DNA of 64,000 nucleotides, taken from Globomyces pollinis-pini. Its lineage: Eukaryota > Chytridiomycota > Chytridiomycetes > Rhizophydiales > Globomycetaceae. The position numbers were made by a program, and so were the translations under genes. The notes under the pieces were generated by a model. The model saw only the letters and a program-made list of their open reading frames with translations. It did no database searches and was not told the DNA's origin. The DNA lies in contig MU621110.1 of assembly GCA_025399215.1 (NCBI GenBank), positions 53,570-117,569 on the forward strand, read 5' to 3'. Of this stretch, positions 1 through 64,000 are shown piece after piece (the stretch's first letter is position 1; the number at the start of each line of letters is the position of its first letter).

Positions 1-907
1 GTTTTCAAATAAATCTTTTTTGTTAAAGAATAAGGATATATCGACATTTTTTAACAGTTTATGGTTAGCAATTTCATCAAAAAGATTAAGGGCGTCCACC
101 ATTCGATTCGTTTCTGGGGCTTCAGCCATCATCATATCATATGCAGAGACATCTACTATAAATATAATCATCAGAACATCTTGAAAATATGGTATCCAAA
201 GTTTTCGATGGTGCTTTAATCCACTGACATCATAAAAATGTACCCTGTGGTTTTCTGAAATGAACGTGGTCTCTGTTATTGTTTGAGTTTCTGTTCGTTG
301 TAATAGTATATCTAATATTAAACTATTATATGTGACATTCACCTTCATTGTTTAAGACTGATTCGGCAAAAGCAATCCTCTTTATGTTCAGTAAAAAACT
401 ATATAGTTAATTGATTCCGTAATACTGTGATGTAGAGCGAGGAATCAAATGACTGAGTTCTTCAAATCTCTTTTGGATAATTGGATCATCCCACATAGTT
501 GCAAGTAAATTTATGATATTGAGCGGTAGACAGTCATACGGACCTGCTACCAAATAGATGTACTGAGATATGATCTTATATGTTGATTTGATGTTTTCAT
601 CACTATTCTTGATAATAATTTCTGCTGCATTTAAAACTTGTGTAATCGCGCTCTGTTTGGTTTGTCTCATTTCGTCTTCTGTAAATCCAGATCCGTGTAT
701 AATTTTTAGCTGCTTTAGAAATGTAGATTTTCCTGCATCTGATGTTCCCAATATCAAAAGTTTCGGTTCCTTTAGAGATTTTAGATACTTTTGTTTCTCT
801 TCACTCAAATACAATTCCATTTTTTTTAGATCTTCTCTTGACATGTTATTGATTATGTTGCTTATGAAGTGACTGTACTTTTTAGAATCGAAAAAGCGAG
901 TAATCAA
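1..907 (-). CDS. Divergent G-protein alpha subunit, copy 1 (3' end off window)
   Basis: Heterotrimeric G-protein alpha subunit, cut by the left edge before the C-terminal helix. The first exon (to about 407) encodes the P-loop GTSDAGKST followed by LKQLKIIHG, then a helical domain. Two short introns (27 and about 31 nt) lead to switch I (QRTETQTITETTF), switch II (DVSGLKHHRK), TNRM and FNKKD at the edge. The switch I Arg and Mg-binding Thr are present. The catalytic switch II Gln is Leu and the second P-loop Gly is Ser. The start at 907 is the longest choice; an internal ATG at 844 (MSREDL) fits the other copies better. Neither start has the MG needed for N-myristoylation. It is in tandem with copy 2. 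Confidence 0.85.
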
Positions 908-1183
908 ATATTTGTGTACAATAAACAGACAAATTAAAAATCAGTCCGTCGACACAACTTTTTCATCAGAGATTTATAATACTTTATGGTAAGTCCTAAA
1001 ACATGTATTGGTCTTGGTAAATTACTTCATACACAATTTGGTAAAAGGACACTTTGTGCGCGTGTGTACCAAAAGAAGAACTGTTCGTGGAACACTTGCT
1101 CAACACCATTACTTTTTACTAACATGTTTATGAAGAGTTTAAATATACAACGTGAAAGTACATTGAAAAAAAAGTATATAATT

Positions 1184-2576
1184 CTATAACCCAACACCAG
1201 CTAGTGACTTGTTTGCTAGAGACGAGCTTATGGTTAGATATTACAATTACAAAAGATTTGTAGATAGTTTTTTGATAAGTTTTGAATCTGTACAACACGT
1301 AAAATGTGTATTCAAAAATTTGGACTTGTCCTTCCTAAGATTGACGAACTTATCTTCAAAATATCTTCCTCCAGATTTCGCACTTTTCGGTTCACCTAAA
1401 GTCAAATGAAGGAAATTCTACCTTTGAAATCTGGGAAATGGTCAATTATTGCAACTTCAGTCACTTTATGCTCAAAAAGATCTTTCTTGTTAAAAAATAT
1501 AGTAATGTCCACATTCTTCAATAGTTTATGATTTGAAATTTCATCAAAAAGATTTAGGGCATCCACCATTCGATTGGTTTCGGGGTTTTCAGCCATCATT
1601 TTATCATAGGCTGATATGTCCACCAGAAATATAATCATAAGGATATCTTGAAAGTATGGTATCCACTGTTTTCGATGATGCTTTAATCCACTGACATCAT
1701 AAAAGTGAAATTTTGAATCGTGTGCTACAAATGTAGTCTCTGTGATTGATTGGGTAACAGTTCGTTGCATCAGTATATCTATATATCAGTTATTCACATT
1801 CACCTTCATTCGTTAAGACCGATTCGGCAAATGCAATTCGTTTTATATGCATCATAAAGCTATATCGATTGAGTAATATTACGTTACTGTGATGTTGAGT
1901 GAGGAATTAAATGGTTTAGTTCTTGAAATGCTTTCTGGACTACTGGATCTTCCCACATAGTGGCCAATAAGTTGATTATATTAAGTGGCAGGCAGTCATA
2001 GGGACCTGCAACTAAACAAAGGTACTGCATTATAGGATTGTATGCTGATTTGATATTTTCATCACTATTTTCAATGACGATTTCTGCAGCGTTTAAAACT
2101 TGTGTAATTGCGCTCTGCTTTGCTTGTTTGATTTCTGCATCTGTAAATCCAGCTCCGTGTATAATTTTTAATTGCTTTAGAAATGTAGATTTGCCAGAAT
2201 CTGAAGTTCCCAGGATTAATATTTTTGGTTCTTCTAATAATTTCAAATATTTTTGTTTCTCTTGCTTTAAATATAATTCTACTTGTTTTGCGCGTTCTGC
2301 TTCAGATGCTTCACTAACGTAAATCTTTATAGATTTTTACCTTGCTGTGAACTTCTCTTTTGTATCATTTCTAATTCTATTAATTGAGTATCATTACCGT
2401 TGCGTTTCTTTCATACAAATTTTCCTGAGAATGGATATCGTGAGATGTCCTCGCATTATCATTTGTTTACTAAATAAATGGAGATGGTCTTCAAACTGAA
2501 TCGGAGAGTCAGACTCTAAAGGATTGCAGGTTATGCAGATGCATGGACGATAAATCGGCGGTTGTCCTTTAACCAT
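1184..2576 (-). CDS. Divergent G-protein alpha subunit, copy 2
   Basis: Second minus-strand G-alpha gene, complete after splicing. It has P-loop GTSDSGKST, switch I QRTVTQSITETTF, switch II DVSGLKHHRK, TNRM, NKKD and the TCCTDSK guanine-binding motif. The ORF appears to stop just after TCCTDSK. Removing a 24-nt intron at 1227..1250 adds the missing last helix, ending LAGVGL, 23 residues after the TCCTDSK Lys as in canonical alpha subunits. The switch II Gln is replaced by Leu and the P-loop Gly12-equivalent by Ser. The N-terminus is uncertain. The start at 2576 gives a Cys-containing leader (CICITC) joined through putative 21- and 27-nt introns to the AERAKQVELYLKQEK helix. If right, the leader is a non-canonical extension. 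Confidence 0.82.
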
Positions 2577-2689
2577 GTTAAAATACCGTATCGATTATAA
2601 CTCACACGAATATTAGCATTGGCTATCAAATGATAACTTTAAGAGAATACATATTTTAGTTGTCCAAATATATTTGTACCAACTAGATC

Positions 2690-3152
2690 AATCAATGTCA
2701 TTGGCAAGTGACACTCAATTAAGATTCAGGTATCTTTTCACTTCTTACACCACTTCAGTTGTTATAGTGTTCATTAACATTGAATCTGTGGAACATAATA
2801 ATTTCTTAAATAATGCTTTGAACAAAAAACTCGGGGGGCACTTTCAACGCGTCTGCTTTCTAAATAATGTCAATACAATACTATAGTAAACCGGAAAGGA
2901 AAATATTTTTCTTTAAAGATGTCCCTCTTGATAGTTCTTTTGTGATTGAAGGTTTGTTTCAAAAAGTTCCATTGCACAGATGATAGATCTTAAACTGAGG
3001 TAGTCCACCGAAATGATGAAGCTAAAATTACGATGTTTTGTTGATAGGAATTGAATATGAAGGTAGCAATCTTTGTGAGTACTTTGATTACCGTCCCACA
3101 TAAAAATTATTCTCTTGTTTGAATTGGAGGAATGAAAATCAAATAAGGACAA
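2690..3152 (-). pseudogene. Possible decayed G-alpha copy
   Basis: Weak match by eye. An open stretch to 3152 has WDGNQSTHKD followed by FSFIISVDY and MELFETN, which parallels the switch II, beta-strand and LNLFDEI segments of the neighbouring alpha subunits. Further along on the same strand, near 2776, CSTDSMLM parallels TCCTDSKLI. No NKxD or P-loop segment is visible between or before them, and stops intervene. It could be a fifth, broken G-alpha copy, or chance similarity in AT-rich sequence. The stretch otherwise separates the divergently transcribed copy 2 and the YME2-like gene. Confidence 0.25.
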
Positions 3153-3256
3153 TGGATATAGTTCACGGTTATGAAAGCCATTGGATACGAGTCTGGATTA
3201 TGACAACCATCCATTGCTCCTAATTGGTTTCCATCACTCTTTTCGTTTTTTCATTT

Positions 3257-6216
3257 ATGCAAGCACTTTGGAGGAGGAATATCTTCCAACTTCAATCAAA
3301 CGTTAAATGGCCTTTAAAATATCCTTTAAGAGTTTGGCGTGCCAATTACTCGGTGAGCGTCTTATTAAACTAATGGTTTATTAAGGTGGAAGGAACTAAT
3401 CAGAATCCAATTGATCCACTAGAAGTCCCTTCAGGGCCTAGCGAAGACCCTGATTATCACAAGGGTGTTATATGGTATCAATGTCTATAAAATAACATCA
3501 GGTATTCACTTGTGGATTTATATTAGGTTCGACAACATCTTTCCATTCAAGTTACCTTTGTTTGACCCCCGAACTTTTTACTTTGAAAGGTTATAAAGTA
3601 TTATAAAGTAACATTAGGCATGCAGCATCATACGTCAATGAAAAGAAATATGAAGCCTTATTACCTGCAAAGTTTCCGGAAGGTGCAGTGTTCAAAGCTA
3701 TCAATGCAGACCCTAATTTGAAGGAAGGAGGGCTTTATCTTGAAGTAATTTCCAATTCTAATACATTAGTTCAAATACAAAGGTGGAACTGTTGAAGAAG
3801 CTGTGGAAGCTATTCAGAACCATTTAGAAAACACTAAACCTGTTCTTGATTTTTTAAAAGTGAATGCATATCAAGTAAAAGGAACTCCTTGGGTTGAAGA
3901 TTTGGTATCCAGAAAACCATCCCCAAGATTGCATGTGCAGTTTATCGGCCCTGATTTGACAGTGGTAAGCTATTATAGAATTCATGACAGGAATCACTAT
4001 TCAGAGAATTCAGAGGGTAATTGATCAAGAATTGTTTATCTGTAGATTTGGAAGGATCGTTGATATTGTTTTACAACCTTCATCCTCAAAAGATTTACCT
4101 CGATTTGCATCAGTTCACTTTCTACGTAAGCGATCCGCCACTTCAGCTAGAAACTGTATTCATGGAGAGGTATTTGGAGGTACAAAATTATTGATTGGCT
4201 ACGAGAAAGTCGAAAGCTTTTGGCATAAAGCGTATGCATTTCAATTTTAACAAGTAGATGGCAATGGATTAACACGAACATGAGAATTTCAGTATTTTTG
4301 ATTTTGGCATTCATTGCATCATTCACTTTCATTGTTTTCGACCCGTGGAGAGTTAATTCCATTACAAATCGTTTAACTGGACGATATTCTTTAACGCATG
4401 TCACATCAACTTTGCAAAGAATATGGACACAACTTCGCGCGCTCTTTAACCAAATCAACCCTTATTATGTTGAACCAGAAGAAATTCCAAAGGAATCACA
4501 ATTCCAATCTCTTTTTAACCAAATCAACCCTTTTTATGTTGAACCAACAGATAATGATTCAGGCGATATGAGTAAATGGTCTGAAAGACAGGAACAAATT
4601 CATCGGTTAAGCACACTTTTGAAACAAACACCAGGTTTTATGTGATTGTCTGACAATATTATAGACAATTTTATTTTGATTTCAGGTCCAAGGGGTTCTG
4701 GTAAAACTCAATTTATCGAAGAAATTCTTTCCAACAAAAAGTAATACCTAGTTTAATTTTGACAGTTAGATTCAAATTGAAAATCAGGTGTGACGAACTC
4801 GTAGGAAAAAGTGATTTCCAACTGCTTTCTTATTTATCTTCCCAAGTTAATTTCTTCCCGTAACTTAACCTTGTCTTACAATAGCACATTCGGATTTATG
4901 GCTCAATTGGGTGGATACATTGATATGCTGATCACAGCAACTACTGGTGCGAAAGGTACTTTCACAACCACAAATGAAGGTGAAATCAATAAGATCCTTG
5001 AATGTGTCACGTTGGCTCTTGAGAAAATTACATTCCAACAACAGAAGAAACGACAAGATCTACTTAAAATGTACGAAGCAGATGGTATTGACGAAGATGA
5101 ATTGGCCATCATTCAATCAGTCGAGTACCCAGTTGTGGTTATTGATGACTTTTTGGGTAAAGAGAACATAAGAGGCCAACATGTCTATGATATTCTGGCA
5201 AAGGTGATTTGTTTTTGTGTCATTTATCTTGTAGTGGGCTGCCCAATTAGCAGAATATAGAATATGTCAAGTTGTCTTTGTTTCAGAAAATCCTTCGGCA
5301 ACCAGAGCATTAGGAAAAGGTATTATATAAAGTAGTAATTTTCCTAGTTTTACCAACAAAAAGTGTAGAGCATTTTCATTTAGCTGATGCTAAACCTGAA
5401 ACCGCACTTGAATATGTGAAGAAATACTTAGGACCAGACTACTCCATCACATCCAATGACATTGCGGGATTGGGTGGAAGAATGCATGACTTGGATATTT
5501 TCGTTACCAAACTATTGGCAGGTCTCAAAGCTAAAGGTATCTATTAACATTTTTTCTATTCACAGCCATTTACATTCCTTCGGTTTATATTGTGGTGATG
5601 TTAATAACTTCTATAGATGCGTTTGATGATATGGTTCACCATGCTGTTTCGAGTTTAAGGAAAATTGGGCGATTGAGTGATTTTGATCATGCTGATTCAT
5701 CATGGACTCCAATCCAATTTTGGAAAGGTGGATTTTTTAATTAATGATGTAGTTGTTGAACTTTTAAGTGAAAAACCCGAGGTATCATTTGATGAACTGT
5801 GTATTCATCCTATTTTTGGTGGAAATCCAGTTCCTTTACATCATATGGAACGTGCTGGAATCATTACTTGCTCTCAAAAACATGATCGACCTTATTTGAT
5901 CCGACCTGGTCGACCTCTCTATAAAGCTGCGTTCGAATTAATGGCTGGTGATGAAAAACAACAGTGGTATATGCGAGCATTGACAGCAAAACAGTTACAT
6001 GCCGACTATACTAAGAAAGTCCGAGCATTAGAGGAAGAACTGACTGAATTAACAAATATTCAATACCAGACTGGTAATGGATTGGGTTTTTCAAGGGACA
6101 ATATCACCACTCGTCGGGAATTTGTTGTTAAAATGATTGGATATTATGGGGACAGAGCTAAATCCTACATGGAGACAGAGTTGAAGTACAAAGGACTGTT
6201 AAAGTTGAAAGAATAA
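3257..6216 (+). CDS. YME2: Mitochondrial escape protein 2 (YME2/RNA12)-like
   Basis: Inner-membrane mitochondrial protein of the Yme2/RNA12 family, implicated in mitochondrial nucleoid and DNA maintenance. The chosen start gives an Arg-rich presequence (MQALWRRN). Domains in order: a conserved N-terminal region; an RRM (PRFASVHF, RNCIHGEVFGG); a membrane segment (VFLILAFIASFTFIVFD); then the RNA12 ATPase domain with P-loop GPRGSGKTQF, YPVVVIDDF as the likely Walker B, and an Asp/Glu-rich C-terminal helical part. About ten introns are needed, most 23-50 nt; the 23-nt intron at 4232..4254 restores the frame into the membrane helix. A 12-residue element LFNQINPxYVEP is repeated 23 residues apart after the membrane segment. 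The family assignment is firm; some exon borders are approximate. Confidence 0.85.
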
Positions 6217-6239
6217 ATCATTTTTAAACTCACAAAGTC

Positions 6240-6330
6240 ATTAGAGAATTTTATCAAAAACACAATTTTATTAAGTTATCTGAATCTTTTGCTTCATTTA
6301 TTTTAGATCCTCTATCTGGATGATTGTATC
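6240..6330 (-). pseudogene. Fragment of PAM18 3' end
   Basis: This stretch matches the 3' end of the intact PAM18 gene around 8940-9053, including TTATTAAGTTATCTGAAT and CCTCTATCTGGATGATTG. It carries internal deletions: the segment for residues around the last helix is missing. It is in the same orientation as the intact gene and cannot encode a J domain. It abuts directly onto a fragment of another gene at 6327. Confidence 0.7.
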
Positions 6331-6424
6331 CAATACAAGTAACAACATTTAAATCTACTATAGAACAACTGTATAAGAAATATACCCCTACCTAACTCAT
6401 CTTTTGAATGAACGAACAAAGAGT
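6327..6424 (+). pseudogene. Fragment of VPS38/UVRAG exon
   Basis: 98 bp aligned to 12322..12419 inside the VPS38/UVRAG gene, same orientation, with nine mismatches counted by eye. It spans the end of one exon, a 25-nt intron and the start of the next exon. The intron is retained, so it was copied from DNA rather than from mRNA. An in-frame TGA after PNSSFE breaks it. No flanking VPS38 sequence is present on either side. Confidence 0.8.
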
Positions 6425-6439
6425 TAAAAACAAGTCCCT

Positions 6440-6548
6440 TTTAGCTCTTTCTCTCGTGCCTTAACCAGGACATTCTCTACTCTATGAAACGCCAAGTGAA
6501 TTTTGGGAGGCCGTACCTCAATTCTTAGATCGTATTAATCAGAAGTAA
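6440..6548 (+). pseudogene. Fragment resembling an alpha/beta-hydrolase C-terminus
   Basis: From 6468 the plus strand reads GHSLLYETPSEFWEAV followed by PQFLDRINQK and a stop. This is the typical last segment of alpha/beta-hydrolase-fold enzymes: the catalytic His in G-H-S, then a Pro and a final helix ending FL. Nothing upstream supplies the rest of an enzyme. It is not from the HSL-type hydrolase at 36528, which has a different tail. Its source gene is outside this window. Confidence 0.5.
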
Positions 6549-6571
6549 ATAAAGAGGATCAATGAATGATT

Positions 6572-8797
6572 TTATACATTTTCAATCACTGATAGAACAG
6601 CTTCTCTTAAACCACCTTGAATCAATCCATACTTTTCAAGTTTCGAATCTGTAAGAGTGGTGAGTTGCTTGAGTAGAATTTCTTGACTTTCAAGAATTGC
6701 TTTAACTTTGTCTTTTTGCTTTTCATCAAGCCCATATTCTTTCAAAGCCATGTAAAAATTACCCATCGATGTAAATTTCCTCTTGCGCTTGTTTGATTTA
6801 GGGATAAAGTTGGCAATATTCGTGGCAGTAGTATTGTCATTAAGAGACGCAGCAAAATTCATCAATTCAGTCAAAGCCTGTTCCGTCTTTGTAGGATCAC
6901 ATAAATCCCATGAAAACTTCAACATTGAACCAAAACTCGATGAATCAATCCAAAAACAATTGTTTGACGAGAACTGTTGTTCGTGAACATGAGACAAAGC
7001 AACTGTTGACTTTGGCGCAAGATACAACCGATAATCAGAAAGTCCATCATCAACAAGCCCAAACATCTTTGCTTTAAATGTGGAATCATCAACTTGTGTT
7101 GTTAATTGACAAAGAACACGCACTGTTTCCTTTGAATCCATTCGATCAGCAAAGAAAAATAAATCTGTTTTAGATTTCTTGTGGTCACGGTCCATCATAA
7201 CATAGACATCATTTTGATTCAAATCAGCGGTGACGTCTCCCATCATTTTGATACTTGGCTTCCAATCCAATCTCGGCTGTATTTTCATCGTTTCGCCCAA
7301 CTGTATCCAAAGTTTAGAATCAGATGTAGCGAGAAGCTCCAAAGCAAACAAATATTCGAAAACCTTTCCCTTCATAGTTGTAGTTGAAGATGAAGCCTTA
7401 ATGTTTGCTACCAAGTCTTGGATATTTTCCCAGCAAAACCAATGTACAAAATCATTGAATATTTTGACAAGAAACCGATTTGGAGGATACATATACCACC
7501 CCGAAATCCTTTTTCGGGATCTACTGGCACTTTCAGGTCGAACACGAATCAACCCCGCTTCAATAAATGGCAGCCAACTGGAAGGTAGTTCTTCAAACTT
7601 GAGATATCCGTTGGGGGAATTGACAAACAAATGAGTGTGTAACAAACAAAGATTTCGGGAATAATGTTCCAAATCATCAGACGCCAGGCCAAATGAGGCA
7701 ATGGTTCCTTTGATTTGTTCACGATAGATGATAATAGCACCACGTTCAATTTCTTCCCAATGACTAAAAAGTCCTTCAATAGATTCAAGGCTAAATTCTA
7801 CACTAGACTGTATGAAGAAAGAAACGAGTTTCGGTGGTCCACATAACTGTTCCAACTTATCGTTAAACAGGGGAAATGAACCGTCAACGAGGAAATAAGA
7901 CTGGATTATCTGGCGAATGTTATCAACATTGAAATCACATAAATATTTTGTTACGTCAAAGGGATTCCAAAACGTACTGGCAACTTTCATTTCCAAACCA
8001 AGATTTGGTCTTGTACCTGAAAAAACCCAAAGGATATTGTGAGATTTTTTAAGATTAGAGACTTGACTTGAGAATAATCTAAGAGCGAATCCCATAATTT
8101 CACCAACTTTGACCGATTTTTGTTCATCAACCTTGACGGTTTCAGTCAACCCGCAAAAAAACTTTTGGCAATCATCCAAGTGGATAACAAGCAAACGGTC
8201 TAAAGTTTCGATCGCAGTTACTAATCGCCTGTACGAATCTGATAAGCTTTCTTTTACAACAGAAAAATCAAGTTTTGTAGGAGATATGTGGTCTGGTATT
8301 TTAATATCAATTACAGTAGCTTCTGGTTCAACACTGTTCAATTGTAAGATGATTCCTTCAAAGAGTTGAACAAGTACAGTTTGAAATCTCGTTCGAAAGT
8401 ATTTTTCAATGTTTAAGTATGAGATTGAGTCTTGTAACTCCAAGGGAGGATCCTGCTTCTCACCCATATATTTACAAGAATCGAGTAAAGGTGTGAACAG
8501 TACATCGTCAATGAGGCTAATAGGCGCTCTGATACTACCAGACTTCTTAGAAGCTTCCATAATAGTGGTAGTTTTTCCTGATCCAGACATATCAAAACAA
8601 ACGGCACAAGATGGTTTGTCGTCATAAGTTCTGTTGCTCCCTTTAAAATACCTTTTCATATAATTAGTGAGCTGAATAATAGCATCAGTTTGAACAGCAG
8701 GAGAAAGAAACTGTCCTCCGTCAAGTTTTTGAAGTACAAAAGACATCAAGAAGAAGAAGCCTTGAAACCAATAATAACTTGAATTAGAGAATAACAA
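6572..8797 (-). CDS. Crinkler-like P-loop NTPase / PD-(D/E)XK nuclease protein
   Basis: A 741-residue protein in a single exon, striking in this intron-rich window. Residues 70-78 hold a Walker A (MSGSGKTTT). Residues 202-209 hold a Walker B (LLVIHLDD), followed by ILWVFSGTRPN as a sensor-like strand. Around residue 495, KGKVFEYLFALELL with the later KTDLFFFADR and VLCQLTTQ fits a PD-(D/E)XK nuclease core. The last 60 residues form a SAM-like helical tail. This order is that of the NTPase-nuclease body of Crinkler (CRN/CR) effectors. No ubiquitin-like header or LFLAK motif is visible. The N-terminal 17 residues are hydrophobic; MSFVLQKL (8746) is an alternative start. Whether it acts on a host, or internally against mobile DNA, cannot be told. 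Confidence 0.6.
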   Translation of the reverse strand: MLFSNSSYYWFQGFFFLMSFVLQKLDGGQFLSPAVQTDAIIQLTNYMKRYFKGSNRTYDDKPSCAVCFDMSGSGKTTTIMEASKKSGSIRAPISLIDDVLFTPLLDSCKYMGEKQDPPLELQDSISYLNIEKYFRTRFQTVLVQLFEGIILQLNSVEPEATVIDIKIPDHISPTKLDFSVVKESLSDSYRRLVTAIETLDRLLVIHLDDCQKFFCGLTETVKVDEQKSVKVGEIMGFALRLFSSQVSNLKKSHNILWVFSGTRPNLGLEMKVASTFWNPFDVTKYLCDFNVDNIRQIIQSYFLVDGSFPLFNDKLEQLCGPPKLVSFFIQSSVEFSLESIEGLFSHWEEIERGAIIIYREQIKGTIASFGLASDDLEHYSRNLCLLHTHLFVNSPNGYLKFEELPSSWLPFIEAGLIRVRPESASRSRKRISGWYMYPPNRFLVKIFNDFVHWFCWENIQDLVANIKASSSTTTMKGKVFEYLFALELLATSDSKLWIQLGETMKIQPRLDWKPSIKMMGDVTADLNQNDVYVMMDRDHKKSKTDLFFFADRMDSKETVRVLCQLTTQVDDSTFKAKMFGLVDDGLSDYRLYLAPKSTVALSHVHEQQFSSNNCFWIDSSSFGSMLKFSWDLCDPTKTEQALTELMNFAASLNDNTTATNIANFIPKSNKRKRKFTSMGNFYMALKEYGLDEKQKDKVKAILESQEILLKQLTTLTDSKLEKYGLIQGGLREAVLSVIENV

Positions 8798-8963
8798 CTA
8801 AAAGGAAGTAAAGTCATTCTTGTTAGCTATTGAAAACAATTGACTATCATCGATACTATACTTTTGTTACAAGTTTCTGTGATTAGGACTCGGTTGGACA
8901 ACCTTGAAAAACAAGACTCTGCAGAGAATTAAACAGATTTATCAAAAACACAAATTTATTAAG

Positions 8964-9299
8964 TTATCTGAATGCTTTGCTACCATCCAACAATTCCTTT
9001 GCTTCATTTATTTTGGAAGCAATGTAAGGAGAACCTCCTCTATCTGGATGATTGGCCAACATAATACTTCGATGAGCTTTCTTGATAACATCCGCTTTAG
9101 CATTTGTGTCATTAATTCCTAATATTTGGTATGCTTCTCTAGTTGACATTGTTGGTTCGAATCCACCTCGTAAGAATGGAGAAGACGATACTGAAGGCAT
9201 AGCGCTACCCAAACCTGACTTTGCATATGCTCTTAAACCTGCTCTTGCTGCTAATGCTGCAATTGTTACTCCAGCTCCAAATGCAATTGCTGTTGCCAT
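8964..9299 (-). CDS. PAM18: Mitochondrial import motor J-protein PAM18/TIM14
   Basis: 111-residue inner-membrane J-protein that stimulates mitochondrial Hsp70 in the presequence translocase motor. An N-terminal hydrophobic Ala-rich segment (IAFGAGVTIAALAARAGLRA) anchors it. The matrix J domain follows, with STREAYQILGI, the HPD signature in ANHPDRGG, and SKINEAKELL. Length and layout match Tim14 of fungi. It is a single exon. A broken copy of its 3' end lies at 6240. Confidence 0.92.
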   Translation of the reverse strand: MATAIAFGAGVTIAALAARAGLRAYAKSGLGSAMPSVSSSPFLRGGFEPTMSTREAYQILGINDTNAKADVIKKAHRSIMLANHPDRGGSPYIASKINEAKELLDGSKAFR

Positions 9300-10295
9300 T
9301 TGTAAAAAAACAAAAAAATTGAAACATTTGTATTTCTAGTTGATTCTAAACGTTTCTCATAATATTTACTCAGTCGAAAGAAGCTGTTAACCATGATTCA
9401 AACTCGATATATTTTTATACCAGGAGTGAGAATAATTTGATGCTCATATATGTCAAAATTATAAACGAGTGAAGTAAACAAAAGTATAATTCCAGTATCG
9501 TAAATCATTCAATTGATATATGCCGAACCACTAGTAAGACGTAAGGCGGGTAAGGCCACCAAAGTCTAGGCAAGGGGGCAAGACACTATACTTCCAAATG
9601 ACATCATTCTAACAATGAACTGTCTTCGTCATCTATAACTAGTTGATTGTTTGAATGATGTCCAAGGGATTTTCACAAAAAAAAAAAAGTAAAGAAAAAA
9701 AAAGAAAATGGTCTTATAAAATGTTAGTCAAATGACAACGAACTTTGACAAATGGACACCCAAATTATTTCTTGGTTTAATGGGATACGAATACTCTTCA
9801 AAGAATCTGATTCATATCTATATGTGATTGGGATCGCGCTAATGTGCTCACGACTGACTGTTATGGATATTGTGTCACTTTTCTGATTACAGATTTTAAT
9901 ATGTTTTATTAAAGTGATAGAGATCTACTAGGGACCTATCGTCTACCAGATCTAAAGCTTAACATTTATTCTATTACAGGATAATTGTAAAAGGCAATGA
10001 TGTCCATAGTTTTAATTTAAGCTGATCTCTGAATATATGGACACTTGAGTTGGTAATTTGTCTATGATGGTATCAAATTAGAGAAACTCTATGTTTATTT
10101 GCGTTGGTTTGAGCTTAAATTGTTATAAACTTCCTATTGAATGATCCACTGCTCAAGACGAGTAAAGATTCCAAGAATAATTTACGTTTACCAAATATGG
10201 ATTGTAAAATAATGTTGATTTATTCAGATCATTTTAGTATCCTTAGATTTCTTTAAATGATGATTCACTTTTACGCGCGATCTTTCTAAAAAAAC
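9300..10295. other. Gene-free stretch
   Basis: About 1 kb between PAM18 and the velvet gene. It contains an A-rich low-complexity run near 9677-9706 and no credible ORF, RNA gene or repeat that I can see. It presumably includes the divergent promoters of the two genes. Confidence 0.6.
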
Positions 10296-10944
10296 ATGAC
10301 ACAAACAAAGTTTGATGTGATAATACGACAAGAACCTCTTGTGGGAAGGATGTGTGGGGTAAAAGACACTGTAAACCGTAGAGCTATGTAAGTTCAACCT
10401 ACCTTAACTAGTAGTGATCCGCCCTTAATTATAGAACTAGCTAATATTGAAACTCCGGATGATATTGATTGGTATTTCTTATCACTAACAGACAGTTTGA
10501 GTTTCTGTAATAGATTTATTTGCCACTTGAATCTATACTCTGAAGATCATGAAAACAGCATGTATTTTAGACAAGTTGATAGTCGACCACTTCGAAATAT
10601 GCTTGGTGATGCTACAGCATCAGCGATACCACTTCATGATCCTCAAGATGATGAACTGAAGCTGTTTTTCATCTTCCATAACATATCCATAAGAAAAACA
10701 GGAATGTACTATTTTTCCTGTGATATAATTGATGTTGAAAGGTAAGAATTCAATACTTATTGGTAGTGGTTTAATCCAAACAAAGAACACGAACTGCTTT
10801 AAAATATACAACAACAAAGAGTTTCCTGGCAATGCTCCTTGTACAACTTTAAGTCGGTCGTTTATATCGCAAGGCATTCGAATCCGATTCAAACCCCAAA
10901 TTAAAAACAATGATTGTCACTATCAACAAAACACGAGTGGTTGA
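10296..10944 (+). CDS. Velvet-domain transcriptional regulator
   Basis: Velvet proteins (VeA, VelB, VosA, VelC) are fungal DNA-binding regulators of development and secondary metabolism. Near the N-terminus RQEPLVGRMCGVKD is followed by SSDPPLIIELA, the family's opening block with Pro-Pro and the hydrophobic strand. Then FFIFHNISIRKTGMYYF and the closing block KEFPG...TTLSRSFISQGIRIRFK are diagnostic. Two introns, 24 nt (10388..10411) and 25 nt (10742..10766), restore one frame throughout. The protein is about 200 residues, essentially only the velvet domain, so I cannot assign it to a specific subfamily. VPS38 lies 290 bp downstream on the same strand. Confidence 0.85.
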
Positions 10945-11235
10945 CAAGTGCAGTACATAACGCAATATATTTTAACTAATTTGAATTATTGTCGCTGATT
11001 GTTCTTTGTTAGTAATAGAAACTGGGATTCTAATCATGAAAAATATTAAACTCATTGGTGTTAAGATTAATGAACTATGAAAGACCACGTACCAAATTAA
11101 AGCCCCAGATTCAACCATCGCATCCACTAATAAACTGGCTGCTTGGTGTCATGATACTCACTTCATTTCTTGTAACTTCATTTACTTTTCCTTGGAGATT
11201 TTGCAACACAGTTCAACTCGCTTGTTAATAGTTCC

Positions 11236-12892
11236 ATGATTCAATTCATAACGATTCGAAAACTAAAAGCTTTAAGCTCATACACCCTATCGATAAAGAA
11301 GTTGCAATATAAACCTCATCCAACTGATTCAGCTTCAGTAAATGATGAATATGTCTTACCAGATCAACCGGATTGTATGGGTAACTAGCCCCTTATCAAC
11401 ACTAATCATAGTCATCAAATCAACTCAGGTAGCAGAAACCTGTCATCCGATTTGGTATGTGCCGGAATATCTACCACATCGTAATCATATTCATTTAACA
11501 ATGTCAGGATTCTTGATTGAAGTTGAAGACAAATCCAACATATGTGTATTCTCTCTATTAGTGGATATCTCTATGTTAACCTTCATTGGTTCAAATGTAC
11601 CATTGATGTTTTAATTATCAGATTGAAGATTATCATTTCGATGGCATTACTTTATTAATGGGAGCTTCAAATGGTTATTATATACCAAGAGATGTTACTA
11701 CGCATATAGAATCTACTCAGATACCACAAAAGGTTTTTAAAGGCTGTTTAATGCTTTAGTTGAAAAACTCATATTCTCTATCAACTGTTCATCAGTATCT
11801 TGCATTTGTTCATATTTAGAATTATCAATGTAACAAAGAAGATAGACGAGATGCAGATTATTGTGAAAGACAAGGAACGACAAGGTGAAGAGTATTTTGC
11901 ACAACATGCAGAGAGTCGAGCAAATGTATTGGGATAGAATTAACAGAAAGGCGATAAAAAATAGAACTATAAGAAGTAATATAACAAGATTAGATGGAGA
12001 GATACTAAAGAAAACACAAGAAAACCAAGAGTGTACAAACAATTAATTAACCAATTTTTTAGTACTGCTAATCGTTAAAGAGAAGCAGCGTATTTTAGCT
12101 GCCAAAAAATCCCAGTTAAAGGTGCTAGAATTGAAAAATCAAAAGGTATTGTTAATATGTACTTATAACTAGGAAAAACGAAATTTACAATCTCTTAAAG
12201 ATGGATTAGAATTAACAAAGTAAATTCAGGAAAGGATTTTATAATTAGACGTCAAATGAATTCAATCTATATGAAACTCGTCAAAAGACAATCACAGTTA
12301 ATTTGCAACATATCCGAAATATATCCAATACAGGTAACAACGTTTAAATTTATTATAGAACAACTGTATAAGAAATATACCCCTGCCTAACTCGTCTTTT
12401 GAACGAACCGACAAAGAGCTTACAGCCACTGGTCTAGGATTTACATGTCATTACGTCTCTATGATTAGTTTATACCTAAACATACCACTAAGATACCCAA
12501 TGGCCATAAAATCATCCAGATCTGTTATTTATGACTTTATAACGACTTCTTATGAAGGCTCAAAAGAGTATGACTTTTTATTTTAATGGTAGATTTCCAC
12601 TTTTTCAAAAGGGCTCTGATGCCAAACGATTTGCTTATGGTGTTTTTCTTTTGAACAAAAACATTGAACAGGTTAGGATAAAATATTTTATAGTAGCTTA
12701 TGAATGCTATCGGTATTCCTATTAAAGATTTACGACAAACTCTTGTCAATATTCAAACCATTCAATCTGTTTTAAACCAAGAAGTGTAAAATATTATTTG
12801 TAGTAATGACTTAGTGTACTGGAGAATGTCGAAAGTCCAATGAATTGGAATCAATTCGGTATAACCTATCAATTTGGAATGGGATCAAGTAA
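11236..12892 (+). CDS. VPS38: VPS38/UVRAG-like PI3-kinase complex II subunit
   Basis: Subunit of the Vps34 phosphatidylinositol 3-kinase complex acting on endosomes and vacuolar sorting. After an N-terminal IRKLKALSSYTL block, a C2-like region (HPIWYVPEYLP, GASNGYYIPRD) and a Lys/Gln-rich coiled coil, the conserved C-terminal domain follows. It has PLRYPMAIKSSRS, FPLFQKGSDAKRFAYGV, FLLNKNIEQL and DLRQTLVNIQ, all hallmarks of UVRAG. Many 25-30-nt introns are required; the coiled-coil region is not fully resolved. The start is uncertain. A short upstream ORF at 11070 (MNYERPRTKLK, with one membrane segment) could be a separate gene or an alternative 5' exon. A 98-bp piece of this gene is duplicated at 6327. 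Confidence 0.78.
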
Positions 12893-12995
12893 TTTAGAAT
12901 CTTATTCTGAGCAATAAATTGTATAATAAAATAGTACCTTTACCAATGTATTTTAAGGTGGTTTCCAATGTACAGGTAACGTGTAGAAGAATACA

Positions 12996-14255
12996 ATGGA
13001 TTTGTTCGTGGAGACAGACACTTTTGATGATAAGCAAACCTTCCAAAGAAAGATTTTTATGGCTCAAAGAACAAAATCGGTGTAAGATTTGTCAAGTTTT
13101 TGTAACTATTTATAGAAAGCAAAAAGCAGATGAAGAGAGTAAGCAAGTAGAACAATTTCTACAGAGCGAAAGGGAAAAATATCGCGTCTTCCAAGACGAG
13201 CCAAAACTATTAATTCTTGGTTCTTCAGATTCAGGGAAATCTACTCTATTAAAACAACTCAAGATCATATATGGAGATGGATTTACAGAGGAAGAAATTA
13301 ATGGTTTTAGAAAACAAATCATTAAAAACATTATTGAAATATGTCAAAAAATAGTGGCAGATTTAGATGATTCTATAAAGGAAAAGTATGAGAATGTTGC
13401 AACTATTGAAACAACGGATCTTCAATCATCGTATCTAGATGATCAAATGATCAAATCAATATCAACTTTTTGGAATGAACCTGTTATTCAAAGCGAATTT
13501 GAAAAGATTAAAGCAGATGTGCCCGAATCTACTACCTAGTTTGTTTCATTCCTGTTAAACCTTAGTTTCTTTCAAAATCTCTCTCAAAAAGTCTCTATTG
13601 CATCTGTGCTGACCAATGAAGGTATATAAATGAACTGAAGTTTACCAAGAATAGATATATTGTTAATAAGAACAGTTACACAGCAAATCACAGATACTGT
13701 TTTTATTATTGAAAAACTAACATTCCATTTTTATGATGTATCTGGATTGAAACACCATCGTAAACACTGGATAGCATATTTTGAAGATGTATTGACAATT
13801 GTATTTGTCGTTTCCTTATCTAGTTACGATCAAGTGATGGTGGAAGACATGAAAACGAATCGAATGAATGATGCAATTGATTTATTTGATCAAATGGTTA
13901 ACCATCCACTGTTGGCAAAACCTGATATGATGATATTTTACAATAAGAAAGATTTATTTGACAAAAAGATAAAGCAATCACCATTAAAAAATTATTTCCC
14001 AGATTATAATGGTATATAGATAATGCTAAAAGTTAGGAAGAGAGTATTCGGTAGATGATGGTTACAATTATTTCAAGCGAAGGTTCAAAAATGCTTGTAA
14101 ATCAGAAACAAAATTTCTAAATCACTTTCTGACGTGTTGCACTGATACAACATTTATGCGATCCGTCATTAAAGTGTTAATGTAAGTATTTACCGTTGCT
14201 TAATAACAGCCAATCAATTATGAAGAACAAGATGAAAAATGTTGGTATGTTATAA
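12996..14255 (+). CDS. Divergent G-protein alpha subunit, copy 3
   Basis: Complete plus-strand G-alpha gene. Start MDLFVETDTF (no MG); a 34-nt intron at 13082..13115; then P-loop GSSDSGKST with LKQLKIIYG and the helical domain. A 27-nt intron and a further short intron lead to NEDILLIRTVTQ (switch I Arg present). Switch II is DVSGLKHHRKHW, then TNRM, FYNKKDLF, a 24-nt intron after PDYNG, and FLTCCTDTT. One last intron precedes a C-terminus ending MKNVGML. Intron positions match the other copies, so the family arose by DNA-level duplication. The Gln-to-Leu and Gly-to-Ser substitutions are shared. It lacks the usual C-terminal Cys. The seven-helix gene at 14345 is convergent with it. Confidence 0.85.
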
Positions 14256-14344
14256 GTTATTAGATATGTTTTTTTTTATAAAACTTATATTGCAAGCAAA
14301 TCCTACACTTTATGACGTTCTTGAGTTGTTCTATTATTCATAAT

Positions 14345-15217
14345 TCACAAACTTAATTGAAAGCTGGCAAAATCAGCAAAGAGCAGTTGAAATAAAATGA
14401 TTTCGCAAATGCAAATTAATATGAAATAGACTCCCTTTCGTCTAATAGATTTTCCAATTAAATTCCATGTACTGAAAGTGGTAAAGACATCACCAATCAT
14501 CAGCAAACAATTTCGCAAAATAATTCGCCAATCGAAGTTCATCAACGATTCATCCAACCCAAGCTGTAGTGCATGACACAATGCTGTTCCACCAACCATC
14601 AATAACAAATACGGATACTTTTGGTTTTTGGAATTGACATGTAAAGCCATGACCATCATGGAAAAGATTTCAGTGACACTAAAGTAGATTTGAGAATAAA
14701 ACATTGGATAATAACGATCATTCAAGTAATGCATCATAACAAAACATCCATACCAAACTGTTGGGATATTACTAACGATAGCTAGACAGGTGAGATATCG
14801 AGCTTTTCGATTCAACAAAGCAATCACCATCATTTCAATGACTCTTGAAGTTAGTATACACCAGAAAAATAACCATCCGAATATGTATAACGTATTAGCA
14901 TCAACATTCAAATAAAGTGATTTATAACAGTTTCGTGTCCCTGCTGGAAATTTGACACCCAATCGAATAGTTGTTTCTGTAGTATATTGGATACATTTAT
15001 AATATTCCTTATTGTATCCATCCCAACAACCAAGTGGAGGTTCAGTACACGTTTTCGTAGGATTAAACTGTTTTTCTGATTCAGATGGAATCAAATATAG
15101 ATGAGATGATATCACGACGATTAGACATACGATGAAACCTAGTAGGATTCCAATTGCGCGTGGGATTTGACTTTGAATGGTTAAGTTTGGTTTAACTTGT
15201 TGGTTTGTTGATTTCAT
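14345..15217 (-). CDS. Seven-helix membrane protein, copy A (unknown family)
   Basis: 290 residues in one exon. Hydrophobic segments lie at about residues 20-43, 110-135, 143-167, 176-197, 205-226, 232-254 and 262-285. A roughly 65-residue Cys-containing loop (CTEPPLGCWDGY, CIQYTTETT, NCYKSLYL) sits between the first two. I do not recognise the family. Its twin at 38289 is almost identical over the first 230 residues. It lies between G-alpha copies 3 and 4, which makes a receptor role worth testing, but no known GPCR motif is visible. Seven helices with a cytoplasmic N-terminus would put the C-terminus outside, so topology also needs checking. Confidence 0.75.
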   Translation of the reverse strand: MKSTNQQVKPNLTIQSQIPRAIGILLGFIVCLIVVISSHLYLIPSESEKQFNPTKTCTEPPLGCWDGYNKEYYKCIQYTTETTIRLGVKFPAGTRNCYKSLYLNVDANTLYIFGWLFFWCILTSRVIEMMVIALLNRKARYLTCLAIVSNIPTVWYGCFVMMHYLNDRYYPMFYSQIYFSVTEIFSMMVMALHVNSKNQKYPYLLLMVGGTALCHALQLGLDESLMNFDWRIILRNCLLMIGDVFTTFSTWNLIGKSIRRKGVYFILICICEIILFQLLFADFASFQLSL

Positions 15218-15451
15218 TACGCGATGAAGTTAAATAATTGAAAAATTGTGTTTGATGATTCTAATTCAACACCTGCAGTAAAATCAATATCATATGCTGT
15301 ATATTAGAAACTATAAAATCATTATTAGAAGGTTATACCTTATTTTATATAAATCGTGGAGATGAGGAGTAAACCCACACAAACAAATTGTAATCACTCA
15401 ATATATATCCAGCAGACTCTGGAAGCACAATAGAACACCAATATTATAGAT

Positions 15452-16653
15452 ATGAGTACAGCAAAGTAATGATTTAAAAAAGCTTACATCATAGAGATCA
15501 AAAAGAACAAAAACAACAATCAAAGAAAATTGAAGATTATTTAAAGAACGAAAAGCGAGAATATCAAAAGATTGCGGGTGAACCAAAAATCCTGATTCTT
15601 GGATCATCCGATTCAGGAAAATCGACCTTTTTAAAGCAACTCAAAATTCTACACGGAGGAGGATTTACAGCCGAAGAACGAAAAATAGCTAAAAATGGAG
15701 TTTTAAAGAACATCTTATCAGTCATTGAGCAATTATTAAACAATTCTACCGATGCAATTAAAAAGAAATACGAATTAGTGACGAAATTTATTTCATTAGA
15801 GACTGGACCATTTATGGACTTTCCAGAAATAATCGTGAATTTATTGACAACAATTTGGAATGATTCGAATATAAAAACGACTTTCATATCACTAGAACAA
15901 GAATTTCCTGCATCCACATCATTGTAATTCCAATCATTATCATAATTGATAGTTTTTTCGATAAACTAACACAAATATCTACCAAATCGTATATCATGAC
16001 AGATTCAGGTACATAAAAAAGTTTGCTTACCAAATTGTAGATATTTTGTTATTACGTACGGTTACACAAACGATATCAGATACGGTATTCCCAATCCAGG
16101 GTAAAAATATGCACTTCTACGATGTATCGGGTCTAAAACATCATCGTAAATCATGGATACCCTATTTTCAAGATATAACTGCCATTGTCTTTGTTGTAGC
16201 CCTTTCTTCATATGATCAAATGATGATGGAAGATCCTACTATGAATCGAATGGTAGATGCTTTAAATTTATTCGATTTTATTGTCAATCACAAATTATTG
16301 GTGAATCCAGATATGATTCTATTTTTGAACAAAACAGATTTGTTTTCAGCAAAAGTCAAGACGAGTTTTATTAAACCTCATTTCCCGGATTATAATCGTG
16401 GTAACGGATTTGTATGATTTTGATGGTAGAACGTGATGGAAGTGTATCGGAAGGTTCAAGATTCTTTGAGAAAAAGTTTATGGGATTGAAAAAGAATGAA
16501 AAGAAATTGATGATGGTACATTTTACATGTTGTACGGATACCAAAGCGATGGATGCTATTGTATCTGGGGTCATGTATTATCATATTTCGATACTAACAT
16601 ATAGTATTTCGTTGGTGACAAAAGCTGTCAATTCAGCTGGAATGATACAATAG
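15452..16653 (+). CDS. Divergent G-protein alpha subunit, copy 4
   Basis: Complete plus-strand G-alpha gene. The first exon is only 14 nt (15452..15465, MSTA), followed by a 29-nt intron, a charged coil, P-loop GSSDSGKST and the helical domain. Switch I is LLRTVTQTISDTVF, switch II DVSGLKHHRKSW, then MNRM, NKTD and HFTCCTDTK. Removing a 30-nt intron at 16575..16604 (TACTAAC-type branch point) gives a tail of 25 residues after TDTK, ending SAGMIQ, the normal length. Gln-to-Leu in switch II and Gly-to-Ser in the P-loop are shared with the other copies. No MG start and no C-terminal Cys. Confidence 0.85.
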
Positions 16654-16750
16654 ATCTTGATAATATATTTAAGTTTGGGTACTTAATTTTCACATCATTG
16701 AAAGATAAAGCACAGTGTTTATTTAAATCTATAAAAAAAGTATTACTCAA

Positions 16751-19700
16751 TTAACCAATAGGTTTGGGTAAAGTAGAATCATACCCAAGCACACTCTCTG
16801 AAATCCCCTGCGACTGTGAAAACGCAAATCCAGTATGTTTCCTTCGATTCTTCTGTATCGATTTAACTTTCTGAATTGTTTTCTGGAACCATTCCGATTT
16901 GGGTCGGTAATCAGGTACATTGTACTTGAAACTTTCTTGTGCAATATGATATGGTTGTGGTGCATAAGTGCGCTTATAGAATTTCCATACTATATCACGG
17001 ATATTCACTATAACCGGGAAAACTACGATTGATAACCAAAAAGTGGACTAAAAAATTACTATAACAAAGAAATACCGAAAAGAAAATAACGGGATTGGTA
17101 TTGGTCAATTCTTGTGAGGCCTTGAACCACAAAGGTACTAAGTACGCATACTACAATAAAAAAAAAATTAAAATTACCAATGGATAACCGATAGCATAGA
17201 AAATAACACTTCCAAATAATGCAACACCGACCAAAAAACTCATTGTATCCACCATCAAAAACATCTTTATAGTAACGGTGACGATAATAGTTGAATAGTT
17301 CATGATACCAAAGACCCAGTTATCACCGACACGGCCATCAGCGAGAATATCTCCTGTGGAAAACGTAAACACCCATAAGTAGAAAATAAATACGGAATGC
17401 AGTAATGAATTGAAAATCCATTGTAGGAAGACTTTATGATTGTAGAATTGTGATTTACGTCCAAGTTTGTACATTTGTGGATACTTGTCCAATAACTGAG
17501 CAGGCACGAATTGATCTAATAACCCAACGGCAACAGGCTGCAAAAACGTCCACACGATATTGTAGGAAGAGACACCCACCCATTGTTCAAACAGCGTCTA
17601 TAATTAATATGAGAAACTAGTATCCATACCTGGGCAGAGAAATTGTTGGTAAGTGTGTATGAGAATTGTGCGAAATACATGACAATGTTTTTATAAAACG
17701 ACATCAGAATGACTTTGGAAACTCGAGAATAGGCCCACGATCCATGTACCAATAACAATTTGCGTAAAAATCTAAATTGTCCAATAGCAAAATCGGCAGA
17801 TCGAGCAGCCTGAAGACCCTCCATACCAGAAATACCAACACCTACATGCGCAGCCTGGATCATACTAACATCATTTGCACCATCACCAATGGCAAGTGTA
17901 ATAGAACCTGCCACGTTTTCCTTGACTAAACTCACCACCAAGGCTTTTTGCAATGGAGAGACTCGACAACAAACAACAGCTTTACACATTAATGCTAGTT
18001 CCAAGAAAATCTCGTTAATGCTGGGGTCAAGTGCATGTGTCAGGGTTTTGCCATCAATAATCAATGCCAGCTATACAATAAGTTCATAGTTAGTTACATC
18101 TAAATCGCCTCCCACATCTTTGTCGAACTTTCCATCACTTTTACGAATACCAGCCCAAAAATGTTTCCAAAACTTGTTTTGTGGTTTAATATTTAATTCT
18201 TGTTTCAATTGATTAAGGTTTTTCAACAAATAGGCTTTAGTACCTTCCAAAGTCTCTTCATTGCAGATCATCATGGCCATATCGGAGTTGATCAGCTTAC
18301 ATGAATATCCAATGTTGATGGCTGTTTCTTGTCGATCACCTTGTCGTTAATCGATAACTTTATTACCTGTTAATACCCATACTTTAATACCACCTTTCAT
18401 GAGAGTGGCAATGGTATCAGGCACACCTTCTTGTAATTTATCCTCAATGGCAGTGGCACCCACTAATACAAGTTCATTTTCGATAAGTTCGGCAGCGGCA
18501 TCGAGAGCATCTTGTCTACCATTGATTTGTGCATTTGCATCTTCAAATTTACGGAACCAAAGACGGAATTCATCTTCAGGGATATCACGATAGGCTAATA
18601 CAAGTGTTCGTAATCCAATAGCAGCAAATGATTCCAATTGCTCTTCTGTTTTTTTGATAAATTCTGTTCCATGATTGATTCTTGGAAACATAACGGAATC
18701 AGCTCCTTTGATTAATAATTTGACTTGGCCATCAGGTGCTCGGACAATCACAGACATTCGTTTACGGTCAGAATTGAATTCGTTCACACATAAAATATCG
18801 TAATCTCGGTCAACACCATCTACTGAAATTGTTACTGATCGTGGTCGTCGAGTCTATGGATGAGATTGTATGTCTAATTACATGAAATTTGTAACCTAAT
18901 AAACTGGCCCCTTCTACAAACGCAGCTTCGTCAGGACTTGATGCCTGATATTTAATTTTGGTAGGATCTTTTTCATCGTGTTCTGGAATAACAGTGTGAC
19001 AAACAGCCAAAAGTGACATGAAATTATCAATATGTTGACTATTCATTCCAGCATCTTTATCCTTCTTCATATCAGCATATGTAAGATAATCAGGATTTTC
19101 TGAAAAATATTTGGCAGCTTCAGATTCATCCAAATCCGAGTACATTCTACCAGCAATAGATGCGATTTTGAATTCCATAACATTTCTTGTTAACGTTCCA
19201 GTTTTGTCGCTAAAGATAAAATCAACTTGTCCCAATTCTTCAATCAAAGTGGAAGTTCTAGCAACCGCTGGAGTGTCGCTTACATCATAATACATATCCA
19301 AATCGTTATTGATAAACATACACAGGGCGAAACGCACCAATTCAACAGTGACTACCAAACTGATTGGAATCATACTGTTGTAGAGACAAATAAAGGTTAA
19401 AAAGTTCTGCCGAGTTAGGTATTTTCGAAAGTGTGTACCTTAAAGAACTGTAATGCTGAGGTCGGTAAATGCTCTCCAGGGAAGTTATTGATTAAAATTC
19501 CTCGTACAAAAGGAACATTTTGCTAAAAAAAATTAAAACCTGTAAGAATGGATTCAAAGAAACGCAAAGCGAATATACGCAAACAGATTAAGAATTGTTT
19601 GACAATAGTGAACTCTTAAAGGAAAATTTTACAAAGACAACACAGTAAGTGATTGATCAGAAAGCGATACGAGAAAGATAAAAGAAGTGGGGTGGTGTTT

Positions 19701-20931
19701 CCTTACCTCAGCAAAGTACTGACCGATAGTACAGACGATGGACATAGCCAACAACAAGAAAAACAAAAAGATAATCTGAGTATTGACCATACGTTCAACC
19801 TTTGTGTACTTTACTGGGGTAGTAGAAGAATTTTTCATTAATTTCGTCTCATGGCCAGTAAAAACCACAATTCCATAAACCCAACGAGTATTTCTTAACT
19901 GAGCACCCTACATATTAATAAAGCATATATGATACTCGAAGGAGCAACTGTTTTGGGGATAGAGGAATTTGTTTTCCATTTAAGGTCAAGTTTGCTTCAA
20001 AAGTGTATAAACTGCTATTTGGTAATTCCGTAACGATATGACCTTTTTGTTAGTTGTATAAAGATACCAGAGATAGCAGAAACAGCTTCAGGAGTCAAGA
20101 TATCAGCAGTTTCGGGTAAACCTTGACGAATTTTCAAGTTGGTTTCACTAATATTAAGTTGTGATGATTTACCCATCCAAGTTTGCGGTTTCAATGTAAC
20201 ACATAGCATCGGGTTCTGAAGAAGAGAGAATGACGATATCTGCGGCGATAGATTCGTTGTTTTCAATTTTAACAATATCACCGACCTTTGAGTGAGAATA
20301 CTGATTTGAATACCTTCAAGTCTCTCCAAGCGATAGGTTTGAAGGTGTGATTATTGAGGACTTTAATGGAAGAAGAGTTTAATTGTTGATCCTGCATTCT
20401 TCTTTTCGAGTCTTCGAGTAATTCTCTTCCACCAGACAGGATGAGGATAAAAGATAATGGAATGGTGTTTCCCCATCGCGATGTAGGAGATATAGTAGGG
20501 ATTTGCTATTTGTTAGTTTGTATATTTAATTGAAGTGATGTAATTCAAGTGTATTTAAAAAAGAATGAAAATGAAGAGTCCATACTTGTAAGAGAGCAAT
20601 GAGCAAGAAAAACAAATTCGGACTAGAATAAGTATTAAATTAGGATATTTACTATTTTGAAAAGAATTCACCCAGAAACTTTGGAAAGAAAGTAGCGATA
20701 TTGTATTTAGTAGTTGATACATAGTTGGACACATAATTGTTTCCAGTTGAGTTGAACTGAACAGTTCTTTGACTGTCTTTCATTGTATGTCTCTTTAATG
20801 TCAAGAAAGCAAAAGAAGGCTTGGAAACAAAGCCTCAACCCAAAACACCACCCCGTAAAGTCATTACCTTGAATCCTTTTGGATAGTTTGGATTTCATTT
20901 CATTTAAATTGGATTTATATTGACTGTTCAT
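16751..20931 (-). CDS. DRS2: P4-type phospholipid flippase (Drs2-like)
   Basis: Aminophospholipid-translocating P4-ATPase of the trans-Golgi/endosome. Spliced exons give [15 protein letters not shown] and [16 protein letters not shown], then [10 protein letters not shown] in the actuator domain, MIPISL at the fourth helix and the DKTGTLT phosphorylation site. [32 protein letters not shown] and [18 protein letters not shown] follow, then the last membrane helices. The tail reads VWKFYKRTY...FAFSQSQG, as in the regulatory C-terminus of Drs2. The start at 20931 (MNSQYKSN) is the best visible one but the first exon junction is uncertain. About ten introns. It needs a Cdc50-family partner, which is not in this window. 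Confidence 0.88.
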
Positions 20932-21043
20932 TTAAAATGGATTTTATTTTGTGGTAGTTTCATTGTGTTGTTGATAACAAATACTTAAAGAACTTGTCAT
21001 AACACATTAAATTTAAAAATATTATTGCTCTTTATTATCAAAA

Positions 21044-22746
21044 CTACCTTCCTATCAATACTCGTTCGCGTATAATCCCATCTTCCATTTCAACTCCAGG
21101 TGATAATGACACAAACACATACTCATACTCTTTCTCCTCTTCCATACCAGCTTCCACAACTCCAACTCGTTCATGATACTCTTGTTGGTATCGTTGTCCA
21201 ATACTCTTGTACCCAATTCCATTCGTTAAATGTAAGATCCACGTGAGTTGGACCAGCTCACGTCCTACTTTTGTATACTCTGCTACCATCCATTGATACA
21301 GCTCAGGTTCCTTCAATTCTAACCTATGTCGGTTGATTTGATTCATCTTGCGTTCCATGGACCCCATACTCACTTCCCCTTCCTCCTTCATCATCAACAT
21401 CATCACATTCGTCATATATATACCCATCATTGTATCAAGTTCGGCAGGACTTTCTCTTTCAATAACTCCAATTAACTCTTTCGGATCCAATTGGCCTTCT
21501 ACCCACTTATGATTCAACTGTCTACAAAAATCTTGACTCCATAATGTTTGGATTTTGTTGAGTGTTAAATGAATTAACTGCCCTTGAATAAACAATGCAT
21601 CAAATTCTGGTATTGCTTTGAATTGATATTTTCCTAACACCTGTCCATCAGTTTCATAAATTTCCATACCTTTTTCTCATCAGACATCTCATACAATAAA
21701 TGATAATCAAATAAGTGGGACAATCCTAATTCTTCAATTCGATCCATCACTCTTTTCAAACAGTCACCCACATGTAAACTCAAATCTGCGATTCGCATCC
21801 TCACCGCTTCGGGTGATAACTCCACACAACTTGAATCCATAAATCTCCCATCTGCATGAACCTGTAGTTCGCCCACACGCTGTTCCAACTTTGCATACAT
21901 ATCCACTTTAGGCACATGCACCTCCAATCCCTCTGGTTCCTTTGGCACCAAATTTTCCATACCTCCATCACGTTTCAATGACCCTTTCAAACGCTCCAAT
22001 AATTTCCTTGTCCCACCTCTTTTCAACGATTTACGCTCAAACTGCAAAGATGTTGTAAATGAGTATTGACGACCTAACGTGTCTGTATCATCATTATCTG
22101 GTAATTGAAAAAATGGTCCACTACGTCCTTTATACATCCGGAAACAGATATAGGTTGAAATGAAAATAATGACACATGCCATGACGATTACCACCATAGC
22201 TACCACTGACAAACCCTCGTCACTCATACGAGCAGCCGTCGTTGCTGTTGCTGTAGCCGTAGCCGTAGTAGCTGTGGCAACACTACTAAAACTTGTAATG
22301 CTGACGGTTTGTGTTGGATTGATCAAACGAGTGATAGGTTCAGATGGATCAGGAAAATCCAAAATTGGATCTTCACCATCCATAATTCTAATCCCATTCC
22401 CATCAGATGGATCAATTTTTCCTGATGCCCCAATCCCATCCAATGGATCTGTCTTTCGAATTTGAGGTTCATCCGAATCTGTTGTTCTAACCATCCCATC
22501 GCCCACATCATCCAATCCAGTATTCGGTATTACATCATCAATCCTATTATGCCACTTTCCTGACATCAGTTACGAGACATTACCTGTTCGATACTGTGAT
22601 GTCTTAGCTCCATGCTGACCATGATGTATTCTTGCATGTCCATGGTGTATTGGGTGATAGCGTTGTTTTGGACGGATTCGATGTGGAATGGATCGTTGCT
22701 GTGATAACATTGGTTGTAATGTTATTAATATCCATAGTATATTCAT
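21044..22746 (-). CDS. Type I single-pass membrane protein, unknown function
   Basis: Not recognised. The first exon gives a short signal peptide (MNILWILITLQPMLSQ) and a His/Arg-rich segment. A 25-nt intron joins it to an acidic Asp/Pro-rich ectodomain, then an Ala/Thr stalk (TATTATATATATTAA) and one membrane helix (SVVAMVVIVMACVIIFISTYI). A cytoplasmic domain of about 350 residues follows. A 29-nt intron at about 21639..21667 joins its two halves. The cytoplasmic part is mostly helical with Leu/Glu-rich blocks and no motif I can name. The layout is that of a cell-surface sensor or adhesion protein; that is inference. Same strand as the flippase and LTV1. Confidence 0.65.
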
Positions 22747-22953
22747 TCCTTAAGTTTAACTTTTTTAGAATTTGTTGTGGTTGTTGGCTGGTGCACTTCG
22801 CCGACTAGTTTTTTCAGTGGTTGGAAATGAACAACTTTCTATGAATTGCTGTGTAAGAGCAAACTATAACAAGATAGAATAACATGAAAGTACTAATATT
22901 GGACGAATTTGGGAGTGGTTTTGATTGTAAAAAATATAAAAATACAAGATACT

Positions 22954-24857
22954 TTATTGAATATGAATGGAATGTGCTTGTAATTTATGATTAGGCACCA
23001 ATTTAATCTGTCGTTCTTTTTCCTCTTCAAACGCAGTCTTGGTGGCCTTCTTGGTCATACGTCTCATCTTACGTTCTTGTTTAATGGCAGCTTTACGTGC
23101 TCTCTTTTCTTCCTTAGTTTCTTGTTTGGCTCGAGCTTGTCCTTTGTTGACTAGATGTGAGTTATTAGTTATTACGTCGTTCAGGTTCAGATGCTGATTC
23201 CGATTCTGATTCGGAGGTAGGTTCAGGGACAACTGAAGGCATTCCTTTTCGTAATCTGATTTTCGGCACACCTTTTGATATTTCTTGAATCAGTTTAGGT
23301 CGGTTATATATATTGGTGTTCATAGTCAATACACTTTCACAATCCCATCGCTCTTTTTCTTTCTTTTCTGGGAACGGCATTGGGATATCAACCACATCTA
23401 CATCCTCAATAACACTATACTGATGTACAACTTCAGCCGCTTCTTGTTTAAGCTCTGTTCGAATAGCTGATAGTGATTCGGATGGATCACGAGTCACTAC
23501 CCGTCTACGATTACCAATTACTTTTAAATTTCCCAAGAAATCATCAAACATTTCATCCAATCGCTTTTCTTCCAAAGTTTCTTCCAATGCTAATCCAGAT
23601 ACATTCAACGTTCCCAATACCTCTTCATCTTCCGCATCCAATTCCCCAATTTCATCATCCGAATATTCTTCCAATAATTTATCAAACTGATCATCCAGTA
23701 ACGTTAGTTTTTCATTTCGGAACATGGCTGAGGATGACATTGAAAATGACGTAGTGGCTGTTCGTGCACCTCTAGATTTTACATATGGTTTCTCAGTTCC
23801 TTCCGAAAAATCACTTTCAATAAACAAACAATAGACTTACTCGTCACTGAATTCATCATCACTGCCTGGTTGTTTAGAATTTTGAAATCTAATTTATGAT
23901 TAAAAAATTAACAAAAAATACTTTTTGAATTCTCTCATCCAAGGCTCTTGTTCCACATCCTCTGGTTCTTCATATACTTGATTTTCCAAAGCTTGGTACT
24001 TTTCTGGCATAGAGTCCATATGAAACGCATCAAAGAAATCATCCTCTAAATCATTTTCCACATATGCTTCATCATCCAAAGCTGTCAATATTTCTCTCAA
24101 TGAAGGATCCAGATCGATTTGATTGCCTAATATTAATACAAACAAAATAACCTAATGGATTCTCTACTTGATTCAACAACCCGATATCCAATTCTTGATT
24201 AGAAGCTAATGCTGATGATGGGAGATTAAGCTTCTTTTTCATTTGCAAGTCAAGGTTTTCACCATCTTCTTTATCCTAACTATTATAATAACCGATAAAT
24301 ACTTTAAATTGTATACCCAGTGTTTCAGGTTTCACATGCTTTGGTTCTACTAGTACTGCACTCGGATCTTGTCCGATTGGTTTTAAATGTTGTAGGTAAT
24401 CATAATCATCTTGGTTTTTGAAATACACACCATAGTTTGAAGGATCTTGTGTTCCGACACGTTTCTCAAACCCATCATAAGCCACCATATCTTTCTGATT
24501 CAGCTCATTTCCATTTGACATTTTTTTGATGGCATATTCATTTAATAAATCATCATCATCCAAGATATCTTCGTCAAACCAGTCTTCTTCTTCATCATCA
24601 TCGTCTTCCATTTCTTCTCCCAATAATTCAGGACTGACCACATCATCCGGGTGCCAATCGGGTCTGAATCCTTTTCGCTACAAAAGTTAATTATAATAAA
24701 TAAATACTAGTAAATTATTTGAAGGAGGTAATGGTCTAAGGACATATTTTGAAGCTTCTTCGTCAGCAATTCTAGCATCCCTTTGAGAACGATGAACGAC
24801 AGCGAAAGTTGTAGAGTTCTTTGGGTCAATGAATTTCTTTTTATTCTTTGGAGCCAT
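22954..24857 (-). CDS. LTV1: 40S ribosome biogenesis factor LTV1
   Basis: Ltv1 helps assemble and export the pre-40S subunit. The N-terminus KKKFIDPKNSTTFAVVHRSQ is the conserved start. An acidic region (EMEDDDDEEEDWFDED), YDYLQHLKPIG and the block LLDDQFDKLLEEYSDDEIG follow. ERWDCESVLTMNTNIYN is the most conserved Ltv1 stretch. A basic coiled tail (RARKAAIKQERKMRRM) ends the protein. Several short introns. The start at 24857 fits the family N-terminus. Confidence 0.88.
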
Positions 24858-25368
24858 GAATGAAATTAAAAAAAAAATATAAACTGGAAACCACTCGAGT
24901 GATAAAACACCTTGAAACTTGAAAGGAGTTTGTAATGAGCTAATAGAGAACAGAGTTAATTGTTTTAATACTATCACTCAAACTAACTCCATACAAATAA
25001 TTTAATGTCAATCAACTTTGTTATTAAATGACAAGGACACTTAAAATAAAACTAAACACTACTTCAAGAGTGTGACAAATAAGGTTAGCAACACGTTAGT
25101 AACACGTTTCGTTGCTCAAATAACACAAATACCAAGACAAAAGACAGAAACGAAAACAAATATAGTCTTTAAACTACAGATCAGTATACCATTCATCTAC
25201 TATTGCTTCCATATAGGATCCATCCCATATTTGTTTGCCAGACCTACACGTGGTTTATAAACAACTCGCCATCATATGTTTTTTCCCTTTTATATCCCCC
25301 ACACTCAGGGATTCTTTATGCTAACAGAACCTACAATAACACACTTGCATTTTACTTATTCAAATTCT

Positions 25369-27218
25369 ATGTCGCAAGTACCTCAATATCCTACGTTGGA
25401 AGAGGATTCGGTATTACCAAGTATGCCTGTTTCGCCTGCTATCTTTCCTGAAAGACCAATAACTCCAGATGCATCCTTGCATCTCTCTACCAGTTTACCG
25501 CAACATTTTACACCTGATGCTAGAAGGATTCCTTCTTCCGATTCGTTACTTTCTCATTCTATTTCACAAAGTCATTTAGATTATAAATCAGATTATGAGC
25601 ATGGTACCAGCTCGTGGAGAAATAAATCAGATACTTGTTCATTGTCATCTCGAGTTAGTGATGCGGAAGATGATGAAAAGTTGGATATATATGGATCAAG
25701 TTACTTGTCATCAAATCCTTCTCTTCCTTTAACTCCCTTTAAAAATCAAGTTGGTGGTCATGCTTCCTTTCTACGGTTTTCTGAGAAAGCCTTGTGTAAA
25801 CCACATGATAACAGGTTTGCTTTTATTATTGTTAACTTTTTTGTTAGAGAACAAACATTTTATGAAAAAATTGCAGCAGATCATCCCGAATTATTACCCT
25901 TTTTAGCATCTTATCTTGGAATTGTTAATGTCACATTTAGACACTCGGTAGATGATAATCAATTAGGGGAAAATTCGCCAGTTGTTCTATTAGAAAACAA
26001 CAAACATTTATTAGTCGAAGAAGAAGAGATACCAAATATGAAAGAGAAAAGTGCAAAATTTTATAATCGAAAACTACAACAACAAGTCTTTAAAGAAGCT
26101 CTTTCACCCAAAGGTTTACGCGCTAGATTTGCCCAGCTGAAGTCTGTAACTGATGTTTTGAATCATCATTTTGATCAAGGGACTCCTTCCAAGTTTCAAA
26201 AACCGAATTCTCCAAAATCTTTGTCCAATACTGATCAATCCCCCCAACTTATTTCTCCAATGTTGCAATCAGACGATGAGCAAATGTTCCAAATGTCAGA
26301 TGATGAATTTTTGAAGCCAAAAACTTCAATGAAAATTAAGAAACCACAAAACTTGGCTTATCATCCTGGTGTTTCAGCTGATAACATAGATCAAAATCCA
26401 TTTGATAGTCATACAGAGACACCAGCTAGAAAACATATCAATCCCTGGTCAGTTCACTTATACAACAACCGATTAGCGAAACTGAAAGCAGAAACCACTG
26501 ACAGTTCCATACAACAATTCTTGCTGTTGGAAGATTTAACACAAGGCTTACAGTTTCCATCAATATTAGATTTGAAAATGGGAACACGACAACATGGTGT
26601 GAATGCGTCTCCAGAGAAAAAATTATCCCAAGAACGAAAATGTGAACGTAGTACTTCGAAAAGGCTAGGTGTGCGAATATGTGGCATGCAAGTAAAAGTT
26701 TTGTGTATATTAATACAATATAGTTATATCGCCAAGATACTAAATCATATCGATATTTAGATAAGTATGTTGGACGACAAATTAATCCCAAAAATTTCAA
26801 GCAAGCTTTACTATCGTTTTTAGATGATGGACAACATTACCTTATTGGACATATACCTGGAATTTTAGCAAAACTAGCCAAACTTCGAGATGTCATATCC
26901 ACCATGTCAACAGCCAGATTCTACGCATCTTCCTTATTAATATTATACGATGGGCAATTGAATCCAACAAAAGAAGTTGATATAAAAATGATTGATTTCG
27001 CAAATTGCATACTCAGCATCGATTACAATGCCAATTATCCACCTACCACTGTTGGCCCAGATTCTGGATATCTGCATGGTCTTCAGACACTTATCACCAA
27101 TTTCCAAGAACTTTACGACGATTTAAGTCAAAACAATACAATTACAGAACATGGTCATGTATTGATCAAATCCTTGAGTAATTCCCAACGGGCAACCGCT
27201 GAGATAGGTCTTGTTTGA
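25369..27218 (+). CDS. KCS1: Inositol hexakisphosphate kinase (KCS1/IP6K-like)
   Basis: Makes inositol pyrophosphates from IP6, signalling phosphate and energy status. A disordered Ser/Pro-rich N-terminus precedes NQVGGHASFLRF and CKPHDNREQTFYE. PSILDLKMGTRQHG is the PxxxDxKxG catalytic signature of the IPK family. It is followed by STSKRLGVRICGMQ, SLLILYDG and KMIDFANC (metal-binding Asp). Introns interrupt HDNR|EQTF and GMQ|LYRQ; both restore the frame. The start at 25369 (MSQVPQYPT) is preferred over an in-frame ATG at 25276 that has an unusual aromatic leader. The kinase core has an insertion compared with human IP6K, as in yeast Kcs1. Confidence 0.85.
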
Positions 27219-27395
27219 ACTGTTTACGCTGTTTTATAACATAGAATTTAGAAATTTGGTTGATTTTTCAACTGAATCATCTGGATCATTGTATATTTTG
27301 ATACTCTCATATTCTTATCTAGGCCATTACCAATTTAATAAAAGTTTGTTTTAAAATGAAATCATTCCAAGTGGTCAATTTTTACCGTTTCAACA

Positions 27396-30023
27396 ATGTG
27401 GAGTTTTGGTACCAAAGATGCCAAAGGTAGCAAAGAGAGTTTGAATATTCCAGATATTCCTGACATTCCCGAATTGAAAGATTTGGACATAAACATTCAG
27501 TACAATGATGATGAATTGAATGACCCTGATTTACTAGCTGAATTAGCTTCAATGACAATCAATGAACCAACTACAGTCAAACCAATAGCAAAACCGAAAC
27601 CTAAACCAAGTATAGTCAATCCAGACGATATTGATCAGATTTTATCAACCATACCAAAGGATATTGATCAAGATATTCAAGTAGAATTTACAGATGATGA
27701 TATGAATGATCCTGCTTTATTGGTAAACATTGGTCGTTAATTATAATAGGCTGAGCTCAATTTGGTTGAAGGTCATGAACCAGTATCTAAAACAAGTCCA
27801 ATGGCAACCAATCCACCACAAAGTGATGATGAATTCAAAGATTCAACAATCAATGATTCCAAAATTGTCAAGTTATTAGAATCCAGAAGTGCAGAGTATA
27901 AGAAATCAGCTTTAACATTCAAAAAACTAAATAATCTTGAAAAGGCAAGAGAAATGTTGGCAATATCAAAAACAATACAAAGTTATTTATCAAGTTATCA
28001 TGAATTAGGGATTTTAGATCCATCTTTTAAAATCCCCCCTTCACCACCTCCAATCTCTAACCTTCAATCACCAATACCATCAAAATCAACCACAGTGGAA
28101 GTTGTTAATTCACCTGTTACTCAAGCAGTACCTTCTGCGATTTCGTCACCTCAAGTTGTTGGAATTCCACCCAAACTTGACATTGAGTCAGAAGTCGATG
28201 TGGAAAATGAAGGTGTAGATGATTTGAAAAAAGTACAATTATTGGAGGCGAGATTATTAGAGTATAAGAAAGCAGCATTGGGTTTCAAAAAACAAAATAT
28301 GTTGGAAAAGGCGAGAGAAATGTTGGCAATTTCTAAATTAATACAACAGCAGATTATCAGTTATCAAGAATTGGGGATCTTTGATCCAAATTTCAAGATT
28401 CCTGGTAAACCTATGGATATTTCCACACCTACAAAAACACCAGCATTGTCACCTGGTCCCACTGCTACAACCGAAGAAACACAAAACCACTTGCCTTCAT
28501 CTCAGATCGTGGTGCCAACAAATCAAACTTCCGTGACACCAGATTTATTGCAACATTTGGAAAATACGCTAGAGTCACAAATATCATTATGCACCAAACT
28601 ATCTGCACAGTATTTTACAGCCAATCAAAAAGATTTAGCTTTAGAATTTCATAAACGTAAAAAAGGATTGATTGATGATCGAACTACATTAAAATCGTTG
28701 AAATCTTTAAAACAAACTGAATTACCCTTCAGATTTTCCTATACGACGTTAGATTATACTATTGCACAATCACACAATGATGTTGCACTTGATGAAATGG
28801 AAATCAATATCATTCGAGGATTGGATTATATAGTGAAGGATGTGAATGAAATTGAAAGTGGGGTGTCTTTTGATGCAGGTTGGCCATTTGATCCAAATGG
28901 TACCCGATCAGAAGGTAAAGGTGATTCATGCACCGTTATTGGAAATAATCCAGGTATCATTCACGCTTTTCTTATTGTGTAGAATACAACTTTAAGACCA
29001 AAATTAAAATTGAACGTACCAAATCGTTTCAGAGATTTTTAGAACGAAAAAAAGCTACTTTTGAATTATTTTATCTTTCTAAATCATTATTTGGAATGTT
29101 ATCGAAAAAAATTGTGTTTGGTAAATTCATAATACCATTGAATGATCTACTATCAAAATGTGATATCCATCAAGTTGTACCGGTAATCTATTACATAAAT
29201 TGATCTTGCTAGGTCATGGATCCATCGAATCCTAGAAAACCAACTGGGGCGAAAGTTGAAATCAAGATTCGATTGAGGGCGCCATTGGTTAAACCAGATA
29301 TTGCAAAATTGTCGGAAAAATGGTTGGTTTTGACCTTTGGTGAAACCAATGTTCTTGAAATTCCTACCAAGGCAATTAGTCCTGTAAACAATGCTAAAAT
29401 TGTAACAGGCACTGCTGCTTCGCAGATAGATGATTCCAAGTTAAAACCACTAGAACCTTCTCAAAATGTTATTTCTCGGCCTACTTCGGCCAGCTCCCCT
29501 AATTTGCAAACTTCAAAGGAAACCTCAACAGCAAAATCAACACCTAGCGCCAATGCTTCTAAGCAAAGTCTTGTCTCTGAAAATCAAGTTAGTCAAGAGA
29601 TAGAGGATGATTTGGAAGCAAACTTTTTAAAGTATGATGTTTAATCAATTTTACCATTAGTCCCGACAATATCAAATCTAATCAAGTGTTGGAACACGAG
29701 CATGGATTAATCGTTCAGCAAATAGTGCAATTGAAAGCCAAAGGTATGGCAGTCCCAGAAGATTTGAATTTCCAAAAATCGGGTTATGAGATTAAAATGA
29801 ATATGCTAGTTACGAGTATCCAAATGGGAATGTTGGATATGCCAGGTAAACAATTTCCATAATTTAGATGGTAGGGTATTGTAAATCGGTCAAAGAAGCC
29901 ATGGTGGTAGCTAAAGAAAATGCATTGGAGTTCAAGAAACGTGGTAAATTGGATTTGGCCAAGCAAGCTTTAACTAGATTGAAACTGATGACTTCTGAAA
30001 TGGCCGAAGTAGAGGCAGCGTAA
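27396..30023 (+). CDS. CC2D1/Lgd-like DM14 and C2 domain protein
   Basis: Homologue of CC2D1A/Lethal giant discs, a regulator of ESCRT-III (Snf7/CHMP4) in endosomal sorting. Acidic N-terminal segments (YNDDELNDPDLLAEL, DDDMNDPALL) precede DM14 repeats such as SAEYKKSALTFKKLNNLEKA and LLEYKKAALGFKKQNMLEKA. Another DM14-like segment is followed by the C2 domain (LPFRFSYTTLDYTIAQ, IKIRLRAPLVKP). A last DM14-like repeat (NALEFKKRGKLDLAKQAL) sits at the C-terminus, an unusual position because the C2 domain normally ends the protein. About six short introns. It pairs functionally with the endosomal VPS38 elsewhere in the window. Confidence 0.82.
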
Positions 30024-30224
30024 TTTTTTTTTGCAAATGAACATTCTCTTTATTTTACTGTAAGTGCAACTCTTGTAGTTTTTGAGTAATTAATTGTTAA
30101 CGCGACTAGACTTTCATTTAATATAATTATCATTGCAAATCATTTGGATGGTTTTATCTAGATGTTATGTAACGACAAGGAATTCTTTACCATCTTTGAA
30201 TAACATAGTCTACGCCGTATTGAA

Positions 30225-30437
30225 ATGACTGATGGACTTAGTTTTAGAGTAGAAACAGTACAAGATTACAGATATATTAGTTATCATTTATCATTCTCTT
30301 TTGTTACGAAACTGCGGACAGTCTCATCCAGTGCCCGATCACAAAATGAACCAATCATCTATTGCCATGTTTGTACAACAGTTAGATCTAGAAGCACCTC
30401 AATAAAATTAACAACCAAAAACAATGATATAGAGTGA
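30225..30437 (+). CDS. Small ORF, unknown
   Basis: 70-residue open frame between the CC2D1-like gene and the minus-strand serine-rich gene; it ends 19 bp before the latter's stop. It has Ser/Thr-rich and Arg-rich stretches and no recognisable domain. It may be a real small gene, a 5' exon, or chance. Confidence 0.25.
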   Translation: MTDGLSFRVETVQDYRYISYHLSFSFVTKLRTVSSSARSQNEPIIYCHVCTTVRSRSTSIKLTTKNNDIE

Positions 30438-30455
30438 TTGAGTATGTGATGTATA

Positions 30456-30836
30456 TTAATTTATGGACAATGATTTCTTGAAAGGTCTCCTCCTCAACAC
30501 TAAACTCTCTCTTTGAGCGTTTTCCATATTGATTTGAGTTTCAATTAATTTCATTTCATTACGACTTGCTTTCATATAAGTGTCCTTTAAGGTAGGATCC
30601 GAAAGTACCCTTTTGAAGGTGATTGATTTGGAAGTTGACGAGCAAACAGAATCTGATAAACTATCATCTTCTTCATCAGATAAGTATGTATAAGCGCATG
30701 GAGAAGGGCTAGGAAGAGGAGCGGAAGGACTAACATAAGAATGTTCAAAAGAAGGATCAAAGCCAAAGATTCTTGTAGGCTTATCGGTATTAAGGCATTG
30801 GGTAAATTTAGATTTTGGAGAAAGAAGATTGTACAT
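30456..30836 (-). CDS. Serine-rich small protein, paralogue A
   Basis: Unknown, likely disordered protein. It shares three blocks with the gene at 32004: an N-terminal M(Y/F)xLxSPK, the GF(D/N)PSFEHSY(V/S)SPS core, and the tail ETQIN(M/V)ENAQRES...FKK(S/H)LSI. The alignment with the paralogue sets the start at 30836 rather than at the upstream in-frame ATG at 30980. Conservation of only the ends and the core, with a free-drifting middle, suggests short binding motifs. No membrane or signal segment. Confidence 0.65.
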   Translation of the reverse strand: MYNLLSPKSKFTQCLNTDKPTRIFGFDPSFEHSYVSPSAPLPSPSPCAYTYLSDEEDDSLSDSVCSSTSKSITFKRVLSDPTLKDTYMKASRNEMKLIETQINMENAQRESLVLRRRPFKKSLSIN

Positions 30837-30989
30837 TGGAATGGATATAGACGAGTAATAAGATTTAAAATTCCATTTGAGTTGCGTTTGTTTAAATAGT
30901 CTGTGATTAGGAGGAGCCACTGACGGATTCGTCCATTGACTGAATACACGAATACCATCAGCCAACTTTCGGTCTTTCATTTGACTGGT

Positions 30990-32003
30990 AAATCACCAGG
31001 TTAGTTGCACGACTGCGAGAAGAACTAACTGTATAGTTTGCTGCTCTTCTCCTTTTCGTCTAATGAAGGATACTCTTGCTTTTTGTTGGAATTTCTGGGG
31101 GTCTATCACGTACCGTTTCATCACATTCCTTTTGTATCACTTTGCACTGAGCATAATCTGAAAAAAGGTTTAAGAGTGCCGATTATCCTCCATAATACCT
31201 CATGCTATACCGAAGAGTTAAAACCAAATTTCAACGCTTTCTAATGTTGTCTTATGATGAACTATTGTCATGTAACTTTCATCTTTCTTCTGGTCTGTGC
31301 ACATCACAGCTTGATCAAAAGATCTACACCACTTCATAAAAATGACGAGCCTTCAAGGAGTATGAGTCTATCGTGTGCGTATTATTTACTGACTCGTTTA
31401 CAGCATTTCATTTAATGCTTTCATTATTCTAAACATGCCTTTGGCCTTCACATATAAAAGCCCCTTTAATTGATTCAGCTGTAATCAGTACCAATCGTCT
31501 TTAAAGACATTCCAGTTCCTACGCAACACAACTCAAACTTATAAAATTAACTGTATCCTTAATTTAACAAAACACAACTAAGGCACCAAGAGAAAATCCC
31601 ACTAACCTTTAAGATCACGAGCAGTAAGCGATAGAATTCTATTTCAGTGATTGGTAGAATTTATGGATATGGAAGGTCGATCATATGACCGTTGGTGTCC
31701 CATTCGACATCTACTTGACCATCCACAGTGAACACAATCAAATCAAAGAGAAAGGCCTGTATGATTCAATATGATAATGCTTAGAATGACCCACTTCTTT
31801 CTAATTGATTACATTTTATGAGTGATAAATTAGTAAGCGGTTCTAGTAAGCCGCTAACTTAACAATTTCCCCATTACACCTTGAAACAGTAAATAATCAT
31901 CGAACCGTCAGTTTTGGTAATTTGTAGTTACTTAATGTCGATACTCTTACCACAAGACTTTTAAAATAAACACTTGAATTGAGCGAGAATAATATTAATT
32001 TAT
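30990..32003. other. Gene-free stretch
   Basis: About 1 kb upstream of paralogue A and downstream of paralogue B. Short ORFs here (for example 31038..31244) have no recognisable content. No RNA gene or repeat seen. It probably carries the promoter of paralogue A. Confidence 0.5.
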
Positions 32004-32366
32004 TTATATAGACAAGTGTTTTTTAAAAGGGTTTCGTTTGCACTTTCTGGACTCCCGTTGAGCATTTTCAACGTTGATTTGAGTTTCAATCATTTTGACT
32101 TCACAACGAGTCATTTTCCTGTAAGAATGATCAGAGCTTGAGCTGGACAGTGACCTCTTGCTGGAAATAGAAATGGAGTTTGATTTCAGGGTATCCAATT
32201 CATCAGGTTCAAGAAACAGCAAATCCACCAGGGATTGTGATTTAGGAGGTAATGAAGGAGAAGAATAAGAATGCTCGAAAGAAGGATTGAATCCACATAC
32301 TTTGTTAGGCGAAGAGGATTGGTTGGAGCATTCGTTAATATTTTTAGGAGAAGAAAGAGTGAACAT
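32004..32366 (-). CDS. Serine-rich small protein, paralogue B
   Basis: 120-residue tandem paralogue of the gene at 30456, same strand, 1.2 kb apart. It has GFNPSFEHSYSSPSLPP, a Ser-rich middle and the tail KMIETQINVENAQRES...FKKHLSI. Single exon. A TATA-like TCTATTTATAAC sits about 35 bp upstream of the ATG. Function unknown; it is a lineage-specific family as far as I can tell. Confidence 0.68.
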   Translation of the reverse strand: MFTLSSPKNINECSNQSSSPNKVCGFNPSFEHSYSSPSLPPKSQSLVDLLFLEPDELDTLKSNSISISSKRSLSSSSSDHSYRKMTRCEVKMIETQINVENAQRESRKCKRNPFKKHLSI

Positions 32367-32839
32367 GGTCTAGAATTAATTTAATCAACTTTTGAACTGG
32401 GTCTATTTATAACATTGGGAAGCGCCGTTAAATATCTATTTAGAATATAGCCTTTCCCTTTTAGGCCAGTGAAACCAACGGATGTTTTTGCTTAGGCTTC
32501 GTCCGCTAGTTTCAATTCAAGACTTTGAAAATGGGCGCGTTATCGAACCAAACCCATTAGCTAATTACTAGGCTTGAATGTCTGGTTGTATACCAGGGAC
32601 TTGTTAATTTGACTGTATTCCATTCACTCCCAATTTAATTGAATGTTACGCAGCAGTTCCCGAATATGGGACTTCAAGCATGAGGTGGATTGCCTTACCT
32701 TACCGATTTGTAGACACATTTACATTACATTTATCGGGTTTAATCAAACTTGTCCTCATTAGATTTGTAATATACACATTTTGTACTTTTCATCTACTAT
32801 TTCGTTACCTTGTTGTATTACCAGCAATTCTTTTCCTTT

Positions 32840-33833
32840 ATGAATGAAAAGAATACCCCAAATGTGGATAATTTACAAGCGCAATTAGCAGAATTGGGAA
32901 TAACACCAAAAGCAACTGTAAGAGAAATGGTACTATTGAGTTTGTAATTTTAGCATAAACAAGTCAAGAAAGCATTAAAACAAAAGGCAGTGGAAAAGAA
33001 ACAAGAGAAGCTACTGGAATTTGCTCGAATTCAAAATGAGATGAAAGATTCAAGGTATAATATGATATTATTAAGTCAAAGACCTCAACCATTTGCTTAC
33101 TATTTGGTTCTGGATTTTGAAGGAACTTGTGATGAAAACTCTAGATTTGATTATGCAAGTGAAATCATAGAGTTTCCTGTGATCTTAATTGATGGTCAAA
33201 CGTTACAGATTGTGGATCAATTTCATCGTTATGTTCGACCCATCTTACAACCAACTCTGACTGAATTCTGTATATCATTAACTGGAATTACTCAGGTAAA
33301 CACTCATAAAATCTTATGTTTGTAGGAAATGGTTGATAAAGCTGACCCATTTGATCAAGTCTATAATGAATTCAAAACTTGGTTGGAAACCTATTGTCCC
33401 AAACCGTACCCAAAGTTTTTATTAATGATACTAGATTTAATGATTGTGTTTTTGTAACTGATGGACCTTGGGATTTACGAGATTTCTTTGAAAAGGAAAT
33501 CACTTATTATGGAATGGTCAGACCAGATTATATGAAATCCATCATAAATCTACGAAAACAATTTCAAGATTATTATAAGACGTAATCAATCTCATTATAC
33601 TTAACGATAAAAGTTCAGGAAATTTGAATAGTATGTTGAGTTTTTTGAAAATGGAATTCCAAGGTCGTCCACATAGGTAAATTGTATGCCAATTACTCAT
33701 TGATAGTGGGATTGATGATGCAACCAATCTTGCCCGTATTTTTCTTCATATGGCCAATGACGGTTGTCGTATGGATATTAATACCAAATTGAGAAAGATC
33801 AAGAAATCGAAATGGGCTCAATTACGAAAATAA
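32840..33833 (+). CDS. ERI1-like 3'-5' exoribonuclease (DEDDh)
   Basis: RNA exonuclease of the ERI1 family, which trims histone mRNA, 5.8S rRNA or small RNAs. A SAP-like N-terminus (LQAQLAELGITPKATVREM) and a basic coil lead into the nuclease. LVLDFEGTCDE gives the first Asp and Glu, VTDGPWDLRDFF the second Asp, and GRPHSGIDDATNLAR the catalytic His and last Asp. Introns of 24-30 nt interrupt several of these blocks, including one directly after GRPH. The C-terminus ends shortly after the last motif, as in fungal homologues. Convergent with TFIIA across 289 bp. Confidence 0.85.
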
Positions 33834-34122
33834 CCTTTTTTCGACACGGTTCCAAACTCTCTTGTACCGAGGACAAAACATTTACAAATGATAAATAAAT
33901 TAATGAATTTAGTAGTAATAGGGTTTTGAATTATGAACCAAGTGATGAAACTGGACGTAAATCCCCACATTACCGCCAATACTGATTTCATTTTACGTAT
34001 CACATGATGAACTATAATGGGACTAACTAGGATCCATTTAAGCCATACCGTTTCATGATACAACATTCAACCCTCATTACTTTAATAATAAATACAATCA
34101 GGTATTAAATGATAAAGTTGTA

Positions 34123-35076
34123 TTAACGCATAAAATCAAAATCACCAGTTGCCTATAATTCTGTTTAGAAGATGGAATTACTCGATGAAAAACCATATCT
34201 CTGCCACTAATGTTTCCAATCCCATCCTTTAAAATGCATTTCCATTTATTTCTCACATGAGAAACTTTTTCAAATTGACATAGAATCATATCTTCTATTT
34301 GTTGTTCGTCATCGGTATCATCATCATCCAAGTCTGATCCAAGAACAGAATCGCCTCCATCATCCTGTTGGTCAATTAAATCTGGTCAAACTTGTTCCTC
34401 ATCGTCATCCTCCTCTTCATCTTGAGGTCCATCTACTTGAACAATCCTAGACTGTTTCTTGGTCTTTTTTATTATCGCTTCTGATGTTATGTTAAAATCA
34501 CTGATATATGGATACTTGGGATTGATGCTTTCAGAATAATCTGGTCCATTTCCTGTTACACTGTTTACAAAAATAATCAAATCACCTCTCGAGTCATATT
34601 CGCTTCAGGAACTTGAATATCACTTGCTCCATCATTTTGCGGTAAATAAACTACAAATGCATAAATGTTTTGTCTGACGAAAAACCATTATGCTGAGCTA
34701 ACTGCTGGTCTGTTAAAGGTCGATATCCAATTTCCTATATATAATCAGATCTGAAGTGTAACAAACCGGGTTCATATTCATTGGCATAAGCCCAGGGTTC
34801 ATGGCCAAATATTGGACAGGAATTGCATTCTGTGCAACTGGAAATGGAGCTACACCCATCTGTCGAATCTTTGTTTCCCATATCTAATAGAAAAACACTC
34901 TATTAATGACTTGATTGATGTTACTTGTCGAAGATCTGTTAATACATTTTCATCTAATCCTAATTCTGCAAATCTTCTAGACATTTTTTCCACTACATCG
35001 TTTATTACCCAATTGTATATCTCTGGCTTTGTCAAGGTTAGATTGTTTGCTCAATTTACCACTGCTGTATTTGACA
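34123..35076 (-). CDS. TOA1: TFIIA large subunit (TOA1)
   Basis: General transcription factor IIA alpha/beta subunit, which stabilises TBP on the TATA box. The N-terminal four-helix part reads PEIYNWVINDVVEKM...LGLDENVLTDLRQIWE. A Met/Pro/Asn-rich linker and an acidic stretch (DEEEDDDEEQV, DDDDTDDEQQ) follow. The beta-barrel end MILCQFEKVSHVRNKWKC / LKDGIGNISGRDMVFHRA is diagnostic. The last intron splits the final strand, and splicing gives ATGDFDFMR, equivalent to the NGEFEW tail. The 5' exon encodes only MSNTAV. Confidence 0.87.
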
Positions 35077-35183
35077 TACTTTTGAACGAGGTTTTGAAAA
35101 AAAAAGGGAAAAATATGGTACCCTAAAAAGTTTGACCCTTCAAAAACCAACACCAAGATTTAGTTTGATGAATTATTTTTTAT

Positions 35184-36480
35184 TTATGCTTTCTTTTTGA
35201 ACACTTGAACAACATCAGAGTCTTCAATAACATGAGCTAATCCAACCCTTTGAGGTGTGTGTTTAGCACTGGTTCCCCATACCAAAGCAAACTATTTTCA
35301 TAAACAAAATTCAACAATACCTTAAACTCATCCACTAATGACTTGTGAATACCCAAACAGACTTCTTCCACTGTAACCCCTCTCCTTAAAATCAAACCTC
35401 CATCAAAATCAGGGTATTCTCCACGACGTTTGGTATAAACTCGAATAAGATCTAGATGATGCCACATTTGATCAATCAAATAATCAATATTCAGATCTAA
35501 CTCACAAGAAACCACAACAGTATAGTCTTGTCTTGCTAATCGATCTACCTCTTCAATTGAAACTTGATCAATCTTATTGTAACAGTAAAGACATTTCAGA
35601 TATTTTCGATTCCCCAAAACAACATCAATAAATTGATCTACCGTTGCATCTTCTCGTACCAATACTTCCGCATTATGAATCTATTCGATAAATCACAATT
35701 ATAGCTTACTTTATAATCATGTAAAATATTGTACACCATTTTTTGATTTAAAAATGTACACTTTACAGTAGCAGTGAATTTAATACCACCACCTTTTTTG
35801 ATCTTGAAATAAATATTTGGTTTATGTGTATTGATTCGAATTCCTACAGCTTCCAATTCTGCTTCTAATAATTCCCGTTGTTTAGGACCTTTAGTAGCAT
35901 CCAACATCATCAAAATCAAATCAGCCGTTTTAGCAACAGCAATCACTTGATGTTAATTATGATGAGTGTACCTTGTCGACCTCGACCAATTCCTTGTGCT
36001 GCACCTTCAATAATACCTGGTAAATCCAACAATTGAATTTGTGCACCATTGTAATGAATTTTTCCAGGTATACAAGTTAATGTGGTAAATTCATATCCTG
36101 CAACTTCTGATTTTGTTTTTGTTGTTTTTGATAATAAACTATTGATTTGTTAGTATTTTAAATTATACGTTGATTTTCCAACCTAAACAATTAAAAGGGT
36201 GATTATTACAGATGGGAATCCAACCATCGCTACTCTAGCATCACCAGACCTTACCACATCGAATCCAGCACCTTTAGGACCAGATTTTCCGGCAGGTTCT
36301 AATAGCATTGTTCTATATTTTGCTAATTTAGCCTTGAGTAAACCTAAATGGTATTCTGTAGCCTTTTCTTTAATGGATGATTGAAATTACTTTGTTCTTT
36401 TGAGTTCTGACAATTGAGTTGAACTTCTAATACCTATTGATTTCTTTGACAATATCATCGATTTTCTCTGTGATTCCCAT
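35184..36480 (-). CDS. RBG1: Developmentally regulated GTP-binding protein (DRG1/RBG1)
   Basis: Ribosome-associated OBG-family GTPase. Start [14 protein letters not shown]. The P-loop GFPSVGKST is assembled from three exons: the central VGKST comes from a 14-nt micro-exon at 36169..36182 flanked by 27- and 30-nt introns. Then [30 protein letters not shown] (G3), LYCYNKID (NKxD) and the TGS domain with [13 protein letters not shown] and a short tail ending VQVFKKKA. This subfamily works with a DFRP/Tma46 partner, not seen here. It starts 48 bp downstream of the hydrolase stop. Confidence 0.9.
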
Positions 36481-36527
36481 CTTAAAAAAAGAAAAATCGA
36501 AAAGGAAATTTTACAAAGAGGTTTATT

Positions 36528-37851
36528 TTAATGATTGGTATTCCATTCAGATACAGGTAATAGTTGGACTTCCATTTCTATTCCATCATAATCCAAGTCA
36601 ATTCGAGTGCTATGATTTTCAATATGTTCTAGATTTTTGATCCATTCACCTGCCCTTTGAAAGCTTATCTGGGATGCTGAGTGATGTCTGACAAGTAATG
36701 GAAATACATGAACATGTGCCTATCTCTATTAAAGATTTAATTTACTTCATAAACTTCCAATATCACACTATTACCATCTGTCTTTACAACATTATCTACA
36801 AAACTTTCAATTTCATCTATTAGCTGTTCCACCTGACCTGCTTGAATAAAAAGTGGTGGGATTTGGTGAAAACTTTGACTCCAAAATGGACTAACGTAAG
36901 GATGTTTAAGATTAATATTTGTGGTGTAATAGTGTTTTCTTTCACCTAATAAAGGATCGGATATCACTGGATCATTAAAGATATCTATTCCATTGTTGTA
37001 TGTCCAGCTCGGCGAAGAATGAGTTAAATCAAGCTAAAGGTAAGTTTCTATGCTTTACATATGGACTGATAAGATACCCAGCAGCGGGTAGATCCTCGCC
37101 CATATCTCTTAATGCAAATATCGTGGCTATTGATAAACCTGCTCCAGCAGAATCTCCTGCCAAGATAATATTTGATGCCCCATTTGTTTCTTTCAATGCT
37201 AGGTAAGCAGAAAGTGCATCGATCAATGCGCATGGATAAGGATTCTTTGGTGCTAATCTGTAGTTTATAGCTATGTGTTATCAAACAATCCATTTACCCA
37301 TCACAGTACAACCACTCTCTCTAGCAATCTGATAACACGTTATTGAACTACCTTCAGCTGAACCCAAATAATAACCACCTCCATGTAGATACAATACAAT
37401 TTTATCACTTGAATAACCTTTAATTGATATCGATTGACCGTTGATAAATCCCAGTTCATTGGCAGGTTCGGGCCATTCACCGGGAGCATTTTTCTTTATA
37501 AACTCAATGACCATTTTTGAAGTTTCCAATTGAAATGATTCAGTGATAGCATCAAATGGTAATGGAGACGAAATGATTTTTGATAATTTTGATTGTAATT
37601 CAACAATATTTAGATTTGCCATTGATTTTACACAATCTTTAATCTATTGATGAAATTGAATTTATGAATACCAATTTAATATTCGCGTAATAAGAATATG
37701 ACCATTTTCGATGAGGAGGACCATTAGTGAAGTAACTTAAGGTGGATTGAAACATTGAATAGATACTTGTAGTCAACACCAAACCTAATACATTTGTATA
37801 CTCTGGATTTTGATCATTAAATTTGGAATGAAATGGTGGATTTGACATCAA
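36528..37851 (-). CDS. HSL-type alpha/beta hydrolase (membrane-anchored esterase)
   Basis: Hormone-sensitive-lipase-like esterase. The oxyanion motif YLHGGGYYLGS and nucleophile elbow GDSAGAGLS are clear; the acid lies near PPLFIQAGQVEQL and the catalytic His is in AHVHVFP. An N-terminal exon (MMSNPPFHSK) carries a hydrophobic segment (VLGLVLTTSIYSMFQSTL), as in sterol deacetylase/Say1-type enzymes. Four or five short introns. Substrate unknown; sterol or acylglycerol esters are plausible from the family. Confidence 0.82.
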
Positions 37852-38009
37852 GTTTTTGGGTATAAAAATTCTTGTTTATAAACAAACCAAAAAAAATCAA
37901 ATTCATTCCTTTTGCTTCAATTTCAATTCATTCTTGATTCTCTCTTCCATTTCCTTGCCATTGAATTTTCCCAATTGATTTTTTGATTTTTTTTTGTCTT
38001 CAAAATTCA

Positions 38010-38165
38010 ATGAGAATTCGACCTCCACTGATACCAAAACAAAAGGGATTACCGTGGTACATTTATGTATTCTCAGCTGCTGTCACAGCGGGGTTTACCT
38101 ATGTGGAATTTGGTCCTAGGTATGAAGAGTATTTCAAAAAAATTGAGAATAATAAATCAAATTGA
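38010..38165 (+). CDS. Small single-pass protein, possibly mitochondrial
   Basis: 51 residues. A basic N-terminus MRIRPPLIPKQKG precedes one hydrophobic helix (WYIYVFSAAVTAGFTYV) and a charged tail. The size and layout resemble small inner-membrane respiratory or assembly subunits, but I do not recognise it. The ATG at 38010 is preferred over 37983, which would add a phenylalanine-rich leader. It lies 124 bp upstream of seven-helix copy B. Confidence 0.5.
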   Translation: MRIRPPLIPKQKGLPWYIYVFSAAVTAGFTYVEFGPRYEEYFKKIENNKSN

Positions 38166-38288
38166 TTCTTATCTTTGTACTAAATTGTTCATTATCGTAC
38201 TTTATATAGAAATCATTCAAAGTATAATAAAAATCACTCTTTCAATTAATAACAAGAATTAAAAGAGTATTTCAAATCTTATCGCGTC

Positions 38289-39167
38289 ATGAAATCAACA
38301 AACCAACAAGTTAAACCAAACTTAACCATTCAAAGTCAAATCCCACGCGCAATTGGAATCCTACTAGGTTTCATTGTATGTCTAATCGTCGTGATATCAT
38401 CTCATCTTTATTTGATTCCATCTGAATCAGAAAAACAGTTTAATCCTACGAAAACGTGTACTGAACCTCCACTTGGTTGTTGGGATGGATACAATAAGGA
38501 ATATTATAAATGTATCCAATATACAACAGAAACAACTATTCGATTGGGTGTCAAATTTCCAGCAGGTACACGAAACTGTTATAAATCACTTTACTTGAAT
38601 GTTGATGCCAATACGTTATACATATTCGGATGGTTATTCTTCTGGTGTATACTGACTTCAAGAGTCATTGAAATGATGGTGATTGCTTTGTTGAATCGAA
38701 AAGCTCGATATCTCACCTGTCTAGCTATCGTTAGTAATATCCCAACAGTCTGGTATGGATGTTTTATGATGATGCATTACTTGAATGATCGCTACTATCC
38801 AATGTTCTATTCTCAAATCTACTTTAGTGTCACCGAAATCTTTTCCATGATGGTCATGGCTTTACATGTCAATTCCAAAAACCAAAAGTATCCGTATTTG
38901 TTATTGATGGTTGGTGGAACAGCATTGTGTCATGCACTACAGCTTGGGTTGGATGAATCATTGATGAAGTTTGATTGGCGTGTATTGTTCCGAAATTGTT
39001 TGCTCATGACTGGAGATATTCTCACAGTCTTTAATACATGGAATTTAATTGGGAAATCTATTAGACGAAAGGGGATTTATTACATATTAATTTGCATTTG
39101 CGAAATCATATTATTTCAACTGCTCTTTGCTGATATCGCCAGCTACCAATTGAGTGTAAAAACATGA
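38289..39167 (+). CDS. Seven-helix membrane protein, copy B (unknown family)
   Basis: 292-residue twin of the gene at 14345, in opposite orientation 23 kb away. The first roughly 230 residues differ at only one position (GCFMMMHY versus GCFVMMHY). The last 60 differ at many positions (KFDWRVLFRNCLLMTGDILT versus NFDWRIILRNCLLMIGDVFT). Upstream sequence is unrelated apart from a CGCGT just before the ATG. Topology is as for copy A. Function unknown. Confidence 0.75.
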   Translation: MKSTNQQVKPNLTIQSQIPRAIGILLGFIVCLIVVISSHLYLIPSESEKQFNPTKTCTEPPLGCWDGYNKEYYKCIQYTTETTIRLGVKFPAGTRNCYKSLYLNVDANTLYIFGWLFFWCILTSRVIEMMVIALLNRKARYLTCLAIVSNIPTVWYGCFMMMHYLNDRYYPMFYSQIYFSVTEIFSMMVMALHVNSKNQKYPYLLLMVGGTALCHALQLGLDESLMKFDWRVLFRNCLLMTGDILTVFNTWNLIGKSIRRKGIYYILICICEIILFQLLFADIASYQLSVKT

Positions 39168-39221
39168 CACTATTCTAGTACTGGAAAAATATATTAAATA
39201 CTGTCTATTTTGATTTGAAAA

Positions 39222-40956
39222 TTATGAAGTTGTTGCTCTGGATATCCAATCGCAAATAAGCTTTAGCCTATCAGAAACACAAGTCAAGGGCAACAACTGG
39301 GCGGATATATAAGGATTGAGTGGTAAGATTCCAGCAAGCCAAAAAGAAAAGTCGCCTATATCAGTCGGCATAATGCCATGCTTTCGCTCAAAGTGCAATC
39401 TAGCAGTTACTGGTACAGATGATATCAATCGGTTAACAAACGTCCTTGCAGTACTTTCCAATCTTTCCAATGATTCGTGATCCCAGTTAGGATCCTTATC
39501 CTCAGGTTCAATATCTTCTATTCGTTCTATGACAGCTTCCATATATCCATCAATGTTTTCTTCCACAGATAAAGTCTTGAATCTGTATAGTCCTTCGGTT
39601 TCAATTATGAATCGTGGCAATAAGCCTTCATTAGTTTCGACCAATTCCCCAGATGCAATGGATTCATGATGAGAAATTCGGACCACGGTGCCAAACTCGG
39701 CGCAAGGGGAACTACGATCTTTGCTTGGTAAAATGATTCCAAATTGTTTGTCACTTTCCAAACATTTTTTTACAAGAGCCTAATATTATTAGATTTCAAG
39801 TTTAAATTACCCTATATCTTGGTTCGAATATGTGATATTGCTCTGTAGCACAAGGGAATGTTAAACTACAAATAAACAAAGGGATTTTCTTTGGGGCAAA
39901 TGATCCATCTTTTAAATGAACTTCCTTACGAGTTTGACCAGCCGCTGGAAAGTAGAAATTTTTGATAGCACATAGACTGTTATCAGTAGGTCTGTTGTTA
40001 AAATAACCAAAGGAGGGTAAATATGTCCTGCAAAGTGGGCAACAACGAGAATAGCTTAGCGAATCAAGGATACAGTTTCGACACCAACTATGACCACATG
40101 GAGACGTTACTGGTTCATCCATTATATCTAAACACAATTGACACTCCATATCACCGAAATCATATGATTGAATAGCCGATACTAATGAGGAACGCGATTT
40201 CGGTTTACAGGCAGTGACCAAGTCTATACATGTTGGTGTAATATCGATAGGGGTGAGGAAATCCATGGCATTTGATTTTCCGTTATTGTACTCCATGTGA
40301 GTAGGTGAAGGGTAGGAATTAGCATCTTCTAACAACAGCGCTTTCGTTTGCATAGCTGTTATTAATTTATGAGTTGCAGGTCCTCGCTTATTACAACAAT
40401 TCAATTCTGTTGCTGTGCTGGCATCCTGAAAGGCTGATGTAAAGTCACCCACTTCAGCATATGCTTTAGATCGGATAATATATGGTAATTGGAGTGATGG
40501 AGAGGCTTCGATAGCCTTATCCAGATAAGTAACAATTATTTGATGGATATCATCCAGTTTTTCAGCGTTGGTATATGGAGTGGACAAACCACAAGCGTTT
40601 TGACAGTCAGTTGCGTTCCAATATGTGTCCAATTTCATTTCCGCTTGATGGCATAAAGCCAAAGCCGATTGTTGAATAGGGAATAATTTGAATAATATTC
40701 TAAATGATTAACTATTGAAATGAAATTACGAGTGTAGTCTAAAATTAATATTTTCATTCTTGTAATGATGATTTCGATTACACTTTGCAGGACATTGATA
40801 AGTTTTTAAAGAGTATTGAGCAATAGATAATTTCTTTGGTAACCTAAAGCAACGTTTACAAACCGACATTCCACAAGGCATTGTGATAGGTTCGAATAGT
40901 AATTCAAGACAAGCATTGCAAGTCAGATCATTTAGTAATATTTTAGCATCCACCAT
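39222..40956 (-). CDS. LONRF-like protein: two RING fingers and LON substrate domain
   Basis: Probable E3 ubiquitin ligase. RING 1 is near the start (CNACLELLFEPITMPCG, CKRCF, CPAKC). A helical repeat region resembling TPR follows (LQLPYIIRSKAYAEVGDFTSA). RING 2 is CQLCLDIMDEPVTSPCGHSW with CCPLC. The C-terminal half is a Lon N-terminal (LON/PUA-like) domain, from IPLFICSLTFPCATEQY through FEPRYR to ISAQLLPL. This is the LONRF1-3 architecture. Intron count is low (two or three). Confidence 0.85.
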
Positions 40957-41333
40957 TTCAAAACATTAAAATTTTGAATTGTTTGATTTATATAGAAATT
41001 CTAGTTTTTCCATCTGATACAAAATCCGCAACTTAGTTTTTCCTCAAATTCGTCATGATCTGTCACCTCCATTGAAATCGAATGTTCGGGTCTACTAACA
41101 ATATGTGTATCTGCTTATCATATAACCATATATAAAAGTACTTTAGTAAATAAATTAATTCATGATACATTTTTATATGGAATTATTAATTCACACTTGG
41201 ACAGTTGAAGTTGTTAATTATACTCTGCTACTGTGTATTGTAGTGAGTATCTCTTATCAAAAACGTTGTGTCTGTTAAACAGACTGTTTCAAAAACACTG
41301 TCTTTGAAACTTATTTGTTTCTTATAATTATTG
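40957..41333. other. Bidirectional intergenic region
   Basis: Between the divergent LONRF-like and phosphatase genes. AT-rich, with no ORF or repeat seen. It should hold both promoters. Confidence 0.4.
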
Positions 41334-41868
41334 ATGTTGGTGGGAAAATATCCGTCCATCTTGTTCGTTTGTAGAGGTATCGATCCTGATTCTAAATAAA
41401 AGGAAATACTTGTAGATCTCCAATGGCTGAAGCAATTCTAAACAACTTGAATAATTCAAATTTTAGTCTCATTGCAAGTGCTGGAACTCAAGCTATAAGA
41501 GAAAATCAACCACCTAATCCTAAAGCTATTGAAATTTGTAAAAAGTTCAACATTCCAATATCTCATTGTGCACGTCAAATCACCACCAAAGATTTTAATA
41601 CTTTTGATTATATTTTATGTATGGATCAATCAAACCTAGAACAATTGCACGATTTAATGCCAAAATCATTTAATGCCCATGGTTTTTTATAATTTTATTA
41701 ACGTTAGTTGCTTTATTAGGTGAATTTTTGAATGTGAAAGACTTAAACGAACAAATCATACCAGACCCATTTGGTGGGACTTTGGAAGATTACGAAAACA
41801 CTTTTAAAAAGTTACTGTTGTTTGACACGTTACTCCTTGATCAAATCAGCCATTCCCGCGAATTGTAA
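41334..41868 (+). CDS. Low-molecular-weight protein tyrosine phosphatase
   Basis: The active-site loop C-X5-R is assembled across a 26-nt intron: SILFVCRG joins NTCRSPMAEAIL, giving CRGNTCRS. Then SAGTQAIRENQPPNPKA and FDYILCMDQSNLEQL follow. After a second 26-nt intron, VALLGEFL and IPDPFGGTLEDYE supply the catalytic Asp. The usual DPYY is DPFG, so the conserved tyrosine pair is partly lost. Length is normal (about 155 residues). Cytosolic. Confidence 0.85.
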
Positions 41869-42064
41869 CCCAACAATGTACAAACAAGTTAAATTCTTAC
41901 TCATAATAAACAAGTTTAATTCTATAATTCTCTCATTCTTTCATTCTTTAAATAGACAAGTAAATTGGATCTAAATCAAGTTCTTGACTGTTAATCAGGA
42001 TACTGCTGTACTGTTGGTGTTACTTACATTTCAGTTTGGTGTTACTGAACTCTTACCTACCAGA

Positions 42065-42214
42065 ATGAGTATCTTCAAACGAACTCCGATTCTAATCGCC
42101 CGCCAAAGATTATCCATTGGAATGCCACCCAATCATTCCCCTGTTTCATTCCAACTTACTAGCAATTGGGTCCCGATGAATTACGCTATTAATATTAATA
42201 CATCAAGGACTTGA
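42065..42214 (+). CDS. Small basic protein, unknown
   Basis: 49 residues starting MSIFKRTPILIARQRLSIG, an Arg-rich amphipathic start like a mitochondrial presequence, then a neutral tail. It could be a small respiratory subunit or a spurious ORF. A plausible 5' UTR intron end (TTACATTTCAG) lies just upstream. Confidence 0.3.
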   Translation: MSIFKRTPILIARQRLSIGMPPNHSPVSFQLTSNWVPMNYAININTSRT

Positions 42215-42426
42215 TACATGATCCCAATTAGTTATTTATATGACTTTTATAATACGTAAACAAGTTGACAAGATTGATTGAATGAAGCAACACAGTTAAC
42301 AGCAGGTTTGATAATCTACACATTGATGTCAAAGTGGTCATGCTAGATTTGTCACTTACACGTCTGTTTTTTCGTATAAACGTCAATGATGTTAGATCTT
42401 CCTTTACCTCAACCTAGAAATTTAAA

Positions 42427-43569
42427 ATGAATGAATCCTACCTGGATCTATTACCAACCGAGTTACTATACCTCATCATCAACTTTATCAAACAAACGAA
42501 TCCACAAACATTATTAACTTTGAAAGATACGAATAGACGACTTAGATCTATTTTGAATGATATACCTCATCTATGGCTTCAATTGAGTAGACAAATACTA
42601 TTAACAGATCCACATTTCGACAAGAGTCTTCAATCAGTACCAGATGAATATCTCATCTTCACTGCCATCAACTTGAACAACATGTAATTATATAAACATA
42701 TTGACCTAGATAGAAATGTTATGCAGAGTCTGATTCAAACCAAATGTGATTTGAATTATCAAGCAGATTATTACAAATATACTCCACTTATGTCATCCAT
42801 CACTGCTGGATCTATACCAATTACCAAGTTACTATTATCTACAAACGTCGACGTCACGTTAAGAGATATCAAGGGAAAAACTGCACTGTTTAAAGCTTGT
42901 TCAGAAGGGAATTTATCAATTGTGAAATGGTTGATTCAAATAGGTTCCAATGTAAATTCAAAATCGTATCAGAATACAACCCCGTTACATACAGCAGCCA
43001 AACATGGGTATCTTGACATTTGTTCAATTTTATTGGAACATGGTGCTCATGTGAATGTACAAAATGTAATTGGTAGAACTCCATATCATTATGCTGCACA
43101 GTCACCCAATGCTAGTGTCATGGAATTACTATATCAACATGATCAAAAAGGTATTCAAGATATTGATCGAAATGGACAATCAGTTTTACATTTAGCGGTC
43201 ATCTACAGTAACTATTTAGGTTGTAAATGGCTATTAGATCATGGTATCAATATCAATACCCAAGATTATGACCATATCTCACCATTACATCTAGCTGTAG
43301 CCCATGATCACGCACAAATATGTCGATTATTGATTGAAAGTGGAGCTGATATTTATTCTAAAGATATGAATGGATTTGTACCTATAGATATGAATAGTCC
43401 TGAAAATCTTTCTGAAAATGATTTTCATTTGATGTTTAATTATCAACGATATCCGAATGCTATTAGACTCTTGATGTACTTTGTGTCCGCTCTCGTTCTG
43501 TTTGTATTTCAACTCATCAGTTTGTACTTTTTATTCTTTAATTTACTTGCTGTCTATATAACTCAATAA
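42427..43569 (+). CDS. F-box / ankyrin-repeat protein with C-terminal membrane helix
   Basis: An N-terminal F-box (LDLLPTELLYLIINFIKQ...HLW) would bind Skp1 in an SCF ubiquitin ligase. After a 30-nt intron come about seven ankyrin repeats (KYTPLMSSITAGSIP, GKTALFKACSEGNLSIV, NTTPLHTAAKHGYLDIC, GQSVLHLAVIYSNYLG, HISPLHLAVAHDHAQIC). The protein ends in a strongly hydrophobic segment (LLMYFVSALVLFVFQLISLY), so it may be tail-anchored. That combination is uncommon. Substrate unknown. Confidence 0.8.
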
Positions 43570-43597
43570 CTAACATGTTTATTTTTTTTTCTTTTTT

Positions 43598-45359
43598 GTG
43601 AGTTTGTTGATGTACCAAAGATATTCAAAGAAATCCATTAGAGATGGATGTATGCTAGTAATGCATCACAGACAACTGAACTTTTCTAAACGCAGTCTAC
43701 GAATTGTATCCAATCGTCAATCTCGGTTCTATCAAACTAAATTACATAAAGAGGATAAGGAAATAATAGACACAGATATCTTTAAAAAATCCTTGGATAT
43801 ATTGCAAAAGGATGATATAATATCAACAGTTCCAAACTATAAGTTTGAAAATCTAGGAATTAAACAACATATTATTGATAATCTAAAGACTCAATTAAAT
43901 ATACATGAACCTAGTGCTGATCAACAAGCACTTATACCCATTGTTCTATCTCATTCAGATCTTTTGTTAAAGAATATTACAGGAAGTGGGAAAACTTTGG
44001 GATTGGTGATTTCAATTTTATCCAAAAATGCACCTTCTATTCAACCTTTTGTTTCCAATAGTGTCAATCAAGAAACTAAAGAATTCATTAAACGTCGATT
44101 AAGTGAAAAGCCGTATTTGAACACACTATTCATGGTTCCAACAAGGTATTTTTTTTGACACACATGTTGATATTAGAGAATTGGCTTTACAAATATTTAA
44201 TTGGATTAGCATACTCGAAAATAATTTCGATGCTTCCGTTGCTCAGTGTGTGGTCAATGGAATTGAAATTGAACAGCAACAGCAAGCATTGAAGGAAAAA
44301 ACCCCAAAAATACTTATTGGGACTCCTAATAGAATATTAGAATTATACGAAGCAAAAAGTATTGATGTATCTCGATTACAGACTATTGTAGTTGATGAAA
44401 TTGATCGAGTTGTTTCAACACAATCAAGGTATTCTACTTTGAACGCCAAATATAATCGAAAGGTATGTCCATGATATAAACTTACCCTGTAGATACATCC
44501 TATGCCAGCGGAAATATTACTAGAAAAAATCATTTCACAACGAAAACAATCGGTTCAATTACAACAAACCTTGGATAAAAATCTGATTGATCAGAGTAAA
44601 CAAAGATCTCTACAACTCATCATTTCATCTGCAACTTTAAACAATCCAACTCGAAATTATCTAAAAAGTAAAGAATGGTTCAACAATCCCATTTTTTTAA
44701 ATTTAAATTCTAATCCACCCATCACAGTCAATCATCAATGTTTACTATTGAAAACCACGGGTGAAATGATTAATGTGAAATTTGATCATATAACCGATTC
44801 ATTAGATCCATTCAAACCAACCTTGACTTTACCAAATCCAAAACAAGTTAAAAAAACAAAAGTGGATGATAAATTAAAAAAACAAATCATCAAACAACAA
44901 ACAAAACAAAAGGAATTTTATAATGAATTAGTAATTGAAACCATATCTTCCATATGTTTTCAAAAAAAAGTAAAGAGAGCATTTATTTTTATACCATCAA
45001 CTGAATCCGTTGCCAGATATGTTCAAGGATTACAAGCCGTTGGATTGAAAGCCGAAAAACTCTTCAACCTACATGATTACAATACAATTACACATCAATC
45101 CAAACCATTTGAAGCATTGTTGGATGGAAGAGTGGATATTATTGTTGCTACTGAATTCGAAGCTCGTGGTTTAGATTTACCGGATTTGAATCATGTGTTT
45201 ATTATTGGAGTTCCTGAACCTCAATCTTATTTACATATGAGTGGTCGAACAGGTCGATTTGGGAAATTTGGTACCACTTTGACAATTGTTAAAGATGATT
45301 ATGAGAAATTCAAATATCTTTCGATGATGAAACATTTCAAATTGAATGTTACCAATTAG
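43598..45359 (+). CDS. Mitochondrial DEAD-box RNA helicase (MRH4-like)
   Basis: Long Arg/Ser-rich, acidic-poor N-terminus (KRSLRIVSNRQSRFYQT) typical of a matrix presequence. Helicase motifs: ITGSGKTLG (I), [10 protein letters not shown] (Ia, across an intron), GTPNRILELY (Ib), VDEIDR (II, DEID in place of DEAD), IISSATL (III), IIVATEFEARGLDLP (V) and SGRTGRFGKFG (VI). Such altered motif II and presequence fit Mrh4-type helicases of mitochondrial ribosome assembly. The start could also be the next ATG at 43607. Confidence 0.8.
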
Positions 45360-45461
45360 AACATCAATGTTAATTAATAAATATCTATTTATCTGTTCAA
45401 AACATTGGATGATTCGAGGTTAAAGTATAAATGAATTATATTGTTTAAAAAAAAAAGGTAT

Positions 45462-46992
45462 TTAACGCATTTCTTTTTGTCGTAAATAATGAAATAAAGC
45501 TTCTTTGAATGCATCGTTTTCAAAAAATTCTGTCTGTTTAGCTTCTTCGGTATTGATTCTCGTATCACCAAGTATAACCTATAAAAAAGTAAATATCTCT
45601 CTAAAAAGTTACTTCCAAATCTCGACTTTGACTACCAATCCAATCATTGATGAATTTTACAGGGTTCTCTACAAATGATGCCATAAAATCTCGTTTCAAT
45701 TTGGCAAGATTAATTGATTGAATCAATGCCGAAATTTTATCATCCAATCTAACATTAATGATTTCTATTTCTTACTGAGATATCTCCCTTTGTACAGAAG
45801 CATTTCCAACGGCTACTTTATTGTATCGTTCTCGAATTGGATCAGGGACAGTTACATTAATATCAAACGCTTGAGTATTCATATGATACTCTTTATCCAC
45901 CCTAACAAAAATCAATCAAATCAAGTGGTTACCGAACGGTAAAGTTCAACACAATTGGATCACAAGGAAATAAATGTCTTCCTAGTAATTCAGGGATACT
46001 AGGGAATAGAATTTTAGGACTTCCAAAGATCTACAATAAATCAACGAAATCTTACTTGAGTTAATTTATCATCACATATAATAACCCGACGATCTTCAGC
46101 ATCTTGTAACCGATGTGCTTTAATATACTGCCATACTGCCATAATAACATTTGGTAAAGTATCCGAATGAATATCAAGTAATTTAGCTAATCCGGGAGAT
46201 AATTTATGTTTTTCGGGAACGTTATCCAATTGTAACAAAATCTTCAAGTTCACTTCAGCATCTCCTCGTCGTTTCACTTCAAACCCATCCATCTCAGTAC
46301 CTCCTACACTATTGTTCCACTTTGATTAATAAATCTGAAAAATGATACTTGAATATGATTTCCAGGATAAAGAGTATTATCTCTTTCAATTTCGATCATG
46401 ATTGATTTGAAGAAAGAAGAAAATTTAGGTTGATACTCTGGTTGTTTTCTAGTATTGGGTGCCTATATGAAGAATTATTGGAAATGAATTTACATCTAAT
46501 AATCTTCCTTCAATTTTAAAAGTCCAGGAAGGTACTCTATCAGGCAGAGGTACACTTTCATCCACTGGATCATAAGGTTGATTTGCAGAAGTATTGGATA
46601 AGAAAATACGAAGAGTTCTATTGATTCTCTAATGTAAAGTTTAGTTCAATTACTATTACCTTTGGTGGTTTAGCAAGTGCATCTTGGATATCTAAAGTTT
46701 TTCTGGTGATAGTTGCATCTAGTCTTCGTTCAAATTCTTGGATCTGCATGAATAATCGGGATTCAGGTACATAAGCATCCATCTAAGATCAACTCATATT
46801 GATTATGAACCTTTTTAGGGAGTGACTTATCAGTTGGTCTCTTTCTCCTTTAACTTTTAATGATTTATAGAGTTACTTTTTAGGATCAGTAGGTTTTGGT
46901 AAGGTTGGATTCTGTTGCTGATTTGGTTGAGCTTGAACTGGTTTTTGAAGTCCCAGATTCTGTTGCATTAATGCTTGTTGCATAGGATTCAT
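45462..46992 (-). CDS. SMARCD/BAF60-like chromatin-remodelling subunit (SWIB domain)
   Basis: Homologue of Snf12/Rsc6/BAF60. A Gln/Pro-rich N-terminus (MNPMQQALMQQN) precedes ESRLFMQIQEFERRLDATI, TLRIFLSNTS and WTFKIEGRLL. The SWIB fold follows (KHKLSPGLAKLLDIHSDTLP, VIMAVWQYIKAHRLQDAEDR). The C-terminal part ends with a helix FKEALFHYLRQKEMR. About nine short introns. Ends converge with the helicase gene, 102 bp apart. Confidence 0.85.
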
Positions 46993-47097
46993 GGTTGTTG
47001 ATTTTTGAAGAATGAAATGAAAAAAATGAAGTCAAGACACGGAACTCATTGAACGCTCATGCATTAGAAAATGTTGCAGGATGGTTTTATTTTATTG

Positions 47098-48074
47098 CTA
47101 CATGTCCATTTCTTTAAAGAGTGATGGATCTGACTGAACCTTTTGAAGGGTATTCTTATACCAATCTTGTAATGCCTAATTACACGTTGAATCTAATCAT
47201 TTCATTTACCTTCATTGGTATATAAGTTTGCTCCATATAGGGTGTGTTCAAATTGAATAGTACGTTGGCTCCTGTCGGTAAAGCAGTCGCAAAGGAACAA
47301 CAATAGTTGTAGAAATCTATTCCATTATCAAAATAAAAAAATATTTACTTTCTAATATCTTTGATGCTACTTGACTAGCATTAAAGCTCTGGCTACGAAC
47401 AGTCAATTGTCCAGGTGGTCCGAGACTAATTCTACTTGGTAAACTATCTGCTTGTGATAAAACAGTGCTAAGTGGTTCGATTGATATTCCCAACTGAGCT
47501 ACTGTTTGTGATGTTGCCTCAAATGGTCCAGGATTGTCCATTTCCATTAATGCATCCGTTGACCGTGACATGTTTTTGGTTCCTAAGTCATGAACATCGT
47601 AATGAATTGATACCTAAAAGATAAAAATAATGAAATTCCAGATACCTATGATGTTAACATGTTTAAACGATACAAACCTATATAAAAATTAAGCAATTTT
47701 GTTGAAAAATACCTCCTAATTTAAAGATTGCTGAAGGTTTATCATTCGTTAAAATTCCTAAAAAGACCCAAGATGGATTTGTGGTGCTAGGCCTAAAGGA
47801 TCAAATTCAGTATACGAATTACCATAAAAAATGCACAGTAGCTCCAAAACCTTCAGGAAAAGGTTGACCTAATAAAAAAATAACGATATGATTAATGGAA
47901 CTAGCATCCATTAATTCAAACATGTACTAAAAGTTAATATAAAGAAGCGATACTCTAGAGTGATCCACTGACCATTAGGATTATTAAGGTACCTTGTATA
48001 ATATTAGTTTGAACCTACTCATTCAGATACCCATATTCCATTACCGGTCTTCCAGCAGCAATACAACCAAACAT
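47098..48074 (-). CDS. OPI10: Hikeshi/OPI10 Hsp70 nuclear import carrier
   Basis: Hikeshi carries Hsp70 into the nucleus under heat stress. After splicing, MFGCIAAGRP|VQTN starts the protein, and MDASSINHIVIFLLGQPFPE / GFGATVHFFY is the family core. LGILTNDKPSAIFKLGG and AQLGISIEPL follow, then YNYCCSFATALPTG and a final YIPMKALQDWYKNTLQK helix. Six or more very short introns split about 200 residues. Confidence 0.85.
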
Positions 48075-48413
48075 CAGGTTTAAAAAAACTGAAAATGAAA
48101 TTGATAATACAGGAAAACCTTCCAGATTCTTCCATTGAATGATATGCAATACCAGCAAAGGATGAATGAATTATATTAAGAATACAGTTACATTCTTGAA
48201 CAAGAGTCACTTTTTAAAATTGGATCTATTGAGAAGTGTATTGATCAAAGTATTGCATTTCATTAAAAAGTCTTCGTTTGCATTGGATTTACTTTAGTAG
48301 ATACATTGATTTTATGGGTGTTGATTATTGAAAATTCTTTACCGAATTTCATCATTGAATTTCACCAATCTTTGATTTTAAATTACAAGTAGTCGATTGT
48401 TAATCCTCTTGCC

Positions 48414-49668
48414 ATGGCTGCTGTAGAATCTCATCAAATTCTTATTGGAAGTAAAAGAATTCTTTCCAATAACCTACTATAGCTCCTATCACAAGTCATT
48501 CTTTTAACCGTGACAGAACTGAATTAGCTATCTCTCCAAATAGCAATGAAGTCAATATTATGCAGAAGCAAGGGTCTTCTTGGAATGTCATTCATACCTT
48601 GGCTGATCATGATAAACTAGTTACTTGTGTTGATTGGGCTCCAAACACCAATCGGTATTCAAACTTAATATTCATTCTTAGTATCGTCACTTGTGCTCAA
48701 GATCGAAATGCTTATGTTTGGACTTGGGCTCCTGAAACTCAAAGTTGGACTCCAACCCTTGTCTTATTACGAATTAACCGTGCTGCTACTCATGTTCGTT
48801 GGTCTCCTAAAGAAGATAAATTTGCTGTTGCTTCTGGAGCTCGTTTAATTTCCGTTTGCTACTTTGAACAAGAAAATGATTGGTAAATACTTGAAATTGT
48901 CTCTAATCACATATTAGGTGGGTTTCCAAACACTTAAAGAAACCTATTCGATCCACCGTCCTTTCCGTTGATTGGCATCCAGAGAATATATTATTAGCTG
49001 CAGGTTCCTCCGACATGAAGGTTTGCAGTTGTTCGTTTTAAACTTCTAGGCTCGTGTTTTCTCTGGATTTATCAAAGGAATTGATGCAAAGGCTTCTAGT
49101 GAAGTTTGGGGTCAAAAACTTCCTTTTGGAACAGTATGTGGAGAATTTCCTGCAGGGGGTTGGGTACATTCTGTAGCTTTCTCTCCATCTGGGAATGCCA
49201 TTGCTTATTGTGCTCATGATTCTACTGTAACTATTGCTACAGGTCCTACCCAACCAATCTACGTAATCCAAACCAACACTTTACCGTTTGTATCTCTGTT
49301 TTGGGCATCTGAATTTGCTATTGTTGTCGCAGGGCATGACTGTGCTCCATATATGGTATTAAATAATGGATCACAATGGTATGAAAGTATATTTTTCTTA
49401 TCTTAGGCAATTGACTCCAAAAATTGATAATGGCAAGAAAAAAGAAGTCAGTGGCAACAGCGCGTTCAATAAATTCAAACAAATGGACACTAGAGCTCAA
49501 CAAAATACTGATGTTGAACTTAACTCTACCCATCAGAACACAATTACTTGTGTCAGACCATTTGTGGGAACGCCAGATCGTGTCACTCATTTTTCTTCTA
49601 CTGGGGTTGATGGACAATTAGTGATTTGGGATCTCTTGTCAGCTGGAATAGCAAACCTTCGCTTGTAG
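48414..49668 (+). CDS. ARC40: Arp2/3 complex subunit 1 (ARPC1)
   Basis: WD40 beta-propeller subunit of the branched-actin nucleator. The start [12 protein letters not shown] joins [18 protein letters not shown]. Then [80 protein letters not shown] and the C-terminal [18 protein letters not shown]. Blades and insert ([10 protein letters not shown]) are in the order expected for ARPC1. Five introns. Actin patches or pseudopodial motility in the organism is implied. Confidence 0.9.
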
Positions 49669-49903
49669 TTTTTTCTCAAATAAAACTTTCTTGCTTGAAC
49701 TGACTTTTAATATTCATTGAAACAAATCACTTGTTCAATAATTGGGTTAGAGATCCGCTCGGTGGATGTGTCGGAGGTACAAATGGCAATTTCACTTGGC
49801 CTCTGAGGCTTTCAATTGCCAGGTTCCTATTTTTTTGGTGGATTTCACGACGCCTCTAGCACTCCACTGTGTGATAAATAGAAGATGAAATGAATGATAA
49901 GTA

Positions 49904-50134
49904 ATGAACTCTGACAACACATTAACATCACCGAGTGAAATAGTGAATGAACATGATTGGTTGTTGGATTATTATGAAGTGATGGAACATACCGAATTAC
50001 ATACTGTCAGTTTAAACAGGAATCATCAGAATACTAATACCATATATATCCCTATCAGAACATCATCAAGAGATTGTATGAATTTGTTTGTAGACAATGA
50101 CAAACTCATTCGTTCTGCTCGGACTATATCATAA
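49904..50134 (+). CDS. Small protein with HDWLLDYYE motif
   Basis: 76 residues, single exon, unknown function. It shares (E/N)HDWL(L/F)D(Y/L)YE and, later, a (Y/V)IP(I/R)RT(S/T)S(R/K) motif with the small gene at 58774. Both lie close to other genes and lack membrane or signal segments. Two motif blocks in two unlinked small ORFs make both more likely to be real. Confidence 0.45.
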   Translation: MNSDNTLTSPSEIVNEHDWLLDYYEVMEHTELHTVSLNRNHQNTNTIYIPIRTSSRDCMNLFVDNDKLIRSARTIS

Positions 50135-50231
50135 AGAGCCTGTCAATTTTTTATTTAATTCTCCAATAAATCAATCGTTTTGAATGTCGAAAAGTTTATA
50201 ATTTTTTTTTTTTTTTTTTAAATCTAAAAGT

Positions 50232-52026
50232 ATGGGAAGGAAACGAACTCGTGCTCCAAAAGCAAAAGACACTGAGGATGAGAACGAACAATCGTTCAAT
50301 GAAGATCAAGTAGAAGATTTGGATAGAGAATCTATCCACATTGATGAGGAAGCACCAAAAAAGAGTAAATTAGTATTTGACTAATTAGTTTTAGAGCCAA
50401 AAACAAACTCAAAAGAAGTCCCAATGACACCAGAAACTTTCTCTGCCCCTGCTGAGACTGCATTTAGCTCTTTGGATTTGTCTGAACCAACAGCAAAGGC
50501 TATTACAACTCTCGGATTCTCAAAGATGACTGAAGTACAAGCTCGCTCTATACCTCCTGCAATGACAGGAAGAGATATTTTGGGAGCCGCCAAAACTGGT
50601 TCGGGTAAAACTTTGGCTTTTTTGTTACCTGCTGTTGAAATGATGCACAAACTTTCTTTTAAACCAAGAAATGGTACATTATTAAAATGATTAACAATTA
50701 GGTACTGGTGTTTTAATCATTTCTCCTACTCGTGAATTGGCACTTCAAATTTTTGGAGTTGCAAAAGAATTGTTGGCACATCATTCACAAACGTTTGGGA
50801 TTATTATGGGTGGTGCCAATCGAAGAGCAGAAGCCGAAAAGTTGCAAAAGGGAGTGAATCTACTTGTGGCAACTCCAGGTCGATTATTGGATCATTTACA
50901 AAATACTAAAGGATTTATCACCAAAAACTTAAAAATGCTCATTATTGATGAAGCTGATCGTATTTTAGAAGTTGGATTTGAAGAAGAAATGCATAAGATC
51001 ATGAAATTGATTCCTTCAGGTACAAGAGGAAAATTTAATTTGTTTTAGAACGTCAAACTATGTTGTTCTCTGCCACCCAAACTACAAAAGTTGAAGATTT
51101 GGCTAGAGTATCATTGAAAAAAGGTCCTTTGTATATCAACGTTGATGAAAACAAGGAAGCATCTACAGCAGAAGGATTAGAACAAGTAAATATTCATTTT
51201 TAACATTAGGGATATGTAGTATGTCCCTCTGAACAAAGATTTTTATTGTTATTCACATTCTTAAAGAAGAATCTCAAAAAGAAGGTGATTGTGTTCATGT
51301 CTTCTTGTAACTCTGTGAAATTCCATGCTGAGTTATTGAATTACATTGATATACCAGTATTAGATTTACATGTAAGCGATTAAAATGACCTGAACAATAT
51401 AGGGAAAACAAAAACAACAGAAACGAACCAACACATTCTTTGAATTTGTGAATGCAGAATCAGGAATCCTTTTGTGTACTGATGTTGCTGCTCGTGGTTT
51501 AGATATTCCTGCTGTGGATTGGATTTTACAATTTGACCCTCCAGATGATCCAAGAGAATACATTCATCGAGTAGGACGTACCGCCAGAGCTGGAGGAAGA
51601 GGAAAGGCTTTATTATTCCTATTACCATCTGAACTTGGATTCTTGAGATTTTTGAAGTTAGCTAAAGTTCCATTGAATGAATATCAATTCCCACCATCCA
51701 AGATTGCCAATGTACAATCACAGCTAGAGCGATTACTCGAAAAGAATTATTATTTGAATCGATCTGCTAAAGATGGATATCGTTCCTACCTTCAAGCATA
51801 TGCATCACATTCATTGAAACAAATCTTTGATATCAATGCACTTGATTTAAGAAAAGTTGGATTGGCTTATGGGTTTACAGTTCCACCACAAGTGAATCTT
51901 TTGATTGGAGCAAGTGGTAAAACTGATCGAAAGAAAACCAATGCAGGATTTCAATCAAAGAAAAAATCCGATTTCTATAAGCCTAATGGTAAAGGGGAAG
52001 GTGCAGACTCTCAATGGAGTCGCTAA
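50232..52026 (+). CDS. HAS1: Nucleolar DEAD-box RNA helicase HAS1 (DDX18)
   Basis: Ribosome biogenesis helicase. A basic/acidic N-terminus ([12 protein letters not shown]) precedes the Q-motif region [14 protein letters not shown]. Motifs are [16 protein letters not shown] (I), SPTRELALQ (Ia), [26 protein letters not shown] (II), LFSATQT (III), [11 protein letters not shown] (V) and [10 protein letters not shown] (VI). The C-terminal DUF4217-like region has [15 protein letters not shown] and [11 protein letters not shown], typical of Has1. Five short introns. A poly-T run (about 50202-50219) lies just upstream of the ATG. Confidence 0.9.
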
Positions 52027-52329
52027 TGTGCTAGATAAATTTCATTCATAATCAATTATTCTTGAATTTAACTTCTCAATAAATTCACTTATTTTATCAC
52101 GAATTATTCTGCAGTTAGCACCCCAATGATATTACAGATTTTTTGTTGAATTTCAGTAACTATCTGGTGGTATTTGAGAGTTCTTGATTCATTTATTTTG
52201 TATGAATTGTTTGTCCATTTGTAGCAGTTTAAGTGTCATTGGTTAGTTTGTATTTTGTATACGGTCAGCATTGATTCAAATACAATCAATCAATGACTCT
52301 CTTATGTACACATTACATAGTGCACGAAG

Positions 52330-52516
52330 TGATGTCATTTCCCAAGTGTAATAATGAAGGAGTTGATGACATCATGACGACATGACAGAATTTGGGACAC
52401 CCATCAAAGTCCTTTATGACGTCCACCCCAATTTCAACCAATCAACATCAAGTATTCGATGACGTTTATCGAAATTGCTTTAGTTTGACGTCATTTCGGC
52501 TTTACCTAAAACGTCA
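52330..52516. promoter_or_regulatory. Cluster of CRE-like TGACGTCA sites
   Basis: Within 190 bp there is a perfect palindromic CRE (TGACGTCA, 52486..52493) and variants TGATGTCA (52330), TGATGACATCA (52364), TGACGA (52375), TGACGTCC (52417), TGACGTTT (52460) and ACGTCA (52511). A TATAAAA follows at 52559 and the ATG of a secreted protein at 52611. In fungi such sites bind ATF/CREB bZIP factors. Function here is inferred from site density only. Confidence 0.5.
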
Positions 52517-52610
52517 GGCTTCAATGACTCTCAGTGAACGCCGTGTGGACATTTCAAGTATAAAACTAGACATTATTTCACTACCATTTCCAATCAAATT
52601 TTTAATTCTT

Positions 52611-52859
52611 ATGTTCGGATCTATTGCTAAAACCATTGTTGCTTGTCTTATTGCTACCATGTCTGTAGAAGCTAATTATCAACAACCTGCACAAACTGGT
52701 TGTAATACTCCTAAATCTCATCCTCGTCAAGTTCTAAAATGTAGAAGAGTGGCTACTCAAATACCATATTATAAACCTGCTCAAGTATATAGACAACCTC
52801 AAAATAGTCGTGATACTCGCGATCAATACCGAGCTGGTTGTCCAAATGGAAGATGTTAA
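52611..52859 (+). CDS. Small secreted protein with KCRR motif (A)
   Basis: 82 residues. A signal peptide (MFGSIAKTIVACLIATMSVEA) is followed by a Gln/Pro/Tyr-rich mature part with four cysteines (GCNTPK, LKCRR, GCPNGRC). The start at 52611 is chosen for the signal peptide and for the TATAAAA 52 bp upstream; an in-frame ATG further up would bury the signal. The block (V)LKCRR followed by PYYKP resembles FKCRR...PYVPPK in the secreted protein at 53967. Candidate wall or effector protein, function unknown. Confidence 0.6.
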   Translation: MFGSIAKTIVACLIATMSVEANYQQPAQTGCNTPKSHPRQVLKCRRVATQIPYYKPAQVYRQPQNSRDTRDQYRAGCPNGRC

Positions 52860-53966
52860 ATCGTCCGCTATACTATAAAAAGAAGAACTAATCATTGTAT
52901 TTATTATTAGTACTGTTAATTGAATATACCATTTAATCATTAAAATTTGTTTGTGTTTTGAGTTTTCTATTGGCTCAGGTGCCGAATGTATTAGTGTGAG
53001 CCAAGTGGGATGACGAAGTGAAGTCATACATAAAGGATTCGTATGTTACAACACAGAAGGAATTGTAAAGCTTATTGCTGAAAAGCTTTATATTTCTGTT
53101 GTCATTAGAAACACGTAAAATAGTCTAATTTAAATAGGGCAAGATATTACAGTACAAAATCAGTAACCAGTTTGAATGTGGACATCCTGATATAGCTGAT
53201 TATTTACGATTGATAGGGTGATAGGGATTAGCCTTGCTTACTGTTCATAATCTGATAGAAGTGTTATTTGGATAATATAAAGTTTAAAAAGAAACGAAGG
53301 ATTGAAACATGTTTAGCATCAAGTAGCTAAGTCTATTGCTAAGCTTAATTGTAATCTATGATCCATATATTTGAGCAGTTTTTTTGATCCTGTTCATGCT
53401 TTAGAACACGATACGAAAGTAGATATTTTGAATGGATGTCTTTATAAGAAATGGAAAATATTCAAAACTTAACCTTCAAGACATTGTGGTATTCATCATC
53501 TTCTTGATCTGGAAAAGATTCAACACTGTTAATTTATTATAGATCTTGATATTGCATTTATTCCTCTACTAATAGGTGCCTTTATCATTTACTTTGGTTG
53601 AAGTCATTTTTGAAAACTTTTGGCTCATATCATAAGAACCATCAATGTGTTTTTCACCGATGCCTCCATAGGCTTCGCGTACAGTAATTTTCTATTCATG
53701 ATTTTGTACGATCACACACATCATTGAAATGCTAAATACAAATCCAATACTGTTTTATCACATTGAAGGTATAATTGCATCACATCCAGTGCAAATCTGT
53801 TCAATTGTAGATGATGTCATATAAACCAACTGCGGTTTCATGGAACGCCCCAGACATGACGATTGCTTCAACCAGTAAGTCTGGCTCACAGTGTCTCAAA
53901 GCCCATCTTCTATTGAACTCTGTATATAAATCAACGTGTAACGACCATCATTTATAATTTATTGAT
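52860..53966. other. Gene-free stretch
   Basis: About 1.1 kb between the two secreted-protein genes. Only short frames interrupted by stops. Two more TGATGTCAT/ATGACG sites lie near 53813 and 53857. No RNA gene seen. Confidence 0.45.
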
Positions 53967-54581
53967 ATGAAAATTACATTATTTACCACCTTGTTTATGA
54001 CTGCTTCTGTATATACGTTACCATTAGGAACTGAAAGTCAAATGGGGTACAATCCTAGTGTGGATACTACTAAATCAGAAAATGTAGAGACACCTGTGCA
54101 ACCATCGACAACAGAACAATCTACTCAGGAATTTAAACCGGAATCAGCTGAACAAGCTCCTGCTGGGGCATCTAGTCCAGAAACCCCAGCCGTACCAACC
54201 ACTCCAGAGATTCCGGCTGTCACTCCTCCAGAAGTACAACCAGCCCAATCACAACCTCAGGTAACCCCAACGGTTCCACCACCAGTTCAAACCCCCACTC
54301 CTCAAAACCAATACAATTATAACAAGGGGAAGGTGTTCAAATGCCGAAGGAACCCTATGCCATACGTTCCTCCAAAACAACCTTACATTCCTCCTCAAAA
54401 ACCTTACATCCCTCCTCAACAGCCTTACATTCCTCCTCAAAAACCTTACCATCCGCCACAACAACCTCCACATCAAGTCTATCAAAAACCATCGTACCAA
54501 AAACCATACGGGAACCATCAAAACCAAGGATATTCGAACCACCAAAACCAAGGATATGGAAACCAACACAAAGGCTATTAA
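53967..54581 (+). CDS. Secreted proline-rich repeat protein with KCRR motif (B)
   Basis: 204 residues, single exon. Signal peptide MKITLFTTLFMTASVYTLP; then a Thr/Ser/Pro/Glu-rich disordered region (PETPAVPTTPEIPAV). VFKCRRNPMPYVPP is followed by a tandem PP(K/Q)(Q/K)PYIP repeat (about six units) and a NHQNQGYS/G repeat at the end. Such low-complexity Pro/Tyr repeats suit a structural wall or spore-coat protein. It shares the KCRR block with the secreted protein at 52611. Confidence 0.68.
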   Translation: MKITLFTTLFMTASVYTLPLGTESQMGYNPSVDTTKSENVETPVQPSTTEQSTQEFKPESAEQAPAGASSPETPAVPTTPEIPAVTPPEVQPAQSQPQVTPTVPPPVQTPTPQNQYNYNKGKVFKCRRNPMPYVPPKQPYIPPQKPYIPPQQPYIPPQKPYHPPQQPPHQVYQKPSYQKPYGNHQNQGYSNHQNQGYGNQHKGY

Positions 54582-54860
54582 ATAATTACAAAATTATAGT
54601 AAAATAAAACCAAAATCGACTTTAAAACAAATAAATGAATAGAGAGGGGTAATTAAATGAAATTGATACGTTCGATTGATTCAGTCATTCACAATTCCAT
54701 GTTCCCAACACCACACCAGAGGGCTCTAATGTTAGGTCCAATGGGGCAACTAGGGATGGATGACAAGGGGTAATCTAAAACAATGGAAAGAATAAACTTA
54801 ATAAATAAAAAGCAACCGATATTCAAACTAAACCTCATATTCCAATTATCATCTACCATC

Positions 54861-55067
54861 ATGATTGCCAACAGAGTTATAGCCGTTACAGTGGGAAGCA
54901 CTTTACTAGGATCTAGTATTGCTTACATCAATAGTCTTGGATCTTCATCTGAACGACTGAAGGTTCGTCAAGTTAGTGAAAAATTCCAATCTGATTCGCA
55001 AAGGTTTAAATTGAACAAGAAACAGAAACCATTTGGTCAAGGGACTGAATTGTTGTTGGTAGTTTAA
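54861..55067 (+). CDS. 68-residue small protein, pair member A
   Basis: 68 residues with an N-terminal hydrophobic segment (NRVIAVTVGSTLLGSSIAY), a basic helical middle and the end KPFGQGTELLLVV. The gene at 55886 has the same length, layout and tail (KQFGEGTEFLLIV). Looks like a membrane-anchored, perhaps mitochondrial, small protein. An in-frame ATG at 54783 gives an implausible extension. Confidence 0.55.
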   Translation: MIANRVIAVTVGSTLLGSSIAYINSLGSSSERLKVRQVSEKFQSDSQRFKLNKKQKPFGQGTELLLVV

Positions 55068-55436
55068 TAAATCCTTTAAAATCGTACTTTTCCGGTGACT
55101 TTGGCTCATCCATCATTTCTCCAGTTCGTTACACAAGTCAATATTAAAGAAATTGACTGTTTTAACGGTTAAGATATTCTATCAAAAAATCAATAAAGAA
55201 AGAGGAGATTGAATAGATTGATATGAATTTGATGAGATATCACTTGTATCACAATGCATTGTGTGGCGGAACGCACACATAGATTTTCATGAAAAGAATT
55301 CAATTGTTTATTAGATGGTAAGTTGCATGAAAAACAAAAAGAAAAGTATGGAATGAGTTATTGGAAATTTATTAGTCAATTATAAAAAATTGAATATCCA
55401 GGCTTATTATATGATGATGGTGTGTATTAGTCAGCA

Positions 55437-55513
55437 ATTACTACTATGAGTAACAACAACACATGCAACTGTAATGGATTACTACTATGAGTAACAACAC
55501 ATTATGCAACTGT
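55437..55513 (+). repeat. Tandem 36-bp direct repeat
   Basis: Two near-identical units, 55437..55472 and 55478..55513, each beginning ATTACTACTATGAGTAACAA and ending CAACTGT, separated by 5 bp. They lie in the intergenic gap between the paired 68-residue genes. Confidence 0.8.
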
Positions 55514-55950
55514 CATTTTTAACGCATGATTTCATGGAACCTGTTTATCGGTTTAACAAATGTTTGTCCAACATCATCTTGCATGAAATATCGATTACAA
55601 ACATTAATATCCTGCAACAAACAATAACAGAAAGCGATTCTTGGAATACACGGCTATGGGTTACTTCAAACACACAGCGTTTGGGGTGGTAAATGCTTTA
55701 CGTGGCAGTAGATCAACAACACTTGGGTTTAAATGAGTTTGTGTCACTTGTTTCACGGGGGGTACAAGAATATTTTAGAAGATTAGACTCACCTGATCAA
55801 AGCCTCATTCGCACTGAAGCGACTATAAATTCAATGGAAAATTATTCACCTGATCTTCACAAAAAAAAAAACCAAGAACCTTTGTATGTCTGTAACTCGA
55901 TACTTGTCTGCTACTGTCACTACCGGTGTTACCGCTTCGTTATTTGCTAA
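55504..55950 (+). CDS. Possible two-exon ORF, unknown
   Basis: Open frame from 55504 that continues through a possible 30-nt intron at about 55671..55700 into LDQQHLGLNEFVSLVSRG and QEYFRRLDSPDQSLI. It overlaps the next gene at its end, so the true 3' end is probably earlier. No recognisable domain. Could be a decayed gene. Confidence 0.25.
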
Positions 55951-56092
55951 ATTCTACTCAAACGAAAAGACTGCTCCAACTCAAAATGCTTTACAAACTA
56001 GACTAGTCAAACAACAAAGTTATGAAAAGTTAAAGATGGAATCTCACAACAAACAGTTTGGTGAAGGAACTGAATTTTTATTGATTGTTTGA
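55886..56092 (+). CDS. 68-residue small protein, pair member B
   Basis: Paralogue of the gene at 54861, same strand and exactly the same length. Hydrophobic start (RYLSATVTTGVTASLFAKFY), Lys-rich middle and tail KQFGEGTEFLLIV. The bodies are strongly diverged while the tail is kept, so the tail is probably the functional element. Confidence 0.55.
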   Translation: MSVTRYLSATVTTGVTASLFAKFYSNEKTAPTQNALQTRLVKQQSYEKLKMESHNKQFGEGTEFLLIV

Positions 56093-56235
56093 GTCTTTAT
56101 TATCATTTGGTTGACTGTCTTGTAAATACTAACAATTTTAAACAATTTTAAAACATTTTAAATTCAACAAAATAAATAAAAGATTGTATATAGTCTACTA
56201 CTCTGTTTTACTATTAGAATGAGACATAAATGATC

Positions 56236-56445
56236 CTAGACTTTCCACATAAAACAGTATGTTATTCATTGTGCTGTAGACCATCAAACACTATGACTGA
56301 CATACTCCATTCTATTACTGGACCAAATATCTGGCCAGTGATTGATACACACTCACTTCTTTCGGTCATTAAAGACTGTTTAAAATATAAACGTATGATC
56401 TTCCGGTTTAAAAATCAAGCAGAAAAGGAACTAACCAAAGGCTAG
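56236..56445 (+). CDS. Small ORF, unknown
   Basis: Open frame whose more plausible start is the second ATG at 56293 (MTDILHSITGPNIWPV), giving 50 residues. No recognised domain and no paralogue in the window. Confidence 0.22.
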   Translation, partial: LDFPHKTVCYSLCCRPSNTMTDILHSITGPNIWPVIDTHSLLSVIKDCLKYKRMIFRFKNQAEKELTKG

Positions 56446-56725
56446 TTAAGATACGCCTAAAGAAAATTGGAGCGGCTCAGAACGGGTATTACAATACCCG
56501 TTCATAACTGTTGGTTGTGAAATCAGACCAGTTTGTTTAAAAACTCAAATATTTGATGAAGTCTCAACAGATAATAGTATTGCATAAGAAAAAATGGGAA
56601 TGTGATTTTTAGTGAGATCATGGAGCATTTGAGAACGTGTGAAATTACCCAAATCAGGTCTTGTCCATTGTCCAAAAAGATAAACCATACCAACGGCAAA
56701 ATATCTTTTCTTTTCATTTGATCCA

Positions 56726-57127
56726 TTGCTAACCAAGATGTTGTTGTTAACGCCAATCAACAGATCGCCAAAATCATTGTCCCATATAAACTATCTAAAA
56801 GAACTGCAATCCGAAATAGATGGCGATGTTTTTCAGTGGGACGATGGGTCTCGACAAAATGCTAGGGTAAATGACATTTTCGGTTTTGTATTCAACAATG
56901 TTGAAGTCCGCATTCGAAGAGTGAAAGGTGTACTAGATGCGACCCACAGACGAGCTCATTGGTCTGAAAAGGACAGACAGGTTGTGGTTCTATCACCGGA
57001 AATAAAAGTTATACAATGGGATGACTGGATAGTACATGGTGGTGCTAAAAAGGTTCAAGGGACAATTATAGTAAGGTCAAATCTGGACTCTCTTTACCAT
57101 ATTATCAACGCAGGTTCAGAACCATAA
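56726..57127 (+). CDS. Unrecognised intronless ORF with QWDDG/QWDDW repeats
   Basis: 133 residues, single exon. It contains VFQWDDGSRQNARVNDIFGFVF, here noted only by its ends VFQWDDG and DIFGFVF, then EVRIRRVKGVLDATHRRAHW and VIQWDDWIVHGG. Composition (Trp/Asp/Arg-rich, beta-strand-like) is unlike its Asn/Ser-rich neighbours. I do not recognise the family. It may be a transferred or captured domain; a diverging minus-strand frame at 56523-56760 may or may not be real. Confidence 0.45.
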   Translation: MLTKMLLLTPINRSPKSLSHINYLKELQSEIDGDVFQWDDGSRQNARVNDIFGFVFNNVEVRIRRVKGVLDATHRRAHWSEKDRQVVVLSPEIKVIQWDDWIVHGGAKKVQGTIIVRSNLDSLYHIINAGSEP

Positions 57128-57497
57128 TAAAGCTGTAACATGAAGTTGACTTTTTTTTGCTTACCTATTTACATATGTAATTTAGATACCGTTGCTGCTA
57201 AAAATTGGTAAAAGAGATTTGTAGTTAAGGATTGACACAGTTCTGGTAACATACCAATATCATTGAAAAGGCTTTAATTCATACATTTACTTTATTATAC
57301 ATTCACTTATGTCCAGTTATGCTAATGTGTATTCAAGTGTTAAGAATATAACCTTTGGTAATTTGCTGGATTAATTCTCTTTGCTATCAGCTGAGGTTTG
57401 GTGAATGTAATAGTCTCAATTGAACAGTAGAGTCATCTAGACTACGATTCGTAAATCCTTCCAATGAAATTGTTATTTTTTTTTTAAACCAAAAATA

Positions 57498-58590
57498 ATG
57501 AATTCAAGGAGACTTTTCTCAACTACAATCAATTTATTAGCCCGAAACCGAATTGTAAAACCCATCAACAATTCAAGTCGGACTGATCAAGCTAGAGTTG
57601 AAATTGATCAATTAACCAATAAATTGTTGGATGACTGGTACAAGAATTCCAATACAAACAACTCAGAAATTGAACAGATAGGAATACGTAAGCAGCAGGA
57701 TAATAAGAAACCCATTTCAAATCCTGTTGAATTTGCAGGTCCTGACGAACCATTAGAACTGGTGAAAAACTTAAAAGATTATAAGGGAAAATCTAGGGAT
57801 ACAATTGGGAAGACCAATGAACCAGTTGTTGAAGTAAATTCAGCCAATTTTACCAAATCGAATGAAGAGACTACAATCAAGGAGTCAACCCTCTCAGATG
57901 AGACTATTCCATCACACACAAAATTACCCAAACCAGATTTAACTAATTTATATGAATTAACTCATGAATTTGATGGTCCAATCAAAAAGGAACCTGTGGG
58001 CGACATGGATTGGTTTCAAAATACAACAGTCAATATATCACAGGATATGAAAGTACCAAAATGGATGAAGGGTGTAGAAAAGGCACTGAAACGTAAACAT
58101 TCGGTAGAAGAAACTCCCACACTTCAGGATGGGCCTATTGAACTTCAACATATTGTACAAGCGTTAAAAGGAGAAGCTGCATTAAACATTCTGGTGATTG
58201 ATATGACTCTAAAGTGTGACCATATGGAATCTATGATTATCTGCGAGGGACGCAATAGTAAACAGGTCTATTCACTAGCAAGATCAATCCGACATATTGT
58301 AAATGTTTTATATTAAATAGTTAGGCGAAAGGTAGATTCGATACTCATGCTCATGAGTTACCACCAAACCTATCTATCGAAGGTATTCAGAGCGAAGATT
58401 GGCTGGTAGTTGACCTTGGAAGATTCATGATTCACTGTTTCACTCCAAAAGGACGAAGGGAAGCTGATTTAGAAGGAATTTGGCTGCATTTGAATGATCC
58501 ATATCTATCTAATAACATCGAACCGGAAGTTGAACGTGAATTCCACGATGGGCGATCGACAAAGGAACAATTACGTTCACCTGGTCCTTA
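57498..58590 (+). CDS. Mitochondrial ribosomal silencing factor (RsfS/MALSU1/ATP25-N-like)
   Basis: RsfS-family proteins bind uL14m and control mitoribosome subunit joining and assembly. Presequence MNSRRLFSTTINLLARNR and a long disordered linker precede the domain: IELQHIVQALKGEAALNI, VIDMTLKCDHMESMIICEGR and VYSLARSIRHI. A 26-nt intron leads to AKGRFDTHAHELPPN, DWLVVDLGRFMIHCFTPKGR and LEGIWLHLNDP. These are the standard RsfS blocks. The tail stops soon after, so the C-terminal ATP9-stabilising half of yeast Atp25 is absent. Confidence 0.8.
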
Positions 58591-58773
58591 ATCCCTCACC
58601 ACTATTAGTAATTATTTTTAATAATAAACAACAAAACCCAATGAAAATAACAGCAGCTATATTTCACAATGAATATTCACCAAAAACACCAAAACAACAT
58701 TTATAGAGGTTAATATTTTATAATTTATTTGTAAGTTGTAGATATAAATACGATAATGCAAGACGGTAATCAG

Positions 58774-58974
58774 CTAAGAAAGAAGGACATCATGAGTGAC
58801 ACCATTATGAGGAAGTGGTAGTATAGCTCTACGTTTGGATGTAGTTCTTCGTGGTATCACAATAGACATTGTATTAGAGGATCTTGTTTGGACAGCTGGC
58901 TCATATAAATCAAATAACCAATCGTGATTGTCTGCATGTGTAATCTTGACAGTTGCGTTCTTTTGAATATGCAT
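58774..58974 (-). CDS. Small protein with HDWLFDLYE motif
   Basis: 66 residues, single exon. Shares NHDWLFDLYE and IPRRTTSKR with the small protein at 49904, in the same order and similar spacing, plus a TRSSNTMS segment recalling the SRTMSMY proteins at 61872 and 62519. Function unknown. Confidence 0.42.
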   Translation of the reverse strand: MHIQKNATVKITHADNHDWLFDLYEPAVQTRSSNTMSIVIPRRTTSKRRAILPLPHNGVTHDVLLS

Positions 58975-58984
58975 ATTTTTTTAG

Positions 58985-59610
58985 TTAACCTTCCCGATCA
59001 TTTATCTTTTTTTATATTCAAAATGGGTATGTTCCGTTGGGCTCTCTTAGCTAACCGTTTCTGAAAGCAGTTTCTGGTTTCCTTTTTGGGTACTCTCAAA
59101 CTAAGTTGAAACCAATCTTAAACCATCAAGTGTTTCGGAAACATTTCACATGGGTCTCGTCTCTAACACACAGACGACAGTGAGTCTCTACTCTTATCAG
59201 GATTGGATGTTATATTATGGTAATAACGGTACAAGTGAACATCCAAGTTGAGAACCAGAACCGATTCAATAAATTGTAAGTTTTTGGTTTACCTATTTTC
59301 CATCCCATGTGATTTTCTCATCATATCTCTGATGGGATTTAACCCAGTAGGGTTAACCCGTTTGAATTGGAATTGTACGCAACAGAGTTACCGATCATTT
59401 GTATCTATTATTCTATTGGTCTTTAAACATACGTCACAAAGATATCTCACTCTATAACATAATTTTGGTTTTCAACCGATTCCTTCTGATGTTAATTCAT
59501 TATATGAACATTTATATGGTGCTCGTTAGTTCGCATTGGCCAATTTCCCTTTAATCGAACTTTTTTATCCATCTATTTTCCGTTCCTCTCCTTTTTTTTT
59601 CTTTCACTTT
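58985..59610. other. Gene-free stretch
   Basis: No credible ORF or RNA gene. A TTTTCTTTCAC-rich pyrimidine run lies at about 59590-59610. ORFs here lack recognisable content. Confidence 0.4.
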
Positions 59611-59770
59611 TTAGTTTTTACTTACACTGAAGCGTTCAATCATCACTCCCAATTACATTGTCATTGAAATTGGCATTGATGATGATTGCTACCGGTGGTT
59701 GAAACATATTCTTTGTGATGAATTTCTTGAACATTTGCACGTCAGTCAAAGTTATTTGCTTTGCTTATAG
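59611..59770 (+). pseudogene. Possible fragment of a BCS1-like N-terminus
   Basis: The plus strand reads KRSIITPNYIVIEIGIDDD followed by CYRWLKHIL and HLHVS, then a stop. This resembles the BCS1 N-terminal block (xxTLEIxxxDxxYxWLxxWL...HLSV), but no AAA domain follows and no presequence is visible. It could be a captured or decayed gene piece. A second overlapping frame at 59715..59930 ends in Trp/Phe-rich hydrophobic sequence of uncertain meaning. Confidence 0.28.
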
Positions 59771-60286
59771 CACTGCTGAATCACAAGCTATTTCTGAAAG
59801 AATTGATTGTATTTATAAATTGGTTTGGTTCTTAAAATTGGTTTGGAAATGGCTTTGGCCATATTCGCCAAGTTTGATTTTTTTTTGGATTATTTATATT
59901 TGGTTCAGATTGTTGTTCAATCCTAAGTGAGTGATGGGTTTATATTAGTGTGTTTGTTTTAAAACTTTATACCATTGTCCCATCCAAAAATTTGTCAGAC
60001 AAATTATTAGTAGCGTATGCTAGTTCAGCATAATGATATAAGTTACGCATTATCAACACTGAACTTTATTATTGCACTATAATCACATCATGGTATCATC
60101 AAATGTTCACATTTAATTATCCTTCATGTACTCGCCCACCTCAAAGATAAAACTAGGCAGTAACTGCTGTTTATGGCTGAGCTAGTTTGAGCAGTATAAT
60201 ATGTAGAAAGTAACCAAAGACTATTGAAAAGCATCGCAAAACTATTAAAATCAAGATTTCGCTATTAAGTATTTATTTAAGGTATT

Positions 60287-61075
60287 TCAACATGCAGCAC
60301 CGCCAAGATTCGATTTTCTCATCAAGGCATTCGGTCTCTTCTTGCGAGCTCCAGCACACTTTCTGCCAGCTTTAGGATTCATCAAATGTGATTGTAAATG
60401 TTCTTTCCTACTGAATGAACATTTACATTCAGGACATTCGAAACTCTTGATACCTTGATGTGACCTTAAATGCCTTTTAAAATCATATTTTCGAGCGAAT
60501 TTTGCGTCACAGTAAGGTTCCTCACATTGAAAAGGTCGATAGTTTCGATGTGCCGCTTCAAAATGTAGTTTGACGTTGTATGGTCTTGCAAATACTTTAT
60601 GACACCCCTTGAAAGGACATACATTACTTGTGTAGTTTAGCAAATCTGCCATAACGTTCTCTGGATCTTCATTTTTCTCTTCCAACTTTGATTTTTCGCC
60701 TGCATATCTCCTGTCTTTTGTAAGCGATACAGGTGGAGGGTTATTAGCTTGATGGGGAGTAGTATATTCTGAAGTGATACGATTGTAATTATCAGTGACA
60801 CCATTAGCATTAGAACTATAATTCGCCCTATCAGAATCTGGAAGTGTCTTTGATACAGAAGCTCTTGTCCAAGAATTAGAGGTATCAAAAAGAGTAGTAT
60901 CACTTCTATTATCGGTTGGAGAAGCAGTTGTTGGGACAGAATATTTGTCTGAAGTAGACAGAGATGTTAGGATATTTGCTGTCTGTGTATCCTTCGAACA
61001 GTTTGATAGAAAAGCTTGTAAATAAGATATTTCAGAGTGAGAATCTGCAAAGATGTTTTCAGACCACATAGACAT
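60287..61075 (-). CDS. C2H2 zinc-finger transcription factor
   Basis: 262 residues, single exon. A Ser/Thr-rich disordered N-terminus (about 150 residues) is followed by three C-terminal C2H2 fingers: CPFKGCHKVFARPYNVKLH, CEEPYCDAKFARKYDFKRH and CPECKCSFSRKEHLQSH. A fourth partial Cys-containing segment with a basic tail (KCAGARKKRPNALMRK) follows the last finger. The long-linker first two fingers and C-terminal position resemble fungal developmental or stress regulators; no specific orthologue is assigned. Confidence 0.8.
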   Translation of the reverse strand: MSMWSENIFADSHSEISYLQAFLSNCSKDTQTANILTSLSTSDKYSVPTTASPTDNRSDTTLFDTSNSWTRASVSKTLPDSDRANYSSNANGVTDNYNRITSEYTTPHQANNPPPVSLTKDRRYAGEKSKLEEKNEDPENVMADLLNYTSNVCPFKGCHKVFARPYNVKLHFEAAHRNYRPFQCEEPYCDAKFARKYDFKRHLRSHQGIKSFECPECKCSFSRKEHLQSHLMNPKAGRKCAGARKKRPNALMRKSNLGGAAC

Positions 61076-61089
61076 TTTGAACAGAAAAG

Positions 61090-61871
61090 AAAAGTTAAGT
61101 TACTGTGGGCGAAAAATGGAGAAGTTTGAATGTTTCAGATCGAAACTGATAAGACTAGGTTCACAAGAGAAACAAAAGGAATTCAACAGGAAAGTGTTAA
61201 GAAAATATTTCTCGTAGAAATCCGGAAGTTTTCGTTGTTTTGGAGTCTTTTAAAGCTGTTTTGTTTGTAATCGGCTTAAAATGAAACCCGAAAATCCGAT
61301 TCGGATCGGCTATGTTCCGCCAGGGTATCAAAATGGCGGAGGTTAGAGAGCTCATAGTCCCAAGTATCTTCGATCATATGTATGTAGCTTCGGATGGATG
61401 CTAAGAATTAACGGTAAATTTCAAACCGTTAGTATTTAAATTTGATTATTTGGTAACGGAAAAATGCACCACTAAAAATCGAATTATTTTTTAAAATAAA
61501 CTGCAATGCATTGTTAATAAATCAAATGCAATAATTCACCCACTCGAAATAATTTGTCCCTTCTCTTTGTCCTATTGAGCGAAATTGTCGCATCAAAACC
61601 ACACACTCAGCCGGACTACCTGGAACAATGTAACAATAAAGATTCTTTTCATTCAACTTGGATTTAATGCCTTATATTATAGCAACTATTCCCTGTGCTC
61701 TTAAATTGGTTGTCTCAACCCAATTCTAAGGAGAGAAAATCTCTTTTACTTGCTAAACGTTAACCATTTGATCATTTACTTCTTATTACAACCATTTGCT
61801 TAACTATACTATTTGTAGTTTGAAAATAAGTGCAAAATTAAAATATGAAAGTAATGGGCATTATTCATTTA
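61090..61871. other. Gene-free stretch
   Basis: Upstream of the zinc-finger gene; no ORF, RNA gene or repeat seen. Contains pyrimidine-rich stretches that may be promoter sequence. Confidence 0.4.
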
Positions 61872-62066
61872 TTACAAAGGTTGTACGGTGTTCAAACTAT
61901 CAGAAGAATGTTTGGAATACATATTCATGGTTTGACTACGAGTAGAATTCTTCTTTTCGGCAACCAAAACAGATTTTTTAGAGTTGTGGTTGTCCACTTC
62001 TTCCACATGAATTTCATCCTGGTCCATGGCACTGCTGTGATAAGTCGTTAATAATGATGAATGCAT
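61872..62066 (-). CDS. Small protein with STRSQTMNMYSKH motif
   Basis: 64 residues, hydrophilic, unknown function. The block TRSQTMNMYSKH matches TRSRTMSMYERH in the small protein at 62519 on the opposite strand. The two are divergent neighbours about 450 bp apart, with a CRE-like site between them. Confidence 0.45.
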   Translation of the reverse strand: MHSSLLTTYHSSAMDQDEIHVEEVDNHNSKKSVLVAEKKNSTRSQTMNMYSKHSSDSLNTVQPL

Positions 62067-62418
62067 ATTTAGTAAAGATTATTGAATGGTTGCTTTCAAT
62101 TTATTGATTGGGCTGTAAAGTGTGGCAGTCGCCCCCTTGAAATGATACGCATCAAATATGATACGCATCATGCAAGCACAACTGATAACTGAATGATACT
62201 AGAAAGTTGGTTACTCTCATTGCAATTTTCAATAAAATCAGTCGATTTTATTCTTTACATAAATAAGATTGAAAGTGTTTTATAAAGTTTACCCTAATCG
62301 ACCAAACATGTATTCAACATAGAACTTGGTAAATTTGACGTGCATGAATAAAGTGCGCAACTTAAAAGCGCTAGGCACCTACAAGTTCCCGTTCTCTGGC
62401 GTGACTTTGTTATCATTT

Positions 62419-62489
62419 TACGTCAGTTGCCGTTTGCACGTAGCCAGTGTCATATGAGAGGTCCCACAAACTATCAACCCAGTATAAAA
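62419..62489 (+). promoter_or_regulatory. CRE-like site and TATA box
   Basis: TACGTCAG (62419) followed by TATAAAA at 62483..62489, 30 bp before the ATG at 62519. The arrangement is the same as upstream of the secreted protein at 52611: CRE-like sites, TATAAAA, then a small single-exon gene. Confidence 0.45.
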
Positions 62490-62518
62490 TCAATGAATAG
62501 TTTGAAGACATCCATATC

Positions 62519-62671
62519 ATGATTCCTCAACCAATCAAAATAGCTCAAGATCAAGGTCGTAGATCTTCAACCACTTCTACCTCTTCTTATTTAAGCTTTG
62601 ATGGAACTTCTGTTTCCCCTACTCGCTCTCGAACTATGTCTATGTATGAAAGGCACAATCAACGACTCTAA
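62519..62671 (+). CDS. Small serine-rich protein with TRSRTMSMYERH motif
   Basis: 50 residues, single exon, missed by ordinary length cut-offs. Ser/Thr-rich (RRSSTTSTSSYLSF) with TRSRTMSMYERH near the end; the RSxTMSM block is a plausible basophilic-kinase target. A TATAAAA lies 30 bp before the ATG. Shares its tail motif with the gene at 61872. Confidence 0.5.
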   Translation: MIPQPIKIAQDQGRRSSTTSTSSYLSFDGTSVSPTRSRTMSMYERHNQRL

Positions 62672-62737
62672 AGTTCTGATTTGTAAAAATAAAATGTTTT
62701 GTTATTGTTAAATGATGTGTATAATGACAGTTATATA

Positions 62738-63217
62738 TTATTTTTGGCCTACCATACTATAGTCCCAACCATTTGTTGGAGGTGTATCAGTTGGAATTCT
62801 AAAATCCTTTGGAAACACATCCAATGGATTCTTTCCTTTAGTACCATTAAATAATCGTTCATCTGCTGATTTTAACGCTTCCATAGCTTTATACATAGAT
62901 GTATATTGTGCTTTCAAATTATTCAAATATTTGATTTGATCCTGTTGTTGTTGAATAGCCCACATACGTTCAATAACATCAGTTTGCTTCTCTTGGACAT
63001 CATTTCCGATATACAATGGAGAAGTTGATAAGTCTAGCTTTCGGGCATTTTGCTTTTGTTTGGATGGTAAGGTGGTTTTCACTGCAGGATCGTAAAGCAT
63101 TTTCTTGATTAAGATATATCTTTTATCGGTAATGGCATCAGCTTTCTTCTTTCCTCCAGATACTGAACCAGCTTTCCCTTTAACTGCCGTTGCCATACAT
63201 CTCTTTATGATGTGCAT
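62738..63217 (-). CDS. Mitochondrial large ribosomal subunit protein mL40
   Basis: Start MHIIKRCMATAVKGKAG at 63217 gives a basic presequence; an upstream in-frame ATG at 63247 is less likely. The conserved mL40/MRPL28 block is KRYILIKKMLYDPAVKTTLP, followed by a coiled-coil (IERMWAIQQQQDQIKYLNNL), SADERLFNG, and FPKDFRIPTDTPP at the C-terminus. Single exon. Confidence 0.78.
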   Translation of the reverse strand: MHIIKRCMATAVKGKAGSVSGGKKKADAITDKRYILIKKMLYDPAVKTTLPSKQKQNARKLDLSTSPLYIGNDVQEKQTDVIERMWAIQQQQDQIKYLNNLKAQYTSMYKAMEALKSADERLFNGTKGKNPLDVFPKDFRIPTDTPPTNGWDYSMVGQK

Positions 63218-63327
63218 TGAATTTAGTGATAAAAAAAAATTATTCACAAGTTCAAATTTATTCAGAGAAATACCAAGTTAGATACAGAAACCAGTTGAAC
63301 CGAATATATAAACAATCTCGATTCAAA

Positions 63328-63849
63328 TTATTTTTTATTGCAAATAGGATTGGATACTGGTGGTCCATAAAGAGAACATGGACAGGATGTACCTGGAATG
63401 GTGTCTATATCATCTATATCAGCTTCAATAAATGGTTTAGGAATAAAACATGACTGTGCTGGATTATTGCATTTCGAATAACATAAAATCTTACACTGGC
63501 GATTACCATCACAGGGAGAGATTATTTCAAAGTTTTGGGGAAATCCGTTAACTGATAAAAACACTAAAGTATACTTAATTAGCATTTGGAAACTCAAATG
63601 TTTGGCTTTCGAAATATCCATGGAAAGACATGGATTGATTAAAGAGGAACACATAATCGACTGAACTACCATAAATAGCATAGCTTTATCAGGATAATGG
63701 CTTGTAATACTGGTCTCGACGAGAGTCAGCTTTAGGAATCTTTCTAACAAGACAGTGAAATATTCTCGAACAGGATTTTCGAATACGAGATGAAAATCAG
63801 AGACCTTAAACAACACCCAATGGAAGATATAATCAGATATCATTGTCAA
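63328..63849 (-). CDS. Cysteine-rich protein, possibly secreted
   Basis: Open frame of 173 residues. The last 85 (from ATG 63585, MLIKYTLVFLSVNG) look like a short signal peptide followed by a Cys-rich part (SPCDGNRQCKILCYSKC, SCPCSLYGPP, PICNKK; nine cysteines), as in small secreted proteins. The upstream half (FENPVREYFTVLLERFLKLT) is helical and lacks this pattern, so it may be non-coding or belong to another exon. No family recognised. Confidence 0.45.
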   Translation of the reverse strand: MTMISDYIFHWVLFKVSDFHLVFENPVREYFTVLLERFLKLTLVETSITSHYPDKAMLFMVVQSIMCSSLINPCLSMDISKAKHLSFQMLIKYTLVFLSVNGFPQNFEIISPCDGNRQCKILCYSKCNNPAQSCFIPKPFIEADIDDIDTIPGTSCPCSLYGPPVSNPICNKK

Positions 63850-63891
63850 TTATTCCAAGATATAATCAGCTTTCATTGTCAATTATTCCGT
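63826..63891. repeat. 33-bp imperfect tandem repeat
   Basis: Units 63826..63858 and 63859..63891, each starting GATATAATCAG and ending CATTGTCAATTATTCC, differ at a few positions. They lie at the head of the Cys-rich ORF. Confidence 0.8.
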
Positions 63892-63897
63892 AACCTT

Positions 63898-64000
63898 TCA
63901 GCGCGTAAAGATTCAATTGTTTATGGTGTTTCTTTTACACGGGCGACTTTGGCTGGTTTGGGTGAAGTAGGGTACCCAATTAAAACAAAAGAATGCGTTT
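63898..64000 (+). CDS. Coding-like segment off right edge
   Basis: From about 63900 a plus-strand frame reads SARKDSIVYGVSFTRATLAG and on to the window edge without a stop. A short intron ending TTTCAG may precede it. Too short to identify. Confidence 0.22.

Follow-up and report, generated by a model that had tools for sequence, protein, structure and literature searches.

A Large Chytrid Family of Gα Proteins without the Catalytic Switch II Glutamine

Introduction

The change of glutamine to leucine in switch II of a G-protein α subunit (Gα) is the textbook lock-on change. A chytrid lineage has fixed this change at Gln204 in dozens of genes, which makes it a natural experiment: can G-protein signalling work without a hydrolysis timer? 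The window, i.e., the 64,000-nucleotide stretch of Globomyces pollinis-pini contig MU621110.1 analysed here, carries four such genes. Positions 42, 183, and 326 are changed as well, and at these sites mutants are known that push the protein towards its GTP-bound form, make it blind to RGS, or speed up the release of GDP, although the residue is not always the same.

The Four Gα Copies of the Window

The first-pass annotation described four copies with the P-loop G(T/S)SD(A/S)GKST and the switch II motif DVSGL. All four were located and their coordinates fixed, as follows. Copy 1 lies on the minus strand at 841..1 (C21:54410-53284; exons 841-426, 398-343, and 311-1, the last running on), with the P-loop GTSDAGKST at 748-722 and DVSGL at 231-217 (codons GAT GTC AGT GGA TTA). 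It runs past the left end of the window, and its final coding segment is C21:53284-53569; the model is without an N-terminal start codon. Copy 2, also on the minus strand, extends over 2315..1187 (exons 2315-1888, 1859-1804, 1778-1422, 1395-1251, and 1226-1187), with introns of 28, 25, 26, and 24 nt, the P-loop GTSDSGKST at 2210-2184, and DVSGL at 1698-1684 (Ser AGT, Leu TTA). It is the deposited protein P0005, whose start is further upstream.

Copies 3 and 4 are on the plus strand and share the P-loop GSSDSGKST. Copy 3 (deposited protein P0009) is at 13117..14252 (exons 13117-13538, 13566-13621, 13655-14011, 14037-14181, and 14210-14252), with its P-loop at 13219-13245 and DVSGL at 13735-13749 (Ser TCT, Leu TTG). 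Copy 4 (P0007) is at 15496..16647 (exons 15496-15923, 15953-16008, 16041-16397, 16430-16574, and 16605-16647), with its P-loop at 15601-15627 and DVSGL at 16121-16135 (Ser TCG, Leu CTA).

The Pfam Gα profile PF00503, with a curated cut-off of 48.8 bits, matches at 258-284 bits in all four proteins scanned, i.e., P0005, P0007, and P0009 of the window and the non-window P0016. The proposed equivalence of the leucine with Gln204 holds: phmmer puts DVSGLK of copy 4 opposite DVGGQR of solved Gα-o, and also opposite DAGGQR of chain 9sh6_E.

The Family in the Genome

The four-copy observation is borne out on a larger scale, about 38 copies genome-wide. The genome has 81 exon matches to the Gα profile and 41 Gα loci, of which 38 are of the Leu/Ile204 type, one is canonical (C230), one intermediate (C327), and one degenerate (C49:59k). 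The degenerate locus has lost DxxG and NKxD; elsewhere, copy C21:46-47.6k has a widened gap between the P-loop exon and the switch II exon, and one family copy is truncated by a contig end.

As had been claimed for the whole family, Gln204 is absent from all 38 copies (Leu in 37, Ile in one), so its loss is not a matter of chance. Position 42 is Ser in 34 and Ala in two of the 36 copies with a readable P-loop. R178 and T181 are kept in 37/37, R208 in 38/38, and NKxD in 37/37; Lys210 occurs in a single copy (C379). Thirty-six copies give near full-length open models, reaching from profile column 1 to 354-361 of 361, with tiny introns and without stops or frameshifts. In the eight closest paralog pairs dN/dS is 0.10-0.18, and the family evolves under purifying selection. 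These models and ratios rule out a pseudogene array. Codon usage at position 204 in the full models is varied (20 TTA, 6 CTA, 5 TTG, 2 CTT, 1 CTG, and 1 CTC for Leu, and 1 ATA for Ile), and Ser202 is encoded by AGY in 30 and TCN in five. Splicing as an escape was also rejected: in six-frame scans of 25 loci, DVGGQ turns up at C230 and C327 alone, so no alternative exon within these loci restores it.

The figure of 38 is a lower bound. The best genome matches of the deposited proteins P0023 (GNSDSGKST, DVSGL) and P0042 (GTSDSGKST, no switch II) are short exon pieces at 62%, their best full matches in the searched genome are at 49%, and the contig recorded for P0012 (24450) does not agree with the contig of its locus, C250 (20997). 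Therefore, either part of the deposited sequence is missing from the searched assembly, or there is a second assembly. A second genome search, with P0023, gave matches only at loci already known.

Among 26 deposited models, three of them from strain JEL0801, the P-loop starts at residue 34-110. Membrane-anchored Gαs carry an N-myristoylated Gly2 with a Cys nearby; of the 26 models, eight begin with Met-Gly, six of these having a Cys in the first eight residues, and 15 keep the glycine-hydrophobic receptor-type tail. In the family, switch I lies about 135 residues after the P-loop. Ten of the 36 full copies are without a matching deposited model.

Distribution and Phylogeny

The Leu204 type is also found in Terramyces, Boothiomyces, Kappamyces, and metagenomes. 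Over 258 retrieved proteins, in three of which switch II is unreadable, the switch II motifs have Q in 196 cases, L in 59, I in one, V in one, R in two, H in one, and P in one. The 61 L/I/V motifs (DVSGL 59, DVSGI 1, DVSGV 1) all belong to proteins of the four chytrid genera or of metagenomic origin.

A wider sample of 55 domains, from the four named genera and metagenomes, forms one clade on a 100/100 branch, in a main tree whose bootstrap had not settled (correlation 0.981). The alignment with related fungi that had been proposed as a check finds Gln204 absent from all 55. The clade holds, with an SH-aLRT of 99, in a quick-method tree minus the P-loop, switch I, switch II, and TCAT columns and minus the degenerate C49:59k. 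The trees and 55-domain counts leave out the Globomyces sp. JEL0801 copies P0002, P0022, P0024, P0025, P0028, and P0056; the short or incomplete P0026, P0031, P0042, first half of P0053, P0070, P0074, P0078, P0082-P0086, and P0107; the partial genome copies C379 and C21:47640; and the deposited G. pollinis-pini proteins, which our own gene models replace, so that P0023 is uncounted. P0055 and P0057 were each cut to one domain for the tree. Its canonical rows number 11 (10 matches and C230), most canonical matches being left out; one of them, P0110, has Ser42 and Pro204.

Is loss of the glutamine a usual event in large Gα families? A yardstick argues otherwise: in 118 of 120 listed of the 1,960 homologs of a basidiomycete Gα (query included), Gln204 is kept. 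Isolated losses do occur, since the query, P0110, has Pro204 with a GSSDSGKST P-loop and P0242 has Arg204.

Residues Changed and Residues Kept

In the 55 domains, position 204 is Leu in 53, Ile in one, and Val in one; position 42 is Ser in 53 and Ala in two; and position 202 is Ser in 54 and Asn in one. Position 207 is His in 53, the remaining two having Thr and Asp. Gly183 is replaced in 53/55 and kept in 2/55, and position 326 is Cys in 42/49 and Ala in 5/49. K46, T48, R178, T181, G203, R208, N269, and D272 are kept in 55/55, Asp is at 245 in 55/55, and W211 is kept throughout; K210 is replaced in 55/55 of this sample, and 214 is Tyr in 53 and Phe in two. Positions 210, 211, and 214, and likewise 213, we take to be switch II contacts with Gβ.

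Thus, substitutions at two GTPase-critical positions, 204 and 42, are fixed family-wide, as the first-pass annotation had supposed, in a family under purifying selection, and the nucleotide-binding residues are indeed retained. Its list of kept motifs stands for the switch I Arg and Thr and for NKxD. It needs correcting for TCCTD: the canonical form is TCATD, i.e., Ala326 has become Cys. Pairwise identity within the family is 0.86 in the P-loop, 0.90 in α1, and 0.77 in switch II, and falls to 0.28 in α5 and 0.24 in the tail, versus 0.44 and 0.39 in 34 canonical Gαs.

Pathway Partners

Gα has expanded without a matching expansion of Gβ or Gγ. Gβ is above cut-off on one contig only (three exons of C162), and the genome has one Gγ match and one Ric8 match against 38 Gαs. 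Expansion of the whole pathway is rejected, Gβ and Gγ each being found once. RGS domains give nine exon matches, class C receptors 14, and class A receptors 14. The 7tm_2 and Git3 profiles have no matches in this genome or in the control genomes, so absence is not demonstrated.

A GTP-Loaded State and Its Alternatives

We consider it somewhat probable that these proteins are GTP-loaded, RGS-blind Gαs that stand off the hydrolysis-driven cycle and are controlled by abundance. The expectation that Gln-to-Leu kills hydrolysis is sound for classical Gα: in the excerpt of PMC3285607, wild-type Gα-o hydrolyses GTP at 0.19 per minute, Q204L is GTPase-deficient, G42V drastically lowers hydrolysis, and the G184S mutant is RGS-insensitive. 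The earlier idea that an unusual RGS serves as the off-switch loses ground, because Gly183, the glycine at which a Ser confers RGS insensitivity, is missing from nearly all domains. Position 326 controls GDP release, which A326S accelerates, according to the part of PMC4266920 available; A366S likewise gives fast GDP release. The literature searched yielded no tested Ser42 or Cys326 Gα mutant.

From these residues we infer that the proteins are locked with GTP, blind to RGS, quick to release GDP, and controlled by abundance, as follows. Nucleotide-binding residues are retained under selection, the catalytic Gln is gone, and the glycine through which RGS acts was probably lost before it. The TCAT-loop change probably accelerates GDP release. 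At cellular GTP:GDP ratios, GTP would be loaded soon after folding and then retained, and the signal would be set by the amount, location, and destruction rate of each of the ~38 paralogs, not by a GTPase timer. Several points weigh against this. G42R retains GTPase activity and blocks activation (PMC3285607, in excerpt), so a substitution there does not by itself indicate lost hydrolysis, and Ser42 could act otherwise. His207, nearly invariant in switch II, could take over from the missing Gln. Ala326 and Gly183 remain in a few domains; the need for Arg178 in a protein that never hydrolyses GTP is unobvious; and the receptor-type tail of 15 of the 26 models is odd if receptors never act.

An unlikely alternative, though the best placed, is a kinetically on protein that is not GTPase-dead: the Leu would fix switch II, slow hydrolysis would persist without a catalytic side chain, and fast exchange would keep GTP bound. 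This is the behaviour of kappaB-Ras1, whose natural Leu65, at the Gln61 position, does not prevent hydrolysis; the rate is unchanged by L65Q, and the permanent GTP state comes from fast exchange (PMC12314375, in excerpt). It counts against the GTP-locked reading, and the prevalence of Cys326, where Ala-to-Ser speeds GDP release (PMC4266920, in excerpt), fits it too. Against it, Q204L in Gα proper is GTPase-deficient, and kappaB-Ras belongs to the Ras family. Moreover, kappaB-Ras is without a helical domain and a built-in arginine.

It is decidedly unlikely that the family serves as nucleotide-bound scaffolds or decoys, with an immobile switch and fixed partnerships with effectors, receptors, or the single Gβγ. 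The best-kept pocket, the poorly kept α5 and tail, and the changes at 210, 213, and 214 are consistent with this, and the plant XLGs, as excerpted sources describe them, are a precedent for nucleotide-independent Gαs. XLGs, however, lost the nucleotide motifs that the chytrid family kept, and the universal Arg208, Gly203, and Asp245, a triad that presumably acts in switch II movement, fit a moving switch.

Rewired catalysis is very unlikely. Here His207, which we take to be close enough to act in catalysis, would substitute for the lost Gln and position the water, so that the GTPase works, perhaps with a dedicated activator. His207 arises with the same clade as Leu204, versus Glu in 11/11 canonical rows and Y7 L5 H2 F2 I1 in the Gln204 chytrid class; Arg178 is kept throughout; and asparagine-thumb GAPs turn off Rap, Ral, and Rheb, none of which supplies a glutamine of its own (PMC12314375, in excerpt). 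The Thr and Asp at 207 in two domains speak against it. The degenerate, gap-widened, and truncated copies would fit an artefact of annotation or assembly, or decay into pseudogenes. For the family as a whole this is highly improbable: 36 models are intact, dN/dS is low, the key positions are encoded by many synonymous codons, and assemblies of other genera show the same motifs.

Returning to GTP-loaded proteins controlled by abundance, we suggest a bolder scheme, to which we give rather less than an even chance. The chytrid group may have swapped a reversible switch for a large and diversifying set of alphas that work one way and stay locked with GTP. RGS recognition would have been lost first, with Gln204, Gly42, Gly202, and Glu207 later changed together on one branch. 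Next to one ordinary Gα and one Gβγ, the 38 signals would be told apart and ended through the way each protein is made, placed, and destroyed.

Comparison with Known Systems

In titles and abstracts among the matches listed, most subscription journals being outside scope, neither this family nor a chytrid Gα expansion is described, and the residue combination was not found reported in a Gα. Rnd and RhoH, of the Rho family, are naturally substituted at the positions of Gly12 and Gln61 and are regulated by amount and phosphorylation; unlike the chytrid family, they are not Gαs and have few genes. The published facts used here on Gα mutants, kappaB-Ras, and plant XLGs draw on excerpts of PMC3285607, PMC12842992, PMC12314375, PMC8584482, PMC4266920, and PMC6224197. 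In these, plant XLGs are atypical Gαs that coexist with a canonical one and may not go through a GTPase cycle; their N-terminal domain is long, their nucleotide motifs are poorly conserved, and they bind GTP very weakly, whereas the chytrid proteins have neither a long N-terminal extension nor degraded motifs, the pocket being their best-kept part. kappaB-Ras1/2 share the missing catalytic Gln, with Leu in kappaB-Ras1, but are small GTPases with a constitutive RalGAP subunit bound outside the switches; the chytrid proteins match the Gα profile over its length and are not Ras-size single G domains.

Canonical Gα (PF00503; Gα-i/o, fungal GPA1 type) is matched in the nearly full-length profile, the G1-G5 order, Arg178, Thr181, NKxD, helical-domain length, and the α5 tail. 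The family differs in that Gln204, Gly42, Gly202, Glu207, Gly183, 210, 213, and 214, and mostly Ala326, are replaced. In the tree, the closest neighbours of the Leu204 clade are the rows of the GDSGK class, a name coined here for sequences that are not one clade (Batrachochytrium, Polyrhizophydium, Entophlyctis, Chytriomyces, Obelidium, Rhizoclosmatium, Zopfochytrium, Lobulomyces, and Globomyces C327). They share Asp43, Asp245, a non-Gly183, and Tyr/Phe214 (17/17 each), and Cys326 in 10/16, with the Leu204 family. Unlike it, they keep Gln204 (16/17, with His in Lobulomyces), Gly42 (16/17), and Gly202 (17/17). A graded series is available, from canonical Gα through the Gln-keeping chytrid class to the Leu clade.

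Gα Genes of the Globomyces pollinis-pini Genome

A search of the 18.5 Mb genome (459 contigs) of this chytrid (Rhizophydiales), in which the window spans C21:53570–117569, gave 81 matches to the Pfam Gα profile. The loci were fetched and scanned for motifs, and spliced models were then fitted by profile-to-DNA alignment with GT-AG introns. The total is 41 Gα loci, of which 38 lack the catalytic glutamine, Gln204 (Gα numbering), and belong to a Leu204 family, i.e., Gα subunits with Leu, rarely Ile or Val, at that position. The remaining three are one canonical, one intermediate, and one degenerate gene. A second genome search with another family member as the query found no further Gα locus. 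The first-pass annotation had assigned a Ser42 P-loop and a DVSGL switch II to four genes in the window; re-reading the window confirmed all four in both place and motif, copy 1 being truncated by the window edge.

The canonical gene, on contig C230, has the motifs GTGESGKST, DVGGQRSERKKW, and TCATDT, and the intermediate gene, on C327, has GTGDSGKTT, DVGGQRGLRKQW, and TCCTDT. The degenerate copy (L023, C49:59133 region) is without DxxG and NKxD and is free of stop codons. For 36 of the 38 Leu204-family copies, the models cover profile columns 1 to 354–361 of 361 with zero stops and zero frameshifts; the partial copies are C379 and C21:47640. At C21:46351–47640 (L013), about 1.3 kb separates the P-loop exon from the switch II exon, versus the usual 0.5 kb or so, and this may be an interrupted copy. 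Introns are extremely short, with a median of 29 nt and a length of 40 nt or less in 168 of 183 (39 models). Over residues 61–200, 25 of the 41 models are letter-identical to some retrieved protein. For two further deposited G. pollinis-pini members, P0023 (contig of 7309 nt) and P0042 (6255 nt), the searched genome contains nothing closely similar.

The window also holds a 741-residue open frame at 6572–8797 on the minus strand with a P-loop-like MSGSGKTT. The frame has no Pfam match at E 0.001; we take it to resemble Crinkler-type NTPases. A 97 nt direct repeat, 91% identical, lies outside the Gα genes at window positions 6327–6423 and 12322–12418.

Diagnostic Residues and Their Spread

Across the 38 genomic copies, the canonical Gln204 is Leu in 37 and Ile in 1, Gly202 is Ser in 37 and Asn in 1, and Glu207 is His in 37 and Thr in 1. 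Gly203 and Arg208 are retained in all 38, and Arg178 and Thr181 in 37 of 37. Position 42 is Ser in 34 and Ala in 2 of 36 readable P-loops; the raw tally of 37 letters includes one Thr, from the C379 fragment, which is discounted because the N-terminal half of that model, lying where the contig stops, fits spuriously.

By protein search, these motifs also turned up in Globomyces sp. JEL0801, Terramyces sp. JEL0728, two strains each of Boothiomyces and Kappamyces, B. macroporosus, and metagenome contigs. In a sample of 55 domains, 36 from this genome and 19 from elsewhere, position 204 is Leu in 53, Ile in 1, and Val in 1; position 42 is Ser in 53 and Ala in 2; position 202 is Ser in 54 and Asn in 1; and position 207 is His in 53, Thr in 1, and Asp in 1. 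Among 258 retrieved proteins, none of this type was seen in a named organism outside these four genera. The spread may be wider, since one homolog search returned the best 120 of 184 matches and scored only the 7,999 candidates that had the most words in common.

Isolated losses of the catalytic Gln occur elsewhere, to Pro in P0110 (Collybiopsis luxurians, beside a GSSDSGKST P-loop), to Arg in P0242 and P0044, and to His in P0096 (Lobulomyces). Six deposited chains carry two Gα domains: P0050 and P0053 (Kappamyces), P0003 (Terramyces), P0051 and P0052 (Polyrhizophydium), and P0054 (B. salamandrivorans). These are either real double Gαs or tandem genes fused by prediction.

Phylogeny and a Possible Order of Changes

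In an 84-row tree, a branch with 100/100 support separates all 55 Leu204-family domains together with the degenerate copy, which forms a long branch inside the family. In a further tree, built without the degenerate copy and without the columns of the P-loop, both switches (I and II), and TCAT, a single branch again set the 55 domains apart (SH-aLRT 99).

The nearest outside rows include ten Gln204 domains from Batrachochytrium, Polyrhizophydium, and Entophlyctis. The C327 gene, on a long branch, groups with Gln204 rows and is one of 17 Gln-type chytrid rows. Unlike the Leu204 family, these rows retain Gln204 (16/17), Gly42 (16/17), and Gly202 (17/17). Gly183 is lost in all 17, and all 17 have Asp43, Asp245, and Tyr or Phe at 214. 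If the root lies among canonical Gαs, the alignment can be read as two steps: position 183 and the part of switch II around 210–214 would have changed first, and Gln204, Gly42, Gly202, and Glu207 would have been altered later on one branch. The first step was perhaps gradual, as the 17 rows are not a single clade.

Selection and Variable Surfaces

The eight closest paralog pairs have dN/dS values of 0.10–0.18, which are rough because synonymous sites are near saturation (dS 0.9–2.0). All six Leu codons are in use at position 204 and all six Arg codons at 178, while Ser202 is encoded by AGY in 30 copies and TCN in 5. Since the amino acids are fixed while the codons vary, the key residues look to be held by selection rather than by recent copying.

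With region borders interpolated from motif positions, mean pairwise identity in the 36 full copies is highest in α1 (0.90), the P-loop (0.86), and switch II (0.77), and lowest in α5 (0.28) and the C-terminal seven residues (0.24). The values for 34 canonical Gαs, a set not matched to the copies in phylogenetic depth, are 0.44 for α5 and 0.39 for the C-terminal seven, with an overall identity of 0.51 versus 0.44 in the copies. Among 26 deposited models, whose ends may be wrong, 15 have a Gly-hydrophobic tail and 8 a Met-Gly start.

The Rest of the Pathway

Profile searches of the genome, which count exon matches and so give lower bounds rather than gene numbers, gave Gβ matches passing the cut-off on a single contig (three exons of C162), one match each for Gγ and Ric8, nine for RGS, eight for cyclase across four contigs, and 14 each for class C and class A receptors, some in tandem. 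The single-contig Gβ and the one Gγ match indicate, on this evidence, that Gα has expanded and its Gβγ partner has not. The class A (rhodopsin-family) matches lie on C431 (five in tandem), C147, C395, C91, C331, C89, and C4; such receptors have reportedly been found in fungi (PMC3251606).

Implications for the GTPase Cycle

The finding is genuine and no artefact, and a literature search by title and abstract turned up no published description of this family among the matches listed. Relevant mutants are described in PMC3285607. Gly42 to Val in Gαi1 drastically reduces GTPase activity by hindering Gln204, whereas Gly42 to Arg retains GTPase activity and blocks activation; Gln204 to Leu in Gα gives constitutive activity; and G184S is RGS-insensitive. 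That Gly184 is Gly183 here, because in the aligned Gαo chain the glutamine is residue 205 and the glycine, 21 residues earlier, is 184. In the TCAT loop, changing Ala366/326 to Ser speeds up GDP release (PMC4266920, PMC6224197); position 326 is Cys in 42 of 49 domains.

The best-supported explanation, and a somewhat probable one, is that the family retains nucleotide and that the ending of its signal no longer depends on GTP hydrolysis. The substitutions point to a GTP-bound state, through absent or slow hydrolysis alike. A natural counterpart of the leucine is Leu65 of κB-Ras1, for which PMC12314375 reports that GTP hydrolysis persists, that L65Q is without effect, and that fast exchange keeps the protein permanently GTP-bound.
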